Shown here piece by piece: positions 1 to 64,000 of a stretch of 64,000 bases of DNA; position 1 is the first letter of the stretch; each line of letters opens with the position of its first letter. The notes beneath the pieces are model-generated. The model was not told the origin of the DNA. It worked only from the letters and a program-made list of their open reading frames with translations, and did not search any database. Location: NCBI GenBank assembly GCA_947184155.2, contig CAMXCT020001123.1, positions 62,001 to 126,000 of the forward strand. The letters are read 5' to 3'. This DNA comes from Cladocopium goreaui (lineage: Eukaryota; Sar; Dinophyceae; Suessiales; Symbiodiniaceae). The position numbers and the translations under genes are program-made.

Positions 1-3000
1 ATCTGCCACAATTTGCTGGTTGAATTGAATATACATTCTTTGATGGCCACAATTCCTTAAGTTTCTAAGATTTCACAACGCTGATGCTCCATTTTCCCTA
101 TGATTGATGGTTGGATTTCCCATTCTTGAAGATTGAAGTTTTCTTCTACTTGATTTCCCATGGCAAATTCACCAATGTCACATATATGTCATATTTTTTT
201 GCCAGGCAAATTTCTATAATTTTCCCATATTTTCCCAAAAATCGATGGTTAAGAGCACCTGAGCCCTTCCCCCCCCCTGGGCCATGCCAGGCAGCCATAA
301 CGAAAGGGGAATTCCTTGGGAGTTCGTCTACCCACCAGGACAGAGCCAATGTTCTTCTCGTCCTGTGCCCCCGTACTGCTGGGGTAAGTCAATATAATTC
401 TGCTATCTATCATCATAGCTATATATATATATTATTAATATTATATATATAATGTTATATATATATTATATATATATTATATATATACGTGTGTGTAGCT
501 ATAATTCTATACCTATATAATTCTATTCACATTGTAGATACCTATATCTAATTATATCATCTATTTTGTCATATTATATCTCATTATATATATCTACAGT
601 TCTATGTATCATATCTTATCTAATTTTAATCAATTATACCAATTCATATCTCGGTTTTAATGAAAGATATGAACGTAGCTGTCTGGCATCCCGTAATTTT
701 CAATAATCTTAACTCAAGGTACCGGGCCTACCGGGACCATAGCGTCCTGGAAAGTGAAGAAGGTGATTCCTTTGGCTCCCACTGGTCGCTCTTTGGTGAT
801 CCGAAGTGACCCTCAGTGACTTGGCTGTGAAGAGATAGCAATGGCACTGGCTCTAAAATGGTAAAACAGGTGCAACATGAACATGGCCCTATGAAAAATG
901 TGGAAAGTGCCCGCGCACTTTCTGAATCTATATATCTTTTGAAATTTCGTTTATCATCTTTTGGATTCTTTTGGTATCCTTTTTGTTCAATTCAATTCAA
1001 CCTTTTTAGCGCTCCATGACGCTCCATGAAACTTATTGTGCCAGCAGGTCATGAGGTCTTGTTGAAACATGTTTGTCGCCTGAATTATCGCACTCGCCAG
1101 TGCAATGGCCGGAATCAGCTTCTTTTATATGGGTCCCACTATTACATTGAAACGAGATGAGAAGAGAGAAGTGTTATGAAAGGCTGGCAGCTCAATTCCA
1201 CCACTTTGGAGGCTCTCATGCAACACGAAACTAGAAGAGTCCCAGCCCTTGCACCCAAACTGCTTGGGATTGCAAAGCGTCCGAGCTAGTTGAACAATTA
1301 AAAGTTTGAACTTAATCACCATCCCCGGACCAATCCAGACTGCGGAACCCTTCAGTTCTTCCAAGATGCCATAGAATTTGCTGCAGGAATAGCCCGCCAA
1401 ATTCACCTGAGTGTCAGTTGACGGGCGCTAGGAAGAAACGGACTATGGATCCGAAAGCCTTTGGTAAAGCCCTTAGTGTGGCGTTGAGCCTGCTGGCACC
1501 ATTTGATGACAATCCCGGGAAAATTAAGACCAACATATCCTCAACATGTTCCCGATGAACATGGCCATAGGGGGTTATTTTGCAGACTATGTGAATCATG
1601 TAAGATCATTGTTAATCATGCTAAATCATGTTGGATCATGCTGACAAAAAAAAAATCTTAGTGAAAGAATCAGCTTCTTTTATATGGTTCCCATTGGTTC
1701 CCATTATTACTATTAAATTCCCACTATTTCCAGTAGAATCATGGTGAAATCCCCCAATTTCCGACTGAAAGAGATCTCCCGAGGCACGAGGAGGTCGTTG
1801 TCACCACCCAACGGGGAGGGCGAGGTGCCTGGATCCAGGCGAAGATTCCTGTGCGCGGTCTGGGGATGGCTCCGGATCTGGGGGATGGGATTGAAACGGG
1901 TTCCAAATGGGATTGGAAAAGTGTAAAAACGTAGTCACCATGTTCTTTTTCAGAAAAACAAAAGGATTCAGAATGATTTTGAAATTGGATGAAATTGGAT
2001 GACAAGTCCTAATCGTCCTATAGTCAACTACCCTGCAAAAGTATGAAAAAGTAATATGACCATCAATGCCAAGGGGATGAGATATGACTCGACTGATAAC
2101 TTATCATTTGTAGCTGACCAGAGCGACAAAATATGGCCAACAGCTACTGAATGAAATTGGGCTGGAACGACAGTAGCACAGTGAGAGCTCTATTGGAAGA
2201 AACGTAGCACCACCATTGGTATCCATTGGTGGTTTCACATCAAGCTCGCAATTATCGGAGCGAAATGTGAACGTCTTTGCACGGTTTCAAGTGCAGAAGC
2301 ATCAACTGACAGCTCAGTGCTGCAAAATCTGGCCAGCAATGGGTAGAGGAGCACAAGACACACCACCTGGCTGAGCATTCTTTGGCCTAAAAACAGCCAA
2401 AATGCCCAAGCCCCCAAGTCCCTGAGAACTAATGACATTATGCCCCGCCACAAATGACCCGCCCGACTCTACCAAGTCTCACTCCATCTTCGTGAATGCT
2501 GGAGCTGCCGTCTGCATCAATCTGAAAGTGTCCCTTCTTTGGAAGCAGCCGGCCAGCTAGATATAAGTCCTGGCCGCAAATGGCAGGGAAATATCGTCAT
2601 GATTGTTGAATAATTGCAGCTGACTACGCCAAGTTGATGTGCTGGCTGGCCAGTGGCGCAGATTGGCACGGCTGCTCCTTGACGTCGACCACATCCTGTT
2701 GACAAAGTGTCAACAGCATTAAGATGTGAGAGGCGCTGCAATGCCCCAACTTTTACAAGTGATCGGTGTACGCCGTGCATCTGGATTGATTTACTGTATA
2801 TCAAAGTGATCGGCCTCATCCTCATCATAGCTGGTAGTGCGACCATCCTCAGTTGCGCAATGACGACAACCTATTGGAAAATCATGGAAATCATCCGCAT
2901 AATGGTGGGGATTCGCAGCTAATGGACTATGATCATGATCATCCCATAAGGGTTAGCAGTACCACCCGCGACCATCAGCCAATGCCAGGGTTTTTGAAAC

Positions 3001-3060
3001 TGTTCATGTGGACAACCCCCCCAGTTACTGCACCAGCGCAGTAAGAAGCAGCTGAAAATT
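1..3060. other. AT-rich stretch, no gene recognised
   Basis: No family-level coding match was found. The stretch holds TA microsatellite at about 418-490 and scattered short open frames. Minus-strand frames at 240-345, 1780-1870 and 2270-2455 have coding-like composition, and the last is hydrophobic, but none shows a recognisable motif or a convincing pair of splice sites. Confidence 0.4.
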
Positions 3061-3061
3061 C

Positions 3062-3362
3062 ACCGCGGCCCAGGCAGACTTCTGAGCAATGGCAGCACCT
3101 GCCACCTGGGGAAGCTGGAGATTTGGGTTGGCCCAGAAATGGACAAGCGTTTTAGTATGTTTTACTAGGGAACATTATGGGAAAGTAATGATAAACCACT
3201 GGAATCCCACAGGATGTACCATGGGTATCCAATGGTAATGGGACGTGACGTGGCCTTCAAGGCTTCGATCTCCTCCATCAATCCCTGCAAGGTCTCTTTG
3301 ATCTCTTGGACATCGCTATGCAGCGTCGCCTCATGGTCGTTTTGCTGATGATTTTCCATCCA
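3062..3362 (-). CDS. Coiled-coil exon of an unidentified gene
   Basis: A minus-strand frame from an ATG at 3362 to about 3240 encodes roughly 43 residues rich in Glu, Gln and Leu with heptad-like spacing (it contains IKETLQGLMEEIEAL), consistent with a coiled coil. A second open stretch at about 3130-3075 follows on the same strand and ends at a GT donor (GCCGCG|GTGAAT). No family is recognised, so this is an unidentified partial gene. The coding call rests on composition, the coiled-coil pattern and the donor; the ends are approximate. Confidence 0.4.
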
Positions 3363-4689
3363 AAAAAATGACAAATATATGACATGTTGGGTCAAGTTGA
3401 AGGCTCTTGGCATTCCAAGTGGGTCACGATGGATCACGGTGGATCTGTGGTTTCAACAGGGTTTGAACATCTGACAGTCTGACAACTGACCCAGTCATCT
3501 GATGTTATCCGTGCCTTGGGCGTAGTAGTTGCTGCAGACAATCCCTTGATCTTGATGACGAAAGGATCAGCCTCTGACAGGGTGCTGTATTGCGGCTTCC
3601 TGCAAATATGGACTTTGATGGTTATATAATGATATATGATGTATGAGATATAATGTATAATTGTTTTCCATAAAATTGTCACGACTGGTGGTATCCAGTA
3701 TTTTCAGACAGACCGACAGACCCGTAATAGTTTGATTGTTTTTAGTGCTGAAAGTTAAGTTACTATTGTGGCTAACTGGGTGTGCTTCCACAACTGTTCC
3801 ACATTGTTCCACGTAGCAAATATTGGACGTATTTAGGTAGTAAGTGCTATCTCTCTGTCTCTGGTCCCACAAGGGTTCTGTGACTGAATCATGTTTGTGT
3901 TATAGCTACTGTACCAACTTGGGCGCTCAAAAATAGGATCTATTTTGAGTGGTTGACTGTTCAAAATAATCAGCATCTTCACAAATCTCCAGACATGTCA
4001 ACCTACTCGTGGGTTGCTATAGATCTCAAATTGCCCCATTGTGTGCTCGTTGTGGTCGGTTTATGTTGTTCATGCCGCCATTTTTCATCAATATTTGATG
4101 GTTGTACACTGTTACCCTGGGGTAAACTAACATGAAACATAGTTTCCCGTTAAAGAAAAAAAACTCTAAAAGGTGGATTCCGCATATCTATACTCTCTGG
4201 GGCAAGTGCAAATTTTGGGGCTGATTAACACAGACCCTGCCAAATGAGGTTGGAAAACTACATTCCTCAAAATAGTACCGATTCTCAGAGTCAAACTGTT
4301 AGCTGGCAAAATCTCAATTAGTGCGGGTGAAATTCCGCTGAAAACCACTGAAAACCAGTCATAACTAGTAATACCTAGTAATAATCACTCTATTAACTAC
4401 CATCTAAACTAATCGCTAGCATCAATGACTGCATTAATCACTATTATTAACTAATTAATCCCTCTTGATCACTCCTGTCTCAAACACCATATTCACAACC
4501 AATGGAAAATGTCTGGAAATTGTCATCCTTAGTTCGATGATTTTCCCAGCTATAAACCTCCGTGTAGTTCGGGTATGTTCATATGGTTTTCCCGAAAAAA
4601 AAAACCAAGGGTTTCCAGGTTTCCCATGGATTTCCCCATGGATTTCCCATATTTTTCCCTATATTTCCCCAGGATTTTCCTACGATTCT

Positions 4690-7600
4690 CCGGTCACCAT
4701 CCCCGGCCATCTCCGCGGTCATGGCTGCTCCCCCGCTCCTTGGGTTTCGCCTCCTCGGAATGGGGCCGTGTGAAGGCCAGCTCCTCGGACGCCTGGGAAA
4801 TTCGACTGGAAATGTCCACCAGGGGAAACTGATATATGATATTTATGATATATAATGTTTCTGAATACTGGGGAAATATTTTTAAAAAATACTGAACACC
4901 TGGAAATTATATTAAATCGTAAACAAATTAATATTGATAGGAATTATGATATTAGACATAAATTGGTAAAAATGACCAAACGAATCCACTTCAGACTTTC
5001 TGAAGCTGTTTGAACGCTGAAAATCTCTACCGCGCTGGATGCTGTGCCTTGGGATGCTCCGGCTTCGCATCCAGGGAAGGGAAGTTCATGGGCGCAAAGA
5101 GCGTTCCTTGGGAAATGGAAGGTGTGCGTCTGAGGAAGGAGAGGCTCGTTGTCATTGTTGCACTTCCACTTCTTAGACTCACAACCAATTAATCAGCATA
5201 TATACATGGATCATTTGTCACAAACACACACACACACATACATGGAGAGAGAGAGAGAGAGAGTGAGGGTATAAATTTGACACACACACACGGTCCCCTA
5301 TAGCCACTTTGCTGGCTGCTGCACAAAGTGTGGGCCAGTTGTGAAGTCGAAGCTGATATCCCCATGAACTGCACAGGGCCAATCTTTAGATTCCCAGAAA
5401 AAAACATCTTAGCCGCTTGACTGGTTGGTAATCATATTCCAATATTATCATATATTTTCCTAATCTCATATCTATTCATCATATGCGGATACGTAATGAT
5501 ACGGATATGCATGGCGCAAACATAAGCCGAATAAAGCTGCACCCAGCCAGTTGGTTGCCCTAGCATTGAGTGGCCAAGTCTCTTTCCTTCTGACTGGGCA
5601 CCTGCCTCGGCACCTCAGGCCAAGTCATTATGAGGCATGACAGCCATAGATTCAGGTGATTTACCAACCCCACGCTTGAATATATTAGAATGATCTAGCA
5701 TGAACCAGCATCTAGCATCTAACATGCAGAACACTATGTGAGATATGAGCGATTAGATCCTGGAAGGAAAATAACATGTGGAGATTCCACTTCAACAGCT
5801 GAGCCAAGTGCAGGATTCTCGTAGACTCGCCAGGTCGTGCCTCAATTGCAAATCATGGCTATATGATGTAGGCAGGCAATAGCTAAATAGTCCGCCTGGA
5901 ATCAAGCCTTGCACCATCTTGCACCTCTTGAAGAACGAGCAAAACTGCAAAAAGGTGGAACTCGGCTACATTGCATCGCTATACATCTTTGGTCTCCAAG
6001 CGAAGCAACCTTGAAACACCTAGCTCAAACTCAAAGGTTATAGAAAAAAAGGCACACTATAATCTGCAATCTCTTCCCCCTAGTGCAGCCCATTCACCAT
6101 TCCAGCTAGTGGAGACATTGCCAAGTGCTCGAGGTTCACTGTCAGGTCGCGCGCCGGTCTTCAGGAACTTGCCCAAGGCGTCCCCGAAGTCACAGTCGCT
6201 CAGGGGCAAATTCAACTTGGTTCCAAGGTCTGAGAGCTCGTCCCCAAACCTCAATGCACCGGTCCCAAAAAAACCCAAGGTATTTAGACAGGAAACAGCA
6301 GTAAACCTGGACTAGACAGAATATATGAGAATATCCCGCAATCTCATTCTTTCGATGCTTTTCGGATCTTTTGGAACGGTCCATTTGTGATCAATTTTAT
6401 GTCCATTTCAATCTTCAATTCTGACTAAATGGGGTGTGCGTAGAATGATCCCCAAGTCACCATGGCTTTCGAGGTGTTTCAATATGTTTCAATCCTACTT
6501 CATGGTCAGAGTCATCCATGACATCCATGACATCCATGACATGACTTCGGAAAGCTGCTTCCCTGAGGAGGCAACACCAAGTAGTAGTACCCTCCACTGG
6601 GTTGTTGCTCCGCCAGAGTGACCTGGCGCAGCGCGGGGAATCCGCAACTGCTGCGGACCCCAGGGTGCAAGAATGGAGCCATGGAACTGATGGAAACTTG
6701 ACATCAAATATCAACTCAACTTAAATCAAATATATACCACTCAAGTCTTAAGTATATATCATAATAATTTATAATACATATATATATATACTTAACTGAG
6801 TATATATAACTGACTAATGTGACTGAGCATTCTAGGGTTCTTTTTTGAAGGCATTCCGCTGAAAAGTTCTGACTCACCCAATCTGACCCATCAGCCCAGG
6901 CACAGCTACATATCTGGCGTTTTGCACTGCTGGGCCATAGAGTCCCGCTTTGTTACCTTGCAAAGTGGTGCCAGAGCGGGCACCAAAACAGGTGTCACGG
7001 GCCATGGACATCCATGGACATTGGTAAAGGTCTGCCTAGTTTGGCGGCGAAGTGGTCAGTGGTGAACTACTATGGACAGATGATGTAGTTACAGATCTTT
7101 TGGAGAAAGCTTCAGGTGATCTTCAAATCCGCATCTCTTTGCCTTCCACACGATGTTGAGGCTCAAAGCAGTCAAATACCGTTTTTCTTCACCCATACCC
7201 AATAGATCCCATGTTCGATATTTTTGGTCATTTATTAACCCCATCTTTTGGATGTTTCACTCCCCTTTGACATGGTTTATATGGTTTAATTTCATGATGT
7301 TTTCCTAAAATGTCGACATCCACGGAGCTGTTTCCACGTCCAAGGAGCTGTTCCAAATGCTCTTCACATCCCACGCGGGATCCGCCGGGTAGTTCTCTGG
7401 GAAGGTGAAGCCATGAGGAACGTCACCTCGAGGTGACGCAACCGGCCGGCTGTCGTGGCATAGTTTGGAGAATGAGAAGCACCAGTTTAATGTTTGAATA
7501 TGTTGGACTTCCCAAATGAAACTCAACCTGGAAATGAAAGTTGTATGATGTTAGATGTCATATATGTACCGCATGGTGGACAGCACCATCTTATTTCGCA

Positions 7601-9052
7601 AGAACGAAGCTCTAGGGCAATGTCAATGGTTCAAAAAACAAGTTGGAGCTAAACAGTCCTTGCCTTTCTCTGTGCCGGCACAGCCCACCACCTCACAAAT
7701 CATCATCGAAGCGTCGTCATCAGTTACTCAACCAGAAGGAAATGATAATTCAAAGATATTCAAAGGCTGTCAAGATTTCCTGCTGATGAAATGATGGTTG
7801 ATGACATGTGTGTTTTTTCCATCCTGCCATGCGATCATATTAAATATCCGCCATCACTGCACTGGGCCCCCAAAATGACCAAGTTCAACACTAAACCAGG
7901 CAGTTCTCGGAGGTGTTCAATATCCGGGCAAAGGGAAGATGATGACTCAATCATGACTACTTGACTACTTGACTTCACAATCCTATCACGAAAATCACAT
8001 GCAGTGCCCAAATGCGCCAACCCTTGGGGCCTTGGGAACGTTCATCAGTTCCTCTGCTGCTTTCCTTGCACGAACGTCGCGTATCGAACGTATCGAACGT
8101 CGACAGATTTCACGGATCCAATGGATCCAACACATATAGGCCGATGAAAAAACCCGCCAGGTGCGGCCGAGCATCTCCTGTTTCACCACCTCGTCCTTCA
8201 AAAGATCTTCGATGGATATCCCATCATCACTACCTGGGACCGGAGCCAAACCGGAGCCCTTGGGAGCCCTGAATTTTGGCACCCAATTTACCTCAGTTTT
8301 CATCAAAATATCATCAAAATATCATGAACATAAAACAGATTCAGGAGTCAAATTGCATGTGAAAGTATGTTCAATCATGTTCAATCTAATAAGCCTGCGA
8401 TCATTGCTGAAGAATCTACGAGTATGGTATTGGTATTAGATATCATGACACATATAGACTGGTCAAATGACTCAAAGTCGACACTCATCATGGTGTGTCT
8501 CTGGGCCACTTGCGATATGCAAGGAAAAGCTCAACACCGTATATCCATCCCAGTCATCCCAGTCTATGGGGTCACCAAGTCGCTCATCTCAAACACATTT
8601 TAATGGCTTTGCCACAAGCTCCAGACATGCAATATCCACCATGTGAACAAGATATTACTAACATGCAACAGTGAATATCACATGGGTGTGCTTCCAGCGT
8701 TTAGCATCCTCCATGGGTCCGTGAAACCCGGGAAATAATCTTCACCGGGATTTCCTGACAATTCAACGACTATATATGACTATAATTCAAATCTATCCCT
8801 CTCAGTTTAATCATGTTTAATCCATTTTGATCCAACATTTCCATGTAGTGAAAAGTCATGAAAATTCAATTTTCAATCCAGGTGTTGCTCCATTAAACAA
8901 CAATAAACAAGATCTTTTCAACACCCAGCTGGTCTTCCATGGTCTTCCCATCTTCCCCGTCTAACCGCCGCAGCACTGATCTCCCCCTGCTCCGACACCA
9001 CCGCTGTGCGCCGCTCGGACCGCAGCAGGGATGCGGGCATCTCGGGCCCCTC
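4690..9052 (-). CDS. Scattered exons of unidentified minus-strand gene(s)
   Basis: Several islands of higher GC with open minus-strand frames lie in AT-rich DNA: about 9050-8960 (contains MPASLLRSERRTAVVSEQGE), 8238-8160 (contains SIEDLLKDEVVKQEMLG), 7465-7330, 7020-6970 (ending TTLQ|GTAACA), 6278-6120, 5130-5030 (ending at GCG|GTAGAG) and 4830-4700 (contains DISSRISQASEELAF, then GT). They look like exons of one or a few genes lying downstream of the alpha-galactosidase on the same strand. No domain was recognised, the order cannot be proved and I cannot join them in phase. The 6.1-6.3 kb island is open on both strands. Confidence 0.3.
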
Positions 9053-9642
9053 GGACCTGGTTTACTGAAGGGATCTTAATGAGTTTTAAAGTGGAATTTG
9101 AATGAGCTTTAATGGTTTTAATGATGTTTAATGGGTTCTAATGGGTTTGAAACAAAGGTCAATTCAGTGGTTTTGATGGGCCTGAAAGATGGTGAATCCC
9201 GTGTTTTTGCTGGTTCTTAATCGTTGATCCAATGGTTTTTGCTGGTTTTTGAATGGTGAATCCAATGGTTCTTAGCAGTGGATGCAGTCCTTTTTGATCG
9301 TTTATGAGCTACATCTATAAGATGTTCGCATGGTTTACCCGATTAAAAAGTGTGGAAACGGGGTACCACTTTGCATACGAAAGTCGAATGTTGGTCCTGT
9401 TTAATTGCTCTATAATACCATCATATACCATCCATTTCGAAAATTAATTATTCCCCACCTGCCAGGTGAGGGTTCTTAGATTTTATCAGAGTTGTTCTCC
9501 TCCTTCCCCTCCTCCTCGGCCAGCTCGTCCTCCTCCTCCTCCTCCTCCGCCTCCTCCTCCAGTGTCTCCTCGACCATGTCTATCAACTTCCACCTCCACT
9601 TCCGCCTTGCCAACTCTTCGCCAAGCTCTTTGCCAACTTCCG

Positions 9643-9806
9643 AGCTCAGTGTGCACCGCTGGACCTCAACCTGGGACCTGCCCAGCTCAGTGTGCACCGC
9701 TGGACCTCAACCTGGGACCTTCCCAGCTCAGTGTGCACCGCTGGACCTCAACCTGGGACCTGCCCAGCTCAGTGTGCACCGCTGGACCTCAACGGCCAGA
9801 TAGAAT
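9643..9806. repeat. 41-bp tandem repeat, four units
   Basis: Four near-identical 41-bp units start at 9643, 9684, 9725 and 9766, each beginning AGCTCAGTGTGCACCGCTGG. Because 41 is not a multiple of three, an open frame through the array cycles through all three readings of the unit. The array directly abuts the following 12-bp minisatellite. Confidence 0.9.
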
Positions 9807-10771
9807 GCCAGAAGAGATGCCAGATAGAATGTCAGATAGAATGCCAGAAGATATGCCAGATAAAATGCCATGAGATATGCCAGATAGAGTGCCAGAAGAT
9901 ATGCCAGATAGAATGTTAGAAGATATGCCAGATAGAATGCCAGAAGGTATGCCAGATAGAATGCCAGATAAGATGTCAGATAGATTGCCAGAAGATATGC
10001 CAGATAAAGTGCCAGAATGTTTGCCAGATAGAATGCCAGAAGATTTGCCAGACAATATGCCAGAAGATATTCCAGATAATATGCCAGAAGATATGCCAGA
10101 TAGAATGCCAGAAGATATGCCAGGTAGAATGCCAGAAGATATGCCAGATAGAATGCCAGAGATATGCCAGGTTGAATGCCAGAAGATGTCCAGAATAAAA
10201 TATCGAACAAGAATTCAAGATGGATCTGGTCCAGATATATGCCAGAAAGATATTACCGATAAAATACCATAGATATGCCAGAAGAAATATCCAAAGATAT
10301 GCCAGATAGAATGCCAGAAGATATGTCAATAAATGCCAGAAGATAATAAATGCCAAACGAATGCCAGATAAAATGTGTCGGAATATATGCCAGATAGAAT
10401 GCACAGCAGATATGCCAGATAGAATGCCAGAAGAATGCCAGATAAAGATAAATGCCAGAAGATATGCCAGATAGAATGCCAGAAGATATGCCAGATAGAA
10501 TGCCAGAAGGTATGCCAGATAGAATGCCAGATAAAATGTCAGATAGAAGGCCAGAAGATATGCCAGAAAAAGTGCCAGAATGTTTGCCAGATAGAATGCC
10601 AGAAGATTTGCCAGATAATATGCCAGAAGATATGCCAGAAGATATGCCAGATAGAATGCCAGAAGATATGCCAGAACATATGCCAGAAGATATGCCAGTT
10701 AGAGTCCAAATAGAATGCCAAATCGAATGCCAAAAGATATGTCAGATAGAATGCCAGAAGATTTGCCAGTA
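9794..10771. repeat. 12-bp-based minisatellite (ATGCCAGATAGA / ATGCCAGAAGAT)
   Basis: About 980 bp of degenerate 12-bp units, mostly alternating ATGCCAGATAGA and ATGCCAGAAGAT. The period is a multiple of three, so long open frames exist on both strands (Met-Pro-Asp/Glu repeats on plus, Leu-Ala-Phe-Tyr repeats on minus). These are by-products of the repeat, not a supported gene: there is no start context, splice site or non-repetitive flank. A reverse-oriented relative lies at 62.0-62.5 kb. Confidence 0.9.
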
Positions 10772-13400
10772 ACAAAATGTAAAAATGTCATGGTGGGGAT
10801 CACACGAAGTAAAGTAATTTTGGAATGTGTTGGAACCTGAAGTTTCCAGCAAAGACTGTGATTTGGTGTTTTCCATGTTAGTTTTCAGCGGTGTGATTGG
10901 ACTTGTGGCTCATATCATCTCATATCCCTAGTAGCCAGTCCAAAAATGTAGCCAGAATCATTCATGTTGGGATTTAAATAGCAACCCAAATCAGGGCTTA
11001 GGTCAGCTGTTGTTGGGTCAAAATTTGCGAACATGATTCTAGATGATGTCGGATTGCTTTGGAGACTGTTTGCGCGTTTTGCGCGTCCTCAAGTCCTCTA
11101 ACATTTTAAACAGCGAAACGAGGATAAAACAATGATAAAACATGAAAAATCCATGTGGAGATGGTTCAAATTGGTTCAAAACCTATTCATACTATATCAG
11201 CTATTTCACCTACCTGCAAAGCACCACTTCAGCCATAGCCATAGCCCGGTCATGGCCCGAATCGCCTGTCTGCTTTCTGCGCCCAACTGCTCTGCAACTC
11301 CTTTGGCGGATCACATCTTCTACGTCCATTAGTTTCATGGTGTTGCCTAGCTACAGAGTTGGTTTACAACATTCACTCTATATATATATATATTATGTCT
11401 ATCATTTTCTATCCATAATAACACGGTATATTGTGTTTTACACATATATATATATAATATATGTATGTGTGTGTGCACAGTCTACATTACGATATATTCA
11501 CGATAAAAATAGACGATGGTTCATGGATGTATTATCGTATGACTTGACCAACAAAATGATATCAAAGGCTCCAGTTGGATATTGCGCCCTTGGCGCGAAG
11601 AGAAATGATCGCGCTTCGATCAGGCGGTGCCGTAGCTTCAACATGGTTCAACATGTATATATCCATACTCGGAGTATAGCATGTACGTGATGAGGCATGA
11701 TAAAGCCAAAATAGACCAGACCCCATGCATACACATTTTATAATTACACCAGTGTATTAATTATACCCATTAAGGTGTGTAAATACATTTATATATATAA
11801 TACAGAACCCTCTTGGATCCAGCATGGAATCGAACCCCAAAGATCTGGCGCCATCCAAGGGTCTAGAAGCGACTCGGCAGCGCTACCTTTGGCCCTAGGC
11901 AAGGAAGCCGCCTGGCAACACGGCTGGTGAGATACTTTGGATAGTCACTTCTCTGAGGTATGGTCATGTTAGTCATGTTGATCGTTTTATGAATTTTATG
12001 GCATGGTCTCTTTACGGTCTTTTGATGTCTTTGGATGTCTTTGGAGCGTTTTGGTCACTCCCGGCACCTGCGCCCGCACATCTACAGCTCTTGCCGTGGC
12101 CAAAACCACCTCAGTAGTCATTCCAACTGGGTCCCTTCCAGCCGCGGCCTCCCGGCCTCCCTGTCCAGCAGCTTCGGCTCCAGGCAGAAACGATGCATAT
12201 GAACATAGAGCCAAACCTCACCAAAAGATCGCCAACTGCCAAAGCTGCAAGAACTGCGACTGTCAACGAACAGTGTTGTTTGAAAAGAGGGGGGCTGCCT
12301 TGCGTACCTTGGAATCATTCCAACTTAGTCTCCGGCAACGTGGGATGAGCGTGGACGCCCTCTCCAAATGCATGACGTGGGTGGCACGGGCCACTGAGAT
12401 CCAAAATGTTGCAGGTGCAGCAAGTCGATCCGAGTGACCAGCAAAGGCATGGTGGGGCAGTTCTGCTTTGTGTTGTGTGGGGTCTTTTAAATTTTGGGCT
12501 CAAGAGTTGACAGAAGGAACACGCGATAAACACATAAATAAAAATAAACAATAAATAAATAAAATACAATATAAGCAATATACATAACATTATATATATA
12601 TACCTGGAGGTTCAAAATCCTGTTTTTTTTTTGAGCGTTTGTGTTTGCTCACTTTTTTGGTGCGTCGGGATCAAAATTGACCGATACGAGCGTTTTGGTG
12701 AAAATCTGTGCGTTTCCCGATCCCACATCCATCAAATCACCCCAACATAGCAATTATATGCAATTATATGATTGGTATGATTGGTATGATGCTTCAATTT
12801 ATAAGTAGCGGTTAAGCAGATGCATCTTGCATGTTTTACAACGTACCGCATCAATCTTGGAGCTTTCACCCCATTTTTGCCCATAGACTAATAATATGTT
12901 AAAATCACAAACATACACTTTTTGGAATTTGAGTTCGTTTGGTGATTTTTGAGTCCGTTTGATGGATTTGTGAGTCCGTTTTGATCGAAAAACTGGGCGT
13001 GATTGTTTCATGGTTTTGATGCCTTGTGCACCAAAATCAACACTTGGGCGGCAACAACTCTCTAACTGTTCATTTTTGTTTGCATGGCTGAGATCAATTT
13101 TTTCATTACCCCAGGTTAATGATTCAGTCTTGAGGATCTTCTCGAGTAGTCAGCCGTATCTTTAATGATTACAATATATTACATTTTTTCTAACTAAACA
13201 CTAATGAAAACATGACTAGTGACTAGTGGTCGCTTTGGGTCAAAGGTTATTTTTTATGAGCGACCCTATTGAAAACTAGGCAACAGCCTAAACAGACAAT
13301 TTATTTTGAGCCTTTGAAGATCCAGGTATATATAACATACATAAATAAAGATCCGTTTGTGTACATACATTGGCCTGGAGAAGCGCCAAAGACGATTCAA
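10772..13400. other. No gene recognised
   Basis: AT-rich DNA with TA microsatellite near 11380-11465. A GC-richer island at 12050-12437 is open on both strands; its plus-strand frame ends in a non-repetitive 40-residue stretch (contains QLSLRQRGMSVDALSKCMTW) and may be an exon, but no family or partner exon was found. The missing 3' half of the alpha-galactosidase would be expected here or further left and was not recognised. Confidence 0.35.
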
Positions 13401-13404
13401 CCAG

Positions 13405-16400
13405 GTCAGAAAGCTGCTTTGGGCATCCCCACGCCACATGTGCCCAATCTGTCGGCCAATGCCCGCAAACCACGGGTTCCAGCCGCAGATTGAATGGACC
13501 TTAGGCCGTGACCGAAGGAATCCGAAGGAGACAAAAGGCCCGGAAGGCCCGAAGGCCCGAAGGCTTGCGACTTTGCCCAAGGACTGAAAGAGATTGTGGG
13601 GGATTTGCATTATTTCGCTGCGATACCATCTTGATCATCTTGTACCCTTCAAAAAGGACCAAGAGAAACACATGTTGTTTCATCTTGTTGTTTCTTCAGT
13701 TGGTAATTTCGCAAAAAAATATATATCCATATATCCTGCAGGCAGGTGTCAAGAAGTTTTGCCCCCATGCACATCCAATCTCCCCGGGACATTTCTTGCC
13801 CCTACGGAGTCACTGCCCAGCAGCAATGGGACGTCCACTGCTATTCAACGCCTCTGCCATCCGACCTTGATGGGAAGCTGGTACACCATTGGGGTTGAAA
13901 TCTCCATTACCAAAAAAGGCGCTGGCTCATGGCTTTGGCTTTGCCACACTGCCACACTCTCCATCTCTCTCTGTATGTATATATTTATATTCATCTATTT
14001 TTATTGATCTATATATTACATGTATATAATTATATATATATACACATGATCACATATGTATAAAAGGTCCTCAGAATCCTGGAAGTTTCCACCGTCAGAA
14101 ACCGCCCATGTTTGGAGCGAGGCACGGTATTTCTCCACCGTCTTCTTCTTCCCCTCGTCGTCGCATTTTCCCGACTCAGGGTAGCCGACCTTGCTGTGGA
14201 AAATTGATGGATTTCCCCAGGAAAATGATCTGGAAATGGTTGATTTTCCACATCCTTGTTAGTTTACCCTAGGGTAATAATTAAAAATGTGCTTCAAAAT
14301 GGATCGAAATGGTCTCAAAATTGAATATGTGTGTATGTATATATATATTAAATACCCTGCCATGAAATTGGTGGTCTGGGCTCTTGAGCTTCCCATCTCG
14401 CCCAATTCAGAACATACTTCATGTATTTGTCACTCTGTGGTGTACTATATTGATACTCCCTCTCTCTCTCTATTTTATACACACAATAAGATACATGATA
14501 TGTATATATATATATATATTACATACTAGCATAAGTTAATATAACACAGTAACATACAGTAACAATTTACCAGCTACGGTGAGGCTCTCGGCCGGTCCCT
14601 CTACCGCATCAGCATTGCTTCGCCACGGGGCCATGATGTCACCACCTGAATGGCTCAAAGTTGTCTGAAACGACTAGGGGTTCTGACGAAAATCCCCAAT
14701 TTAAAACATAGAATATAGAAGTTGGTAAAATCATCTAAAATCCAATCCTAAACCAGTGACAAATCACATTTAATATAATATATATATATATACATATATA
14801 ATATTATATTATATATATATATTATTATATATTATATTATATATATTATATTATATATATATATACAAATATTGTTCTATCTTTTTGGTGATCCATATGT
14901 GATGTATGACATTGTATGACTTTCCCCACAAGCGTCATCTTCCTGGGCCAGTAAACATCAGCCATAGTAGGTATAGAATTTCTGCCAAATTACACCAGGA
15001 CTAGTATTGAAACATATTGAAACCCATGGTTTTGGGGATCCCCCCATTTTTCATGAACCCCCATATACAAAAGGGCTTAAAGTCCAAGCATCAATCTGGA
15101 TCAACACAGCCATCGTTCTTCACGAAATCCACATCCCAGGAGGCAAACAGCCTTGCCAGGCAGATACATCAGGCAATGATCTTTCCATAAGGTTAAGAAT
15201 CCCACCCCTTTGTGGAATCTTATGAATCCTCACTAAAATCATCAAACCCTTCATATAAGATTAAGACTTTCCATTTGTGGCAAAGACTGGAACACCCTTG
15301 ATTTATTTTTAAACTCTTGTCTAGTTGTTTTGCTAGTGATTTCAAACAGCTGTTTTTTTAGTGGTTCGGTCACCAATTTGAATGGGGTTGGTGCTCACCT
15401 GCTAAAAAATAAATTTGATCCTCTCTCAGAGTTTCCCACGTTTCCAAGTCTTAAATAGAAGAAAACCTTCAAACATCCTTAATAATCTTAATAAATCCAT
15501 CAAACATATTCACACATCATCAACACAAAGAAAATTATGTGAATCCCTCAAAAATCCTGAATCCCCTCCATAAATCCACAATAAATCTCCTTGCAACACA
15601 GTCAACACAGTGATTCGCCTTCCATCTTGAGCTTCAAAACCCAAGGAGGCTGGGCGGCTGGCGCAAGTCTTGAGGCCTGGCGGAGTCATTTTCAGCAGTG
15701 GATTTTACCCATGGGTAAACAGTATAACTGGTGATTGTCCCATGAGTATAACATAATATAACTGTGGCTAGTACCATCATACAGTATAACTGTGTATCTA
15801 TAACTAGTGATTTTCCACTGGTTAGATTATCAGAGGGACGGTTCCTCCAAACGCTACCCTGGTTTCTTTGGGGCCAAATTGATGTTTTCGGTTTAACCCA
15901 AAGTGGCCGCAGGACTTGGATTCGGCTCCCAGTTTGGCTTGGACAAAGCCATGTCAATCTGCTGCCTCTGTCGGTGTAAATGCCATACTTGAAGCCCAAT
16001 TTGTGCAGGTAATCGCCCAGGGATTTCATTCCTGCGTCCAAGGGACCAAGGGATGCGTTTCATGTGTGAGGCAGCTGGCTTTGAGCATACCCAATCTGAG
16101 ATACCTGGTTTATTTAGTTGATTTATTTACATTTATTTATTTATTTATCATATACTTATATACTTTATATTCCTGCAATAAAGGTTGACTGGGCAACCCC
16201 TATAGCCAAAACCTCCCCGTTCCATGCCCGGTGAAGGCCTGAAGGAAAGGCTCTTTCATCCTCTTCCAGCTGGCCAGAATCCTCAGCATGGCCCCTGGTA
16301 GTGCAACAGCGGCTTTCTTGTTGGTGGTTGACCCTCCCCTCTGAAAAATATGAAAGTCAGTTGGGATTTTTATCCCCAACATATGGAAAAATAAAGAAAA

Positions 16401-19400
16401 TGTTCCAAACCACCAACCAGATGTCTTATTTTTGAATGGATTAATGATTAAGAGGTTCAAATAAGTTCAAATAGCTTGCCTAAAATATCCTAAAATCCAA
16501 GTCATCCCTGGCCCCGGATTGGTCTGAATACACCCCAAAATCGGATACTTGATCATCATGTTCACATAAAAACTGTCCAAGACAAGACTGTCGAATTAAG
16601 AGTACCTTTTTCGGGGGGAGGGTAAAGAACAAATCCATATTGATAACCAGACTTTAAGAATCTACCTCCAAGGAATGATCAACTCAGCCACTCGCAGGCT
16701 CAATTTTAACGGGCATGATGACATGGTAGCAGCGCCCAGTTCACCCAACCTGTGATCCTCAAACCCACTGCTCAGGTGATATGATGAATTCTAGTGTGAA
16801 TATTCTGCCTTGGTGACTCCTGCCTGGGTTTGCTTTACGGAGAGGAATTGCCCTTTTCACGCATAAACCCACTATATCCCCCTAAAATCCCCTAAATCTC
16901 ATGGTATCTCACCTCCAAGCTGCAAATCTTCAGTTCCACCCCCGGCATTTTTTTCAGCTTTGGGCGTCTCAACAGGAGGTCAGGATTTCAGCCCCGTGCT
17001 CGGTGACCAGCACCGTGTGTTCCCACTGGGCGCTCCAATCTCCGTTCTTCGAAAGGATCGTCCAGCCATCTTCCAAGGCATCAGTGATCTCAGCACTACC
17101 CTCCTCAGAAGCGATGTCCAAAAAAGCCCAGAGAATATGGTCGTCAAATGTCATCAACTGTTTCGACATGTTTGAAATGAGGCCACGTTTTAGAGGGAAC
17201 TCGGAAACAAGATGAAGGGACAAATCAGGGGCCAAAGATGGGGCCTCATTTTTTGGAGTGTATGAATGGAACCGCTTCGCTGCAACAAAACCAGCAGGTC
17301 GGGGAGATTGGTAAAGGTGGCTAGCCGGGAAATCCCTAAACTAAATGGGACAATCAATATAAGGCATTTTCCAGCAAGCCGCATGTTTGCTGAAGGGTAA
17401 CCGGTAACATCCGGTAACCAATCAAAAAATCCAAAGAACGTGATGATTTCTTCCACCGAAGCTTCGACAAAGATTGGTTCAATAGTAAAAGTCATCCCCG
17501 GAAGGAGTTCGAGCGCAAGACTGTTGGGCACATGGCTGACATTCGGAAGCATGTGGAGCTCACTTCCGATGAAATGGCCACAAAACTGACTCACAACCTG
17601 AGGACCGCAGGATGTCGCAGGGGAGTTGAACATCTCAACCACCCCTGAGATTAACACCTATTAAAAACAGATCAGCAATATATGTACAGTAGTATGATTA
17701 ATGTAAATTGGCCCGATCCAATACAAAACCAAGGTTTCTCTAGGCGTCTCGGAATGGATTTAGACCATAAGAAAAGAACGAAAGTGGTGCCAACGGCTCA
17801 GAACCCGGCCATCTCCCACACCCATCACCATTATAAGAGTAACGTGCAAGCCCCTCTTCCGCGCAAAGTCATGGCAAAAATGGCCAATCTGATTCAACTT
17901 CAGTCCTTCCAGCCCAATTGATTGTGAATGAAAATGCATGTAGCCATTGTGGAAAATTATACATGGAAAGAATCCGAATCATGAATCAAAATGGACTCGT
18001 GGACCATGCCATGCCATGTGGACATGTTCATCTATCCCTGACCGGAAATCCTCCCGGTGCAACGGCTCCTGGTCCCACCAATTCCACAGCTTCGTCCAAG
18101 CACTGCTTGGTGGCATCCACCAAGAAGCGCGCGGCTGGGTCGACGTCCCCAACGCAAACCATGGCCGAACAGTCGCCAAAGGCACCGTTCAAATAGACGG
18201 TGACGTCTAAGTTGATGATGTCTCCTCCATGGATATCCGATGATACCCGATGAATCCCGATGATGTCTAATGAGCCGTTGTCAAGATTTACTGTTTTCGC
18301 TAAGCTACCAAAAAATGGTATCGCTTTTATGGGGGGATCATCACTACACATGGTTTTGTACGTACTTCTGGAGATAGAGGAACAATCTGTGTAAAGAGAA
18401 GATATGAAAAGAAGAACAGAAAAGGAAAGGAAGAGAGGAAGAAAGAGAGGAAAGGAGGAGATAGGAGGAGAGGAAAGGAAGAGAGGAAAGAAAGAGAGGA
18501 AAGGAGGAGAGGAAAGGAAGAGAGGAAAGAGAAAAGAGGAACGCACCTTTCTATAAAACAGCTTCAGGTTTGGACATTGTGCACACTTATATAGCAAGGT
18601 GTGAGCCAAGTGAGCCATGATTTTAAGGGCGAAACCACCCTGAGACCCTGAGTGAGTGGATAACTGAATGTATGGCCCAAATGTGAAACGACTGCAACTT
18701 TTCTAGATTCTAGATCTTCATGTTTTTTTTACTGTCCTGAAGGCACGAAACTGGCCAATCGCACATTAGGTAGCTGGAAGGATACCAAAAAAACACAGCA
18801 GGAACATTGAAATTCTATACAATAGCATGACTGTTCAATCCAACACATTTCCACCAATCTCATCCTCCGGATCTCCTTCTTCCAAAGGCCGAGTATTGGG
18901 CACCCCATGCAACGCCACCTCATTTGGTGAGGCGCAAAGGCCACGTGGGAAGCCATAATAATTGATGCCTACCGGATAGGCCCCACGGGAAATCACGAAC
19001 TCGCTGGTGCGACGGTCCACCTGTGGTCACGCGCAAAGGCCATGGTTACTTGGCTGGCACAGCCAGGAGTGGGGCTATAAGACGGTTTTTGTAGTGGAAC
19101 CTCATGGAAAATCTTTTTTTCCTCATCGATAAGTAATCCACATATAAAACGAGCGATGGGGAGATGTTGATTACAACATATTACAACTTAAAAGTAGTGG
19201 GAAGTTACAAACGCTGCAGTGACTTCAGAAGGATCACATGGCACTGAAATGATGATCATGTCTGACACTTGTTCAATAGTCTAGGAGTCGAACATTCCAG
19301 CTTCACCAACTGGGAATTACGGAGAGTTCCCAGTTAAGCATCATCCAAACTCATTGTCAACAAAAAGTCAGTAACATCAAACATCATCATGAAATCTCTA

Positions 19401-21228
19401 AAGTAAAGACATCATTCAATATCTCTAGATTCTAGATTTTAATTGTTTCATCACCTGGACCCGCTGCAGCCTCGTCGGTGGTCACCCCCACCTTGGCCAC
19501 TTCGCAGGCCAAGGCCAGTGCTTCAGCTGCTAGGCCGCAGGCGGAACGCATTTTCCCAATCATTTCCTGGAGGATGTTTTGGGCAAAAGGATGCAAAAGG
19601 GAAAATGATGGGAAAATGATGGGAAAATCCCATGTTCTATTCTAGATTTCTTAGAGATAGTGATTTTTCATGGAAGTTCCTATCAAATTTCAAAACCAAC
19701 ATGCTATCATCATGCTATCATCATGCTATCAACATGCTATCAACATGCTATCAACCTGCTATCAATTTGCTATCAATTTGCTATCAATATACTATCAATA
19801 TGCTATCAATTTGCTATCAATATGCTATCAATATGCTATCAATTTGCTATCAATATGCTATCAATATGCTATCAATTTGCTATCAATATGCTATCAATAT
19901 GCTATCAATATGCTATCATCATCGTCATCGTCATCGTCATCGTCATCATCATCATCATCATCCTCATCCGAGTTTCTGGTGACTTCTGTTCTGCAAATTC
20001 TTCCGGAAGTAACTCTCTCGGCCTTCCCTGTGGGTCGTCCGCATAGGACGGCCGCGGAATGTGCTGCGGCACCGCCACCGCGGGCGGCACCGTCCAGTTG
20101 CTCAGCGGCACCGCCGGCGTGTTGCGCCGCGCCGGCACCGTGGAGGCCACAGCACGGCGCGCCAGGAGGCGCCAAGGGATGGCCATGGCAGGGTATGCCG
20201 ATGGTGAAATGATGTGTGGATCTATGGATATCTATGGATCTATGATGGGAAACTGAAACAAATTGGTTGGAGCTACCAGGAAATGTGGGTACTGGATGGT
20301 ACTGGGATAAAAGTGATGTTACATTGATATCATGTGAAACTAGTTGCTTGTTGATTCCTGGGATCAAATGGGCACCCGCCCCGCTGAGTATCCATGATCA
20401 TCCTCATATACAGCTCATGCGACGAAGCGTTCTATGTTATGTCTGGGCCCAAATACTAATGCTACTAATGCGTCAATCCCAACTCATCACAGTGGTGTTT
20501 TGGACCATTGTATGTACTTATTATATGCTTCATCTTTAGGATGATTTAGGTCACATGTTTGCAACTGCGGTATTGTGGTATTGTTTGTGCACTTAAGAGT
20601 GCATCATGTGAAAAGTTTGTGCACATCCACATGCATCTCTTAATCCCCCGTTGGAATGACTGCACTGGCATATATGTTTTTTTTTCGTTAAATGTATGTA
20701 TAGTGCAGATGCATGCATATATACATATATCATATATCATATGAAATTTATATTCACATCATATACTATGCGGTACCACGGTAGCATATGTGTGGTTGTA
20801 AACCCCAAGTCGAGGCGCAGATCTGCTGATCATCCAACCTCAGGAGATCCGGGGATCCAGATAAACCCGGCTGTTGGGGGGCGGTACCATTGAAGTATCA
20901 GATGAAATGACTATTGGGGAAGTACCCCCCATAATTAATAAACTATAGTAACTATTAATCCGGGGTTGACATTATAGATCATTATAGAAAGATGATGGGT
21001 TATGTTGGATTGTCAAGATGTATCAAGTCATTGTTGATGTGACTTCATGATATATGTCGGACTAGATCAATTGGAGTTGCTAGTGCCCAATCACTAGGAT
21101 GAATCTGCATCTTACTGGCAGGGGCACATCGTTGTGGGGAGCCATCGGCCAACGGTCTGATCTGATTGAGCTTCACGATGCAGAAACGATGAGAGCTGTA
21201 TCTGTGAGAAGTGAAATTTGGATACTTC

Positions 21229-21267
<39 letters not shown>

Positions 21268-22018
21268 ATCCCAAAGGTTCAGCTAAGGCTGAAATTTGGA
21301 TATGTTCACACCGAAAAGTACAAGTTTACCCGGATAATTACTCTTTTACAATGACAATAAAAAAAAGATCTAGAGATAGAGAGGTATCTTCATCAGACTG
21401 CCATAGACTGCCACCTTCCTGCAAGGGGCCTTCGAACCATTCTGACCTTCCTCCGCGCAGCCAGGTGGCAATCATCGACCACCACGTATTCATAGCCAAG
21501 CTCGAGGAAACCCAAATTCTTCAGTTTTTCCTTGGGATTGCAGATGCAATGGTCATAAAATGTCATAAAACAGCCCAAGAGCTGGGATTTTTTTAGCCAG
21601 CCAAAAGGGTGGAGGCTCCATGGCTCCATGCATTCCAAGCGTCTGCGATGGCCTCAGTATGGCAGATTTGGGAATGCGAAATGTTGCTTATGGGAATGGT
21701 ATGAGATTAATTCGAAACAGGGGACTGAAAATACTCTGTGCACATGCGTGCCTGCAAATAAATAGGTACAACAATTGAAAAACACTGCATAATAAAGCAT
21801 AATGTAAAGCATACACATAGCTATGTACATTGTACATCTATGTACATGGATATAGTTTATAGAAACACATACAGTATCACACATAAGCAATCTACACACA
21901 GAGCATGGCTGAATTCAGGCGACTTCCGGCAAGGGACCGTCAACTTCTCTTCGGATGGTCTACACTCCAAGTCATTCCAGGAATTGTAACCCATAGGCGG
22001 TTTCTGCGCCAAGCCATC
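13405..22018 (-). CDS. Alpha-galactosidase, glycoside hydrolase family 27 (5' exons)
   Basis: Nine minus-strand exons spell the first half of a GH27 barrel: 22018-21938 (PPMGYNSWND), about 21530-21462 (GYEYVVVDDC), about 16293-16239 (GQLEEDERAFPS), 16031-15966 (YLHKLGFKYGIYTD), 15676-about 15623 (KTCASRPASLGFEAQD), about 15154-15106 (FASWDVDFVKNDGC), 14189-14126, 13865-13825 (RRMAEALNSSGRPI) and 13499-about 13405 (ICGWNPW). Exons 3-5 and 6-9 join in phase. The family hydrolyses terminal alpha-galactosides. The nucleophile Asp is present in VKNDGC; the acid/base Asp would lie in a later exon that I cannot find. The usual DDCW motif reads DDCH. The first exon begins at an acceptor (ACCAAG|GAT), so signal-peptide exons lie upstream. 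A complete methionine aminopeptidase gene sits between exons 2 and 3. Confidence 0.82.
14190..14277 (-). mobile_element. Degenerate palindromic element abutting alpha-galactosidase exon 7
   Basis: Read on minus, this stretch begins TACCCTAGGGTAAACTAACA and continues with the TGGAAAATC, GGGGAAATCC and ATTTTCCACAG blocks of the element family described at 41947-42054. It is cut off at its right end exactly where exon 7 of the alpha-galactosidase begins (CAGCAAG|GTCGGC), so the element supplies the acceptor region. Confidence 0.6.
16969..20186 (-). CDS. Methionine aminopeptidase type I, mitochondrial (MAP1D)-like
   Basis: Six minus-strand exons: 20186-about 19967 (start ATG; HIPRPSYADDP), 19566-19468 (CEVAKVGVTTDEA), 19020-18876 (YYGFPRGLCASPNEVALHGV), 18224-about 18051 (GDIINLDVTVYLNGAFGD), 17644-17457 (FCGHFIG, MTFTIEPI) and 17103-16969 (WSAQWEHTVLVTEHGAEILT, stop TGA). 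Junctions B/C to E/F close in phase using GC, GA, GA and GT donors. The enzyme removes the initiator Met from new proteins. All five metal ligands are present: Asp in LDVTV, Asp in FGD, His in CGHF, Glu in TIEP and Glu in QWEHT. The N-terminus is Arg/Ala-rich with no early acidic residue, like a mitochondrial targeting peptide, and the C-terminal half resembles MAP1D more than cytosolic MetAP1. The whole gene lies in an intron of the alpha-galactosidase gene, same strand. Confidence 0.88.
18398..18545. repeat. Polypurine tract (GGAAAGGAAGAGA)n
   Basis: About 150 bp of nearly uninterrupted purines on plus, built from GAGGAAAGGA and GGAAGAGA units, lying in the intron between exons 3 and 4 of the methionine aminopeptidase. 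On the transcribed minus sense it is a long polypyrimidine tract. Confidence 0.85.
19701..19965. repeat. 11-bp satellite (ATGCTATCAAT) followed by CAT/CGTCAT microsatellite
   Basis: About twenty 11-bp units of ATGCTATCAAT/ATCATC type run to 19920, then a CGTCAT and ATC trinucleotide tract to 19965. The block ends within a few bases of the first exon of the methionine aminopeptidase, so it opens intron 1. The 11-bp unit gives open frames in all three plus readings; these are not genes. Confidence 0.9.
21230..21262. repeat. (TC)n microsatellite
   Basis: An uninterrupted TC dinucleotide run within the alpha-galactosidase intron that contains the aminopeptidase gene. Similar short runs occur at about 5243-5262 (GA) and 41541-41555 (TC). 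Confidence 0.9.
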
Positions 22019-23404
22019 CTTGGTCCCGACATATCCCAACGGTCAGATGAATCACGAAACAGAGCACGATTCAACAACCCAAAATAAATAGGAGGTGGTG
22101 GTATATACACAACTGGAAATATCTGGAAATTATGAAATGACGTAATCTACAACACGCTGGAACAAAGCAATCGCCCCGGCTTGACCCCCCCGAGAGGCCA
22201 GGGATATCAGCGAAGGTGGTTCACCCACATGGCGGTATGGAGCAATGCGCGAAACTGTGCTGAATTTCCTTGGCCACTATTAGATCTATTAGTCCAGACC
22301 CGGGAACTTTGCAGAAGTCAGTAGGTCCGGTATGATTGAAAAAACTGAAGATGCCCCAAACCACATTGGTTGCTCCTGCTGAAATTCATCAAAGTAGATC
22401 TCTCGAAAGGATTTCGGTGGATTTCGGCCCCCGATTTCAGAGCAAGGAAATTCACCATATTCAGCATTATTCTGCGTGCCGTTTTCATCTGTATTCTGTA
22501 TTTGCGACATATTCCTATCCCATTCTTTCATATGATTCCTCCGCTTCTGTTTATGCCGCCAATATTTCCCGTGTTTCATACCAGTTTCCAATTTTACTGC
22601 ATGTACCCGAAAGGGTAATTAAACAATTATTAGACATGGCTGGAGAACTCAGCATTTAGTTCCATGATGTTCATTGATTTTCCCATTCAAATGCCTATTG
22701 ATATGGGATTTCGCCAAGGGTCACCCGGCAGGGCGAAAGCCTGCGAAGCCTGCGAAGCCAGGACCTGAGGCGAATCGAAAATCAACCAATCGCAACTTCA
22801 TAACCACCATTAAAAAAGAACCAGAGCTTATGAGAGAAGCATCATCTAATCTAATCATAATCCTGGAAGACTTTTCTGGATCTTTGTGGAACTTGCTATA
22901 TATGAAACCATTGGTTTTCATATCAAAAGTTACGGGAAACTGGGGGGTTTGACATGTGTTTGCCATCAATAAAGGGACACTTCCATGACCTTCAATCCAT
23001 TTCAATCCCCATGTCGCCATCAATGTCAAAGAGCCAATCCCATACTGCCAAAATGAGGTTGCCTAAGTCACTTCACGTTTTCGCCAAATTTCCTACAGTC
23101 CTACTCCCCTGTTGTGAAATCCCCTCAAAGCTTTGTCAAACATTCCAAGAACCTGGTACCTGGTAAATGTCCAGTGCGGAGACTTTGAGCATCACCCGTG
23201 GTTGTTGGTAATGCTTCCCCTTAAATTGGCAAGGGCGATGGTCAAGTGGCCATCCGCCTGGATTCTTCAAGTTACAACCTGGAACTGGAGCAAAGGAAAA
23301 TTTGCAGGAACTGCCTGAACCCCCCATAGCTCATGGATGTTCATGGCAAACGAGAACTAAAAATCATGCTTAAATGAACTATTTTCTAAGAACCCCCATA
23401 GTCA

Positions 23405-23535
23405 AATTATTCCATAGTGGGCAGTGGTAACCAGGGAAAGACACGTTGCCGGCAGCCTTCAAGGCTTGGATGATCTCCTTGTTTTTGGGCTGTCCTGCCA
23501 TTCTCAAGCTGGCGTGCTCTTGACGCCGGGATAGG
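23405..23535 (-). CDS. Possible exon of unidentified gene
   Basis: A GC-richer minus-strand island with an open frame containing MAGQPKNKEIIQALKAAG. It lies between the stop of the UBX protein gene and the first recognised alpha-galactosidase exon, so it could be an upstream alpha-galactosidase exon or a separate gene. No family is recognised and other frames are partly open. Confidence 0.22.
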
Positions 23536-23758
23536 CCTTGCCGGGCCCTGCATCCGTCGTATTGGGAGAAGAGTGGAGCAGAAAATAGATGCTGCCACTC
23601 ATAGGCATTTCGCTTTGCTACAGCCGAACTGCTGTAAATTGGTAAATTGATGTAAATTGTCATTAAAATGTGTGCAAATCGATGTCTATATCTGAGCCTA
23701 TCTGACCATGCCAGTTTCGCCAGGACGGGCTACTCCAAATTCCCTTTGCAGTTTTGTC

Positions 23759-24823
23759 TTACTTCGTCATCTCCACATTCAGCACCGTGGAATTCTGCAG
23801 CCCAGCCTCTGCCAAAGTGAGCTCTTTGTCTTGAAACGCCTGCTTTGGGTGAATCGTCACCAGGCAGTAGGGGCTTCCATTGCGGATCTCCGGCTCTGTA
23901 GCGCTTTCCGCCTCCACAACGTCATAAACCTTGGCGATGGGATCCGAAGACAGGAAGTGGCAGTGCACCCGCCGGCCGCTCGGCAAGCGAAGCAGCAGCT
24001 CCACAGCTTCGGGCTGGGAGACCTGGGCCTCGCTGGGGTGCACCTGGGAGACTTGGGAGATGGGCTCTTCATGCTCTTCTGCTTCAGGATGCTCTGGACG
24101 GTCAGGAAGTGGATGGCCTGGTCGATCATAATGCAAGGCCTCCATTTCCACCTTCACAGTTGGCACGGTAGCTGCTGGAGGTTTGTCCTCTGGGTCTGGG
24201 TGTTCAACCTCCATGGCGGCTTCATAGAGATCGGAATAGGCCACACTGCCATGAGGTCGCCAAATGAGGCTTCGGCAGTGCCAGCAACACGCGAAAATGC
24301 TGGCATGAAGGCAGCCGCACATCAGCACCACCAGCGGGCGGATGGTACCACCCAAGCCAGTGGAGTGGGACGGGATGGCAAAAAAGAGTTCCAAACACGC
24401 TGAAAAAGCGCCAAGGCAACAACAAACCGTCAGAGGGGTCAAGTACAGCAAGCCATCCTTCACTGGATACCTGACCCATTCAGGTAGTGTGAGCACCCAT
24501 TCTCCCAGCTGTAGCACCACGGGCCCCATGAACCGCTCCAGCCATGGGTCGGACTGCAACAGCAGCGATCCGCAGAAGGCGGTGGCGCCAGTGACCAAAC
24601 ACAACCAGGGCAGCCACAGCAGCAAGGCCAGCAGGGTCAGGCCGTAGAACCCCAGGACACCCAAGCGGATGCGACCCAGGTAGATCTTGGCCTCCGACAC
24701 ATGAGGCCCGCGCACCCGTGGTGCCAATGGAAAGGTCGGAGCTACGGGGCCGCCACTTAGGAGGCCGCCTGGGGCCGGTGGATCCAGTCCCAACATTGCA
24801 ACCGCTGGAGCCAAGCGAGCCAT
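23759..24823 (-). CDS. Multi-pass membrane protein with C-terminal UBX domain
   Basis: A single minus-strand frame of 354 residues from the ATG at 24823 (MARLAPAV); two upstream in-frame ATGs up to 24901 would add 26 residues of poor coding character, so the later start is preferred. Residues about 50-90 (LGFYGLTLLALLLWLPWLCL), 130-160 and 170-190 form hydrophobic membrane segments with clustered Cys. An acidic, Pro-rich linker follows. The last 80 residues match a UBX fold: ELLLRLPSGRRVHCHF, then KVYDVV, then LTLAEAGLQNSTVLNVEM. UBX domains recruit the Cdc48/p97 ATPase, so a membrane-anchored p97 adaptor is inferred. The FPR motif that normally touches p97 reads IHPKQ here, so binding may be altered. 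The gene is intronless over this span, unlike its neighbours. Confidence 0.7.
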   Translation of the reverse strand: MARLAPAVAMLGLDPPAPGGLLSGGPVAPTFPLAPRVRGPHVSEAKIYLGRIRLGVLGFYGLTLLALLLWLPWLCLVTGATAFCGSLLLQSDPWLERFMGPVVLQLGEWVLTLPEWVRYPVKDGLLYLTPLTVCCCLGAFSACLELFFAIPSHSTGLGGTIRPLVVLMCGCLHASIFACCWHCRSLIWRPHGSVAYSDLYEAAMEVEHPDPEDKPPAATVPTVKVEMEALHYDRPGHPLPDRPEHPEAEEHEEPISQVSQVHPSEAQVSQPEAVELLLRLPSGRRVHCHFLSSDPIAKVYDVVEAESATEPEIRNGSPYCLVTIHPKQAFQDKELTLAEAGLQNSTVLNVEMTK

Positions 24824-24901
24824 GATTGGGCATGCTATGGCGGAAGCATTGGAAAACATATTGGGGGTTCTTAAAAGGGGGGAATATGGGGGGATCCCCA
24901 A

Positions 24902-26300
24902 AACCCATCAAAACAACAGGTGTCATAAAAGGATCTAGATTCGCTGATTTGGGGGTACCTCCATGACTCAGGAAATCTTCATGTTGGAACATCATGAAAT
25001 GTTGGATCTGCAAGATGCCAACCAACCGTGGCAGGTTATCAAGGGCGATGCCATCACCAGCCATCTTGGAGTTACGAGTAGTTGTGCAAGGGGGGTACCC
25101 CCAAGAGACACCGATTGGATCGGCTGATTGGTTCGGCTGATTGGCGGATACCTGTGCACAATCATCCAATGGCTTTCATTTGTCTGGAGGGTGACTTCCA
25201 GCCCTTCAAATGAAGCAGGTCTCATCCAATGGCTGGTTGCGTCCCCATGGTTTCCTTTTCTGTTCAAAGTAAAGCCCATGAATGGCTGCTGACATCATAC
25301 TCGTAATTGTATATAGCAACCCCCAAACATCAAGACAGGTACTGTGACTTTAATGGTCGCAAATGACTTGTATCTTTCTTTGGGGGGTTGTCTACCCTTC
25401 CTTTTGGGTGCTATAAGTAAATCACACTTAGATGATCTAAAGTCAACCAGTTGCTCGGTAATTATCACTTCGTCCTGCTTCTGAATCCTCCCCCTATCGA
25501 TGATCAAGTGACCACCCACCAGTGCCGCATGGCGCGCGCATCTTCGCCCGGCGGTGCGGCCAACAGGGACGGATGGCAAGCTCTTCAGAGCACAGCTGGG
25601 GGCAGAGTCACATGGGTTTCTACGGACATGTGGATTTGTGGCCATTTGTGGCCATTTGTGGCCATTTGTGGCCATTTGTGGCCATTGATTCATGGGGCAT
25701 GCGGAATTTCATGATGATCAAGTGCTGGATCTTTTTGGGGGCAGCAGCAGTCTGGAAAAGACGACCTATGGATTGAAAGTCATGGAGATGTTTGGTGGTT
25801 TTCACCATGACCTTGGATGGCAAGAATATGGGTCACCTGCTCTTGAAACAAACAGCAATAGTTGTTTGTTGGGGCCCGTCTGCATTTTGTTTCAAACAAC
25901 ACTTTTCTGAGACAGCACACATAATCAATAAACAGTAGCAAATCTAGAGCGATGAGTGACGCTTGCTGTTTTTGTATTCTCAGAATATATGCCTCATCAT
26001 ACTTCATCCATTTGCAGGCAGAAACTTTCCTTAAAACATGGCTTGAGCAGGCTAGCTTGTGGAATTGGTTTCCTCCTGTTTGACTCATGCTCCAGCACTG
26101 CTTTGGTGATGAATTATCGTTTGCATCTCTGCATCATTGTCAGGAGCTTCAAGATTCGGTGATATTCTATGAGTCATTCTAGGGTGAGTACATCTACCAC
26201 ATCACAACAATCCTGGATGTTGCAAACAACATGACAACATATGACAACATGACAACCATAGAACCCCAGCTGCACTGCACAGTGCTTCCTAGAGCCCTGT
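24902..26300. other. No gene recognised; 11-bp repeat
   Basis: The C-terminal exons of the PPPDE gene, including the one with the catalytic Cys, would be expected here but were not found. An island at 25500-25620 is open in several frames on both strands without a recognisable motif. At about 25630-25687 an 11-bp unit (TGTGGCCATTT) repeats five times. Confidence 0.4.
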
Positions 26301-26308
26301 GCAGCCGC

Positions 26309-29300
26309 CTCCACCCCCGCATGGAAAATACCTCCGAACCTGGGACGAGGATTTTCCCTATGGGGGACCCGGGATAAGCACCATTCTTCAAGACAGCGCT
26401 TTACATGTTAATCGTAACAAGCACAGTCACAATGAACAAGAATAGCATAATAGCTAATATATGCACGCACCTATACTCATAAATAAATAAATACCAGCAG
26501 ATTAGATTCTAATATATATTTATATATGTTGTTTTATGCGTGTGTGTTATTAAATAATATGCCGCAACAATGTCACAACATGTCACAACATGTCACATCT
26601 AGAGTCGGACCAAGAAATTTCCCCATCAGCGGCGCACTTCAGTGGCATGCGCTTGTGCGCCAGCACCTTGTTCAGTCGTTGGATGGCCGGTTCCTGGGTG
26701 ACCTCAGGGAATTCACCATGGAGTTCTCACCATGGAATCCATGGAACCTTGGGAAGTGGTTACCATTGGGTTCCGTGTGGTTTCATATAGTTCCATGTTG
26801 CAGGGAAGTACCAGTGAGGTGGTTTCAGCATGGGTTGATGCATGACAAGGTTTCGCGGGAAACCATACATGTTTTCCCGCCAGTATAGCTACAACATGCT
26901 ACAACACGGAAAGGGGCTCCTGTGACTCCTGTGCCAATCTTTCCCTCTTATCAATCCATTTCTGGAATGGTTTACAGTTTCAAGCAGTCCCAAAAATCGA
27001 CACTAGTTACACAATACCAAAGCCACCCCAGTTATGCAATTTGAGTTTTAAGTTGTCACAGCACGCACGGTCTTGCCACCTCTGTTTTTCTCCATCCCGG
27101 GAGGAACAACTGACATTGGAATCCATGTGAGATCGCTTTGGATGCTACATTTCAACTCAGCAAGTGATCTCGAGCTTGTCATTCTTTGCAGTCAGTTTTT
27201 TGCCTTCAAATGCCTTCACGGCTGCATTGGGGACCGCAGGCACGTTGTTCAACTTGGATTCCTTAAACTCTTCTGGAGGCGCCACAGAAGCAGGCGAGAC
27301 ACAGGACTCTGGAAGCCAAATGTCATTGTCCAGGACGCCCATGACTTTTGCGTTGCACTTCTCTGTGCATGTTGCGGTAGCCTTGCCCTGTTTGCATGTT
27401 TTGGCAGCTGCGCAGCATGGGTGTTCCTGGTCTGCCAGCTGATCATAGTTCGGAAACTCAAATTTGAATCCCAGACTGCAAATCAAAGCAGCCGATTCTT
27501 CAACAACGCCGGCTGAATGATGCATGGCCCCTGCATGTAGATCATCTTCTGAACGGATTGCCTCACTGAGCACAAGAAGGGAAGCCACTAAAGAAAAGGT
27601 GGGAGCCATTGCACTAAAGCAAACTCCTACGAGTTTGGCAAACGCGAAATCTAGATGCACGATGCAATGTAACAGGCTTTGAACCCACAGGGCCACAGTA
27701 TGCCACACTCGTCCTTGCCCTGTGATATTTTCGTGCCAACTCACCCAAACAAATCCACCAAATGCATCGCACAACACCTGAGTCATACCTGAATCTGCAT
27801 GACAGCGACTGTGCAAGAATCTGCAAAATTCAAAACTTGAATGTGTTTGTTTGAAGAGCAGTGGCGTCAGCCCATCCTCACTCTGATAATCATCTGATAT
27901 GTGAAATTAAGAGCATTGGGCAGTGGTTTGCCAAATATCTGCATATATCTATATATATCTGCATATCAAAGCTACCCTAGTTACACAATTTGAAGTGAGC
28001 TTTAAGTCTTGAGTTTGTCACAGCACGCACGGTCTTGCCACCTCTGTTTTTCTCCATCCCGGGAGGAACAACTGACATTGGAATCCATGTGAGATCGCTT
28101 TGGATGCTACATTTCAACTCAGCAAGTGATCTCGAGCTTATCATTCTTTGCAGTCAGTTTTTTGCCTTCAAATGCCTTCACGGCTGCATTGGGGACCGCA
28201 GGCACGTTGTTCAACTTGGATTCCTTAAACTCTTCTGGAGGCGCCACAGAAGCAGGCGAGACACAGGACTCTGGAAGCCAAATGTCATTGTCCAGGACGC
28301 CCATGACTTTTGCGTTGCACTTCTCTGTGCATGTTGCGGTAGCCTTGCCCTGTTTGCATGTTTTGGCAGCTGCGCAGCATGGGTGTTCCTGGTCTGCCAG
28401 CTGATCATAGTTCGGAAACTCAAATTTGAATCCCAGACTGCAAATCAAAGCAGCCGATTCTTCAACAACGCCGGCTGAATGATGCATGGCCCCTGCATGT
28501 AGATCATCTTCTGAACGGATTGCCTCACTGAGCACAAGAAGGGAAGCCACTAAAGAAAAGGTGGGAGCCATTGCACTTAAAGCAAACTCCTACGAGTTTT
28601 GGCAAACGCGAAATCTGGATGCACGATGCAATGTAACAGGCTTTGAACCCACAGGGCCACAGTATGCCACACTCGTCCTTGCCCTGTGATATTTTCTTGC
28701 CAACTCACCCAAACAAATCCACCAAATGCATCGCACAACACCTGAGTCATACCTGAATCTGCATGACAGCGACTGTGCAAGAATCTTCAAAATTCAAAAC
28801 TTGAATGTGTTTGATTGAAGAGCAGTGGCGTCAGCCCATCCTCACTCTGATAATCATCTGATATGTGAAATTAAGAGCATTGGGCAGTGGTTTGCCAAAT
28901 ATCTGCATATGTCTATATATATCTGCATATCAAAGCTACCCTAGTTACACAAATTGAAGTGAGCTTTAAGTCTTGAGTTTGTCACAGCACGCACGGTCTT
29001 GCCACCTCTGTTTTTCTCCATCCCGGGAGGAACAACTGACATTGGAATCCATGTGAGATCGCTTTGGATGCTACATTTCAACTCAGCAAGTGATCTCGAG
29101 CTTGTCATTCTTTGCAGTCAGTTTTTTGCCTTCAAATGCCTTCACGGCTGCATTGGGGACCGCAGGCACGTTGTTCAACTTGGATTCCTTAAACTCTTCT
29201 GGAGGCGCCACAGAAGCAGGCGAGACACAGGACTCTGGAAGCCAAATGTCATTGTCCAGGACGCCCATGACTTTTGCGTTGCACTTCTCGGTGCATGTTG

Positions 29301-32300
29301 CGGTAGCCTTGCCCTGTTTGCATGTTTTGGCAGCTGCGCAGCATGGGTGTTCCTGGTCTGCCAGCTGATCATAGTTCGGAAACTCAAATTTGAATCCCAG
29401 ACTGCAAATCAAAGCAGCCGATTCTTCAACAACGCCGGCTGAATGATGCATGGCCCCTGCATGTAGATCATCTTCTGAACGGATTGCCTCACTGAGCACA
29501 AGAAGGGAAGCCACTAAAGAAAAGGTGGGAGCCATTGCACTAAAGCAAACTCCTACGAGTTTTGGCAAACGCGAAATCTGGATGCACGATGCAACGTAAC
29601 AGGCTTTGAACCCACAGGGCCACAGTATGCCACACTCGTCCTTGCCCTGTGATATTTTCTTGCCAACTCACCCAAACAAATCCACCAAATGCATCGCACA
29701 ACACCTGAGTCATACCTGAATCTGCATGACAGCGACTGTGCAAGAATCTTCAAAATTCAAAACTTGAATGTGTTTGATTGAAGAGCAGTGGCTTCAGCCC
29801 ATCCTTACTCTGATAATCATCTGATATGTGAAATTAAGAGCATTGGGCAGTGGTTTGCCAAATATCTGCATATGTCTATATATATATGTCTGCATATCAA
29901 AGCTACCCTAGTTACACAAATTGAAGTGAGCTTTAAGTCTTGAGTTTGTCACAGCACGCACGGTCTTGCCACCTCTGTTTTTCTCCATCCCGGGAGGAAC
30001 AACTGACATTGGAATCCATGTGAGATCGCTTTGGATGCTACATTTCAACTCAGCAAGTGATCTCGAGCTTGTCATTCTTTGCAGTCAGTTTTTTGCCTTC
30101 AAATGCCTTCACGGCTGCATTGGGGACCGCAGGCACGTTGTTCAACTTGGATTCCTTAAACTCTTCTGGAGGCGCCACAGAAGCAGGCGAGACACAGGAC
30201 TCTGGAAGCCAAATGTCATTGTCCAGGACGCCCATGACTTTTGCGTTGCACTTCTCGGTGCATGTTGCGGTAGCCTTGCCCTGTTTGCATGTTTTGGCAG
30301 CTGCGCAGCATGGGTGTTCCTGGTCTGCCAGCTGATCATAGTTCGGAAACTCAAATTTGAATCCCAGACTGCAAATCAAAGCAGCCGATTCTTCAACAAC
30401 GCCGGCTGAATGATGCATGGCCCCTGCATGTAGATCATCTTCTGAACGGATTGCCTCACTGAGCACAAGAAGGGAAGCCACTAAAGAAAAGGTGGGAGCC
30501 ATTGCACTAAAGCAAACTCCTACGAGTTTTGGCAAACGCGAAATCTGGATGCACGATGCAACGTAACAGGCTTTGAACCCACAGGGCCACAGTATGCCAC
30601 ACTCGTCCTTGCCCTGTGATATTTTCTTGCCAACTCACCCAAACAAATCCACCAAATGCATCGCACAACACCTGAGTCATACCTGAATCTGCATGACAGC
30701 GACTGTGCAAGAATCTTCAAAATTCAAAACTTGAATGTGTTTGATTGAAGAGCAGTGGCTTCAGCCCATCCTCACTCTGATAATCGTCTGATACCTGGAT
30801 CTTCGAAAGGATACAAATAAGTGTCCGTTTCCAAGATTTCTGCCCTTAGGGCGGATTTCTTGTGAAGGAGCTGGAAATGGTCACTTTTTGATTATTGTGG
30901 TTAATTTTGGATTTCGTGCCTTTTGGGCTGATCTTACTCTACTTTGCGTAAAAATGTGTCGATTTTTTTGGGCGGAAATTCCCGGGGAAAAGGCGGAAAT
31001 ACCCGGGAAAAGGGCGGAAATACCCGGGCAGATTCATCATGACTCAAAAATGAAAACATGAAGTGGCATGTTTTTTCTTGAAATTGTCATTTTTATTTTG
31101 AAATGGGTAAATCTCCAAAAAATGGTCAGAAATCAAACCAAAATCTGCCCTGGAAAGAAATTTGTAACCAATGAATATCCAGGTATGTGAAATTAAGAGC
31201 ATTGGGCAATGGTTTGCCAAATATCTGCATATGTCTATATATATATGCATATCAAAGCTACCCTAGTTACACAAATTGAAGTGAGCTTTAAGTCTTGAGT
31301 TTGTCACAGCACGCACGGTCTTGCCACCTCTGTTTTTCTCCATCCCGGGAGGAACAACTGACATTGGAATCCATGTGAGATCGCTTTGGATGCTACATTT
31401 CAACTCAGCAAGTGATCTCGAGCTTGTCATTCTTTGCAGTCAGTTTTTTGCCTTCAAATGCCTTCACGGCTGCATTGGGGACCGCAGGCACGTTGTTCAA
31501 CTTGGATTCCTTAAACTCTTCTGGAGGCGCCACAGAAGCAGGTGAGACACAGGACTCTGGAAGCCAAATGTCATTGTCCAGGACGCCCATGACTTTTGCG
31601 TTGCACTTCTCTGTGCATGTTGCGGTAGCCTTGCCCTGTTTGCATGTTTTGGCAGCTGCGCAGCATGGGTGTTCCTGGTCTGCCAGCTGATCATAGTTCG
31701 GAAACTCAAATTTGAATCCCAGACTGCAAATCAAAGCAGCCGATTCTTCAACAACGCCGGCTGAATGATGCATGGCCCCTGCATGTAGATCATCTTCTGA
31801 ACGGATTGCCTCACTGAGCACAAGAAGGGAAGCCACGAAAGAAAAGGTGGGAGCCATTGCACTAAAGCAAACTCCTACGAGTTTTGGCAAACGCGAAATC
31901 TGGATGCACGATGCAACGCAACAGGCTTGAACCCACAGGGCCACAGTATGCCACACTCGTCCTTGCCCTGTGATATTTTCTTGCCAACTCACCCAAACAA
32001 ATCCACCAAATGCATCGCACAACACCTGAGTCATATATATATATTATACATTATATTATATATAAAATATGATATATATATATATATTATGTTATATATA
32101 TATAAACTATATATATATTATATCTTATTTATATATAGTATATAATATATATATATAATATAATTTATTATATATATATATTATTATATATATATTATAT
32201 ATATTATATTATATATATATATTATATATTATATTACTATATATCTATAGAGTATAGTCATAGTTATAATTATAGTGACTCTAAACATTCATTGATGGCA

Positions 32301-32357
32301 ATCCAAAATTGGCACATCTGGGGGTAGCGCGTCATAGATGTGAAGCAATACCGGCAT
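26309..32357 (-). CDS. PPPDE/DeSI-like thiol peptidase, N-terminal exons
   Basis: Three minus-strand exons join in phase: 32357-32316 (MPVLLHIYDALPPD; donor GAT|GTGCCA), 26702-26638 (acceptor CTGAG|GTC; PAIQRLNKVLAHKRMPL; donor AA|GTGCGC) and 26339-26309 (acceptor CCCAG|G; FGGIFHAGVE; donor GAG|GCGGCT). The joined order matches the start of PPPDE domains: a beta strand ending in xYD, a helix, then the G-x-F-H-A-G-V-E motif with the catalytic His. Family members are cysteine isopeptidases acting on ubiquitin or SUMO conjugates. The Cys-containing part was not found. The frame is open upstream of the chosen ATG to about 32430, and exons at 33.9-34.2 kb may belong to the same gene. Intron 1 (5.6 kb) contains the whole five-copy secreted-protein array on the same strand. 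Confidence 0.62.
27157..27609 (-). CDS. Small secreted cysteine-rich protein, array copy 1
   Basis: 150 residues. Residues 1-20 form a short hydrophobic signal-peptide-like start (MAPTFSLVASLLVLSEA). The remainder is hydrophilic with eight Cys at 44, 65, 66, 72, 81, 85, 103 and 150, including a CC pair and a C-terminal Cys; an even number suits four disulfides in a secreted protein. No family is recognised and I assign no function. In this copy the frame stays open 69 codons upstream, but copies 2-4 lose that extension to single-base differences, so the ATG at 27609 is the likely start. An AG lies just upstream (CTTTAG|TGCAATG), a possible trans-splice acceptor. Leftmost copy, last in transcription order. 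Confidence 0.75.
   Translation of the reverse strand: MAPTFSLVASLLVLSEAIRSEDDLHAGAMHHSAGVVEESAALICSLGFKFEFPNYDQLADQEHPCCAAAKTCKQGKATATCTEKCNAKVMGVLDNDIWLPESCVSPASVAPPEEFKESKLNNVPAVPNAAVKAFEGKKLTAKNDKLEITC
28119..28571 (-). CDS. Small secreted cysteine-rich protein, array copy 2
   Basis: The 150-residue product is identical to copy 1, with the same signal-like start and eight Cys. One extra T in the 5' leader (CACTTAAAGC on plus) shifts the upstream frame relative to copies 1, 3, 4 and 5, which argues that translation starts at this ATG and not further upstream. Function unknown. Confidence 0.75.
   Translation of the reverse strand: MAPTFSLVASLLVLSEAIRSEDDLHAGAMHHSAGVVEESAALICSLGFKFEFPNYDQLADQEHPCCAAAKTCKQGKATATCTEKCNAKVMGVLDNDIWLPESCVSPASVAPPEEFKESKLNNVPAVPNAAVKAFEGKKLTAKNDKLEITC
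29083..29535 (-). CDS. Small secreted cysteine-rich protein, array copy 3
   Basis: The 150-residue product is identical to copies 1 and 2. It shares with copy 4 a silent change (plus-strand CTTCTCGGTG where copies 1, 2 and 5 have CTTCTCTGTG), so copies 3 and 4 are the closest pair and probably the youngest duplication. Function unknown. Confidence 0.75.
   Translation of the reverse strand: MAPTFSLVASLLVLSEAIRSEDDLHAGAMHHSAGVVEESAALICSLGFKFEFPNYDQLADQEHPCCAAAKTCKQGKATATCTEKCNAKVMGVLDNDIWLPESCVSPASVAPPEEFKESKLNNVPAVPNAAVKAFEGKKLTAKNDKLEITC
30050..30502 (-). CDS. Small secreted cysteine-rich protein, array copy 4
   Basis: The 150-residue product is identical to copies 1-3 and matches copy 3 at the silent Cys-region difference. 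Its upstream spacer carries the 390-bp TA-flanked insertion at 30794-31183, which the equivalent spacers of the other copies lack. Function unknown. Confidence 0.75.
   Translation of the reverse strand: MAPTFSLVASLLVLSEAIRSEDDLHAGAMHHSAGVVEESAALICSLGFKFEFPNYDQLADQEHPCCAAAKTCKQGKATATCTEKCNAKVMGVLDNDIWLPESCVSPASVAPPEEFKESKLNNVPAVPNAAVKAFEGKKLTAKNDKLEITC
30794..31183. mobile_element. 390-bp TA-flanked terminal-inverted-repeat insertion (Tc1/mariner-like MITE)
   Basis: The spacer between array copies 4 and 5 reads CTGA-TA-CCTGGAT...ATCCAGG-TA-TGTG, while the spacers of the other copies read CTGATATGTG without interruption. This is an exact empty site with a TA target duplication. The ends form an imperfect 10-bp inverted repeat (CCTGGATCTT / CCTGGATATT). 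The interior codes for nothing but has three GGCGGAAAT(A/T)CCCGGG repeats at about 30970-31030. TA duplication and short inverted ends fit a non-autonomous Tc1/mariner-type element; the class is an inference. Confidence 0.8.
31405..31857 (-). CDS. Small secreted cysteine-rich protein, array copy 5
   Basis: 150 residues, one substitution from the other copies (Leu7 to Phe, inside the signal peptide). First copy in transcription order and the most divergent. Its upstream flank is complete for about 175 bp and then breaks off in TA microsatellite at 32035, so any shared promoter further upstream is missing or replaced. Function unknown. Confidence 0.72.
   Translation of the reverse strand: MAPTFSFVASLLVLSEAIRSEDDLHAGAMHHSAGVVEESAALICSLGFKFEFPNYDQLADQEHPCCAAAKTCKQGKATATCTEKCNAKVMGVLDNDIWLPESCVSPASVAPPEEFKESKLNNVPAVPNAAVKAFEGKKLTAKNDKLEITC
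32035..32272. repeat. TA-rich microsatellite at array boundary
   Basis: About 240 bp of nearly pure A/T with TATATA runs, joining the array to unique sequence. Comparable tracts occur at 14777-14866, 33270-33360, 40000-40110, 40380-40620, 50165-50340 and 55560-55640. Confidence 0.9.
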
Positions 32358-32560
32358 GCGCCGCGGCGCTAGCTGCTCCAGCGACGGCAGGGGGCTCACT
32401 GTCCTGAAGGCCGAGCCGCTGGCTTTGAAGGATAAGAAACAGCTGGTTGTGATGATGATGGTGGGATTGATGGTTAGTAGGGCTAGTAGCGGGTTAATAA
32501 TGGTAAATTGTAAATAATGGTTAATAGTGGTTAATAATCTAATAATGGTTAATAATGACT

Positions 32561-32594
32561 GAGGATGAGGATGAGGATGAGGATGAGGATGAGG

Positions 32595-32626
<32 letters not shown>

Positions 32627-32805
32627 GATGATGATGATGATGCTGATGATGCTGATGGTGGTGGTGATGATGATGATGATGATGATGCTGATGCTGATGC
32701 TGATGCTGATGGTGGTGGTGGTGATGATGATGATGATGATGATGATGATGCTGATGCTGATGCTGATGCTGATGGTGGTGGTGGTGGTGGTGATGAGGAG
32801 GAGGA
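32561..32805. repeat. (GAT/GCT/GGT) trinucleotide tract
   Basis: About 245 bp of GAT-based trinucleotides with embedded GAG, GCT and GGT variants in blocks. It is open in all frames on both strands (poly-Asp, poly-Met and poly-His readings), which is a consequence of the repeat. Confidence 0.95.
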
Positions 32806-33892
32806 GGAGGAACAAGAACCAGAACCGGCAACAAACACAACCAGAACCAGAAGCTCAAGTGACGGTGGACTGTTCTGACCTCATGGCTGTCCGCGCAAAG
32901 TCATCGGCAGTTGGCATCAGCTGCTTCCATCCTGATGGCTGTTTCCCAAGCAACGAAGCAATTGGATGCTTTCGTTGCCGCAACAAACTCTAAAACCATG
33001 TGCGAAATCCCCATCAAGACGCAGAGAATCATTTGTTCACACATTGTCATATCTGTATAATGTCTCAACCTTTTGGGGCACATGAACCAGAAACAGCCAT
33101 TGGAACAACTACTTTAGAAGTTCACCATCCCCATGCTGGGAAGTCGGCAAGGCAGCTTACCTTTACAAATGTTTACGGTAAACAGATTTAATTTGGATCA
33201 TGGTCCATATGGGACTCTAGTAAACTCAAGGCTGAAGCGTCCGCCAGTTGACGCAAAAATGGATGGTATATGATATAATGTATTATATATATATAATTTA
33301 ATATAATATTATATTATATATCAGATTATATCATATATTATTAGATTATATTATGTATTCAATCATCCCCTACGAAATGACCCAGGTTTGCCAAGGGCCC
33401 AGCCTTCCCCCAAGTCACCTGGCAGCAGTCTCCCGCGAAGCTGAATGATACCATGCATGTATGTTGCTGTGTATTCACCTAGTATTCACCTACATGAATT
33501 GGTGATTTCTTGGGTCATGTAATAATGCCTTGGTATAGGCATAGGTAAAATATAATGGTTCAGTGAAGGTATTAATAAGCTTATTTATCTTTATTGTGTG
33601 ACAATCTTCGGCTGGATCGTTCACTAATTCTGCTGGATAGTACAGTGATGTTCGCTGTTTTGGTAAGCAGCTGTCCACCATCCACTAATCTCTCGCGACT
33701 GGATTCCGATGATTCGGGCATCGCTGACCGGGACAAAAGTTGATCGATATGGCTGATGGCGCTGTCCTTTAATCATTTAATCATATTTAATCCATTCGTG
33801 ACAAGGATTTTGGGACATTTGGGACATTGTTTCCTGATGTTTCCTGAATTTCTTCGAAAGGTTTGCCCTTTTGCTCTCAGGGGCCGCACCTG

Positions 33893-35945
33893 CACTTGGA
33901 TCTGCCGGCGATGCAGCCTCTCTGAGTCCTCAAGGATACGGACCAAGTCTCGAAGTGACGATGAAGTTGGGGAAATCATGTGGTAAAGAGACTCATGGTC
34001 ATCGTAACTGTCACATCCAATTCATCCAATTCTGACTCTTTGAGGTTATAGAATGTTGTAGATGGTAGATGGTTATAGGTTATAGACATACCATGACATA
34101 CCTCGGATCAAATCGGGGCTTAGACCGGCTTGCTGCACTCCTGGCTGCCTTGACGCCGGCAACGACACCGTCTCGTCCTAGGCTCAATAACTGCACTAGC
34201 ACTACCATGGTGGATAAATGTGAAACGGGTAAAATGAGACTTTTAGGGTCTTTCATCGGAAGTAGATCACCTTCAGTATGTTTTCTCTCCCCAGTTTAGG
34301 GAAAATCAGGGTGGAATACAATGGATTATCCATTTCTCCTTGATTGCAAAATATCGTCGAAATTCGCAATCTAATGCCGATTTCCCATGAAAATAGCATG
34401 GTTATGCAAGGTTTCTATCCGATAATCTATCTATCACCTTCAATGAAATCCATAGGATCCCCACCTGACTGATCTGATCTGGGAGATCACAGCCTCATGC
34501 CACGGCGAGGCGTTGATGGTCATAATGGGGGAGTTTTACAATTTAAGCAACAAGACTTGGTGCGATGTTTGAACAATGTTCTACTATCAAAAAACACAAG
34601 TTGTCAGTTATAGTTATAACTTATAACTTATAACTAACTTGTCAGTGAATGAAACAGTACTATAGAATATAATGGACACCCCCAATGGGTGACTCTTTTT
34701 AGGTGGAAGGCATTTACTCTCCCGTAGCCATAGCTGCTTCAACTCATTCAACATGGACATGTGAAAATCCCTACACTGGGAAATTTTGCCTTGCCATGTG
34801 TGTTTTGACCAGAGGAAATTCACCAACTATATGGAAGACCTGGGAAAACTTATATGCAAGCGAAGCCAGGTTTAAGTGAAAAATGGGCGTTGGCGTTGCG
34901 GCACCTAATCTTTAGAGCAAATAGTCGCAGAATTTGCATAGACAGAGAAACCGAATTAGGAAATCTAAAACCTTTGGTTAGTCATGGTTGTTGCTGGTTG
35001 TTCATTGAAAATTCCATTCAAAGGCCAGAACTGCTATGCGACCCCCACTGGTAAGAAACAATGACATCATTGGATTCCCGGTTTTTGTTTCTAATTGATC
35101 TCAATGTTTGATGGTTAGTTGACATAATTGAAATCCCACTGCCTTGCTGTCGATTTCTGTTCCCATGCTCAATCTCCATGGGCCCAGCCCTTCACTGAGC
35201 CCATGGGCGAGGCAACAGCGCCGAACGCATCCAACCTCGGGCACCCTCTTGTGCCTGTGCAGTGGGCAGTGGCAGAGACACAAGGCACATCAGAAACTGG
35301 GTTGATGTAAGGGAAATTCTGGCGAGGTGTTTACCTCCGCACCGGACCTACCAACAAAAAACATGAGCCACAGCCATGCAAAGCTTCCCGCCAGAAAGAA
35401 GAACTAGAATGAACCTGGGGCTCAAAAAATGAGCACGGGAGAAATATGAAGGAATGATCCAACATTGAGTGGACCTGTTCCGCTTTCAGGCCAGTGGCTC
35501 AGAGGATTGATGAACCCGGCTTTGAAGCGGGGCACCCTTGACAGAGTGATGCTTTGGGAAATATGTGGATACAAAATGATACAAATCAAATTTCGTGTGC
35601 AATTTCCAAGGCAGAACGAAATCGCTCGAGAATTATGATTCCCATTAAATCACAATCATTTCCCATTAAATCACTACTAATTAAATCCCATCAAATCACT
35701 ATAGAACCCCATATTGATAGATTCACTTCTAACTTATATCCCACTAAATATCCCATTAAATCATTAAACCCCACTAATATCCACTAATTAAATCACTATG
35801 AAATCCCACCATATCCCACCCCAACCCAGGATCTCTGCCTGGTGCAGCTCCGCCATCTCACCGTTGAGGCTCAGCATGGCCGAGCGGAGGTTCGGGCGGC
35901 CCCGATCCCACAGCATCTCCGGTCCCGCAGTGCCTGGGGGGCGCT
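33893..35945 (-). CDS. Unidentified minus-strand exons
   Basis: Three islands with open minus frames and good GT donors: 35942-35862 (contains RGRPNLRSAMLSLN; donor AACG|GTGAGATGG), about 34190-34104 (contains RDGVVAGVKAARSAASRSKP; donor CGAG|GTATGTC) and 33979-33893 (contains LRDLVRILEDSERLHRRQ; donor CAG|GTGCGG). They precede the PPPDE exons on the same strand and may be its 5' exons or a separate gene. The 35.9-kb island is also open in a second minus frame. No domain was recognised. Confidence 0.35.
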
Positions 35946-35983
35946 TGAAACCAGGGTTTGACCATCCTGTTCCATGGTTTTTT

Positions 35984-36117
35984 CCCATCAAATCCAATGT
36001 TTTGTTGAATGTTTCCCCCATCAAATCCAATGTTTTGTTGAATTTTTCCCATCAAATCCAATGTTTTGAATTTTTCCCATCAAATCCAATGTTTTGTTGA
36101 ATGTTTCTCCCCCATCA
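35984..36117. repeat. Short imperfect tandem repeat (CCCATCAAATCCAATGTTTT)
   Basis: Five copies of CCCATCAAATCCAATG at 35984, 36018, 36048, 36076 and 36111 (the last degenerate), spaced 28-35 bp. The preceding 35640-35790 stretch has a looser CCCATTAAATCA repetition, and 44280-44370 a similar CCCATTAAAC one. Confidence 0.75.
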
Positions 36118-36571
36118 GAACCAAGTCGGGTCCAAAAGGTTTTTGTTCTCATCTTTATTGGGATGATGCACAGGAAATCTACAGCAAACCATATGTTTTC
36201 TGCAGACCATAGGTTTTCTGCAGGTCTTCCCCGCTAAGATTTGGATGATTCTGTGTATATATGTATAAATATATTATATATATACAGTATATAAGTATAT
36301 ATTATTTCCCTTAAGTTAAATCCTAGACTTGGTCTAAGGAAAAAAGCAGAGGGCAACATTTGGATTTCATGGGAAAAACATTGGAAAAACCTTGGATTTG
36401 ATGGAAACAAAAATTGGAAACACATCACATGCTCTTGAAGGCAAGCAATCCTGACCCGTATCCAAAACGTTTCAAATGTTAACGTAAAATGAATCCAACA
36501 GTCAACATATGTCAACATTGAACTTGAGATTTCGATGGCCGTTGGAAAGCGAACATGATTTTGGAGCTCCG

Positions 36572-36730
36572 GCGACACACCCGATCAATGGGAATTCCAA
36601 GATCCTAAAATGGAGGTACTGTACCATATAAGGCCATATTTTGTGGTGATATTCACTTACATAGGCCTTATATAGGCCTTATATATGGTAGGTACCTCCA
36701 TTTTAGGATCCTGAAATTCCCATTGACCGA
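36572..36730. repeat. Palindromic (fold-back) element
   Basis: Two arms of about 55 bp face each other: CAATGGGAATTCCAAGATCC with AAAATGGAGGTAC on the left, and their near-perfect reverse complements on the right, separated by about 30 bp. The predicted RNA or single strand would form one long hairpin. Architecture resembles a MITE, but the ends differ from the TACCCTCTGG family and no clear target duplication was seen. Confidence 0.75.
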
Positions 36731-37053
36731 TTTCGGTCGTCATAACTTCTGCCCCAACTGGGCATCCGGCTTTCGTATCCCTCGGTGCCTGCACTTTGAT
36801 GGCTCCCGGCGTTCCTGGGGATCATCATCCCAAGGGGAAGCCGTGGCATGAAGCGCGTTGTGAAGCCATATTGCTGCAGTTCATACTATCATATTCCATA
36901 TTCCATGCTTACATAATGATGATCATTCTCATTGTTTCTTATCAAATGATGCTTTGACTATCATTATTCTTACTATGATATATTGATTAATATCATTATC
37001 AATAACAAATTGAATGCAATTCGATTTAACAAACCACCAAACCACCCGTCAAC

Positions 37054-38850
37054 ATGGAATGGCTATCCTCGTCGTCGGCGGCACATCAAGCGCCTGTGGG
37101 TCTCCAAGAATTGGTGCGGCACATGACCCCGCTGAAAGCGGACCAGTACCGTGAGGGAAGCATGTGGGAAAATATGGAACAATGATGTGAAAACTATGGA
37201 AAATGATGGAACATGAGTGAAAATGATGGATGAAACATGGATAAATCATGATAAAACATGGTGAAATTATTGGATGAAGAGTGCTGATGATGGTTGCAGT
37301 GAGTTCAGAATCTCAGGATGATCGACAAATAGGTCACAGTTTTTGACAACACATTCTGGATTATGCTAACAGAAGCATACCACATCACGAAGACTTCGTA
37401 TTCCGCGGTGTTTCACCTGCAGTCTTGCTTCCCACTTTACGCTCCGCACCTGTTGAAGGTGTTCTGCCAGCATCGACAAATCCTCGGCGCGGCAGTTGAC
37501 AGCCCCATCCCGTTTCGGTCCGCGGACGGCGCCTCAGAAGCAGAGGCAGGAGATGTCTCAGCGTCAACGCCTGCAGAGTCGAAGTATGCTCCGAAAAGCT
37601 GGGATGGTTTCAAGTGGGACGGGTGTCTCCTAAAGATACGAAACTATGTCTAGTCTATATCTGTGTTTTCTGGGTCATTCTGGGTCTTAAATTCTTGACC
37701 CTTGTCCATAGTGGAGGCCTAGGAGACAAGGGCATCAATATCTATCTACCTGTAACGGTGAGATTTATCAGTAACACCGACAAGCAGCAGTGCAGGGCGG
37801 CCCTCAGCACATACCAACCATGAAATGAAAATGAATGAAAATAACAAAAAGTTCCTGAATGAACACATTTTAATATCACGTGACAACCAACAGAACCAAC
37901 AAATTCAGGTGACATAATATTATATATATAGCGCATACATCAGCATACTGCCTTTCAGAGCGGAAAACCTCAGCAAACTAACTCCAAGCCCTGGCTCGCC
38001 GCATTTTTGAAAGCACAAAGAACAAATCTACAACTGCCAACACATCTTGCGATTTGGAGCTTTGCTTCCAAGATCGTTGCTGCTGAAAAAAAGCAGCCGA
38101 GTTGGGTGAAACTGCTCTGATGCCTCTGCATCTACCTCTTGTAGTTGATCCTGGTATGATTACGATACAATCCGGCATATTTCTCTGCATTTCAAGGCAT
38201 TTGAACAATTCTTGGATGAAACATGCGATATGACTTACCAGCAATCATCGAGGCACCAGCAATGGATCATCAAATGAAACCCGAAACCCAGAACACGTCT
38301 GGAGCTGAGGTCCACGGTGGCCTACAGCCTGTGCCACTGATAGATGGGGTACTGTAACTGGTAAGTCATATGTAACTTATATGGCCCATAACTGCCCATG
38401 ACCAGGGTTATCTACCAGTTTAATTGAGTTTTATCATTGAGGATCAGCATTAGTCATCATCCTGGATAGATCTGGATAGTAGTGGTTTATGATGGTTTAT
38501 GAAATTGGGCCCTACCTAGGGACTTGGCATTCTCCGTATCCTGGCTTCATTTATCCCAGCATATACTCTATGGTTGCTTTGTTATCTCAATACCCCATGA
38601 TTTGCGATGGTCATATGCTACATTCTTTTGTCATATTTTGTCTTGTTTTGTCAACATATGTCAACATTACGTGTTTCTCCTGAGCATTATATGGGCATTA
38701 TTATCCATATCCCACATATTCCGCACAAAGCTACGCAGCCCACAACGGAGCCCAAGAGCGCGATTCACATTGCGATGTTGGGCAAGGACTGTGAGAATGA
38801 CATGGAGCGCGTGGAACGCCTCCGCAGCCTTGGGTGTGGACAATGGGGAG
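37054..38850 (+). CDS. Possible plus-strand gene, unidentified
   Basis: An exon at 37054-37150 starts at an ATG (MEWLSSSSAAHQAPVGLQEL), runs 97 bases and ends at a GT donor (TACC|GTGAGG). A second open island at about 37440-37625 and a third at about 38731-38850 (contains AIHIAMLGKDCENDMERVER, ending GGA|GTGTAT) read on the same strand. If real this is one of the few plus-strand genes in the window, lying beyond the 3' end of the ankyrin gene. No family is recognised and I could not join the exons in phase. Confidence 0.3.
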
Positions 38851-39264
38851 TGTATATATATATATATATCTAACAATATAATCATGTAGGCAACATATGG
38901 CAACATTTCTCTCCCTATATAATGTAGATATATAAATATAGAAATATATAGACTATATTCATGTTATGCATGTGTAATTATATATGATATTATATATATA
39001 TGTGCGTGTGTGGGTACTGTATAATGTATATGAACCATATTTATATACGTTTCTATAAGTGCGTGGGTTACAAGTGCGAAAACCAGATTGAGGTGGTACC
39101 CAAAAGAGAATGATGTGATGTTGGCATGACAGTCAGCGGTACAAAAATGAAAAAAACAAATATCACATTTATATACATTTACTGTATCCATATGTGACAT
39201 GGAGATAACTTGAGATCACGTGTGTGTGTGTGTGTGTGTGTTCATCTATATTCCACCCACCAAT

Positions 39265-42200
39265 CCCGCGGGCTGACTGCGGAGTAACAAGGCTGTCTGC
39301 TGACGCTTGAACCTTTGTTCCATCTCTATCAGAGCATCAGCGATGTCACCTAAATCATTCCAGCGACGTTTTGTGGGAGCCTACAAAAGCAAAAGAACTG
39401 TTATGGGGTGTTCTTCAAATCGAGGGTATAGACTAAACCACGTGGTTTCAGTACTAAAATAATCCAAACTTGGATGATTTGAAGGTATTCCTACTTTCAG
39501 AAGCTACCAAGACCATGGGTAGAAGCAACATGCCCAACAAGAACAAGAGAATGATGCCGAGAGTATTGTCACGACAGCCAAGTGCAGCTGGCAACCTGCG
39601 AACAAAACTAGCAGGTCATGGCAAAATCATGGCACACGGTGAATCCTGCAACTGCTTGGTGTGCAGGATAGGGCTACAGTATGTTGAAAGACTCAAGTGG
39701 CTTCCAAGCGATGACTTCTTCTAAGAACCCTGTGCACTCCAATATGCATCCACATTGCCAGTTCTCAGTTGCCAGTTGATTTACCACTTCACCACAAAAT
39801 GTCACAAACTATCCGCATCAAGTTGGTTTACCTCAATATCCGCATAGATTTGCGTTGCCGGTGCCAAGCTGCTGTGCCCACGCGTCTCTGCATAGTACTT
39901 GGTGCTCTTGGAGAGCTCGTTGCCGCCCCCAAGTCTCAGGAGGGCAACTGAGAACCATTCGCGGGGAACCCAAAACACACAAATACACACACGCATGTAT
40001 AATAATAATAATAATAATTTTATTTATTATTATTATTAATATATATATATATATAACGTATGTATGTATATACTATTATATACAGATATATATATATATA
40101 ATTATTAAATATATGACACACACATGGCCATTAAATTATCGGAGTTAGATCCCAGCTTGTGAGGGGCTGTCTATAGGGCTATGATATGTTATAACCCGAT
40201 GGATCCACGGCAGGAAACGCCATGAGCGTCTCCACGCACTTGTTGTTGCCGCGCCGTGCCGCTTCGTGCAACGAGGGATGCCCCGAGAAGTTCTTCACCT
40301 GCGACGATGGGCCTTCTTGGTGCTGCATCCCACGGAGGGTTAGGACCATACCAGGTATTACAACCCAGTCCCAGTATTTTTATGGGATAATATACATATA
40401 ATATATTCTATTATGTTACATTACTTACATTATATTATATTATTACTATATTACATGTGTTTCATATTATAACACATATATATATATCATATTATATTGT
40501 ATTTTTATATTATATCAAATAATATTATATCATATTACATATATATATACATTTATAAAAACATATTATATATCATATTATATCATGTTATATTATACGT
40601 ATAAAATTGTTATATGTGATTTATATGTGTATATAATTGTATTAATATGGGTTATGAAGCACTTCCCAACTGGGATTCGCACATCCAAGTTGTCCCTTGG
40701 ACGAAGTATGAAAACAAGGGTCATCCACTGATTTACCCTCTGGTAATGACTAACATAGCTATTGAAAATGGCCATTTATAGTGGATTTTCCCATGAAAAA
40801 TTGTGATTTTCCATAGTTATGTTAAATTACCAGAGGGTAATTTCACTGGGAGTTTCTCACCCCGCCCATCCCAGCAGTTTTTGAATCACCTTGACTCTAC
40901 CCAGGCAATTCATCCAAACTTCCTTCCCAACGAAAAAATGAGAAATCAAATGTTGACGACACAAGCTATATACCCTCTGGTTATTTAACATAGTCATGGA
41001 AAATTACCATTTTTAACAGGTAAACTATAAATGGGCTATTTTCCATGGCTATGTTAAATAACCACAGGGTAATTAAAATGATGACAATAAATGAAATAAT
41101 TCACATAGCACTTGTGGTGACTTTCCCCACCCCTCTAGCCTTGACTAAGTCTGGCAGTTTCTTGGCCAACGTCTTCACGCAGTTCTCTTGTCCAAAGCGC
41201 GCAGCCAAGTGCATAGCCGTGTGACCATCCATACCTCCCGTTGGAAACATCGGTGATGTTCGGGCTGTTGCCATGGAACATGGTCCACCTATAGATGATT
41301 TCCCTGTCAAAGGTGATGTTCAATCAATATGTTCAATCAATATGTCATATTACCTAATTAAACGTATTGATGATGTTCAAAGGTGAACATTCAAAATGGT
41401 AATCAATATGTTCAATCAAATTACCAAAGGGTATTCCAAAACAAAACCCCTCATGATCAATCCACACTTTGGGATCCTGCCTAGGGATGCCGGAAATGTG
41501 TTTGACGCCGCTGGTCATGGTGTTCTTATTCAAATAGATCTCTCTCTCTCTCTCTTAATGAATAATGATGTGTAGTCATTACCAACAAGAACATGTCCAA
41601 AAATAGGGTTGCCTAAAGATCCACTACTAGAAAAATCATTTTCCCCAATGACATTTGCTATTTGGGCATATGCACCCCGGTAGTTTCACAAAGCTATATA
41701 TTGAAAATTGCTCTTTATAGAGCAGACTTACCTATTAAAAATGATGATTTTCCACAGCTATGCTACGTTCGTTGAGGGTACCTGTTCAACCACAGCCGCT
41801 CCCCCGGGCACTTTGCGTCGTCATGAGCTTTTTGGCCATGTGCGTTCGAAGCCTTGGCTTCCCCTTAAAAACGTGGGCCAGATATTCCAGGTACCTACCA
41901 GGACACTGCCGAAGGATTTAGTATGGGAAACTATATATACAGTATATACCCTCTGGTAATGACTAACATAGCTATTGAAAATGACCATAGAAATAGTGGA
42001 TTTTCCCATTAAAAATTGTGATTTTCCATAGTTATGTTAGTTTACCAGAGGGTAACTTATGGATGTTACACCAATTTTAGCAATGACAGCCCCCCATTTT
42101 GTTCGAGAGTTTTTCCGGACAACATGGTGATTTTTTCCACTTCGGCCTCACCTAAGCTAACATAGCTTATAGATGGCCCATTTTGTTCGTTGATTTACCT

Positions 42201-44818
42201 ATTGAACATGGTGATTTTCCAGAGCTATGTTAGTTTACCACTTGAAGGGTATATCATCCCATATATATATATATATAGGTTGCTTGGGGGTTCTGGGGGG
42301 GGCGCTGAGCATATATATAATATATATATATACATATAATGTTGAATCACCATGTGTAGTATTTCTTAGTGGTTCAATCAACATTTCCCATTATATCCTG
42401 GACCCCTGGGCCTCCCAGCAAGATATTCAAACACTTTCGGTGGCCGTTGACGCTGGCCAAGTGCAAGGCCGTTCGCCCAGTGTTCGTCACGGCGCCGATG
42501 AACCTGGAGCAGTTGAGGGCTTTCCATGGTAAAACCACGGGCTGCAAATCGTATGTGGTGAAGCATGGTCTATCTTCGTAAGATTCATGGAAAAGTGTAG
42601 CTAAATTCATCATCAATGGTTCTTAAATCGACATTAATATTAATAAGGGGAACAATCAACAATAATAATACTGCTAGTATTATGTATTATTAATATATGT
42701 AAATCGTATACTGCATATCTTTCAACAATTGGGGTTGTGTAGTTCTGGAAAATGTCCCATGCAATGCCTAGATGCAGGCAGCTGAGTCCCAGCGCCATGC
42801 CGGAGAAGGTATCCACATTGTCAGGTTCCCCGGTTGATTGGCTACCCTCTGGTGAACTAACATAGCAATGGAAAATCACCATTTTTCATGGGAAAATCCA
42901 CTATTTCTATGGCCATTTTCCATTGCTATGTTAGTTCACCAGAGGGTACCCTGTATTGTGCAAAAACTATTTCTAGTGGATGTTCCCATCTTTCTGCATC
43001 TATTTTTGCAAATGGATTCTAAATGATTCGAGGCTGAGACCCAAGATGTTCCACGAAAACGGCCACAACTTATGGCGAAATATCCCATTTTCTTCAGATA
43101 CAGCGGGCATAATCGCATAACCATTTTCGGCCAAACACTCTGGCGCTTGGCTTGCAGCCGACATCAGTAGGCGGCAGCACTCGGCCTAGCGGCATTCCGG
43201 CTGGCTAATTATTCCAGTTGGAAAGATTGTAACCATGATGTTTTCCAACGATATCTGACATGTTTTAAGTGTAAATGCTATCAAACATATCTTTGGCACG
43301 CTTGCCAACCACATCAGTCGACATCTTTCTGGAATGATTCCCACTCCAACAACTCGGCCATTCCGTGGCCATTTCATGGCCATTTCTTCAACGGTACCAA
43401 GGCACATGGCCATTGTGAGCTGCATAGTGCAGGGCCGTCCAGCCGATCTTGTAGCTCTTGGCGCTCAGGAGCTCCAGTAGGACCTGGACAAAAGAGAAAG
43501 GATTGTCATAGTCATGGGGAAAATGGCCAATAGTGGTTAATAATGGTTGGGAATGGTTAGGAATGGTTAAATAAATTTAAATTTAAATAATTAATGGAAT
43601 ATTAATGGTCAACAACGGTTGACATGGGAAAGGATGGTCAATTGCCCATCTCACCCTCCCTTGGTGTTCTGCCGGAGCAGCCTCTCTTGGCGTCTGCCGC
43701 ATTCCCAGCAATTCCTCAAGGGAGGCGTGATGTCCTGCCAAGGATGACATCGCTGGTCAAAATGAACCAATGATAAACAATGACTTGGGAGACATGCCAA
43801 AATTGTTCCAACCAAAACCTGTCAGTGTAAGCTAAGTGGACAAGTCCTTCCATGTTGTGGCAGCCTTCCAAAGTTCTGTAGTTGGTCAATGTCAATGGCA
43901 TCGGTTGAATTGCATTCCTACATGATCATTGTTTTTTTTGTTGTCCGAATGAATCACAATTCTTGCAAAGGCAGTAAGGCGGCCCTGGATACTCAGCGGT
44001 TTGAAAGGATATGGGAGCTGGAAGGCAAACATATCAAATCGGCAAAAACACAACAAGACTGAGAACCAACAATCCTCAACAAAGGATACAAGATGAGGAA
44101 TTCGATGTGTCGGCAGACAAACTCTCAGAGTTGGTCTGAGTTGTTTTTTCCAGGAAACGACTAATCTTGAGATGATAACCCCTATGTCAGATCATCATCC
44201 CAAATATGGTCATAAAAAATAGTTGAAACCACCAAGCATGCAGTAGCCCCTCCATGTCTAATTAAGTTACGTAGTTTATAAATCCCATTAAACCCCATTA
44301 AACCCTAATGAATCCCATGAAATCCCATGAAACCCGATTAAACCACATTAAACCACATTAAACCACAATAGTTCGAGTTTGCCCCGGGCCCCGTCCTTCC
44401 GCAGCAGCGCAGTGGATGGCTGTCTGACCTCGGAAGTCCCAAGTTGACCTACTCAATCTGCATATAAATATATCATCATATATCATCATATGTCTATACA
44501 GTTCTGTAATCCTATAAAACTATATATATATATATTTATATATATCCTTATTTCAACGTACACATATTCTCTATGCACAGCTCCCTGAGTTATCAGCGGA
44601 AAAACATATTCCTACCGGTTCCCGCCTGCACGATCCTTCTCAGCCATCACCTCCGGCATGACCCGAAGCAACTCCTTGATGCAGTAGGCCCTGAGCCGGG
44701 CATCGGTTGAAGTAAGTGGTAGCTATCAATGGCCGTTGGATCAGCAGCATCATCATGATGAATCGTAATCATAATCATCATCGTCATCGACGTCGTCATC
44801 GTCATCGACGTCATCATC

Positions 44819-44856
<38 letters not shown>

Positions 44857-44857
44857 G

Positions 44858-44889
<32 letters not shown>

Positions 44890-45510
44890 TGATAGCAAAT
44901 CACTAATTTATTATGACAACTACTAAGCCACCAATTCCCCGTGCCTCCCGTACCATGCGGCTTCGTGCAAGGCGGTCTGGCCGCGCTTGCCACGATACCT
45001 GGGAAAGTTTGAGAACTAACGACACCCACAACTTCTGTGATAATGAAGATTTATGATAATTATCATAATCAGTCATAATCTACATATGAATACACATACA
45101 TACATATATATATATTAGTACAATAAATAATTTGTTGTTTGTTTATTGGTTTATTGAGTAATGACAACGATAGTTGATGGGATCCAAGGCATGACGATGG
45201 ACTCAAACCGCAACGACAAGCTGCGATGGATCCGCCCCCTTCTCCAGCAAGCGATCCAGATCCGACTTCCGGTCATCCTCGCGCGGCCAGTCCCCACATA
45301 TGACATGGGATTGAAAATGGCCATATCATCCAAGAGGAAAATCACAGAATTAAACTCTTCCACACTCATCCAAAGTCCATGTTTGGGGCTGCGGGCTCCA
45401 GAAAAAAAATGGGACGTGTAAGCTACCAATGAAGTTTGCATCATAGGGCTGTCTCCAAGGTGACTGTCCTTGATGGCCAGATGCAACGCTTCACCCAAGT
45501 CGACCCGGAC
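39265..45510 (-). CDS. Ankyrin-repeat protein, about 15 exons
   Basis: Minus-strand exons, mostly one repeat or half repeat each: about 45510-45445 (GEALHLAIKD), 45290-45225 (LDRLLEKGADPS), 44998-44940 (GQTALHEAAWYGRH), 44715-44630, 44455-44385 (RGQTAIHCAAAEG), 43740-43650 (ends GGAGG|GTGAGATGG), 43490-43385 (GWTALHYAAHNGH), 43190-43100, 42848-42745 (GMALGLSCLHLGIAW), 42520-42410 (GRTALHLASVNGHRKCLNIL), 41880-41782, 41245-41110 (DGHTAMHLAARFGQENCVKT), 40310-40205 (HPSLHEAARRGNNKCVE), 39945-39835 (ends GAG|GTAAAC) and 39383-39266 (DIADALIEMEQRFKRQ; donor GTGGGT). Ankyrin repeats mediate protein binding; no catalytic domain was seen, and both ends are open. Exon positions are approximate. The introns host several palindromic TA-flanked elements. 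Confidence 0.72.
39470..39724 (+). CDS. Small plus-strand open frame, doubtful
   Basis: 84 codons with a basic, non-repetitive product (contains KLAGHGKIMAHGESCNCLVC) lying between two exons of the ankyrin gene on the opposite strand. It has a CxC/C cluster but no recognisable domain. It could be an independent small gene, a processed fragment or chance. Confidence 0.2.
   Translation: MDDLKVFLLSEATKTMGRSNMPNKNKRMMPRVLSRQPSAAGNLRTKLAGHGKIMAHGESCNCLVCRIGLQYVERLKWLPSDDFF
40733..40841. mobile_element. Palindromic TA-flanked element (TACCCTCTGG family), copy
   Basis: About 108 bp beginning TTACCCTCTGGTAAT and ending ATTACCAGAGGGTAA, with inner arms around ATAGCTAT and GATTTTCC. Both ends are flanked by TA. 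Lies in the intron between ankyrin exons near 41.1 and 40.3 kb. Confidence 0.85.
40971..41072. mobile_element. Palindromic TA-flanked element (TACCCTCTGG family), copy
   Basis: About 101 bp from TACCCTCTGGTTATTTAACA to TGTTAAATAACCACAGGGTA, the same family as the 40733 copy and in the same ankyrin intron, 130 bp away. Confidence 0.8.
41673..41780 (-). mobile_element. Degenerate palindromic element supplying a splice donor
   Basis: Read on minus the element starts TACCCTCAACGAACGTAGCA and continues TGGAAAATCATCATTTTTAA, matching the family. Its first TA is the second and third base of the GTA at the end of an ankyrin exon (GAACAG|GTACCC), so the inferred donor lies exactly on the element edge. 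The far end (CCCCGGTAGTTTCACAAAGC on plus) is diverged. Confidence 0.6.
41947..42054. mobile_element. Palindromic TA-flanked element (TACCCTCTGG family), best copy
   Basis: 108 bp from TACCCTCTGGTAATGACTAA to TTAGTTTACCAGAGGGTA. The arms pair over roughly 35 bp (CTAACATAGCTATTGAAAAT against ATTTTCCATAGTTATGTTAG) around a short loop. No open frame; TA on both sides. A more diverged relative follows at about 42141-42252. Both lie in one ankyrin intron. Confidence 0.85.
42843..42948 (-). mobile_element. Palindromic element supplying a splice acceptor
   Basis: 106 bp, nearly perfect palindrome from TACCCTCTGGTGAACTAACA to TGTTAGTTCACCAGAGGGTA. On minus its right end reads CACCAGAG|GGTAGCC, and the frame of the following ankyrin exon (GSQSTGEPDNVDTFSG) is open and in phase from that AG. 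The inferred acceptor is therefore inside the element's inverted repeat. Confidence 0.75.
44754..44885. repeat. (ATC)n trinucleotide tract in ankyrin intron
   Basis: About 130 bp of CAT/ATC units with CGTCGT interruptions. Together with 19921-19965 and 32561-32805 it is the third GAT/ATC tract in the window. Confidence 0.9.
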
Positions 45511-45514
45511 CTAG

Positions 45515-48400
45515 GAGAAGGACCCAACGTACGGGAGGCTTCGGTGAAGGTCTGGCCGGATATCGTTGGCAGTTCCACATGATTCTCTGTAGGTTGTGTA
45601 CAGAAACCATTCTGATTCATGGTATCATATGGTATCATATGGTATCCTAGATTTCGCAATGCCGACAGTTGTCGTCGCTCTTGGGAATGACGTCCACCAT
45701 GTCACCTCCAAGCAAAGGATGATGCAAATCCAACATCTATTGAGCACGTTGTGGAATGTGGTAGATGCTTTATGGATATCATCCCTCTTAAAATGATGGA
45801 CAATCGGTGGCCATGTCAGCATTGGAGGGTCAAAGGAAGGGGTGATCAGAAGCAACATGATTACCCCTTTGAAGGGGCCTGGAAAGGGTTGGTAAGGAGG
45901 TCAAAGTTTCGAGTACTTTGGGATCTTTGGGGCGAACCAACAGCCTGTAACCTGCTGATTCAAGACTGGAGACAAGCTGGACGTTCTCAGTTGCATGGTC
46001 AACTAAAAATCAGTTACAGCACACCTCAGCATACAATATCATAGAACAAATTGATATAAATGCGTTCACACAGCACCGGGTTATCTATCCTGTGGTTGGG
46101 AAACTCTTACGTACTAGTAGCTCCTTGCTCTCCAATGAATAGGTACTGCAGTCTGGATGCAATTTATACGTAGTTAAGTTATACTGAATCATGAATTACC
46201 TAGTTTCGCTTCACCCATTTGCCTTGGCTGCGGGTTTACCGCTCTGACCACTGCCTACTTTGAGCCATGGCTGCGATTTCGGAACGATGGGGCGCCCGGG
46301 TCCCTGTTTCCGGAACTGGGAAAATCGAGGTTCTAGAGTGAGAAGCTCAAACATCATCAGAATATAATATATATATATATATGTTCATTGATTGAAAGCC
46401 CATGAAGGATTATGTTCGGCTGGTCAAACACCTATCATCGTTCCCAGTTGTAGCAGTTCTGTATCTAGAATAAATTCCCATCTGGTGAAGCCTTTCCGCC
46501 TGGGATTGCATCGACATTAATCCAACCAATATTTGGTCACTTAAATTGCGCACGGACTGTCGGACTGTCGGATTAATCCATCCCATCATTTCCCGATCAA
46601 ACAGTTGGTTAACCCACCAATGGATTCACCCAAGTACTACTGTAATTATCAACCATATCCCATTATATAATGTTCTTGCTTTGGCCGAACTTTCTAGGCT
46701 ACAAATCACCCGTTATATCCCTTATTCAGTGCTTATAAATCACCTGTCTTTGTTGATCAAATCAGCTGTTCAGTCACTCATTTTCCTGGAAAAAAAGAAG
46801 TTGGATTCACTATTGAATTGTCCTGGAAAGAGTTTGCTTCCTGAGTTGGATGTGCATCCCACTTAGGATCCCTGGTTTATAATCCATATGGAGGTTAAAT
46901 GGGGCTACCCCCAGTCATAATCCATTTCATTTTGGCATTTTCCATGAAAGAAACCATCCAGCTATTGGGGATCCCCGACCCGGAGCCTGCTGCAAGGTCA
47001 CAGGCTGCGGCCTCGCCTGGTTTTTGTTTGCAAAATTTTCAGGGGGTACCCTCTGGATGTTTTTTTGAAGGGTGATGATTAATGGATGCTAATGGATTTT
47101 CAAGTGAGACATGTGTTTTGATAAATGGATTTTTAATTTCATGGATTCCAATGGATTCTAATAGACTTGAAGGGTTCATATGCTGAAATGACATTCAGTT
47201 GAACATGAGAATCACGAATGATAAGAATGGAACATCACCACATATCACCACCAAACTAGTATAAATTAAATGATGATGGTGCCATCCATAAACGCTCCGC
47301 TACTTTGGGAGCTTTAAAACATTTAAAACCCAATCCTAGCCATCCAGCGACGTCGCGACGCTACGTGAGGTCAGGTCGCTATAATTCATCCAGGTCTGTT
47401 GGAAAATCACAAAATAGGCAGATCTTTATCCCAGAAGTGTACCAGAAATAGGTGACACTATGGTGAATAGCGAATTCACCACAATTGGAGGATTATGGCA
47501 TTGGGTTCGCCACATTAATTATGCAAATTAAGGAGTCAGAACAGGGTAGAATTAGGACGCCTCGAATACATGAGGGGAAATTCTTTGGATTTGACGTTGC
47601 TGCATGTGCATTGGATGTTGGCAATAAAATAACATTTGAAACAAGGGGGTTAATTGTTGAAAAATGTTTGAAAGTGGAGACTTCGACATGTAATTGGGAT
47701 TATGACCGTTATGACTTATGAGGGGTTAGAACGTGGAGTACTTAGATTTATAATGATTTATAGACGTCTACGACTTCGGGTTGCACTGGGTTTGTGAACA
47801 GGCAAAGCGGCATCACAATTATTGACTTATGTTGGTTTGAGAATTCTACATGAAAGCATGGTCGTGCCATCAAAAACTAGCCAAATTGGATGGGGATGTG
47901 CTGTAGGATTTTCCATCGAACACATAGCATGGTCATGCAATCATTGGGAACACATTTGACGAGCATGTAACCTATAGGCTAATGCACATGTTTCCTATTT
48001 GCTTTTACCTCTCATACTTCAGCATCGTGGGTATTTAAATCCTGTTTAAGATGTATCACTGTATTATCACTGGAACTACTAGATGTTCATTCCCTAATAG
48101 TTGGTTATGAAATGTTATGAACATATTGTCAATTGCTCGGGTGTTTTGTGGCACATCACCCCTGGAACGATCTCTTGGAGCAAGACTGGATTCACCCCAT
48201 GGCTATTTAAGGGTGGAATCCCAGCAGTTAATCCACCAGCGTTTCTCGGAAAATCACCATATGCCATAAACCAATGCCATAAACCACCCCCAATATTTCA
48301 AACATCATCACTATCACTAGCAAATCACATGTTGTTCATTCCATTCAATGATGTTCTTCCCCAGTAATAAATGGAAGGTAAACATCATCCCCAAACAAAC
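45515..48400. other. No gene recognised
   Basis: Mostly AT-rich. A short plus-strand frame from an ATG at 46267 (MAAISERWGARVPVSGTGKI, then GAG|GTTCTA) has coding-like composition but no partner. The open frame at 47485-47721 has AT-rich codons and no motif and is probably chance. A TA run lies at about 46362-46382. Confidence 0.4.
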
Positions 48401-48409
48401 CATTGCTTC

Positions 48410-50149
48410 ATTCGCTAGGCCGACCAGTCCCAAGACTCCAAGGCACGGAGCCAAAGGAGGAGAAAAACCGTGAGCTCCGAGAGGTTGATACATTCACCTG
48501 GGAACTCTTGGATGACTTGGGATGACTTGGATGGGGCCATGGGCTCCACACACATGGTGGATTCTCTCTGTCCGATAAAAAGGAGCCACACATGGTGACA
48601 TGGTGCATATCGAGCTAGAACTTTTCAGATAATGGCGATATCCACTGATTCTTGTAATGGATCGGAGTAACACGTGATGTAATGATGTGGGTGATATAAC
48701 CCGATGGTTATACAGTACCCTAGCCTTGGTTTGCAAATATATGGCGGGTACTTTCTGGGAATCTCCCGTGGCAATGTCAAAATGCCTATTTCTTGGATGA
48801 TCCAGAAATTCATCTGAAAATGAAGAACTTTGCTTGCCATGCTGGATTACCAAAGGGTGGTACCTCAGGTCTTCATCCACTAATATCCCAGTAGCTAGGG
48901 GTTCTATCATGTTACATCACTTATCAGTATATTTCCTAGCTGCAAATATGAAGGTCGGGATCATCATCTCAGGATGGCAAGATAGGAAAATATGAATGGA
49001 CAACGAAATCACCTAAAAAATCCTATCATTGGATGATAACCATTGGATAATAGGAAAATATGGATGGTTATCCTCCAATGATTTAATCCCCGTGGTCATT
49101 CCTCCAATGATTTAACCCGTCATGGCTGAACCCCACGTAGATTTCCATGCTTCCAGGGTGCCAGCTTCACGATCTTGGCCCAGCTGAGAGGAAAATTTCC
49201 CCCAGAACCTCAGGCTATTCGCAAGCAGTTTCAGGGTAGGTGGGTATTCTGATGTGTGTCATTTTTTGTTTGCAGATTTCTCCAAATTTCTCCAGTCGTA
49301 TTGGCAGTGCACTTACAAACACTTTTCAGCCATGCCGACATAGGGTTGAGAAAAATATCAAGTCTCAAAATCTCTAAAACATGTGGAGGCCAAAATCGTC
49401 TTGGATATTCTTGGCAACAATGCGTAGATTGCGGAAAACCATGATGATGATATTCCAGCAAAGACTGGTGGGTGGGGCCCCGCAAACCTCATCTAATCAT
49501 GGGAATAACAAGAGCTTCCCCTACCCCAAAGGTCCAAAGGTGATACCTCCACTGCGGTGTTAACCAGCAACAAACGATCTTCCCAGGCCGAGGGGCTTTG
49601 GCACCTTGGATCTCAACTGCAGGGACTGAACCTTCCAGCACTGGCAGGTGGATCTTCACCCCCCAAAATGTGGAAATGATCTCAATATCATCCAGGAAAC
49701 TGACATATCGAAAAATCACCATGCGTAAATCATGTTCCAAACGGGAAAGAACCATGGATTCCATATCAAGGGTTACAGTTTACCGGGGGACGGGATAGCC
49801 CCAATAAGGATTGATGATGGCTTTGTACGAAGCACCACCAGTACAGTACCAGCGCAGTACCAGTCGCATCAACATCACAAGGTGCATAATATTGCATATA
49901 ATTTCACTCTTGAAACATTCCTGACACTATATACACATACGCATACACACAAATATATATATATATAATATATATCTCTCACTCTATCTCTATCTATTTT
50001 GTCTTAATATAACTACTGTATATGATATAATTTCACCATATGGGTGTGTCTGGAAATGGCCTATGTAAACCATTTAGTCGGACAATCGATCCGACGGCCT
50101 CCGCATAGAGCGTCGCCATGGGAAGCTCCTGGCCTCCAGCGGCCTGCAT
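48410..50149 (-). CDS. Unidentified minus-strand gene, 5' exons
   Basis: A likely first exon runs 50149-50071: ATG, MQAAGGQELPMATLYAEAVG, 79 bases, donor AATG|GTTTAC. Further minus islands: about 49715-49570 (contains VKIHLPVLEGSVPAVEIQGA), 49442-49375 (MVFRNLRIVAKNIQDDFGLH), 49200-49140 (FPLSWAKIVKLAPWKHG) and 48500-48420 (ECINLSELTVFLLLWLRALE). They lie upstream of the ankyrin gene on the same strand and could be its N-terminal part or a separate gene. No domain is recognised and phases are unresolved. Confidence 0.35.
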
Positions 50150-50189
50150 CGTGCAGCGGGCTAGTAGCGTTTATATTATACACACACAA

Positions 50190-50225
<36 letters not shown>

Positions 50226-50639
50226 GTGTAATTATAGATATATTTATATATATATATACTGTGACAGATGTATATATTATATATATTACTGATATATGTA
50301 TACTGTAAATATATGTAAATATATATATATATGTATGTATATTACTGGCATATGTAAAATCGAAGGAAGTTTCGAAGTCAAACTTCCGACAATATGGACA
50401 GATGGAAAAGCAGAGGTGGGAAGAGTCAAAGAGGAGAAGAGCCGAATAGAGAGAAGATCAGAGAAGAGAAAGAGTGAGAAGAAAGAAGATGCAGGCGCGC
50501 GAAAAGGTAGAAGAGTCGCGATTCACGTTTTTTTCCAATGATTTGTGGCTCCGGAGGGTCAAAAAGTAGGCTCGCCAAAGCTGCGGGTGCGGAGTTATGT
50601 GGTCAGATGAGAGATGAAAAGTTGCACGCCGTTGTGGCG

Positions 50640-50935
50640 CGAAGCATATTTCCAAGTCCAAATGTCGAACGCACACCAACATCGGACCACTTTTGGAAGC
50701 TGAGATGTCGAAAAAGTGCTAAGCACATGTCCAGGTCAAAATGTAGAAAACACACCACGCTCGGACCACTTTTGGAAGTTGACATGTCGAAAAAGTGCAC
50801 TCCCTTGTGGCACGAAGCACATTAGCACTTTTGGAAGTTGACACGTCGAAAAAATGGCGCGAAGCAGCTTTCCGAGTCAAAATGTTAAACACACTACATG
50901 CTCGGACCACTTTTGAAGGTTTAGATGTGTTGGCG
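50640..50935. repeat. About 80-bp tandem repeat (CGGACCACTTTTGGAAG)
   Basis: Four imperfect units marked by the GGACCACTTTTGGAAG and ATGTCGAAAAAGTG blocks, with anchors near 50682, 50761, 50820 (truncated) and 50902. First block of a 5-kb cluster of unrelated tandem repeats. Confidence 0.8.
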
Positions 50936-51024
50936 TGGCAGGCGCAAGGTATTCTACACCTTGCCAAAAGTGAGGGAAAAAAAAGTGAGGGTTTTGTAGC
51001 AATTTCAGCTACAACCACAAGTAT

Positions 51025-51640
51025 ACTACACTACACCTAAACCTACAACTACAACTACACTACATCACACTACACTACACTACACTACACTGCACTACAC
51101 TACACTGCACTAATTACATTACACTACACTACACTACACATCACTACACGACACTCCACTCCACTCCACCACACTGCACGAACTACAACCACTGCACTCC
51201 ACTTCACTACACTACACTCAATTGCACTACACCACAACTACAACCACAACTGCAACTACAACAGCCACAACAACTACAACTACACTACATTACACTACAC
51301 TACACTAATTGCATTGCACCACACTAACTACATTACATTACACTACACTACACTACACTAACTACAACTACAACGACAACGGCAACTACAACTACACTAC
51401 ATTACACTACGCTACACTCCACTACACGACACTGCGCCACAACACACCGCACCACACTACAATACACTAGGCTAGACTAGACTATCTAGACTAGACTACA
51501 CTACAGCACACTACACTACATTACATTGCGCTACATTCATTACACCACACCACAACTACAACTGCAACTGCACCACACTAATTACACTTCACTACAGCTA
51601 CAACTCCACTCCACTACATTACAACTACAACTACAGCTGC
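51025..51640. repeat. (CTACA)n pentanucleotide satellite
   Basis: About 600 bp dominated by ACTAC/ACTACA units with interspersed CAACTACAAC and CCACAC variants. Long open frames through it are a by-product of the period. Confidence 0.9.
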
Positions 51641-51840
51641 GCCTGCATCCAGCAGTTGTGGGTGAGGTGACCACTGCAACCATGGCAACCACTCCAAAAA
51701 ACACAACTCCAACCACCTTTCGGTCCATTAGTGGATTTGCTCTGCCATCCGTCATTCGCAACAACCAACCTCTCCTATCGGTTTCCTGTTTTTGAAACTT
51801 CCGCCACCGCCTTGTGTGGTCATTTAGAATTGTGAGGCTT

Positions 51841-52200
51841 GACCTTGATGAAGGGTGGTGTGAGTGGCTACATCACATAACAATACATCACAAAAGAATT
51901 GACCTTGATGAAGGGCGGTGTGAGACTTTACATCAAATAACAATACATCACAAAAGAATTGACCTTGATGAAGGGCGGTGTGAGACTTTACATCAAATAA
52001 CAATACATCACAAAAGAATTGACCTTGATGAAGGGCGGTGTGAGACTTTACATCAAATAACAATACATCACAAAAGAATTGACCTTGATGAAGGGCGGTG
52101 TGAGACTTTACATCAAATAACAATACATCACAAAAGAATTGACCTTGATGAAGGGCGGTGTGTGACTTTACACTACATAACAATACATCACAAAAGAAAT
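51841..52200. repeat. 60-bp tandem repeat, six units
   Basis: Units start at 51841, 51901, 51961, 52021, 52081 and 52141 with GACCTTGATGAAGGG; the middle four are identical and the outer two diverged. Both strands stay open because 60 is a multiple of three: plus gives a 20-residue unit containing IDLDEGRCETLHQITIHHKR, minus a unit containing ALHQGQFFCDVLL. Translation is not supported by any other evidence. Confidence 0.95.
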
Positions 52201-52203
52201 GAC

Positions 52204-52865
52204 CTGCATGAACGTTGCATGGGGCTTGTGTTGGGGAGGAAGCCGGAGCACGAAACCTTGTGTTTTTCCGTGTCAAGTGGCTGCAGCCGATGATGAAAGG
52301 TACCTCCTGTGTGCGGCGGTTGCGGCTGTGGTCGGTTTGCCTTTCTTTTTGCCGCATTGTAAGGGTGGCTTCAAGCTGCTTTGGGTGTGCTTCCGCGTGC
52401 GTAGTTATAGGGTGCTGTGGAATCTGTGGTTGCAGATCGCATTGGAATGGCTGCATGATTGTTGTCATCTGGCGTTGCCATGTGCGTAGATACGTGCAGG
52501 TTTGCGACGTGATGCTGCAAAACGCATTGTAATGGCTGCATGAATGTTGCATGGGGTTTGTGTTGGGGAGGAAGCCGGAGCACGAAACCTTGTGTTTTTC
52601 CGTGTCAAGTGGCTGCAGCCGATGATGAAAGGTACCTCCGTGCGGCGGTTGCGGCTGCGGTCGGTTTGCCTTTTTTTTTTGCCGCATTGTAAGGGTGGCT
52701 TCAAGCTGCTTTGGGTGTGCTTGTGCGTGCGTAGTTATAGGGTGCTGTGGAATCTGTGGTTGCAGATCTTATTGGAATGGCTGCAGGATTGTTGTCATCT
52801 GGTGTTGCCATGTGCGTAGATATGTGCAGGTTTGCGACGTGATGCTGCAACACGCATTGTAATGG
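52204..52865. repeat. About 330-bp tandem duplication
   Basis: Two consecutive copies (52204-52535 and 52536-52865) beginning CTGCATGAA(C/T)GTTGCATGGG, about 95% alike by eye, with a small deletion near 52638 and a T-run expansion near 52671. A third copy starts at 52866 and soon decays. Confidence 0.85.
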
Positions 52866-53099
52866 CTGTGTCAAGGTTGCTTGGCACCGCGGCTGCATGC
52901 GTAATACTATTCTCTTTTGCAGCTGGACATCGTAAATAGTGATGGAGTGGCTGCATCAAGGCTGCGACAGTGATTTGTCAGCAGATTTTCTCAATTTTGG
53001 CGCTAGTAATTTTCCTTATAAAATCATTTGAAAAGTACTTCAAAATCGTCTTTTTTCGCTTTCGCGTCGAGATCCGGTTTTGGAGCTGCGATTTTTGTT

Positions 53100-53615
53100 G
53101 TGATTATGTACAAGAAAGCTTCTCTGTGTAAAAACTTCTTCCTGTAAAAGCTTGCTGTGTGTAAAAGCTTCTCTGTATGTAAGTGTTCTGTGTGTAAACG
53201 CTTGCTGTGTGTGAAAGCTTGCTGTGAGTAAAAGCTTCTCTGTGTAAAAGCTTGTTGCGTGTAAAAGCTTCTGTGTGTAAAAGCTTCCCTGTTTAAAAAG
53301 CTTGCTGTGTGTAAAAGCTTCAACTGTCAAAGAACTTGCTGCGTGTAAAAGCTTTCTTTGTACACGCTTTGTATCACAAAGTAGTACTGGGAAGTGCTTC
53401 GCGCAAGCTTCGTAGTACAAAGTAGTATATACTAGGAAGTAGTTTGTGCAAGCTTTGTAGTTCAAAGTAGTACTGGGACGTGCTTTGTGCAAGTCTTGTA
53501 GTACAAAGTAGTACTGGGAAGTAGTTTGTGCAAACTTTGTAGGTAGTACAAAGTAGTGCTGCGAAATGCTTTGTGCAAGCTTTGTAGTACAAAGTAGTGC
53601 TGGGAAGTGCTATCA
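53100..53615. repeat. Two adjoining tandem repeats (18-bp AAAGCTT unit; about 50-bp AAGTAGTACTGGG unit)
   Basis: To about 53360 a GTGTGTAAAAGCTTGCT-like unit of 16-18 bp repeats about fourteen times, rich in HindIII-type AAGCTT. From there a 46-57-bp unit (GTGCAAGCTTTGTAGTACAA, then GTACTGGGAAGT) repeats about five times. Stray single copies of the second unit occur near 54470 and 54975. Confidence 0.85.
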
Positions 53616-54115
53616 GACCTTGCGACTTCTTTCGGTTTGCAATCGGTTTCGAATTGCTGGATCTTCATGCGCTCAGCAACGTGAGCGCTGGTTCGACAGC
53701 TACGAATGCTGTTGTGCTGCAGAGCGCTAACCTTAGAAACTTGCTGCAACGCAAAGTCGAAGAGGAGGGAAATTTGGAGTCGCAAAACTTGATGATTGAC
53801 ATTGGCTTCGAAGAAATGGCATATCTCAAGCACAGTTTGAAGATTGCATTGCATGTCTACGATGCGTTGCAAAATTCACGGTGCTTCGCGTGCAGACGAA
53901 GTATCCCAACCGAGGAGCGCAGGAATATCGGCTTGGGTTACTTCAAATATGGACCCTGCGCTCTTTGTAACTGTTCGCACGGAACAGGACGATACGCTGC
54001 GGCTTGCCGAGCAGGTGCAGAATGTCGTTTGTCGCAAGCAGATGCAGCTTGGGTCCGCAATGTCATTGCGGATAGTGAAAACTGTTTGCCTGATTTGCTT
54101 CGTGAAGTGCCATGA
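53597..54115 (+). CDS. Possible plus-strand coding region, unidentified
   Basis: A 172-codon open frame whose first residues overlap the preceding repeat. From about 53660 the sequence is non-repetitive and GC-balanced, with a product containing NLRNLLQRKVEEEGNLESQN and a Cys-rich end. A second plus frame is open over 53844-54152, so the reading is uncertain. No family is recognised. Confidence 0.25.
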   Translation: MLGSAIRPCDFFRFAIGFELLDLHALSNVSAGSTATNAVVLQSANLRNLLQRKVEEEGNLESQNLMIDIGFEEMAYLKHSLKIALHVYDALQNSRCFACRRSIPTEERRNIGLGYFKYGPCALCNCSHGTGRYAAACRAGAECRLSQADAAWVRNVIADSENCLPDLLREVP

Positions 54116-54626
54116 CGGGCAACCAGGCTGCCAACAAGTGTTTGCGGATTAAGCTGTCCAGCCTTTCGTGCCAATGCGGGCCGAAAGAGCTGCCAAAACC
54201 TAGACCAAGTGCAGCGCGGAAAAACAATGCAGCTGTTGACCTTGGACCGCGTGAGTCTGATTGACAGATAACAACTACACCATGTTTACAATAAGTTGTC
54301 TTGATGAAAGGTGGCTCAGGTGTACAGTATACCACAAGCTTCACCTAACCGGGGTGTACAATATAGAAAGCGTGTGCGCAGAAGATTCTGTTTGTTAGCA
54401 TTTTTTTGGGCATACATAAGAATTGAGATGAGTTACGAAGAGGTGAGATGAGGTGAAAAGTGTTTCTTCAAGTACTACTGGGGAGTACTCTGTGCAAGCT
54501 GTGTAAAGTGCATCTGCGTCTCAAGCTTTCTGACGTGCAGAAAAACCGAGATGAGTTGAGACTAGCTCCGGTGAGATGAGAAAGTTTGAGATGCGCTCGG
54601 ATGACATGAAAATAGCCAAGAAGAAC

Positions 54627-54733
54627 TTACCCTCTGGTAAATTAACATAGACCCTGAAAATGACCAATTTATAGTGGAAACTAGTCTTCCAACCCCTATC
54701 TGGCAGGGTCTATGTTAATTTACTGGAGGGTAT
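54627..54733. mobile_element. Palindromic TA-flanked element, outlying copy
   Basis: About 105 bp from TTACCCTCTGGTAAATTAAC to GTTAATTTACTGGAGGGTA, the same family as the ankyrin-intron copies. It lies in the satellite cluster about 12 kb from the nearest of them, so the family is dispersed and not a local duplication. Confidence 0.8.
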
Positions 54734-54779
54734 CTGACATATGGGAAGACATGAAATGAGATGAGAAGATCTCAGATGA

Positions 54780-55400
54780 GATGAGTTGAGATGAAGTGCA
54801 AGTGTGCAGTGTGGAGTGTGGGGTGTGAAGGGGAAGTGTGAGGACAGTGTTTGCTTCACGTTGCATTGCACCGGGATCGCGCGCGGGTCATGTTCTTGGA
54901 CAGCAGCACTGCAAAAGCTTCGCACAAAGCACGCACGCATGGGCCTGGCTGGCGCACGGCGCCTGCAAGTTCCTTCGTAGTAGTACTGGGAAGTGGTTCA
55001 TGAAAGCGTAGATGACATATGAGAAGAGATGAGAAGAGATGAGCTGGGATAAGGTGAGAAGAGCTCAGATGAGATGAAGTGTGGAGTGTGGAGAGTGCAG
55101 TGTGAAGTGTGGGGCGTGAAGAGTGCAGTGTGAAGTGTGGAGTGTGAAGTGTGAAGTGTGGAGTGTGAAGGAAGCAGTGAGAAGTGAGAAGTGTGAAGTG
55201 TGGACTGTGAAGTGTGAAGTGTGAAGTGTGGAGTGTGAAGAAAGCAGTGAGAAGTGAGAAGTGTGGAGTCTTAAGAGTGCAGTGTGAAGTGAAGTGTGGA
55301 GTGCGAAGCGTGCAGTGTGAAGTGTGAAGTGGGGAGTGTGAAGTGTGTAGTGTGGAGTGTGAAGACCGCAATGAGAAGTGTGAAGTGCGAAGTGGAGCTT
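54780..55400. repeat. GTGTGAAGTG-type satellite
   Basis: About 600 bp (interrupted at 54860-55075) of a short degenerate unit mixing GTGTGAAGTG and GTGTGGAGTG. The interruption at 54870-55000 contains GCACGCACGCATGGGC, which recurs at 55440-55460 (GCACGCACGCACGGGC), so a larger block was duplicated around the satellite. Confidence 0.85.
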
Positions 55401-55479
55401 CAAATGTGACATGTGAAACAAGACACCACTTTCGCAGAGTGCACGCACGCACGGGCTTGGCTGGCGCACGGCGCATCCA

Positions 55480-56490
55480 AGTTCTGTAGATGAGAAAGTT
55501 CTTATATATCCTTAAGGCAACTTCCGCGCCGCCTCGTGCGGGTACTACTGGTAATACTACTTACATATATACATTTATATATATATATTTATATATATAT
55601 ATATATTTATATATATATTAGCCATGATATATGAGCATACAATAGTATATATCAGTACACTATGATATCTCTATTGCCATAATATGTATATAGAATAATT
55701 ACGCTATGATATCTGACGTATGCTGTAATTCGATGTAGTTTTATCATATATAATATATCATATATCATATATCTGTATAGTGTAAAAATTGAGGCTGAGG
55801 CTAACGGATAATACACCATGTTCAAGATCGGCCCATGCCCGAGCTTGAACCTCAAAGTGGTCCAACATGACGTCACCTAAACAGGAGAAGCAAATAGAAG
55901 CGGTTGAAATAGCGCGCCTGGAAACAAAAATGTACGTAATTGAAAAATCATCAAAAGACCCGGGAACCATGAAAAGTAGCTCCTTTTGAACAACTTGCCA
56001 ACTATTCTTTTAAGAAAATTCGGCAATTCAAGACCATGTAAAACTCATTTGAAGAAAACTCATGGTTTCTTCCCATATTACTAGTAACGTATTATTAATT
56101 ATTATTATATACATTATATAATCATATGTAACCACTATATGACACCCATAATTCCTGATCTGCCCAGACTCAGCTACGGACGCAACTCCTCCAGTTCGGC
56201 TGTCACAGAGCTGCCCAAGACGGTCCTAGAATCTGCGGATGTGCATCCCTTGAATCGTAACTGGGATCTAGTACATTCTAGTACCATATAGTATCCATCT
56301 AGTTATATATATATAGTTAAATGTTGATATATGTTAATATAGTTGTGAGATTCACAATCAATCGGGATTGGTGCATCCATTTGCCACTTGGGAAAGATCT
56401 GATATATTGTTGCATCATTTTGGGGACCCCTATGAGCCCAGAATGACTGAGTTCTTCCATCAGGGTATTCCTGGCATGTAGCCCCACTAG
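55480..56490. other. No gene recognised
   Basis: AT-rich DNA with TA/TATATTT microsatellite at about 55560-55640, ending at the stop codon of the DENND6 gene. Nothing with coding character was seen. Confidence 0.5.
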
Positions 56491-56498
56491 GGATTGAG

Positions 56499-58726
56499 TT
56501 ACCAGGCGAAGCCCTGGTGTTGGGAAAACCAGTCCTTGCAAACAGTCCTTTCATCAGCGACCCCACTGCAACTCGCACTTTCGTCGCTGGGTGAAACTGC
56601 ACCTGCTGAGTCTTTGTCATTCAGGTGCTGCTTGGCCAATTCCTTCGTTAACCAAGGCTGAAAGTTGATGCCGTTGATGAAGCGGTCATATAGCAATTGG
56701 CAGTCTGCCCGAGGCAACTGCGAAAAAGGACCCACTGGCTGCAGGGATGCCAAAAAGGATTCTTCGTTGAAGGCTTCTGGTCCCTTCAACAGCTTCAAAT
56801 GTGGCAGGAAGGGGCGCAGAAACGCCAAGGTGAGCTCATAGAAATAGCGCCTGGCCATCTGATCCTTGTCCTCATCACAGGGTGTTTCCAAAAGAGCCAG
56901 AAACTGTTCATCCGGCTGCATGATGAGACGCTCATCATGCTGATCATCCATGATACTTCCCCAGGGTTTGGTACCTTTCACTTTGGGCAGCGGCTCCCTC
57001 CGAAGTCGTTGCAGCCGTTCCCCCTGGGGACTTTCCAGTAGAACTTGGTGATGCGCCTCAGGCAGTGGAAGCGTACCGCCGTGCAGCGGGCGGAGAAGCA
57101 GGCCAGTGGGGAAACGGGCCCAGAGTTGCATGATCATTGGATTGGTGACCCCGAAAATGGCAGCCTGACTGCTGATTGCGTTGCTTTGAACGCAATTGCG
57201 ATAGTATTCGAAATCACCATCATAGATGGTGAAGTAGGGTCGGTAATCCCCCATATATTCCACCGGCGAAATCAGAGAAGTCACTACCAATACAGCCCCC
57301 GCCACCCTGGTGGGATAATCTGGAGAGAATATGACCAAAGGCTCACCACATAATGCCACCTCCCACAGTGGCCACAAGCAGCTGCTGAGTGGAGCAAAGG
57401 CGGAATATGGCTGGCATTGCCCTGAAGGCCCTGGTGGTATGGTAGTCAACCCCAGCTGGTCAGCCACAAAATCCAATTCCTCCGCGGCAAGCGAGGCCCA
57501 TGCCGCCGCAGCGCCGGCGCGGGCGCGCTGCTGCTGCTGCTGCTTGCTGCGTGACCCAGTGGACCAGGCGGCAGTACACGACCAACCGGGTTCATGCGCC
57601 GGAGATGAAGCTGTGAGCAAGTTTCCATTGGCTGTAGCAAACTGAGTGGCACCAGGAGGGCAGAAGTCCAGGATGCCGCCAAGCAAAGGCAGTGTCATCA
57701 TCTTGGTGGAGCTTGGACTTGGTGGATTTGGCCATTCTGCCATGGCTTGCACAGCTTTCTGCAGGAGCTCGCGAAAAGGCAAATGCTGTAATTGACCTAG
57801 TCGCATCACTAGTGTTGCCCATAAGGACAAGAAACTGTGCTGCGAAACCACCACCAGGCTGCGTTGACTGCATTTTCGTTTGCTGGCCTCATCAGGTTGC
57901 CTGGGCGGTAGTTTCGACGGATTCTAGAAAAATCCAAAAAAAAACGAGTCTGATGATGATACCTTTTTCTGGGATGGCACACAAATCAAACAATAAATCA
58001 GGAAATTATATAAAACAAAAAAAATGAATCATCTTGAATCCACCAAGCAGCTGTTGAAAGGATGAGGCTGCATAGTAGAACCCATCTTCTCGTTTGGGTC
58101 CTCCACAGGGACTGCGGCCTGTCCTCGACACGCCCCGCGAGGCGCCGCTGCCGCGCCGGAAGCGCAGCGGAAACACGGCGCTTTCCACAGCGGAGCGGCT
58201 GGGGCCGAAATCCGGGAAGGCCAAGTAGCGGAGCAGCTGTCGATCTTCATCAGCTAAGCTGTCAGCTGGAAACTCCAGCTCTAGCCTAGAGCTTAGCCCG
58301 ATCCAACTGCCCGAAAAAACCATGCCCCAAAAAAAGAATGTCATGGACATAAAATAGACTTCAAAGGCAAATAATTTGATTTCACTACAATGCACGTTTG
58401 CCCAGTAGATGCCATGGTTCTATTATATAAAATTTCTCAAGTGGAGAGGAGAGTCTCAATATTTTATCCTGCATCAAAAATAATATAATATATATATATA
58501 TATAATATGTTAAAAATATTAGACATATTTAAAAAACATTCATATTTAAACACAATAAACCATGATATTGATTAAACCCATGCAGACAACAAAAAATCTT
58601 GCCCTCAGCAGTGCTCAGCAGCCGCTGTCCTTGCTCCAAATCAAAGACACAAACGCAGAAGCACCGAGCCCAGCGCTGGAAGGCCGTCACGGTCTCGGGC
58701 GCCACGCTCTCGGGCTCCGGGTCCAT
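56499..58726 (-). CDS. DENND6-like Rab guanine-nucleotide exchange factor
   Basis: Three minus-strand exons join into an uninterrupted 580-residue protein: 58726-58623 (ATG, RWARCFCVCVFDLEQGQ), 58285-58049 (LELEFPADSL, RYLAFPDFG) and 57900-56499 (SLVVVSQHSFLSLW, LWEVALCGEPLVIFSPD, DYRPYFTIYD, IFGVTNPMIMQLW, stop TAA). Lengths of 104, 237 and 1402 bases close all phases with GC donors and AG|G acceptors. Order, spacing and total length (about 600 residues in animals) match DENND6. DENN proteins activate Rab GTPases; animal DENND6A acts on Rab14 in endosomal recycling. A Gln/Arg/Ala-rich insert (about residues 205-225 of the model) comes from CAG-like repetition at 57510-57540. The conserved DENN core looks intact. 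Confidence 0.9.
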
Positions 58727-59319
58727 GCGGGGCGCATGGCGCCAGGGAGAAATGGCTGGAGATTGTGCTGAAAAAAAATGGGAACCAAAAATGCTGTCGA
58801 AGATGTGGAGTGTGCGAAGATCTGGAATATGCGAGAATCTCAATTTACAAACTTTCAAGTGCAGCATCGCTTCGATCTGAAATGTCACCTCTAAACTAAA
58901 ACATCTTAAGACATGCAGATTGAGCGATGCCAGCCGTTGGAAGTACATTGCTAACTCACACCAAATCCACCAGTTGAAGGCTGAAATCAGCCAACAATGG
59001 GAAACAATACAAATCCCTTCCCCAATGTTATAGATGTTATAGTCATTTATAGTCCATATGGGTCCCAGGAATAGATCCATGCCCATGCATGACAATAATG
59101 AACCATGATTCAGTTTCCATTCCATCTGGCCTCCGAGATAGCCGCCATCTAGCTGTAGCTGATCCTGCGACCTGAGGCCGGTGAACATGACTTTTGTATA
59201 CTTTTGTGGTCTCCTTTGGAAAATCTCTATGGGACAAGAACAATGGACCAAGATGGACCAAGATGGACCAAGATCCAACACGAACATCCACGAAACACCC
59301 ACCCCATCGACCCCTGTCT

Positions 59320-59465
59320 GCGCTATTCTCCAAAGGCTTTCTGTTGGAATTTCTGGAGCTGGAGTGTCTGCTCGCATCCCAGATGGAGCCGAATACTCTT
59401 GCTGTACTTGGCCAACATGCCGCTGCTGCGAAGATTGGGAAGAGGATCACAATGATCAACTCTGA
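59320..59465 (+). CDS. Possible exon, strand uncertain
   Basis: The plus frame (contains MEPNTLAVLGQHAAAAKIGK) is preceded by TCCAAAG and ends at a GT donor (TCTGAG|GTAGGA), so it reads like an internal exon. The minus strand is also open here. It lies between the DENND6 gene and the 296-residue gene, both on minus. Confidence 0.2.
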
Positions 59466-59860
59466 GGTAGGAAATCAACTTCTCGCCCTCTGGCAATCAA
59501 ACATGGCTGGCGGGGAAACCCACTACAAATTGGCATTTCAACATCTATTTCAATGGGAAAATCATCTACATATGGGGGCACATGTGATCATGTGTTTCCA
59601 AGTCGGCGGCATTTCATACCTCACAGTGCCGATCCCTGATCCAACACATCAAAATTTCCCGACACAGCGCCACATTCTGGCAGGACAGGGCCCAGGGGTG
59701 TTCTCACGAGCGGTGGCTTTAAGAAAGTATGAAACCAACTCCCGCACCCTGACTGTACAAAAAAAAGATGTGTTTCGCAGAACTACCCTTTACATCGCTT
59801 TACAAGTCTGCGAGGTATCAAATTATTCCATTGCAACATGCTGCAACAAAGTGCAACTCC

Positions 59861-60751
59861 CTATACAAAGTACAAGGTCATTACTTCACCGGTGGAGTTG
59901 CTTCGCTTTAGGCAGTCAGCGGAATCGTCTGAATCTTCATCAAGGTCAATGAAGGTCTTGCGCACGACAGTTTTGATGCCCTGTGGCTGGGCACAGCAAC
60001 TGAACTCGCGCAAAGCAAAGCGTGGAGCAGCATCGGCTACCAAGCTTGGTGTGGAAGTTCCCCCGTTGGCATGGCGGTAGGCTGCTTTCTGCACCTTGAA
60101 AGCCTGATAGAAAGATGTTCTCAGCTGCTCCCACTCCTGCCGCACGACAACACACTGGTAGTTGACGAGCTTGCGGCCATCCATCACCTCGTATGTCTTC
60201 AACTGGTGCCCCAGCCGCTCCATGAAGCACCGCATGTACCCGCTCAAGTGGAACTTCTCATCAGACTTGAAACGGGTCCAAGACACCAAGCCGAGATGTT
60301 CGCCTGCCGAAATGTTGAAAGATTCCTCCGAAGCAGGGTCATTGGCAGGAATCATCGGGTGTCCACGATTGAAGCTTCGCAGTGAGAGGACCAGGTACAT
60401 GTTTGCATCAATGGCCCGCATGTCCCTTATCGAGGGACCATTAAGCATTCTATCCAGAGCGTTGTGGAGCATATGAGTGAAAGCAGGGAAAAGGGGCAAA
60501 GCCCAAGTTGCCCATGTGTCTTCGGGTGTAGTGAACACACAGACCGAACGATAGTGACTCACCGAACCTGGCACACGGCGCAGGATCCACACGGATTCCA
60601 ATGCAAAGTAGCTACAATCTCCTGGCTCAGGGAAATCCTTGTAAAGCCGGTGTTGCGACGACACAGGGAGCTTGTGATAGATGCGGTCCTCAGAGGCGTG
60701 ACGACTGCTGCCGAAAAGGACCTTGGCTGAGAATCGCGACCAGGATGGCAT
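59861..60751 (-). CDS. Unrecognised 296-residue protein
   Basis: A single open frame from an ATG at 60751. The product is globular-looking, without signal peptide or membrane segment, and with balanced composition up to about residue 250; it then has an acidic stretch (DLDEDSDDSAD). Stretches such as GDCSYFALESVWILRRVPGS and GEHLGLVSWTRFKSDEKFHL suggest a folded enzyme or lipid/nucleotide-binding domain, but I recognise no family and assign no function. Near the end the frame contains a plausible donor (ACCG|GTGAAG), so the last residues (EVMTLYFV) may be read-through into an intron and more exons may follow. Same strand as DENND6, about 1.1 kb upstream of its start. Confidence 0.6.
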   Translation of the reverse strand: MPSWSRFSAKVLFGSSRHASEDRIYHKLPVSSQHRLYKDFPEPGDCSYFALESVWILRRVPGSVSHYRSVCVFTTPEDTWATWALPLFPAFTHMLHNALDRMLNGPSIRDMRAIDANMYLVLSLRSFNRGHPMIPANDPASEESFNISAGEHLGLVSWTRFKSDEKFHLSGYMRCFMERLGHQLKTYEVMDGRKLVNYQCVVVRQEWEQLRTSFYQAFKVQKAAYRHANGGTSTPSLVADAAPRFALREFSCCAQPQGIKTVVRKTFIDLDEDSDDSADCLKRSNSTGEVMTLYFV

Positions 60752-60759
60752 GCTTTCAA

Positions 60760-62600
60760 ATCACTTTCTTCAAGGGACCCCCACCAACTGACAATCTATC
60801 TGCAGGAATAAATTCTGGAAAATATTGTGGCATTTTATTTGGCGATTATATGCCGACATTTTATCCCATGTATATTAATCCCCCTTGCAATTCGGGCTCC
60901 GACCCTGACCCCTGAATCTTTAAGGGACCACTGGTAGCCTCTTAAAGAATGCGAACCAGGGCAAATTTCAGCCTTAAAGAATCTAACCCCAATGAACCAA
61001 GATTGCACACAGTAGCCAAGGTATGTCCCTTTAAAGGATTGGAGACCCAAGTTGCACACGAAGGGGTGCCCCTTTAAAGAATTAGATACCCAAGTTGCAG
61101 TCGAATGGACGACGGCAGGCAAGGCAAGCTGGTTTTCATTTGACACACAATCCCAAAAACATTGATGAACATACCAAAAAAATCCAAAAAATCCCCGTTG
61201 CTTGTGCCTTTTAGTCTCATGCCTCGATTTTAGCCAGCTAAAACTCCGAACCTACCCCAAAAACAAGGCTGGATAAAATTTGGGCAGGAGGTCCTGCATA
61301 GGCTAAAATTTGGGCTCGAGACCCAAAATTTATACCATCCCACTTGGTTTGTAGAGAGATATCAGGCAGATAAAATCCAAGGGTTTGACGTCTATTCGGC
61401 CGAGTCAATTTTTGAAAAATGTGAGGTCTTTGCAGGTTATGATCCTTGGCTGCTGATGTTTTTTTCTGTCAACGGGGCCAGGACAACATATGCACGGAAG
61501 AGTGCAGTTCCGGCTCAATCCCAAAACGTGGCTAGCATGAGCCCTGTGGATTTGGAGACCTATCGCGCACAATGCCCTCCAAACAGAACGTCCAAAATCC
61601 CTGCTTGAACTGTTTCATGTACCAAAATCCCTCCTGGATAAAATTCCGTGGGACTGAGAGTCAAGAACGTGTAGAACTTTTATGTTTGATAGTAAAGGTA
61701 TCCGGCGAATAAAATTCCGATACAACCCCAAAATATAAGAAACAGCTACTGGGATAAATATGCGGTGGAAGGTATCCAAGGTACCGGCTGGCTATTTTTT
61801 GGGGCTGGACCCTCAGGATTTCAGCCAGGGGTAAGCATCAGGGATCCAAAAAACAAGTTCCTAGAATCTTCTTAGGAAGGCCTCTTAAAGAATAGGAGAC
61901 CGTTAAACAACAGGATTTCCTTAAAAAATAGAAACTGTTTTTTTTTGCCGGCCAGGTATGTCCCTTAAAAAATACAGTTTTTTAAAGACATCATGTCCTG
62001 AACTCTTTAGGCTAAATTCCCAGGAGGATGTATATTATGACATTTGTTCTGGCATTCATCTGGCATTCATCTGACATTTCATCTGGCATTCTACAGTATC
62101 TGGCATTGAATCTGACACATGTTGTTTTTTAATCTCAGTCTCCATTGCCATCTGACATACGTACACACATGTTCACATTTTATCTGACATTCTATCTAGA
62201 ATCTGGCATTCTATCTGGCATTGCCTCTAACAGTGTATCTGGCATTCTACTATTATTTGGCAAACTATTTGGCATATTATCTGGCGAATATATATTATAT
62301 TAAATATATTATATATATGCATATACAAGCAGTATAATTATTTTGCATTTATATAATAATATAATGCTGACATATGTGTTGACTTTTTCTGAAAATCTGT
62401 CCATGGCATTCTTTCTGGCATTTTATTTGGCAGTCTGTTTTGCATTCTTTTAATCAATATTCAAACATTCTATCTGACATCTTTTTTGCCATTGTGTTCG
62501 GGTCAGGAGCCCATAGAGCCTGCGAGCTCGCAACTTCGGGGCGGGGCAGGTGAGAATCACAAGTCATGAGATGTCATGGTTCATTGATGGATTATGATGG
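60760..62600. other. Intergenic stretch with degenerate dispersed motif
   Basis: No gene seen. A loose motif recurs about six times between 60910 and 61980: CTTTAAAG(A/G)ATT(G/A)GA followed by ACCCAAGTTGCA, plus several AAAATTTGGGC/TAAAATTCC blocks. It looks like decayed tandem or interspersed repeat. The 62.0-62.5 kb part is listed separately. Confidence 0.55.
62040..62495. repeat. Degenerate minisatellite, reverse orientation of the 10-kb one
   Basis: Repeated TCTGGCATTCTA / TCTGGCATTC(A)TC words are the reverse complement of the ATGCCAGATAGA unit at 9794-10771. Units are separated by unrelated AT-rich bases, including a TATATA run near 62290-62350, so this copy is older or more eroded. 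Confidence 0.7.
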
Positions 62601-62663
62601 ATTGATATCAGTTTGCTTTTTCAGTTCCCATATGTTCCCATTGAACGGCGGAATTTTTCACAC

Positions 62664-62874
62664 CGGGCCGAGGTGCAGCGCCTAAGCGCAGGATCCACAT
62701 GGAATTTCTGCGATGGATCAAGGCATCACCGGGCGCATAGGTTTCGAGGTGCTGCAGATCCACCTCGCAGCCAGACGTCCTGCCCAGGCCCGGGGGCACC
62801 ATCGCCCGAACTTCAGGGCGTACCATGACGCTGGTGGGATCTTCCGGAGCTTGTTGGATGAAGATGCTCCTGAG
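62664..62874 (-). CDS. Exon resembling a cyclic-nucleotide-binding domain
   Basis: A 211-base minus exon bounded by CCCCAG|CTC and CCCG|GTGTGA. The product (70 residues) contains PEVRAMVPPGL and then LETYAPGDALIHRRNSMWIL, which resembles the first strands of cyclic-nucleotide-binding domains in channels and kinases (hydrophobic, x-x-Y-A-P-G-D-x-L-I, then the loop and the hydrophobic strand before the phosphate-binding cassette). The cassette itself would be on a later exon and was not found. A channel or cyclic-nucleotide-responsive kinase is possible but not shown. Confidence 0.4.
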
Positions 62875-63229
62875 CTGGGGGGGAAAGTAGCTTGAAATAT
62901 ATACCGTATATACCTAAATATATATATATATATAAACTATTATAAATAATAATAATAATAAGTAATATATTATATCTGTATAACTTGAAGTCTGCTGCCG
63001 GAAAGATCAAGCGCACGTTCAGTATTCAGAATGGAGTGGCGGCTGAACGCGGGCATGAATCAAGCATGCCCAAACCAGTTCAAACATGTTCAAAACACAA
63101 CAAAATCAACTGTGAACAAAGAAGATCCTGCAACATCAAGGCATATCGAGAAACTGTATCTCTGTGCAGTACTATGCAGAACCATGCAGTACCAAGCGTC
63201 TTTGAGTCGATCTTGATGAGGTGACCACC

Positions 63230-63840
63230 CCAAGGGCATGAGCGATGAGAAAGCACAGCCTCGGGCGTTTCAGCGGCCACCTCCCACTGCGCATCTGACA
63301 TGCAACTCGGCGCAAACTTCAGCCACGCACCATAGTTGTCTGTCGGCGCTACATCTGCCATGCCTCTGACCGAAGTGAAGCCTGGATCACGATTCGGGCC
63401 CCTCCTTGAGCACTGGCAAATGCAGAAATAGAGGACAGCACAGCTCATCACAAAATTAATGGAATATAAAGAGACCTCAGAGCTATGTAGATGTATGAAT
63501 CGTGCTTGAAGCACTTTTGACCTGGAATTTTGCAACTAAGAATTTGATAGAATTTGCACTCCACCTCCAGTGTCCCATTGCTGTGCCTCTACGGATTCAA
63601 CATCTGCTGCAATCTCTGGCGTCCCATTCCTGTCGGTGAAACCTTCACACACTTCCCAGGAGCCTGTGCCCCTGGACCAATGTATACCAATGTGGGATTT
63701 GATCGGTTGCATTCGGTCGCAAATCACAATTATATAAATAAATCAAAAGTTAAGCATAAGTTGCACTTCTTCTGATTCTACTGGGGTCCACCTGACGCGT
63801 CCATATCGAAACCCAACATTGGCACCTCGCCATGTTCTGA
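63230..63840 (-). CDS. Unidentified minus-strand exons
   Basis: Three islands: about 63840-63775 (contains SEHGEVPMLGFDMDASGG), 63720-63560 (contains GSWEVCEGFTDRNGTPEIAA) and 63450-63230 (contains APTDNYGAWLKFAPSCMSDA, ending near CTTGGG|GTGGTC). Codon composition is like that of the recognised genes. They precede the cyclic-nucleotide-binding-like exon on the same strand and could be part of that gene, which would then extend beyond the window. No domain was recognised. Confidence 0.33.
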
Positions 63841-64000
63841 ACGGGGCGTGCAAGGCATGAGGAACATCTAGGAATTAAAACATCTAGGAACTACCTCCTG
63901 CACCCCCGACTGTACAACAAACTCTTTGCAGACTCTGTGCGATACAATGCTATATACACCGATTTCAAGAACATTGCACGTAAATTTGCAGCCATGGCTT

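Follow-up and report, generated by a model that had tools for sequence, protein, structure and literature searches.

A TA-bounded palindrome in the introns of a dinoflagellate ankyrin gene is best read as an abundant MITE-type transposon and not as an introner

The window, a 64-kb stretch of dinoflagellate DNA, carries on its minus strand a gene in which four ankyrin exon segments were recognized: 43337..43483 (Ank_4, E 2.2e-4; the match contains a TGA), upstream of an element copy at 42843; 42362..42490 (Ank, E 3.9e-5; the match runs over a TGA at its end), upstream of an intron with three copies; 41137..41244 (Ank, E 1.3e-4), between that intron and one with two copies; and 40194..40301 (Ank, E 0.017, below the Pfam cut-off), on the downstream side of the two-copy intron. 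Apart from an identical duplicate at +40,719 bp, the genome has no close paralogue of the gene in which presence and absence of the element could be compared. A reading of 42643-42885 as an exon ending in the element lacked Pfam support and was set aside, not disproved.

Copies of the element were located in the window by BLAST with five named copies and with a nucleotide profile of 33 complete copies. Both searches recovered all five clear copies of the initial annotation, within 1-2 bases of where it had placed them: 40734..40839 (minus strand, complete, 106 bp; profile E 1e-27), in an intron of the ankyrin gene; 40971..41071 (plus, complete, 101 bp; E 1.1e-21), a member of the TTATTTAAC subfamily in the same intron; 41947..42054 (minus, complete, 108 bp; E 8.6e-27); 42843..42948 (plus, complete; E 1.2e-29), of a young GAACTAAC subfamily with near-identical copies on many contigs; and 54628..54732 (plus, complete; E 1.2e-13), of a diverged subfamily. 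The decayed copies that it had also proposed are present at 14176..14276 (plus; E 1.1e-6), 41677..41779 (minus; E 1.4e-11) and 42153..42249 (minus; E 7.9e-14) by both searches, and as fragments (4112-4133 and 4224-4266 within 4112..4266, minus) by BLAST only, being absent from the profile list at E<=1e-3. The profile search added weaker matches, two of them partial (41270..41338, minus, E 2e-5; 59486..59575, plus, E 4.9e-5) and one marginal (48752..48858, minus, E 6.8e-4). The clear copies belong to one family as had been claimed, except that 54628 is of another subfamily and by BLAST has mainly the outer arms in common with the rest. Location in the ankyrin gene holds for the six clear or decayed copies between 40734 and 42948 and for the weak match at 41270, but 54628 lies outside the gene. 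Ankyrin and kinesin introns hold one to three copies together with other sequence, and single introns with several copies occur in the ankyrin gene and at kinesin locus L063.

The copies are ~101-108 bp long, near-palindromic and TA-edged with ends TACCCTCTGG...CCAGAGGGTA, which agrees with the initial description, and the element has no coding capacity. Arm complementarity is 93% (42840-42882/42909-42951) and 86% (40971-41013/41029-41071) in the two copies that appear among the inverted repeats of the window. With a core pattern that did not require TA, TA was found at both edges of 46 of the 49 two-ended copies, a count that is partly biased as the pattern used to collect some of the loci itself contained TA. 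None of the 49 carries a direct repeat of four or more bases beyond the TA, and in five the three bases beyond it are identical on both sides (~0.9 expected). Within one copy the two arms resemble each other only a little more closely than arms taken from different copies do (0.787 vs 0.766); the palindrome is therefore not maintained in strict step.

Genome-wide (1.17 Gb), the 19-base end motif TACCCTCTGGTN{2,6}TAACATAG has 54,383 exact matches, nearly equally divided between orientations (27,084 and 27,299), and the pattern read backwards has none; chance origin is therefore excluded. The density of strict ends is 93.8 per Mb in the window and 46.7 genome-wide, as compared with 59.2 in 30 kinesin loci (six ends, with some loci overlapping) and 0 in four PCP loci, numbers too small to decide on enrichment near genes. 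No matches were found in viral contigs or in contigs of prokaryote genomes. When a 2.2-kb piece of the window was compared with the genome (best 40 of 3249 candidates scored), 96 matches were among those listed, nearly all to element copies and on many contigs. Exact 29-base ends of one young subfamily number 2,160 genome-wide, and 18 of its copies, picked for similarity as the best matches to the window copy, are 1-6 positions off their consensus, all of these positions being central and none in the outer arms; the flanks of each copy are unrelated.

The sites of insertion are AT-rich, with GC dropping from 0.457 to 0.355 on approaching the element and with A at position -3 in 82 of 169 ends (P=1.3e-8), a target preference. 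The base preceding the TA varies (44 A, 31 C, 29 G and 65 T; n=169). PIF/Harbinger elements follow a 3-bp TWA rule and piggyBac elements a 4-bp TTAA rule; a MITE of PIF/Harbinger (Tourist) or piggyBac type was rejected, as the mixed bases fit neither duplication. A search of the sampled loci with 117 joined flanks gave nine rows, of which only one, a paralogous stretch in locus L005 (83% identity), was judged a true empty site: the insertion is evident there, with three extra bases left and no clean 2-base duplication. The other rows were judged self-matches of partial hits, and a tandem-repeat neighbour of 54628 was discarded because just ~11 matched bases, too few, lie left of the junction.

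Inverted arms, TA edges, dispersed copy number, near-identity of the young subfamily at unrelated sites and AT-rich surroundings are the observed basis for reading the element as a MITE. Short, non-coding and with terminal inverted repeats, it occurs in tens of thousands of dispersed copies, many near-identical, and the initial proposal that the TA-flanked palindrome is a non-autonomous DNA transposon was supported on these grounds. The most probable reading (probability roughly 0.87) is a palindromic MITE that inserts at TA, is non-autonomous and was active recently, and for which we infer a Tc1/mariner affiliation. Such a MITE would be a non-coding, nearly full palindrome of ~104-108 bp, TA-bounded, whose arms read TACCCTCTGGT...ACCAGAGGGTA. 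Its transposase, putatively of Tc1/mariner type, would act in trans: it would recognize both arms, which are identical, mobilize the element by moving or copying it, probably by a cut-and-paste type of movement, and join it at a TA, the presumptive target-site duplication. On this view the ankyrin-gene copies are ordinary insertions into introns longer than the element. Compared from general descriptions and not from sequences, Stowaway-type and Tc1/mariner MITEs resemble the element in TA edges, short non-coding length, inverted arms, very high copy number and preference for AT-rich non-coding DNA. However, the Stowaway end is CTCCCTCC and that of the element CCCTCTGGT; moreover, the element is nearly all palindromic, and no autonomous partner with its ends was found.

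In an alternative to this affiliation, a TA-duplicating MITE family depends for its movement on a transposase that is not of Tc1/mariner type, or on a dinoflagellate enzyme as yet undescribed. In the search of the genome for an autonomous element with these ends, none was found: there are eight DDE_3 matches, and at all eight loci, viewed for the end motif, one boundary was visible and none showed the element's ends. The one Tc1/IS630-type transposon seen (L086-L092) has DDE_3 and HTH_Tnp_Tc3_2 domains; similar to the element, it has a TA ahead of the visible boundary in three of the five copies viewed, yet it was rejected as the partner because its visible end, CTTCAGGAGG, is different (CTTCAGGAGGAA against CCCTCTGGT in the element). 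The ends CCCTCTGG match no transposase-linked end found in the genome, and in most MITEs the palindrome does not span nearly the whole element as it does here. On the other hand, Tc1/mariner-type enzymes use TA edges and A/T-rich targets, as seen here, the genome contains a Tc3-type transposase gene, and the flanks do not fit the PIF/Harbinger or piggyBac rules; a transposase of another kind is a tentative option and the less likely one.

The initial annotation had the elements acting as introners, that is, the element itself is the intron, inserts in exons and is spliced at edge sites that it carries or co-opts, thereby creating new introns. Introners with inverted repeats are known in dinoflagellates (PMC9860276, PMC11453091), and the element does lie inside introns, both in the ankyrin gene and in kinesin genes. 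It also resembles the introners of Polarella, Symbiodinium microadriaticum and Amoebophrya in its dinoflagellate host, inverted repeats, hairpin potential, non-autonomy and position within introns (PMC11453091, PMC9860276, PMC7789003). By hand count on the young-copy consensus, each arm has one motif resembling a donor (CTG|GTAA) and one resembling an acceptor (CAGAG|GG), whichever the orientation; a splice from the element's GT to its AG|G, however, would by hand count leave 11 extra bases and be out of frame.

The apparent concentration in introns calls for no particular explanation: in the annotation published for the species that fits best, 713.6 Mb are assigned to genes and 91.5 Mb to CDS, of 1.2 Gb, and since about half of the genome is thus intron, an intronic location of the copies is expected by chance. 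A first control with random intervals lacking the element's own GT and AG, which was unfair, gave an excess of exact introns (29 of 156 vs 9.3%); this excess was rejected, and the control replaced by transplants, because GT and AG are part of the element ends. In an earlier transplant control, which included gene-selected loci, 29 of 154 compared with 22.0%, and at strand level, with element termini transplanted to random TA sites, 27 of 146 compared with 18.8%. In the open-frame test of whether the element equals the intron, which places the splice sites at its ends or a few bases away, 23 of 73 elements passed as against 979 of 3000 transplants (32.6%), while the positive control of kinesin exons gave 185 of 210. 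Nor does coding exon appear to lie on both sides: exon-like GC (>=0.5 in 60 nt) was found on both sides of 2 of 73 elements, as compared with 64 of 150 kinesin-exon TA sites and 386 of 12,756 random TA sites, so that the flanks (n=73) resemble random non-coding TA sites and not exons.

Nothing was found to indicate that the element itself gives rise to introns, and the introner reading is not supported: single introns hold two or three copies plus unrelated sequence, the flanks are not exon-like and the exact-intron test does not exceed its control. In these respects the element differs from the dinoflagellate introners, its introns being longer than itself and with several copies; it also has no 4-base duplication beyond the TA, whereas S. 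microadriaticum introners have 4-bp duplications (PMC9860276). A minority of copies, at most ~20% by our own estimate from the test counts, may act as introns. A mixed behaviour, in which most copies are passengers in non-coding DNA and rare exon-hitting ones are spliced at or near their ends, producing intron growth with rare intron birth, is improbable, and introners in the full sense are more improbable still.

Least credible is a conserved structured RNA or regulatory intron hairpin instead of a mobile element: the copies folded do form strong hairpins (about -40 to -62 kcal/mol), and 4 of 37 pairs in the consensus of the 18 chosen copies are preserved by changes in both partners (two of these pairs with three pair types), but the window has no Rfam match, the copies lie at unrelated sites genome-wide in both orientations, the young subfamily is burst-like, and the pairing needs no RNA function because the arms consist of identical ends.

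On the best reading the element is an abundant palindromic transposon of the MITE kind and not an introner. If so, a single family of ~105 bp, recently expanded in a burst and present in at least tens of thousands of copies, would help to explain why introns are long in dinoflagellates of this sort; the annotation published for the best-fitting one gives 16.2 introns per gene with a mean of 839 bp. It would also caution against taking every intronic inverted repeat for an introner, and dinoflagellate surveys have called introners from inverted repeats near intron ends (PMC10666404 and PMC10522408). At kinesin locus L044 a copy lies close behind an exon, and an insertion of this type could pass for an introner in such surveys.

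The five clear copies (from 40734, 40971, 41947, 42843 and 54628) and four decayed ones (14176-14276, 41677-41779, 42153-42249 and the fragment 4112-4266) named in the initial annotation are all present in the window by BLAST and by a nucleotide profile from 33 complete copies, the clear ones 1-2 bases or less from their first placement and the fragment near 4118 detected by BLAST only. Copies are 101-108 bp long, with the 5′ end TACCCTCTGGT and the 3′ end ACCAGAGGGTA, and are self-complementary and fold back (inverted-repeat listing and folding). The profile recognised 11 places in the window versus six ends by the exact end pattern, which thus overlooks decayed copies. Clusters of five elements inside about 2 kb, resembling the ankyrin gene, were also observed at each of two other loci (L017 and L063).

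The genome searched consists of 1,165,616,438 bases in 6,202 contigs (1.2 Gb, 6,843 scaffolds and GC 44.4% are quoted in the published description of the Cladocopium goreaui assembly; PMC9412976), and GC in the window is 0.40-0.49 in 4-kb steps. The end motif TACCCTCTGGTN{2,6}TAACATAG was matched 27,084 and 27,299 times on the two strands (control, 0). On contig C2 the 94 listed end matches represent 82 elements; scaling the 54,383 genome-wide matches by 82/94 puts the number of copies with one or both ends exact at an estimated ~47,000, about 5 Mb of sequence (~0.4% of the genome). The copy at 42843 is a member of the GAACTAAC subfamily, which has 2,160 exact 29-base ends genome-wide; 18 of the subfamily's copies, chosen as those matching the window copy best and so selected for likeness, differ from the consensus at one to six positions, all central, with identical outer arms. 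Near identity of these young copies, together with mutually unrelated flanks, argues for recent spread. Along contig C2, dense blocks of elements alternate with gaps of up to 320 kb, and the variance/mean in 50-kb bins is 3.46 (maximum of 2,000 simulations, 2.0), so the spread there is uneven; spacing within two dense blocks is compatible with random. Such strong swings in density, over distances of 50 kb to 300 kb, may correspond to domains defined by chromatin or by blocks of genes.

The proposal that the palindrome is a non-autonomous DNA transposon remains the most likely account; its identical arms would be bound by a transposase encoded elsewhere, and integration would occur at TA. The TA edges were borne out: 46 of the 49 copies with two ends have TA on each side, and TA comes before the core end motif 84 times out of 85, some of these loci having been retrieved with a TA-containing pattern. 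Duplication longer than TA was not found, at least four further shared bases occurring in 0 of the 49; three were shared in five (~0.9 expected). Approaching the element, GC drops from 0.457 to 0.355 (169 ends), and A is favoured three bases outside it (82/169 ends; p 1.3e-8). One paralogous unfilled site (within locus L005; 83% identity) makes an insertion visible, yet three extra bases are retained, so that a 2-base duplication is not proven there. From TA, the target composition and the general traits of these families, we infer a Tc1/mariner affiliation.

Among the 18 chosen copies, arm differences between subfamilies compensate at 4 of 37 predicted pairs, with three pair types at two of the four. 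Arms are slightly more alike within one copy (0.787) than between copies (0.766). Symmetry is thus favoured without being strictly maintained, and repair templated by the hairpin is not required. No transposase for the element was found among the genome's DDE_3 matches, eight in all, and a DDE_3/Tc3-type transposon was rejected as its partner because the visible end differs. That multi-copy transposon (L086-L092) has the visible end CTTCAGGAGGAA and, in five loci, an ORF of 397-415 aa with DDE_3/HTH_Tnp_Tc3_2; beside it in L091 lies an ORF with a P-loop-like motif, GASASGKT, and no Pfam match.

The placement of most copies within one ankyrin gene held for six clear or decayed copies and for a weak match (41270-41338). 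The gene lies on the minus strand; its exon ORFs gave ankyrin-repeat matches individually and the hand-joined model an Ank_2 match (E 3.4e-33), individual exon ends being placed by eye and provisional. Two copies lie in the intron between 41137 and 40301, three plus the weak match in that between 42362 and 41244, and one in the stretch between 43337 and 42490. In L063, a kinesin locus, exon matches at 387-539 (E 0.001) and 1501-1620 bracket three copies, and a further, partial copy lies between 1620 and 1905. At another kinesin locus, L044, an element (1358-1471) sits close behind an exon matched from 1483; the following matched exon is ~700 bp away and 67 query residues are missing between the two, so a further exon may lie in the gap. 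L041 is arranged similarly. All these ankyrin and kinesin copies fill parts of longer introns. Separately, 41050-43250 has a 100% identical second copy at C1123:143769-145969 (offset 40,719 bp) with like exon matches; either the segment was duplicated in tandem very recently or the assembly has duplicated it.

The suggestion that the element acts as an introner was not upheld by tests on 73 unique, near-complete elements, whose loci had been picked without regard to genes. Excision at GT/GC/GA...AG no more than 12 bases from the ends, with a 120-nt open frame on each side, succeeded for 23 of 73, versus 979 of 3,000 trials with the element transplanted to TA sites chosen at random; in the positive control, transplantation into kinesin exons, 185 of 210 passed. 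Under the host AG|G rule, the figures per strand were 19/146 versus 14.0%. Exon-like GC on both flanks was found for 2 of 73 elements, versus 64 of 150 kinesin-exon TA sites and 386 of 12,756 other TA sites. Exact introns are estimated at no more than ~20% of copies, the best value being zero, and longer introns hold several copies each. Moreover, in the Cladocopium annotation of PMC9412976, 713.6 Mb of the 1.2 Gb is covered by genes and 91.5 Mb by CDS; ~52% of the genome would then be intron, and copies inside introns are expected.

The family was not recognised in the literature on dinoflagellate, Symbiodini- or Cladocopium introners, MITEs and Tc1, supplements and closed journals being outside this scope, and an earlier description is possible. 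Elsewhere in the genome, the peridinin-chlorophyll protein family gave 150 scored matches, placing the host among peridinin dinoflagellates, with genes in tandem arrays on several contigs (for example, C1913, C278, C2358 and C4249). Dense tandem arrays with differing units also occur in the window at 51012-51542, 52342-52884, 53106-53354 and 55045-55429; their units include ACACTACACT-like repeats, a 213-bp direct repeat (93% identity), 16-17-bp TGTGTAAAAGCTT and a AGTGTGAAG minisatellite.
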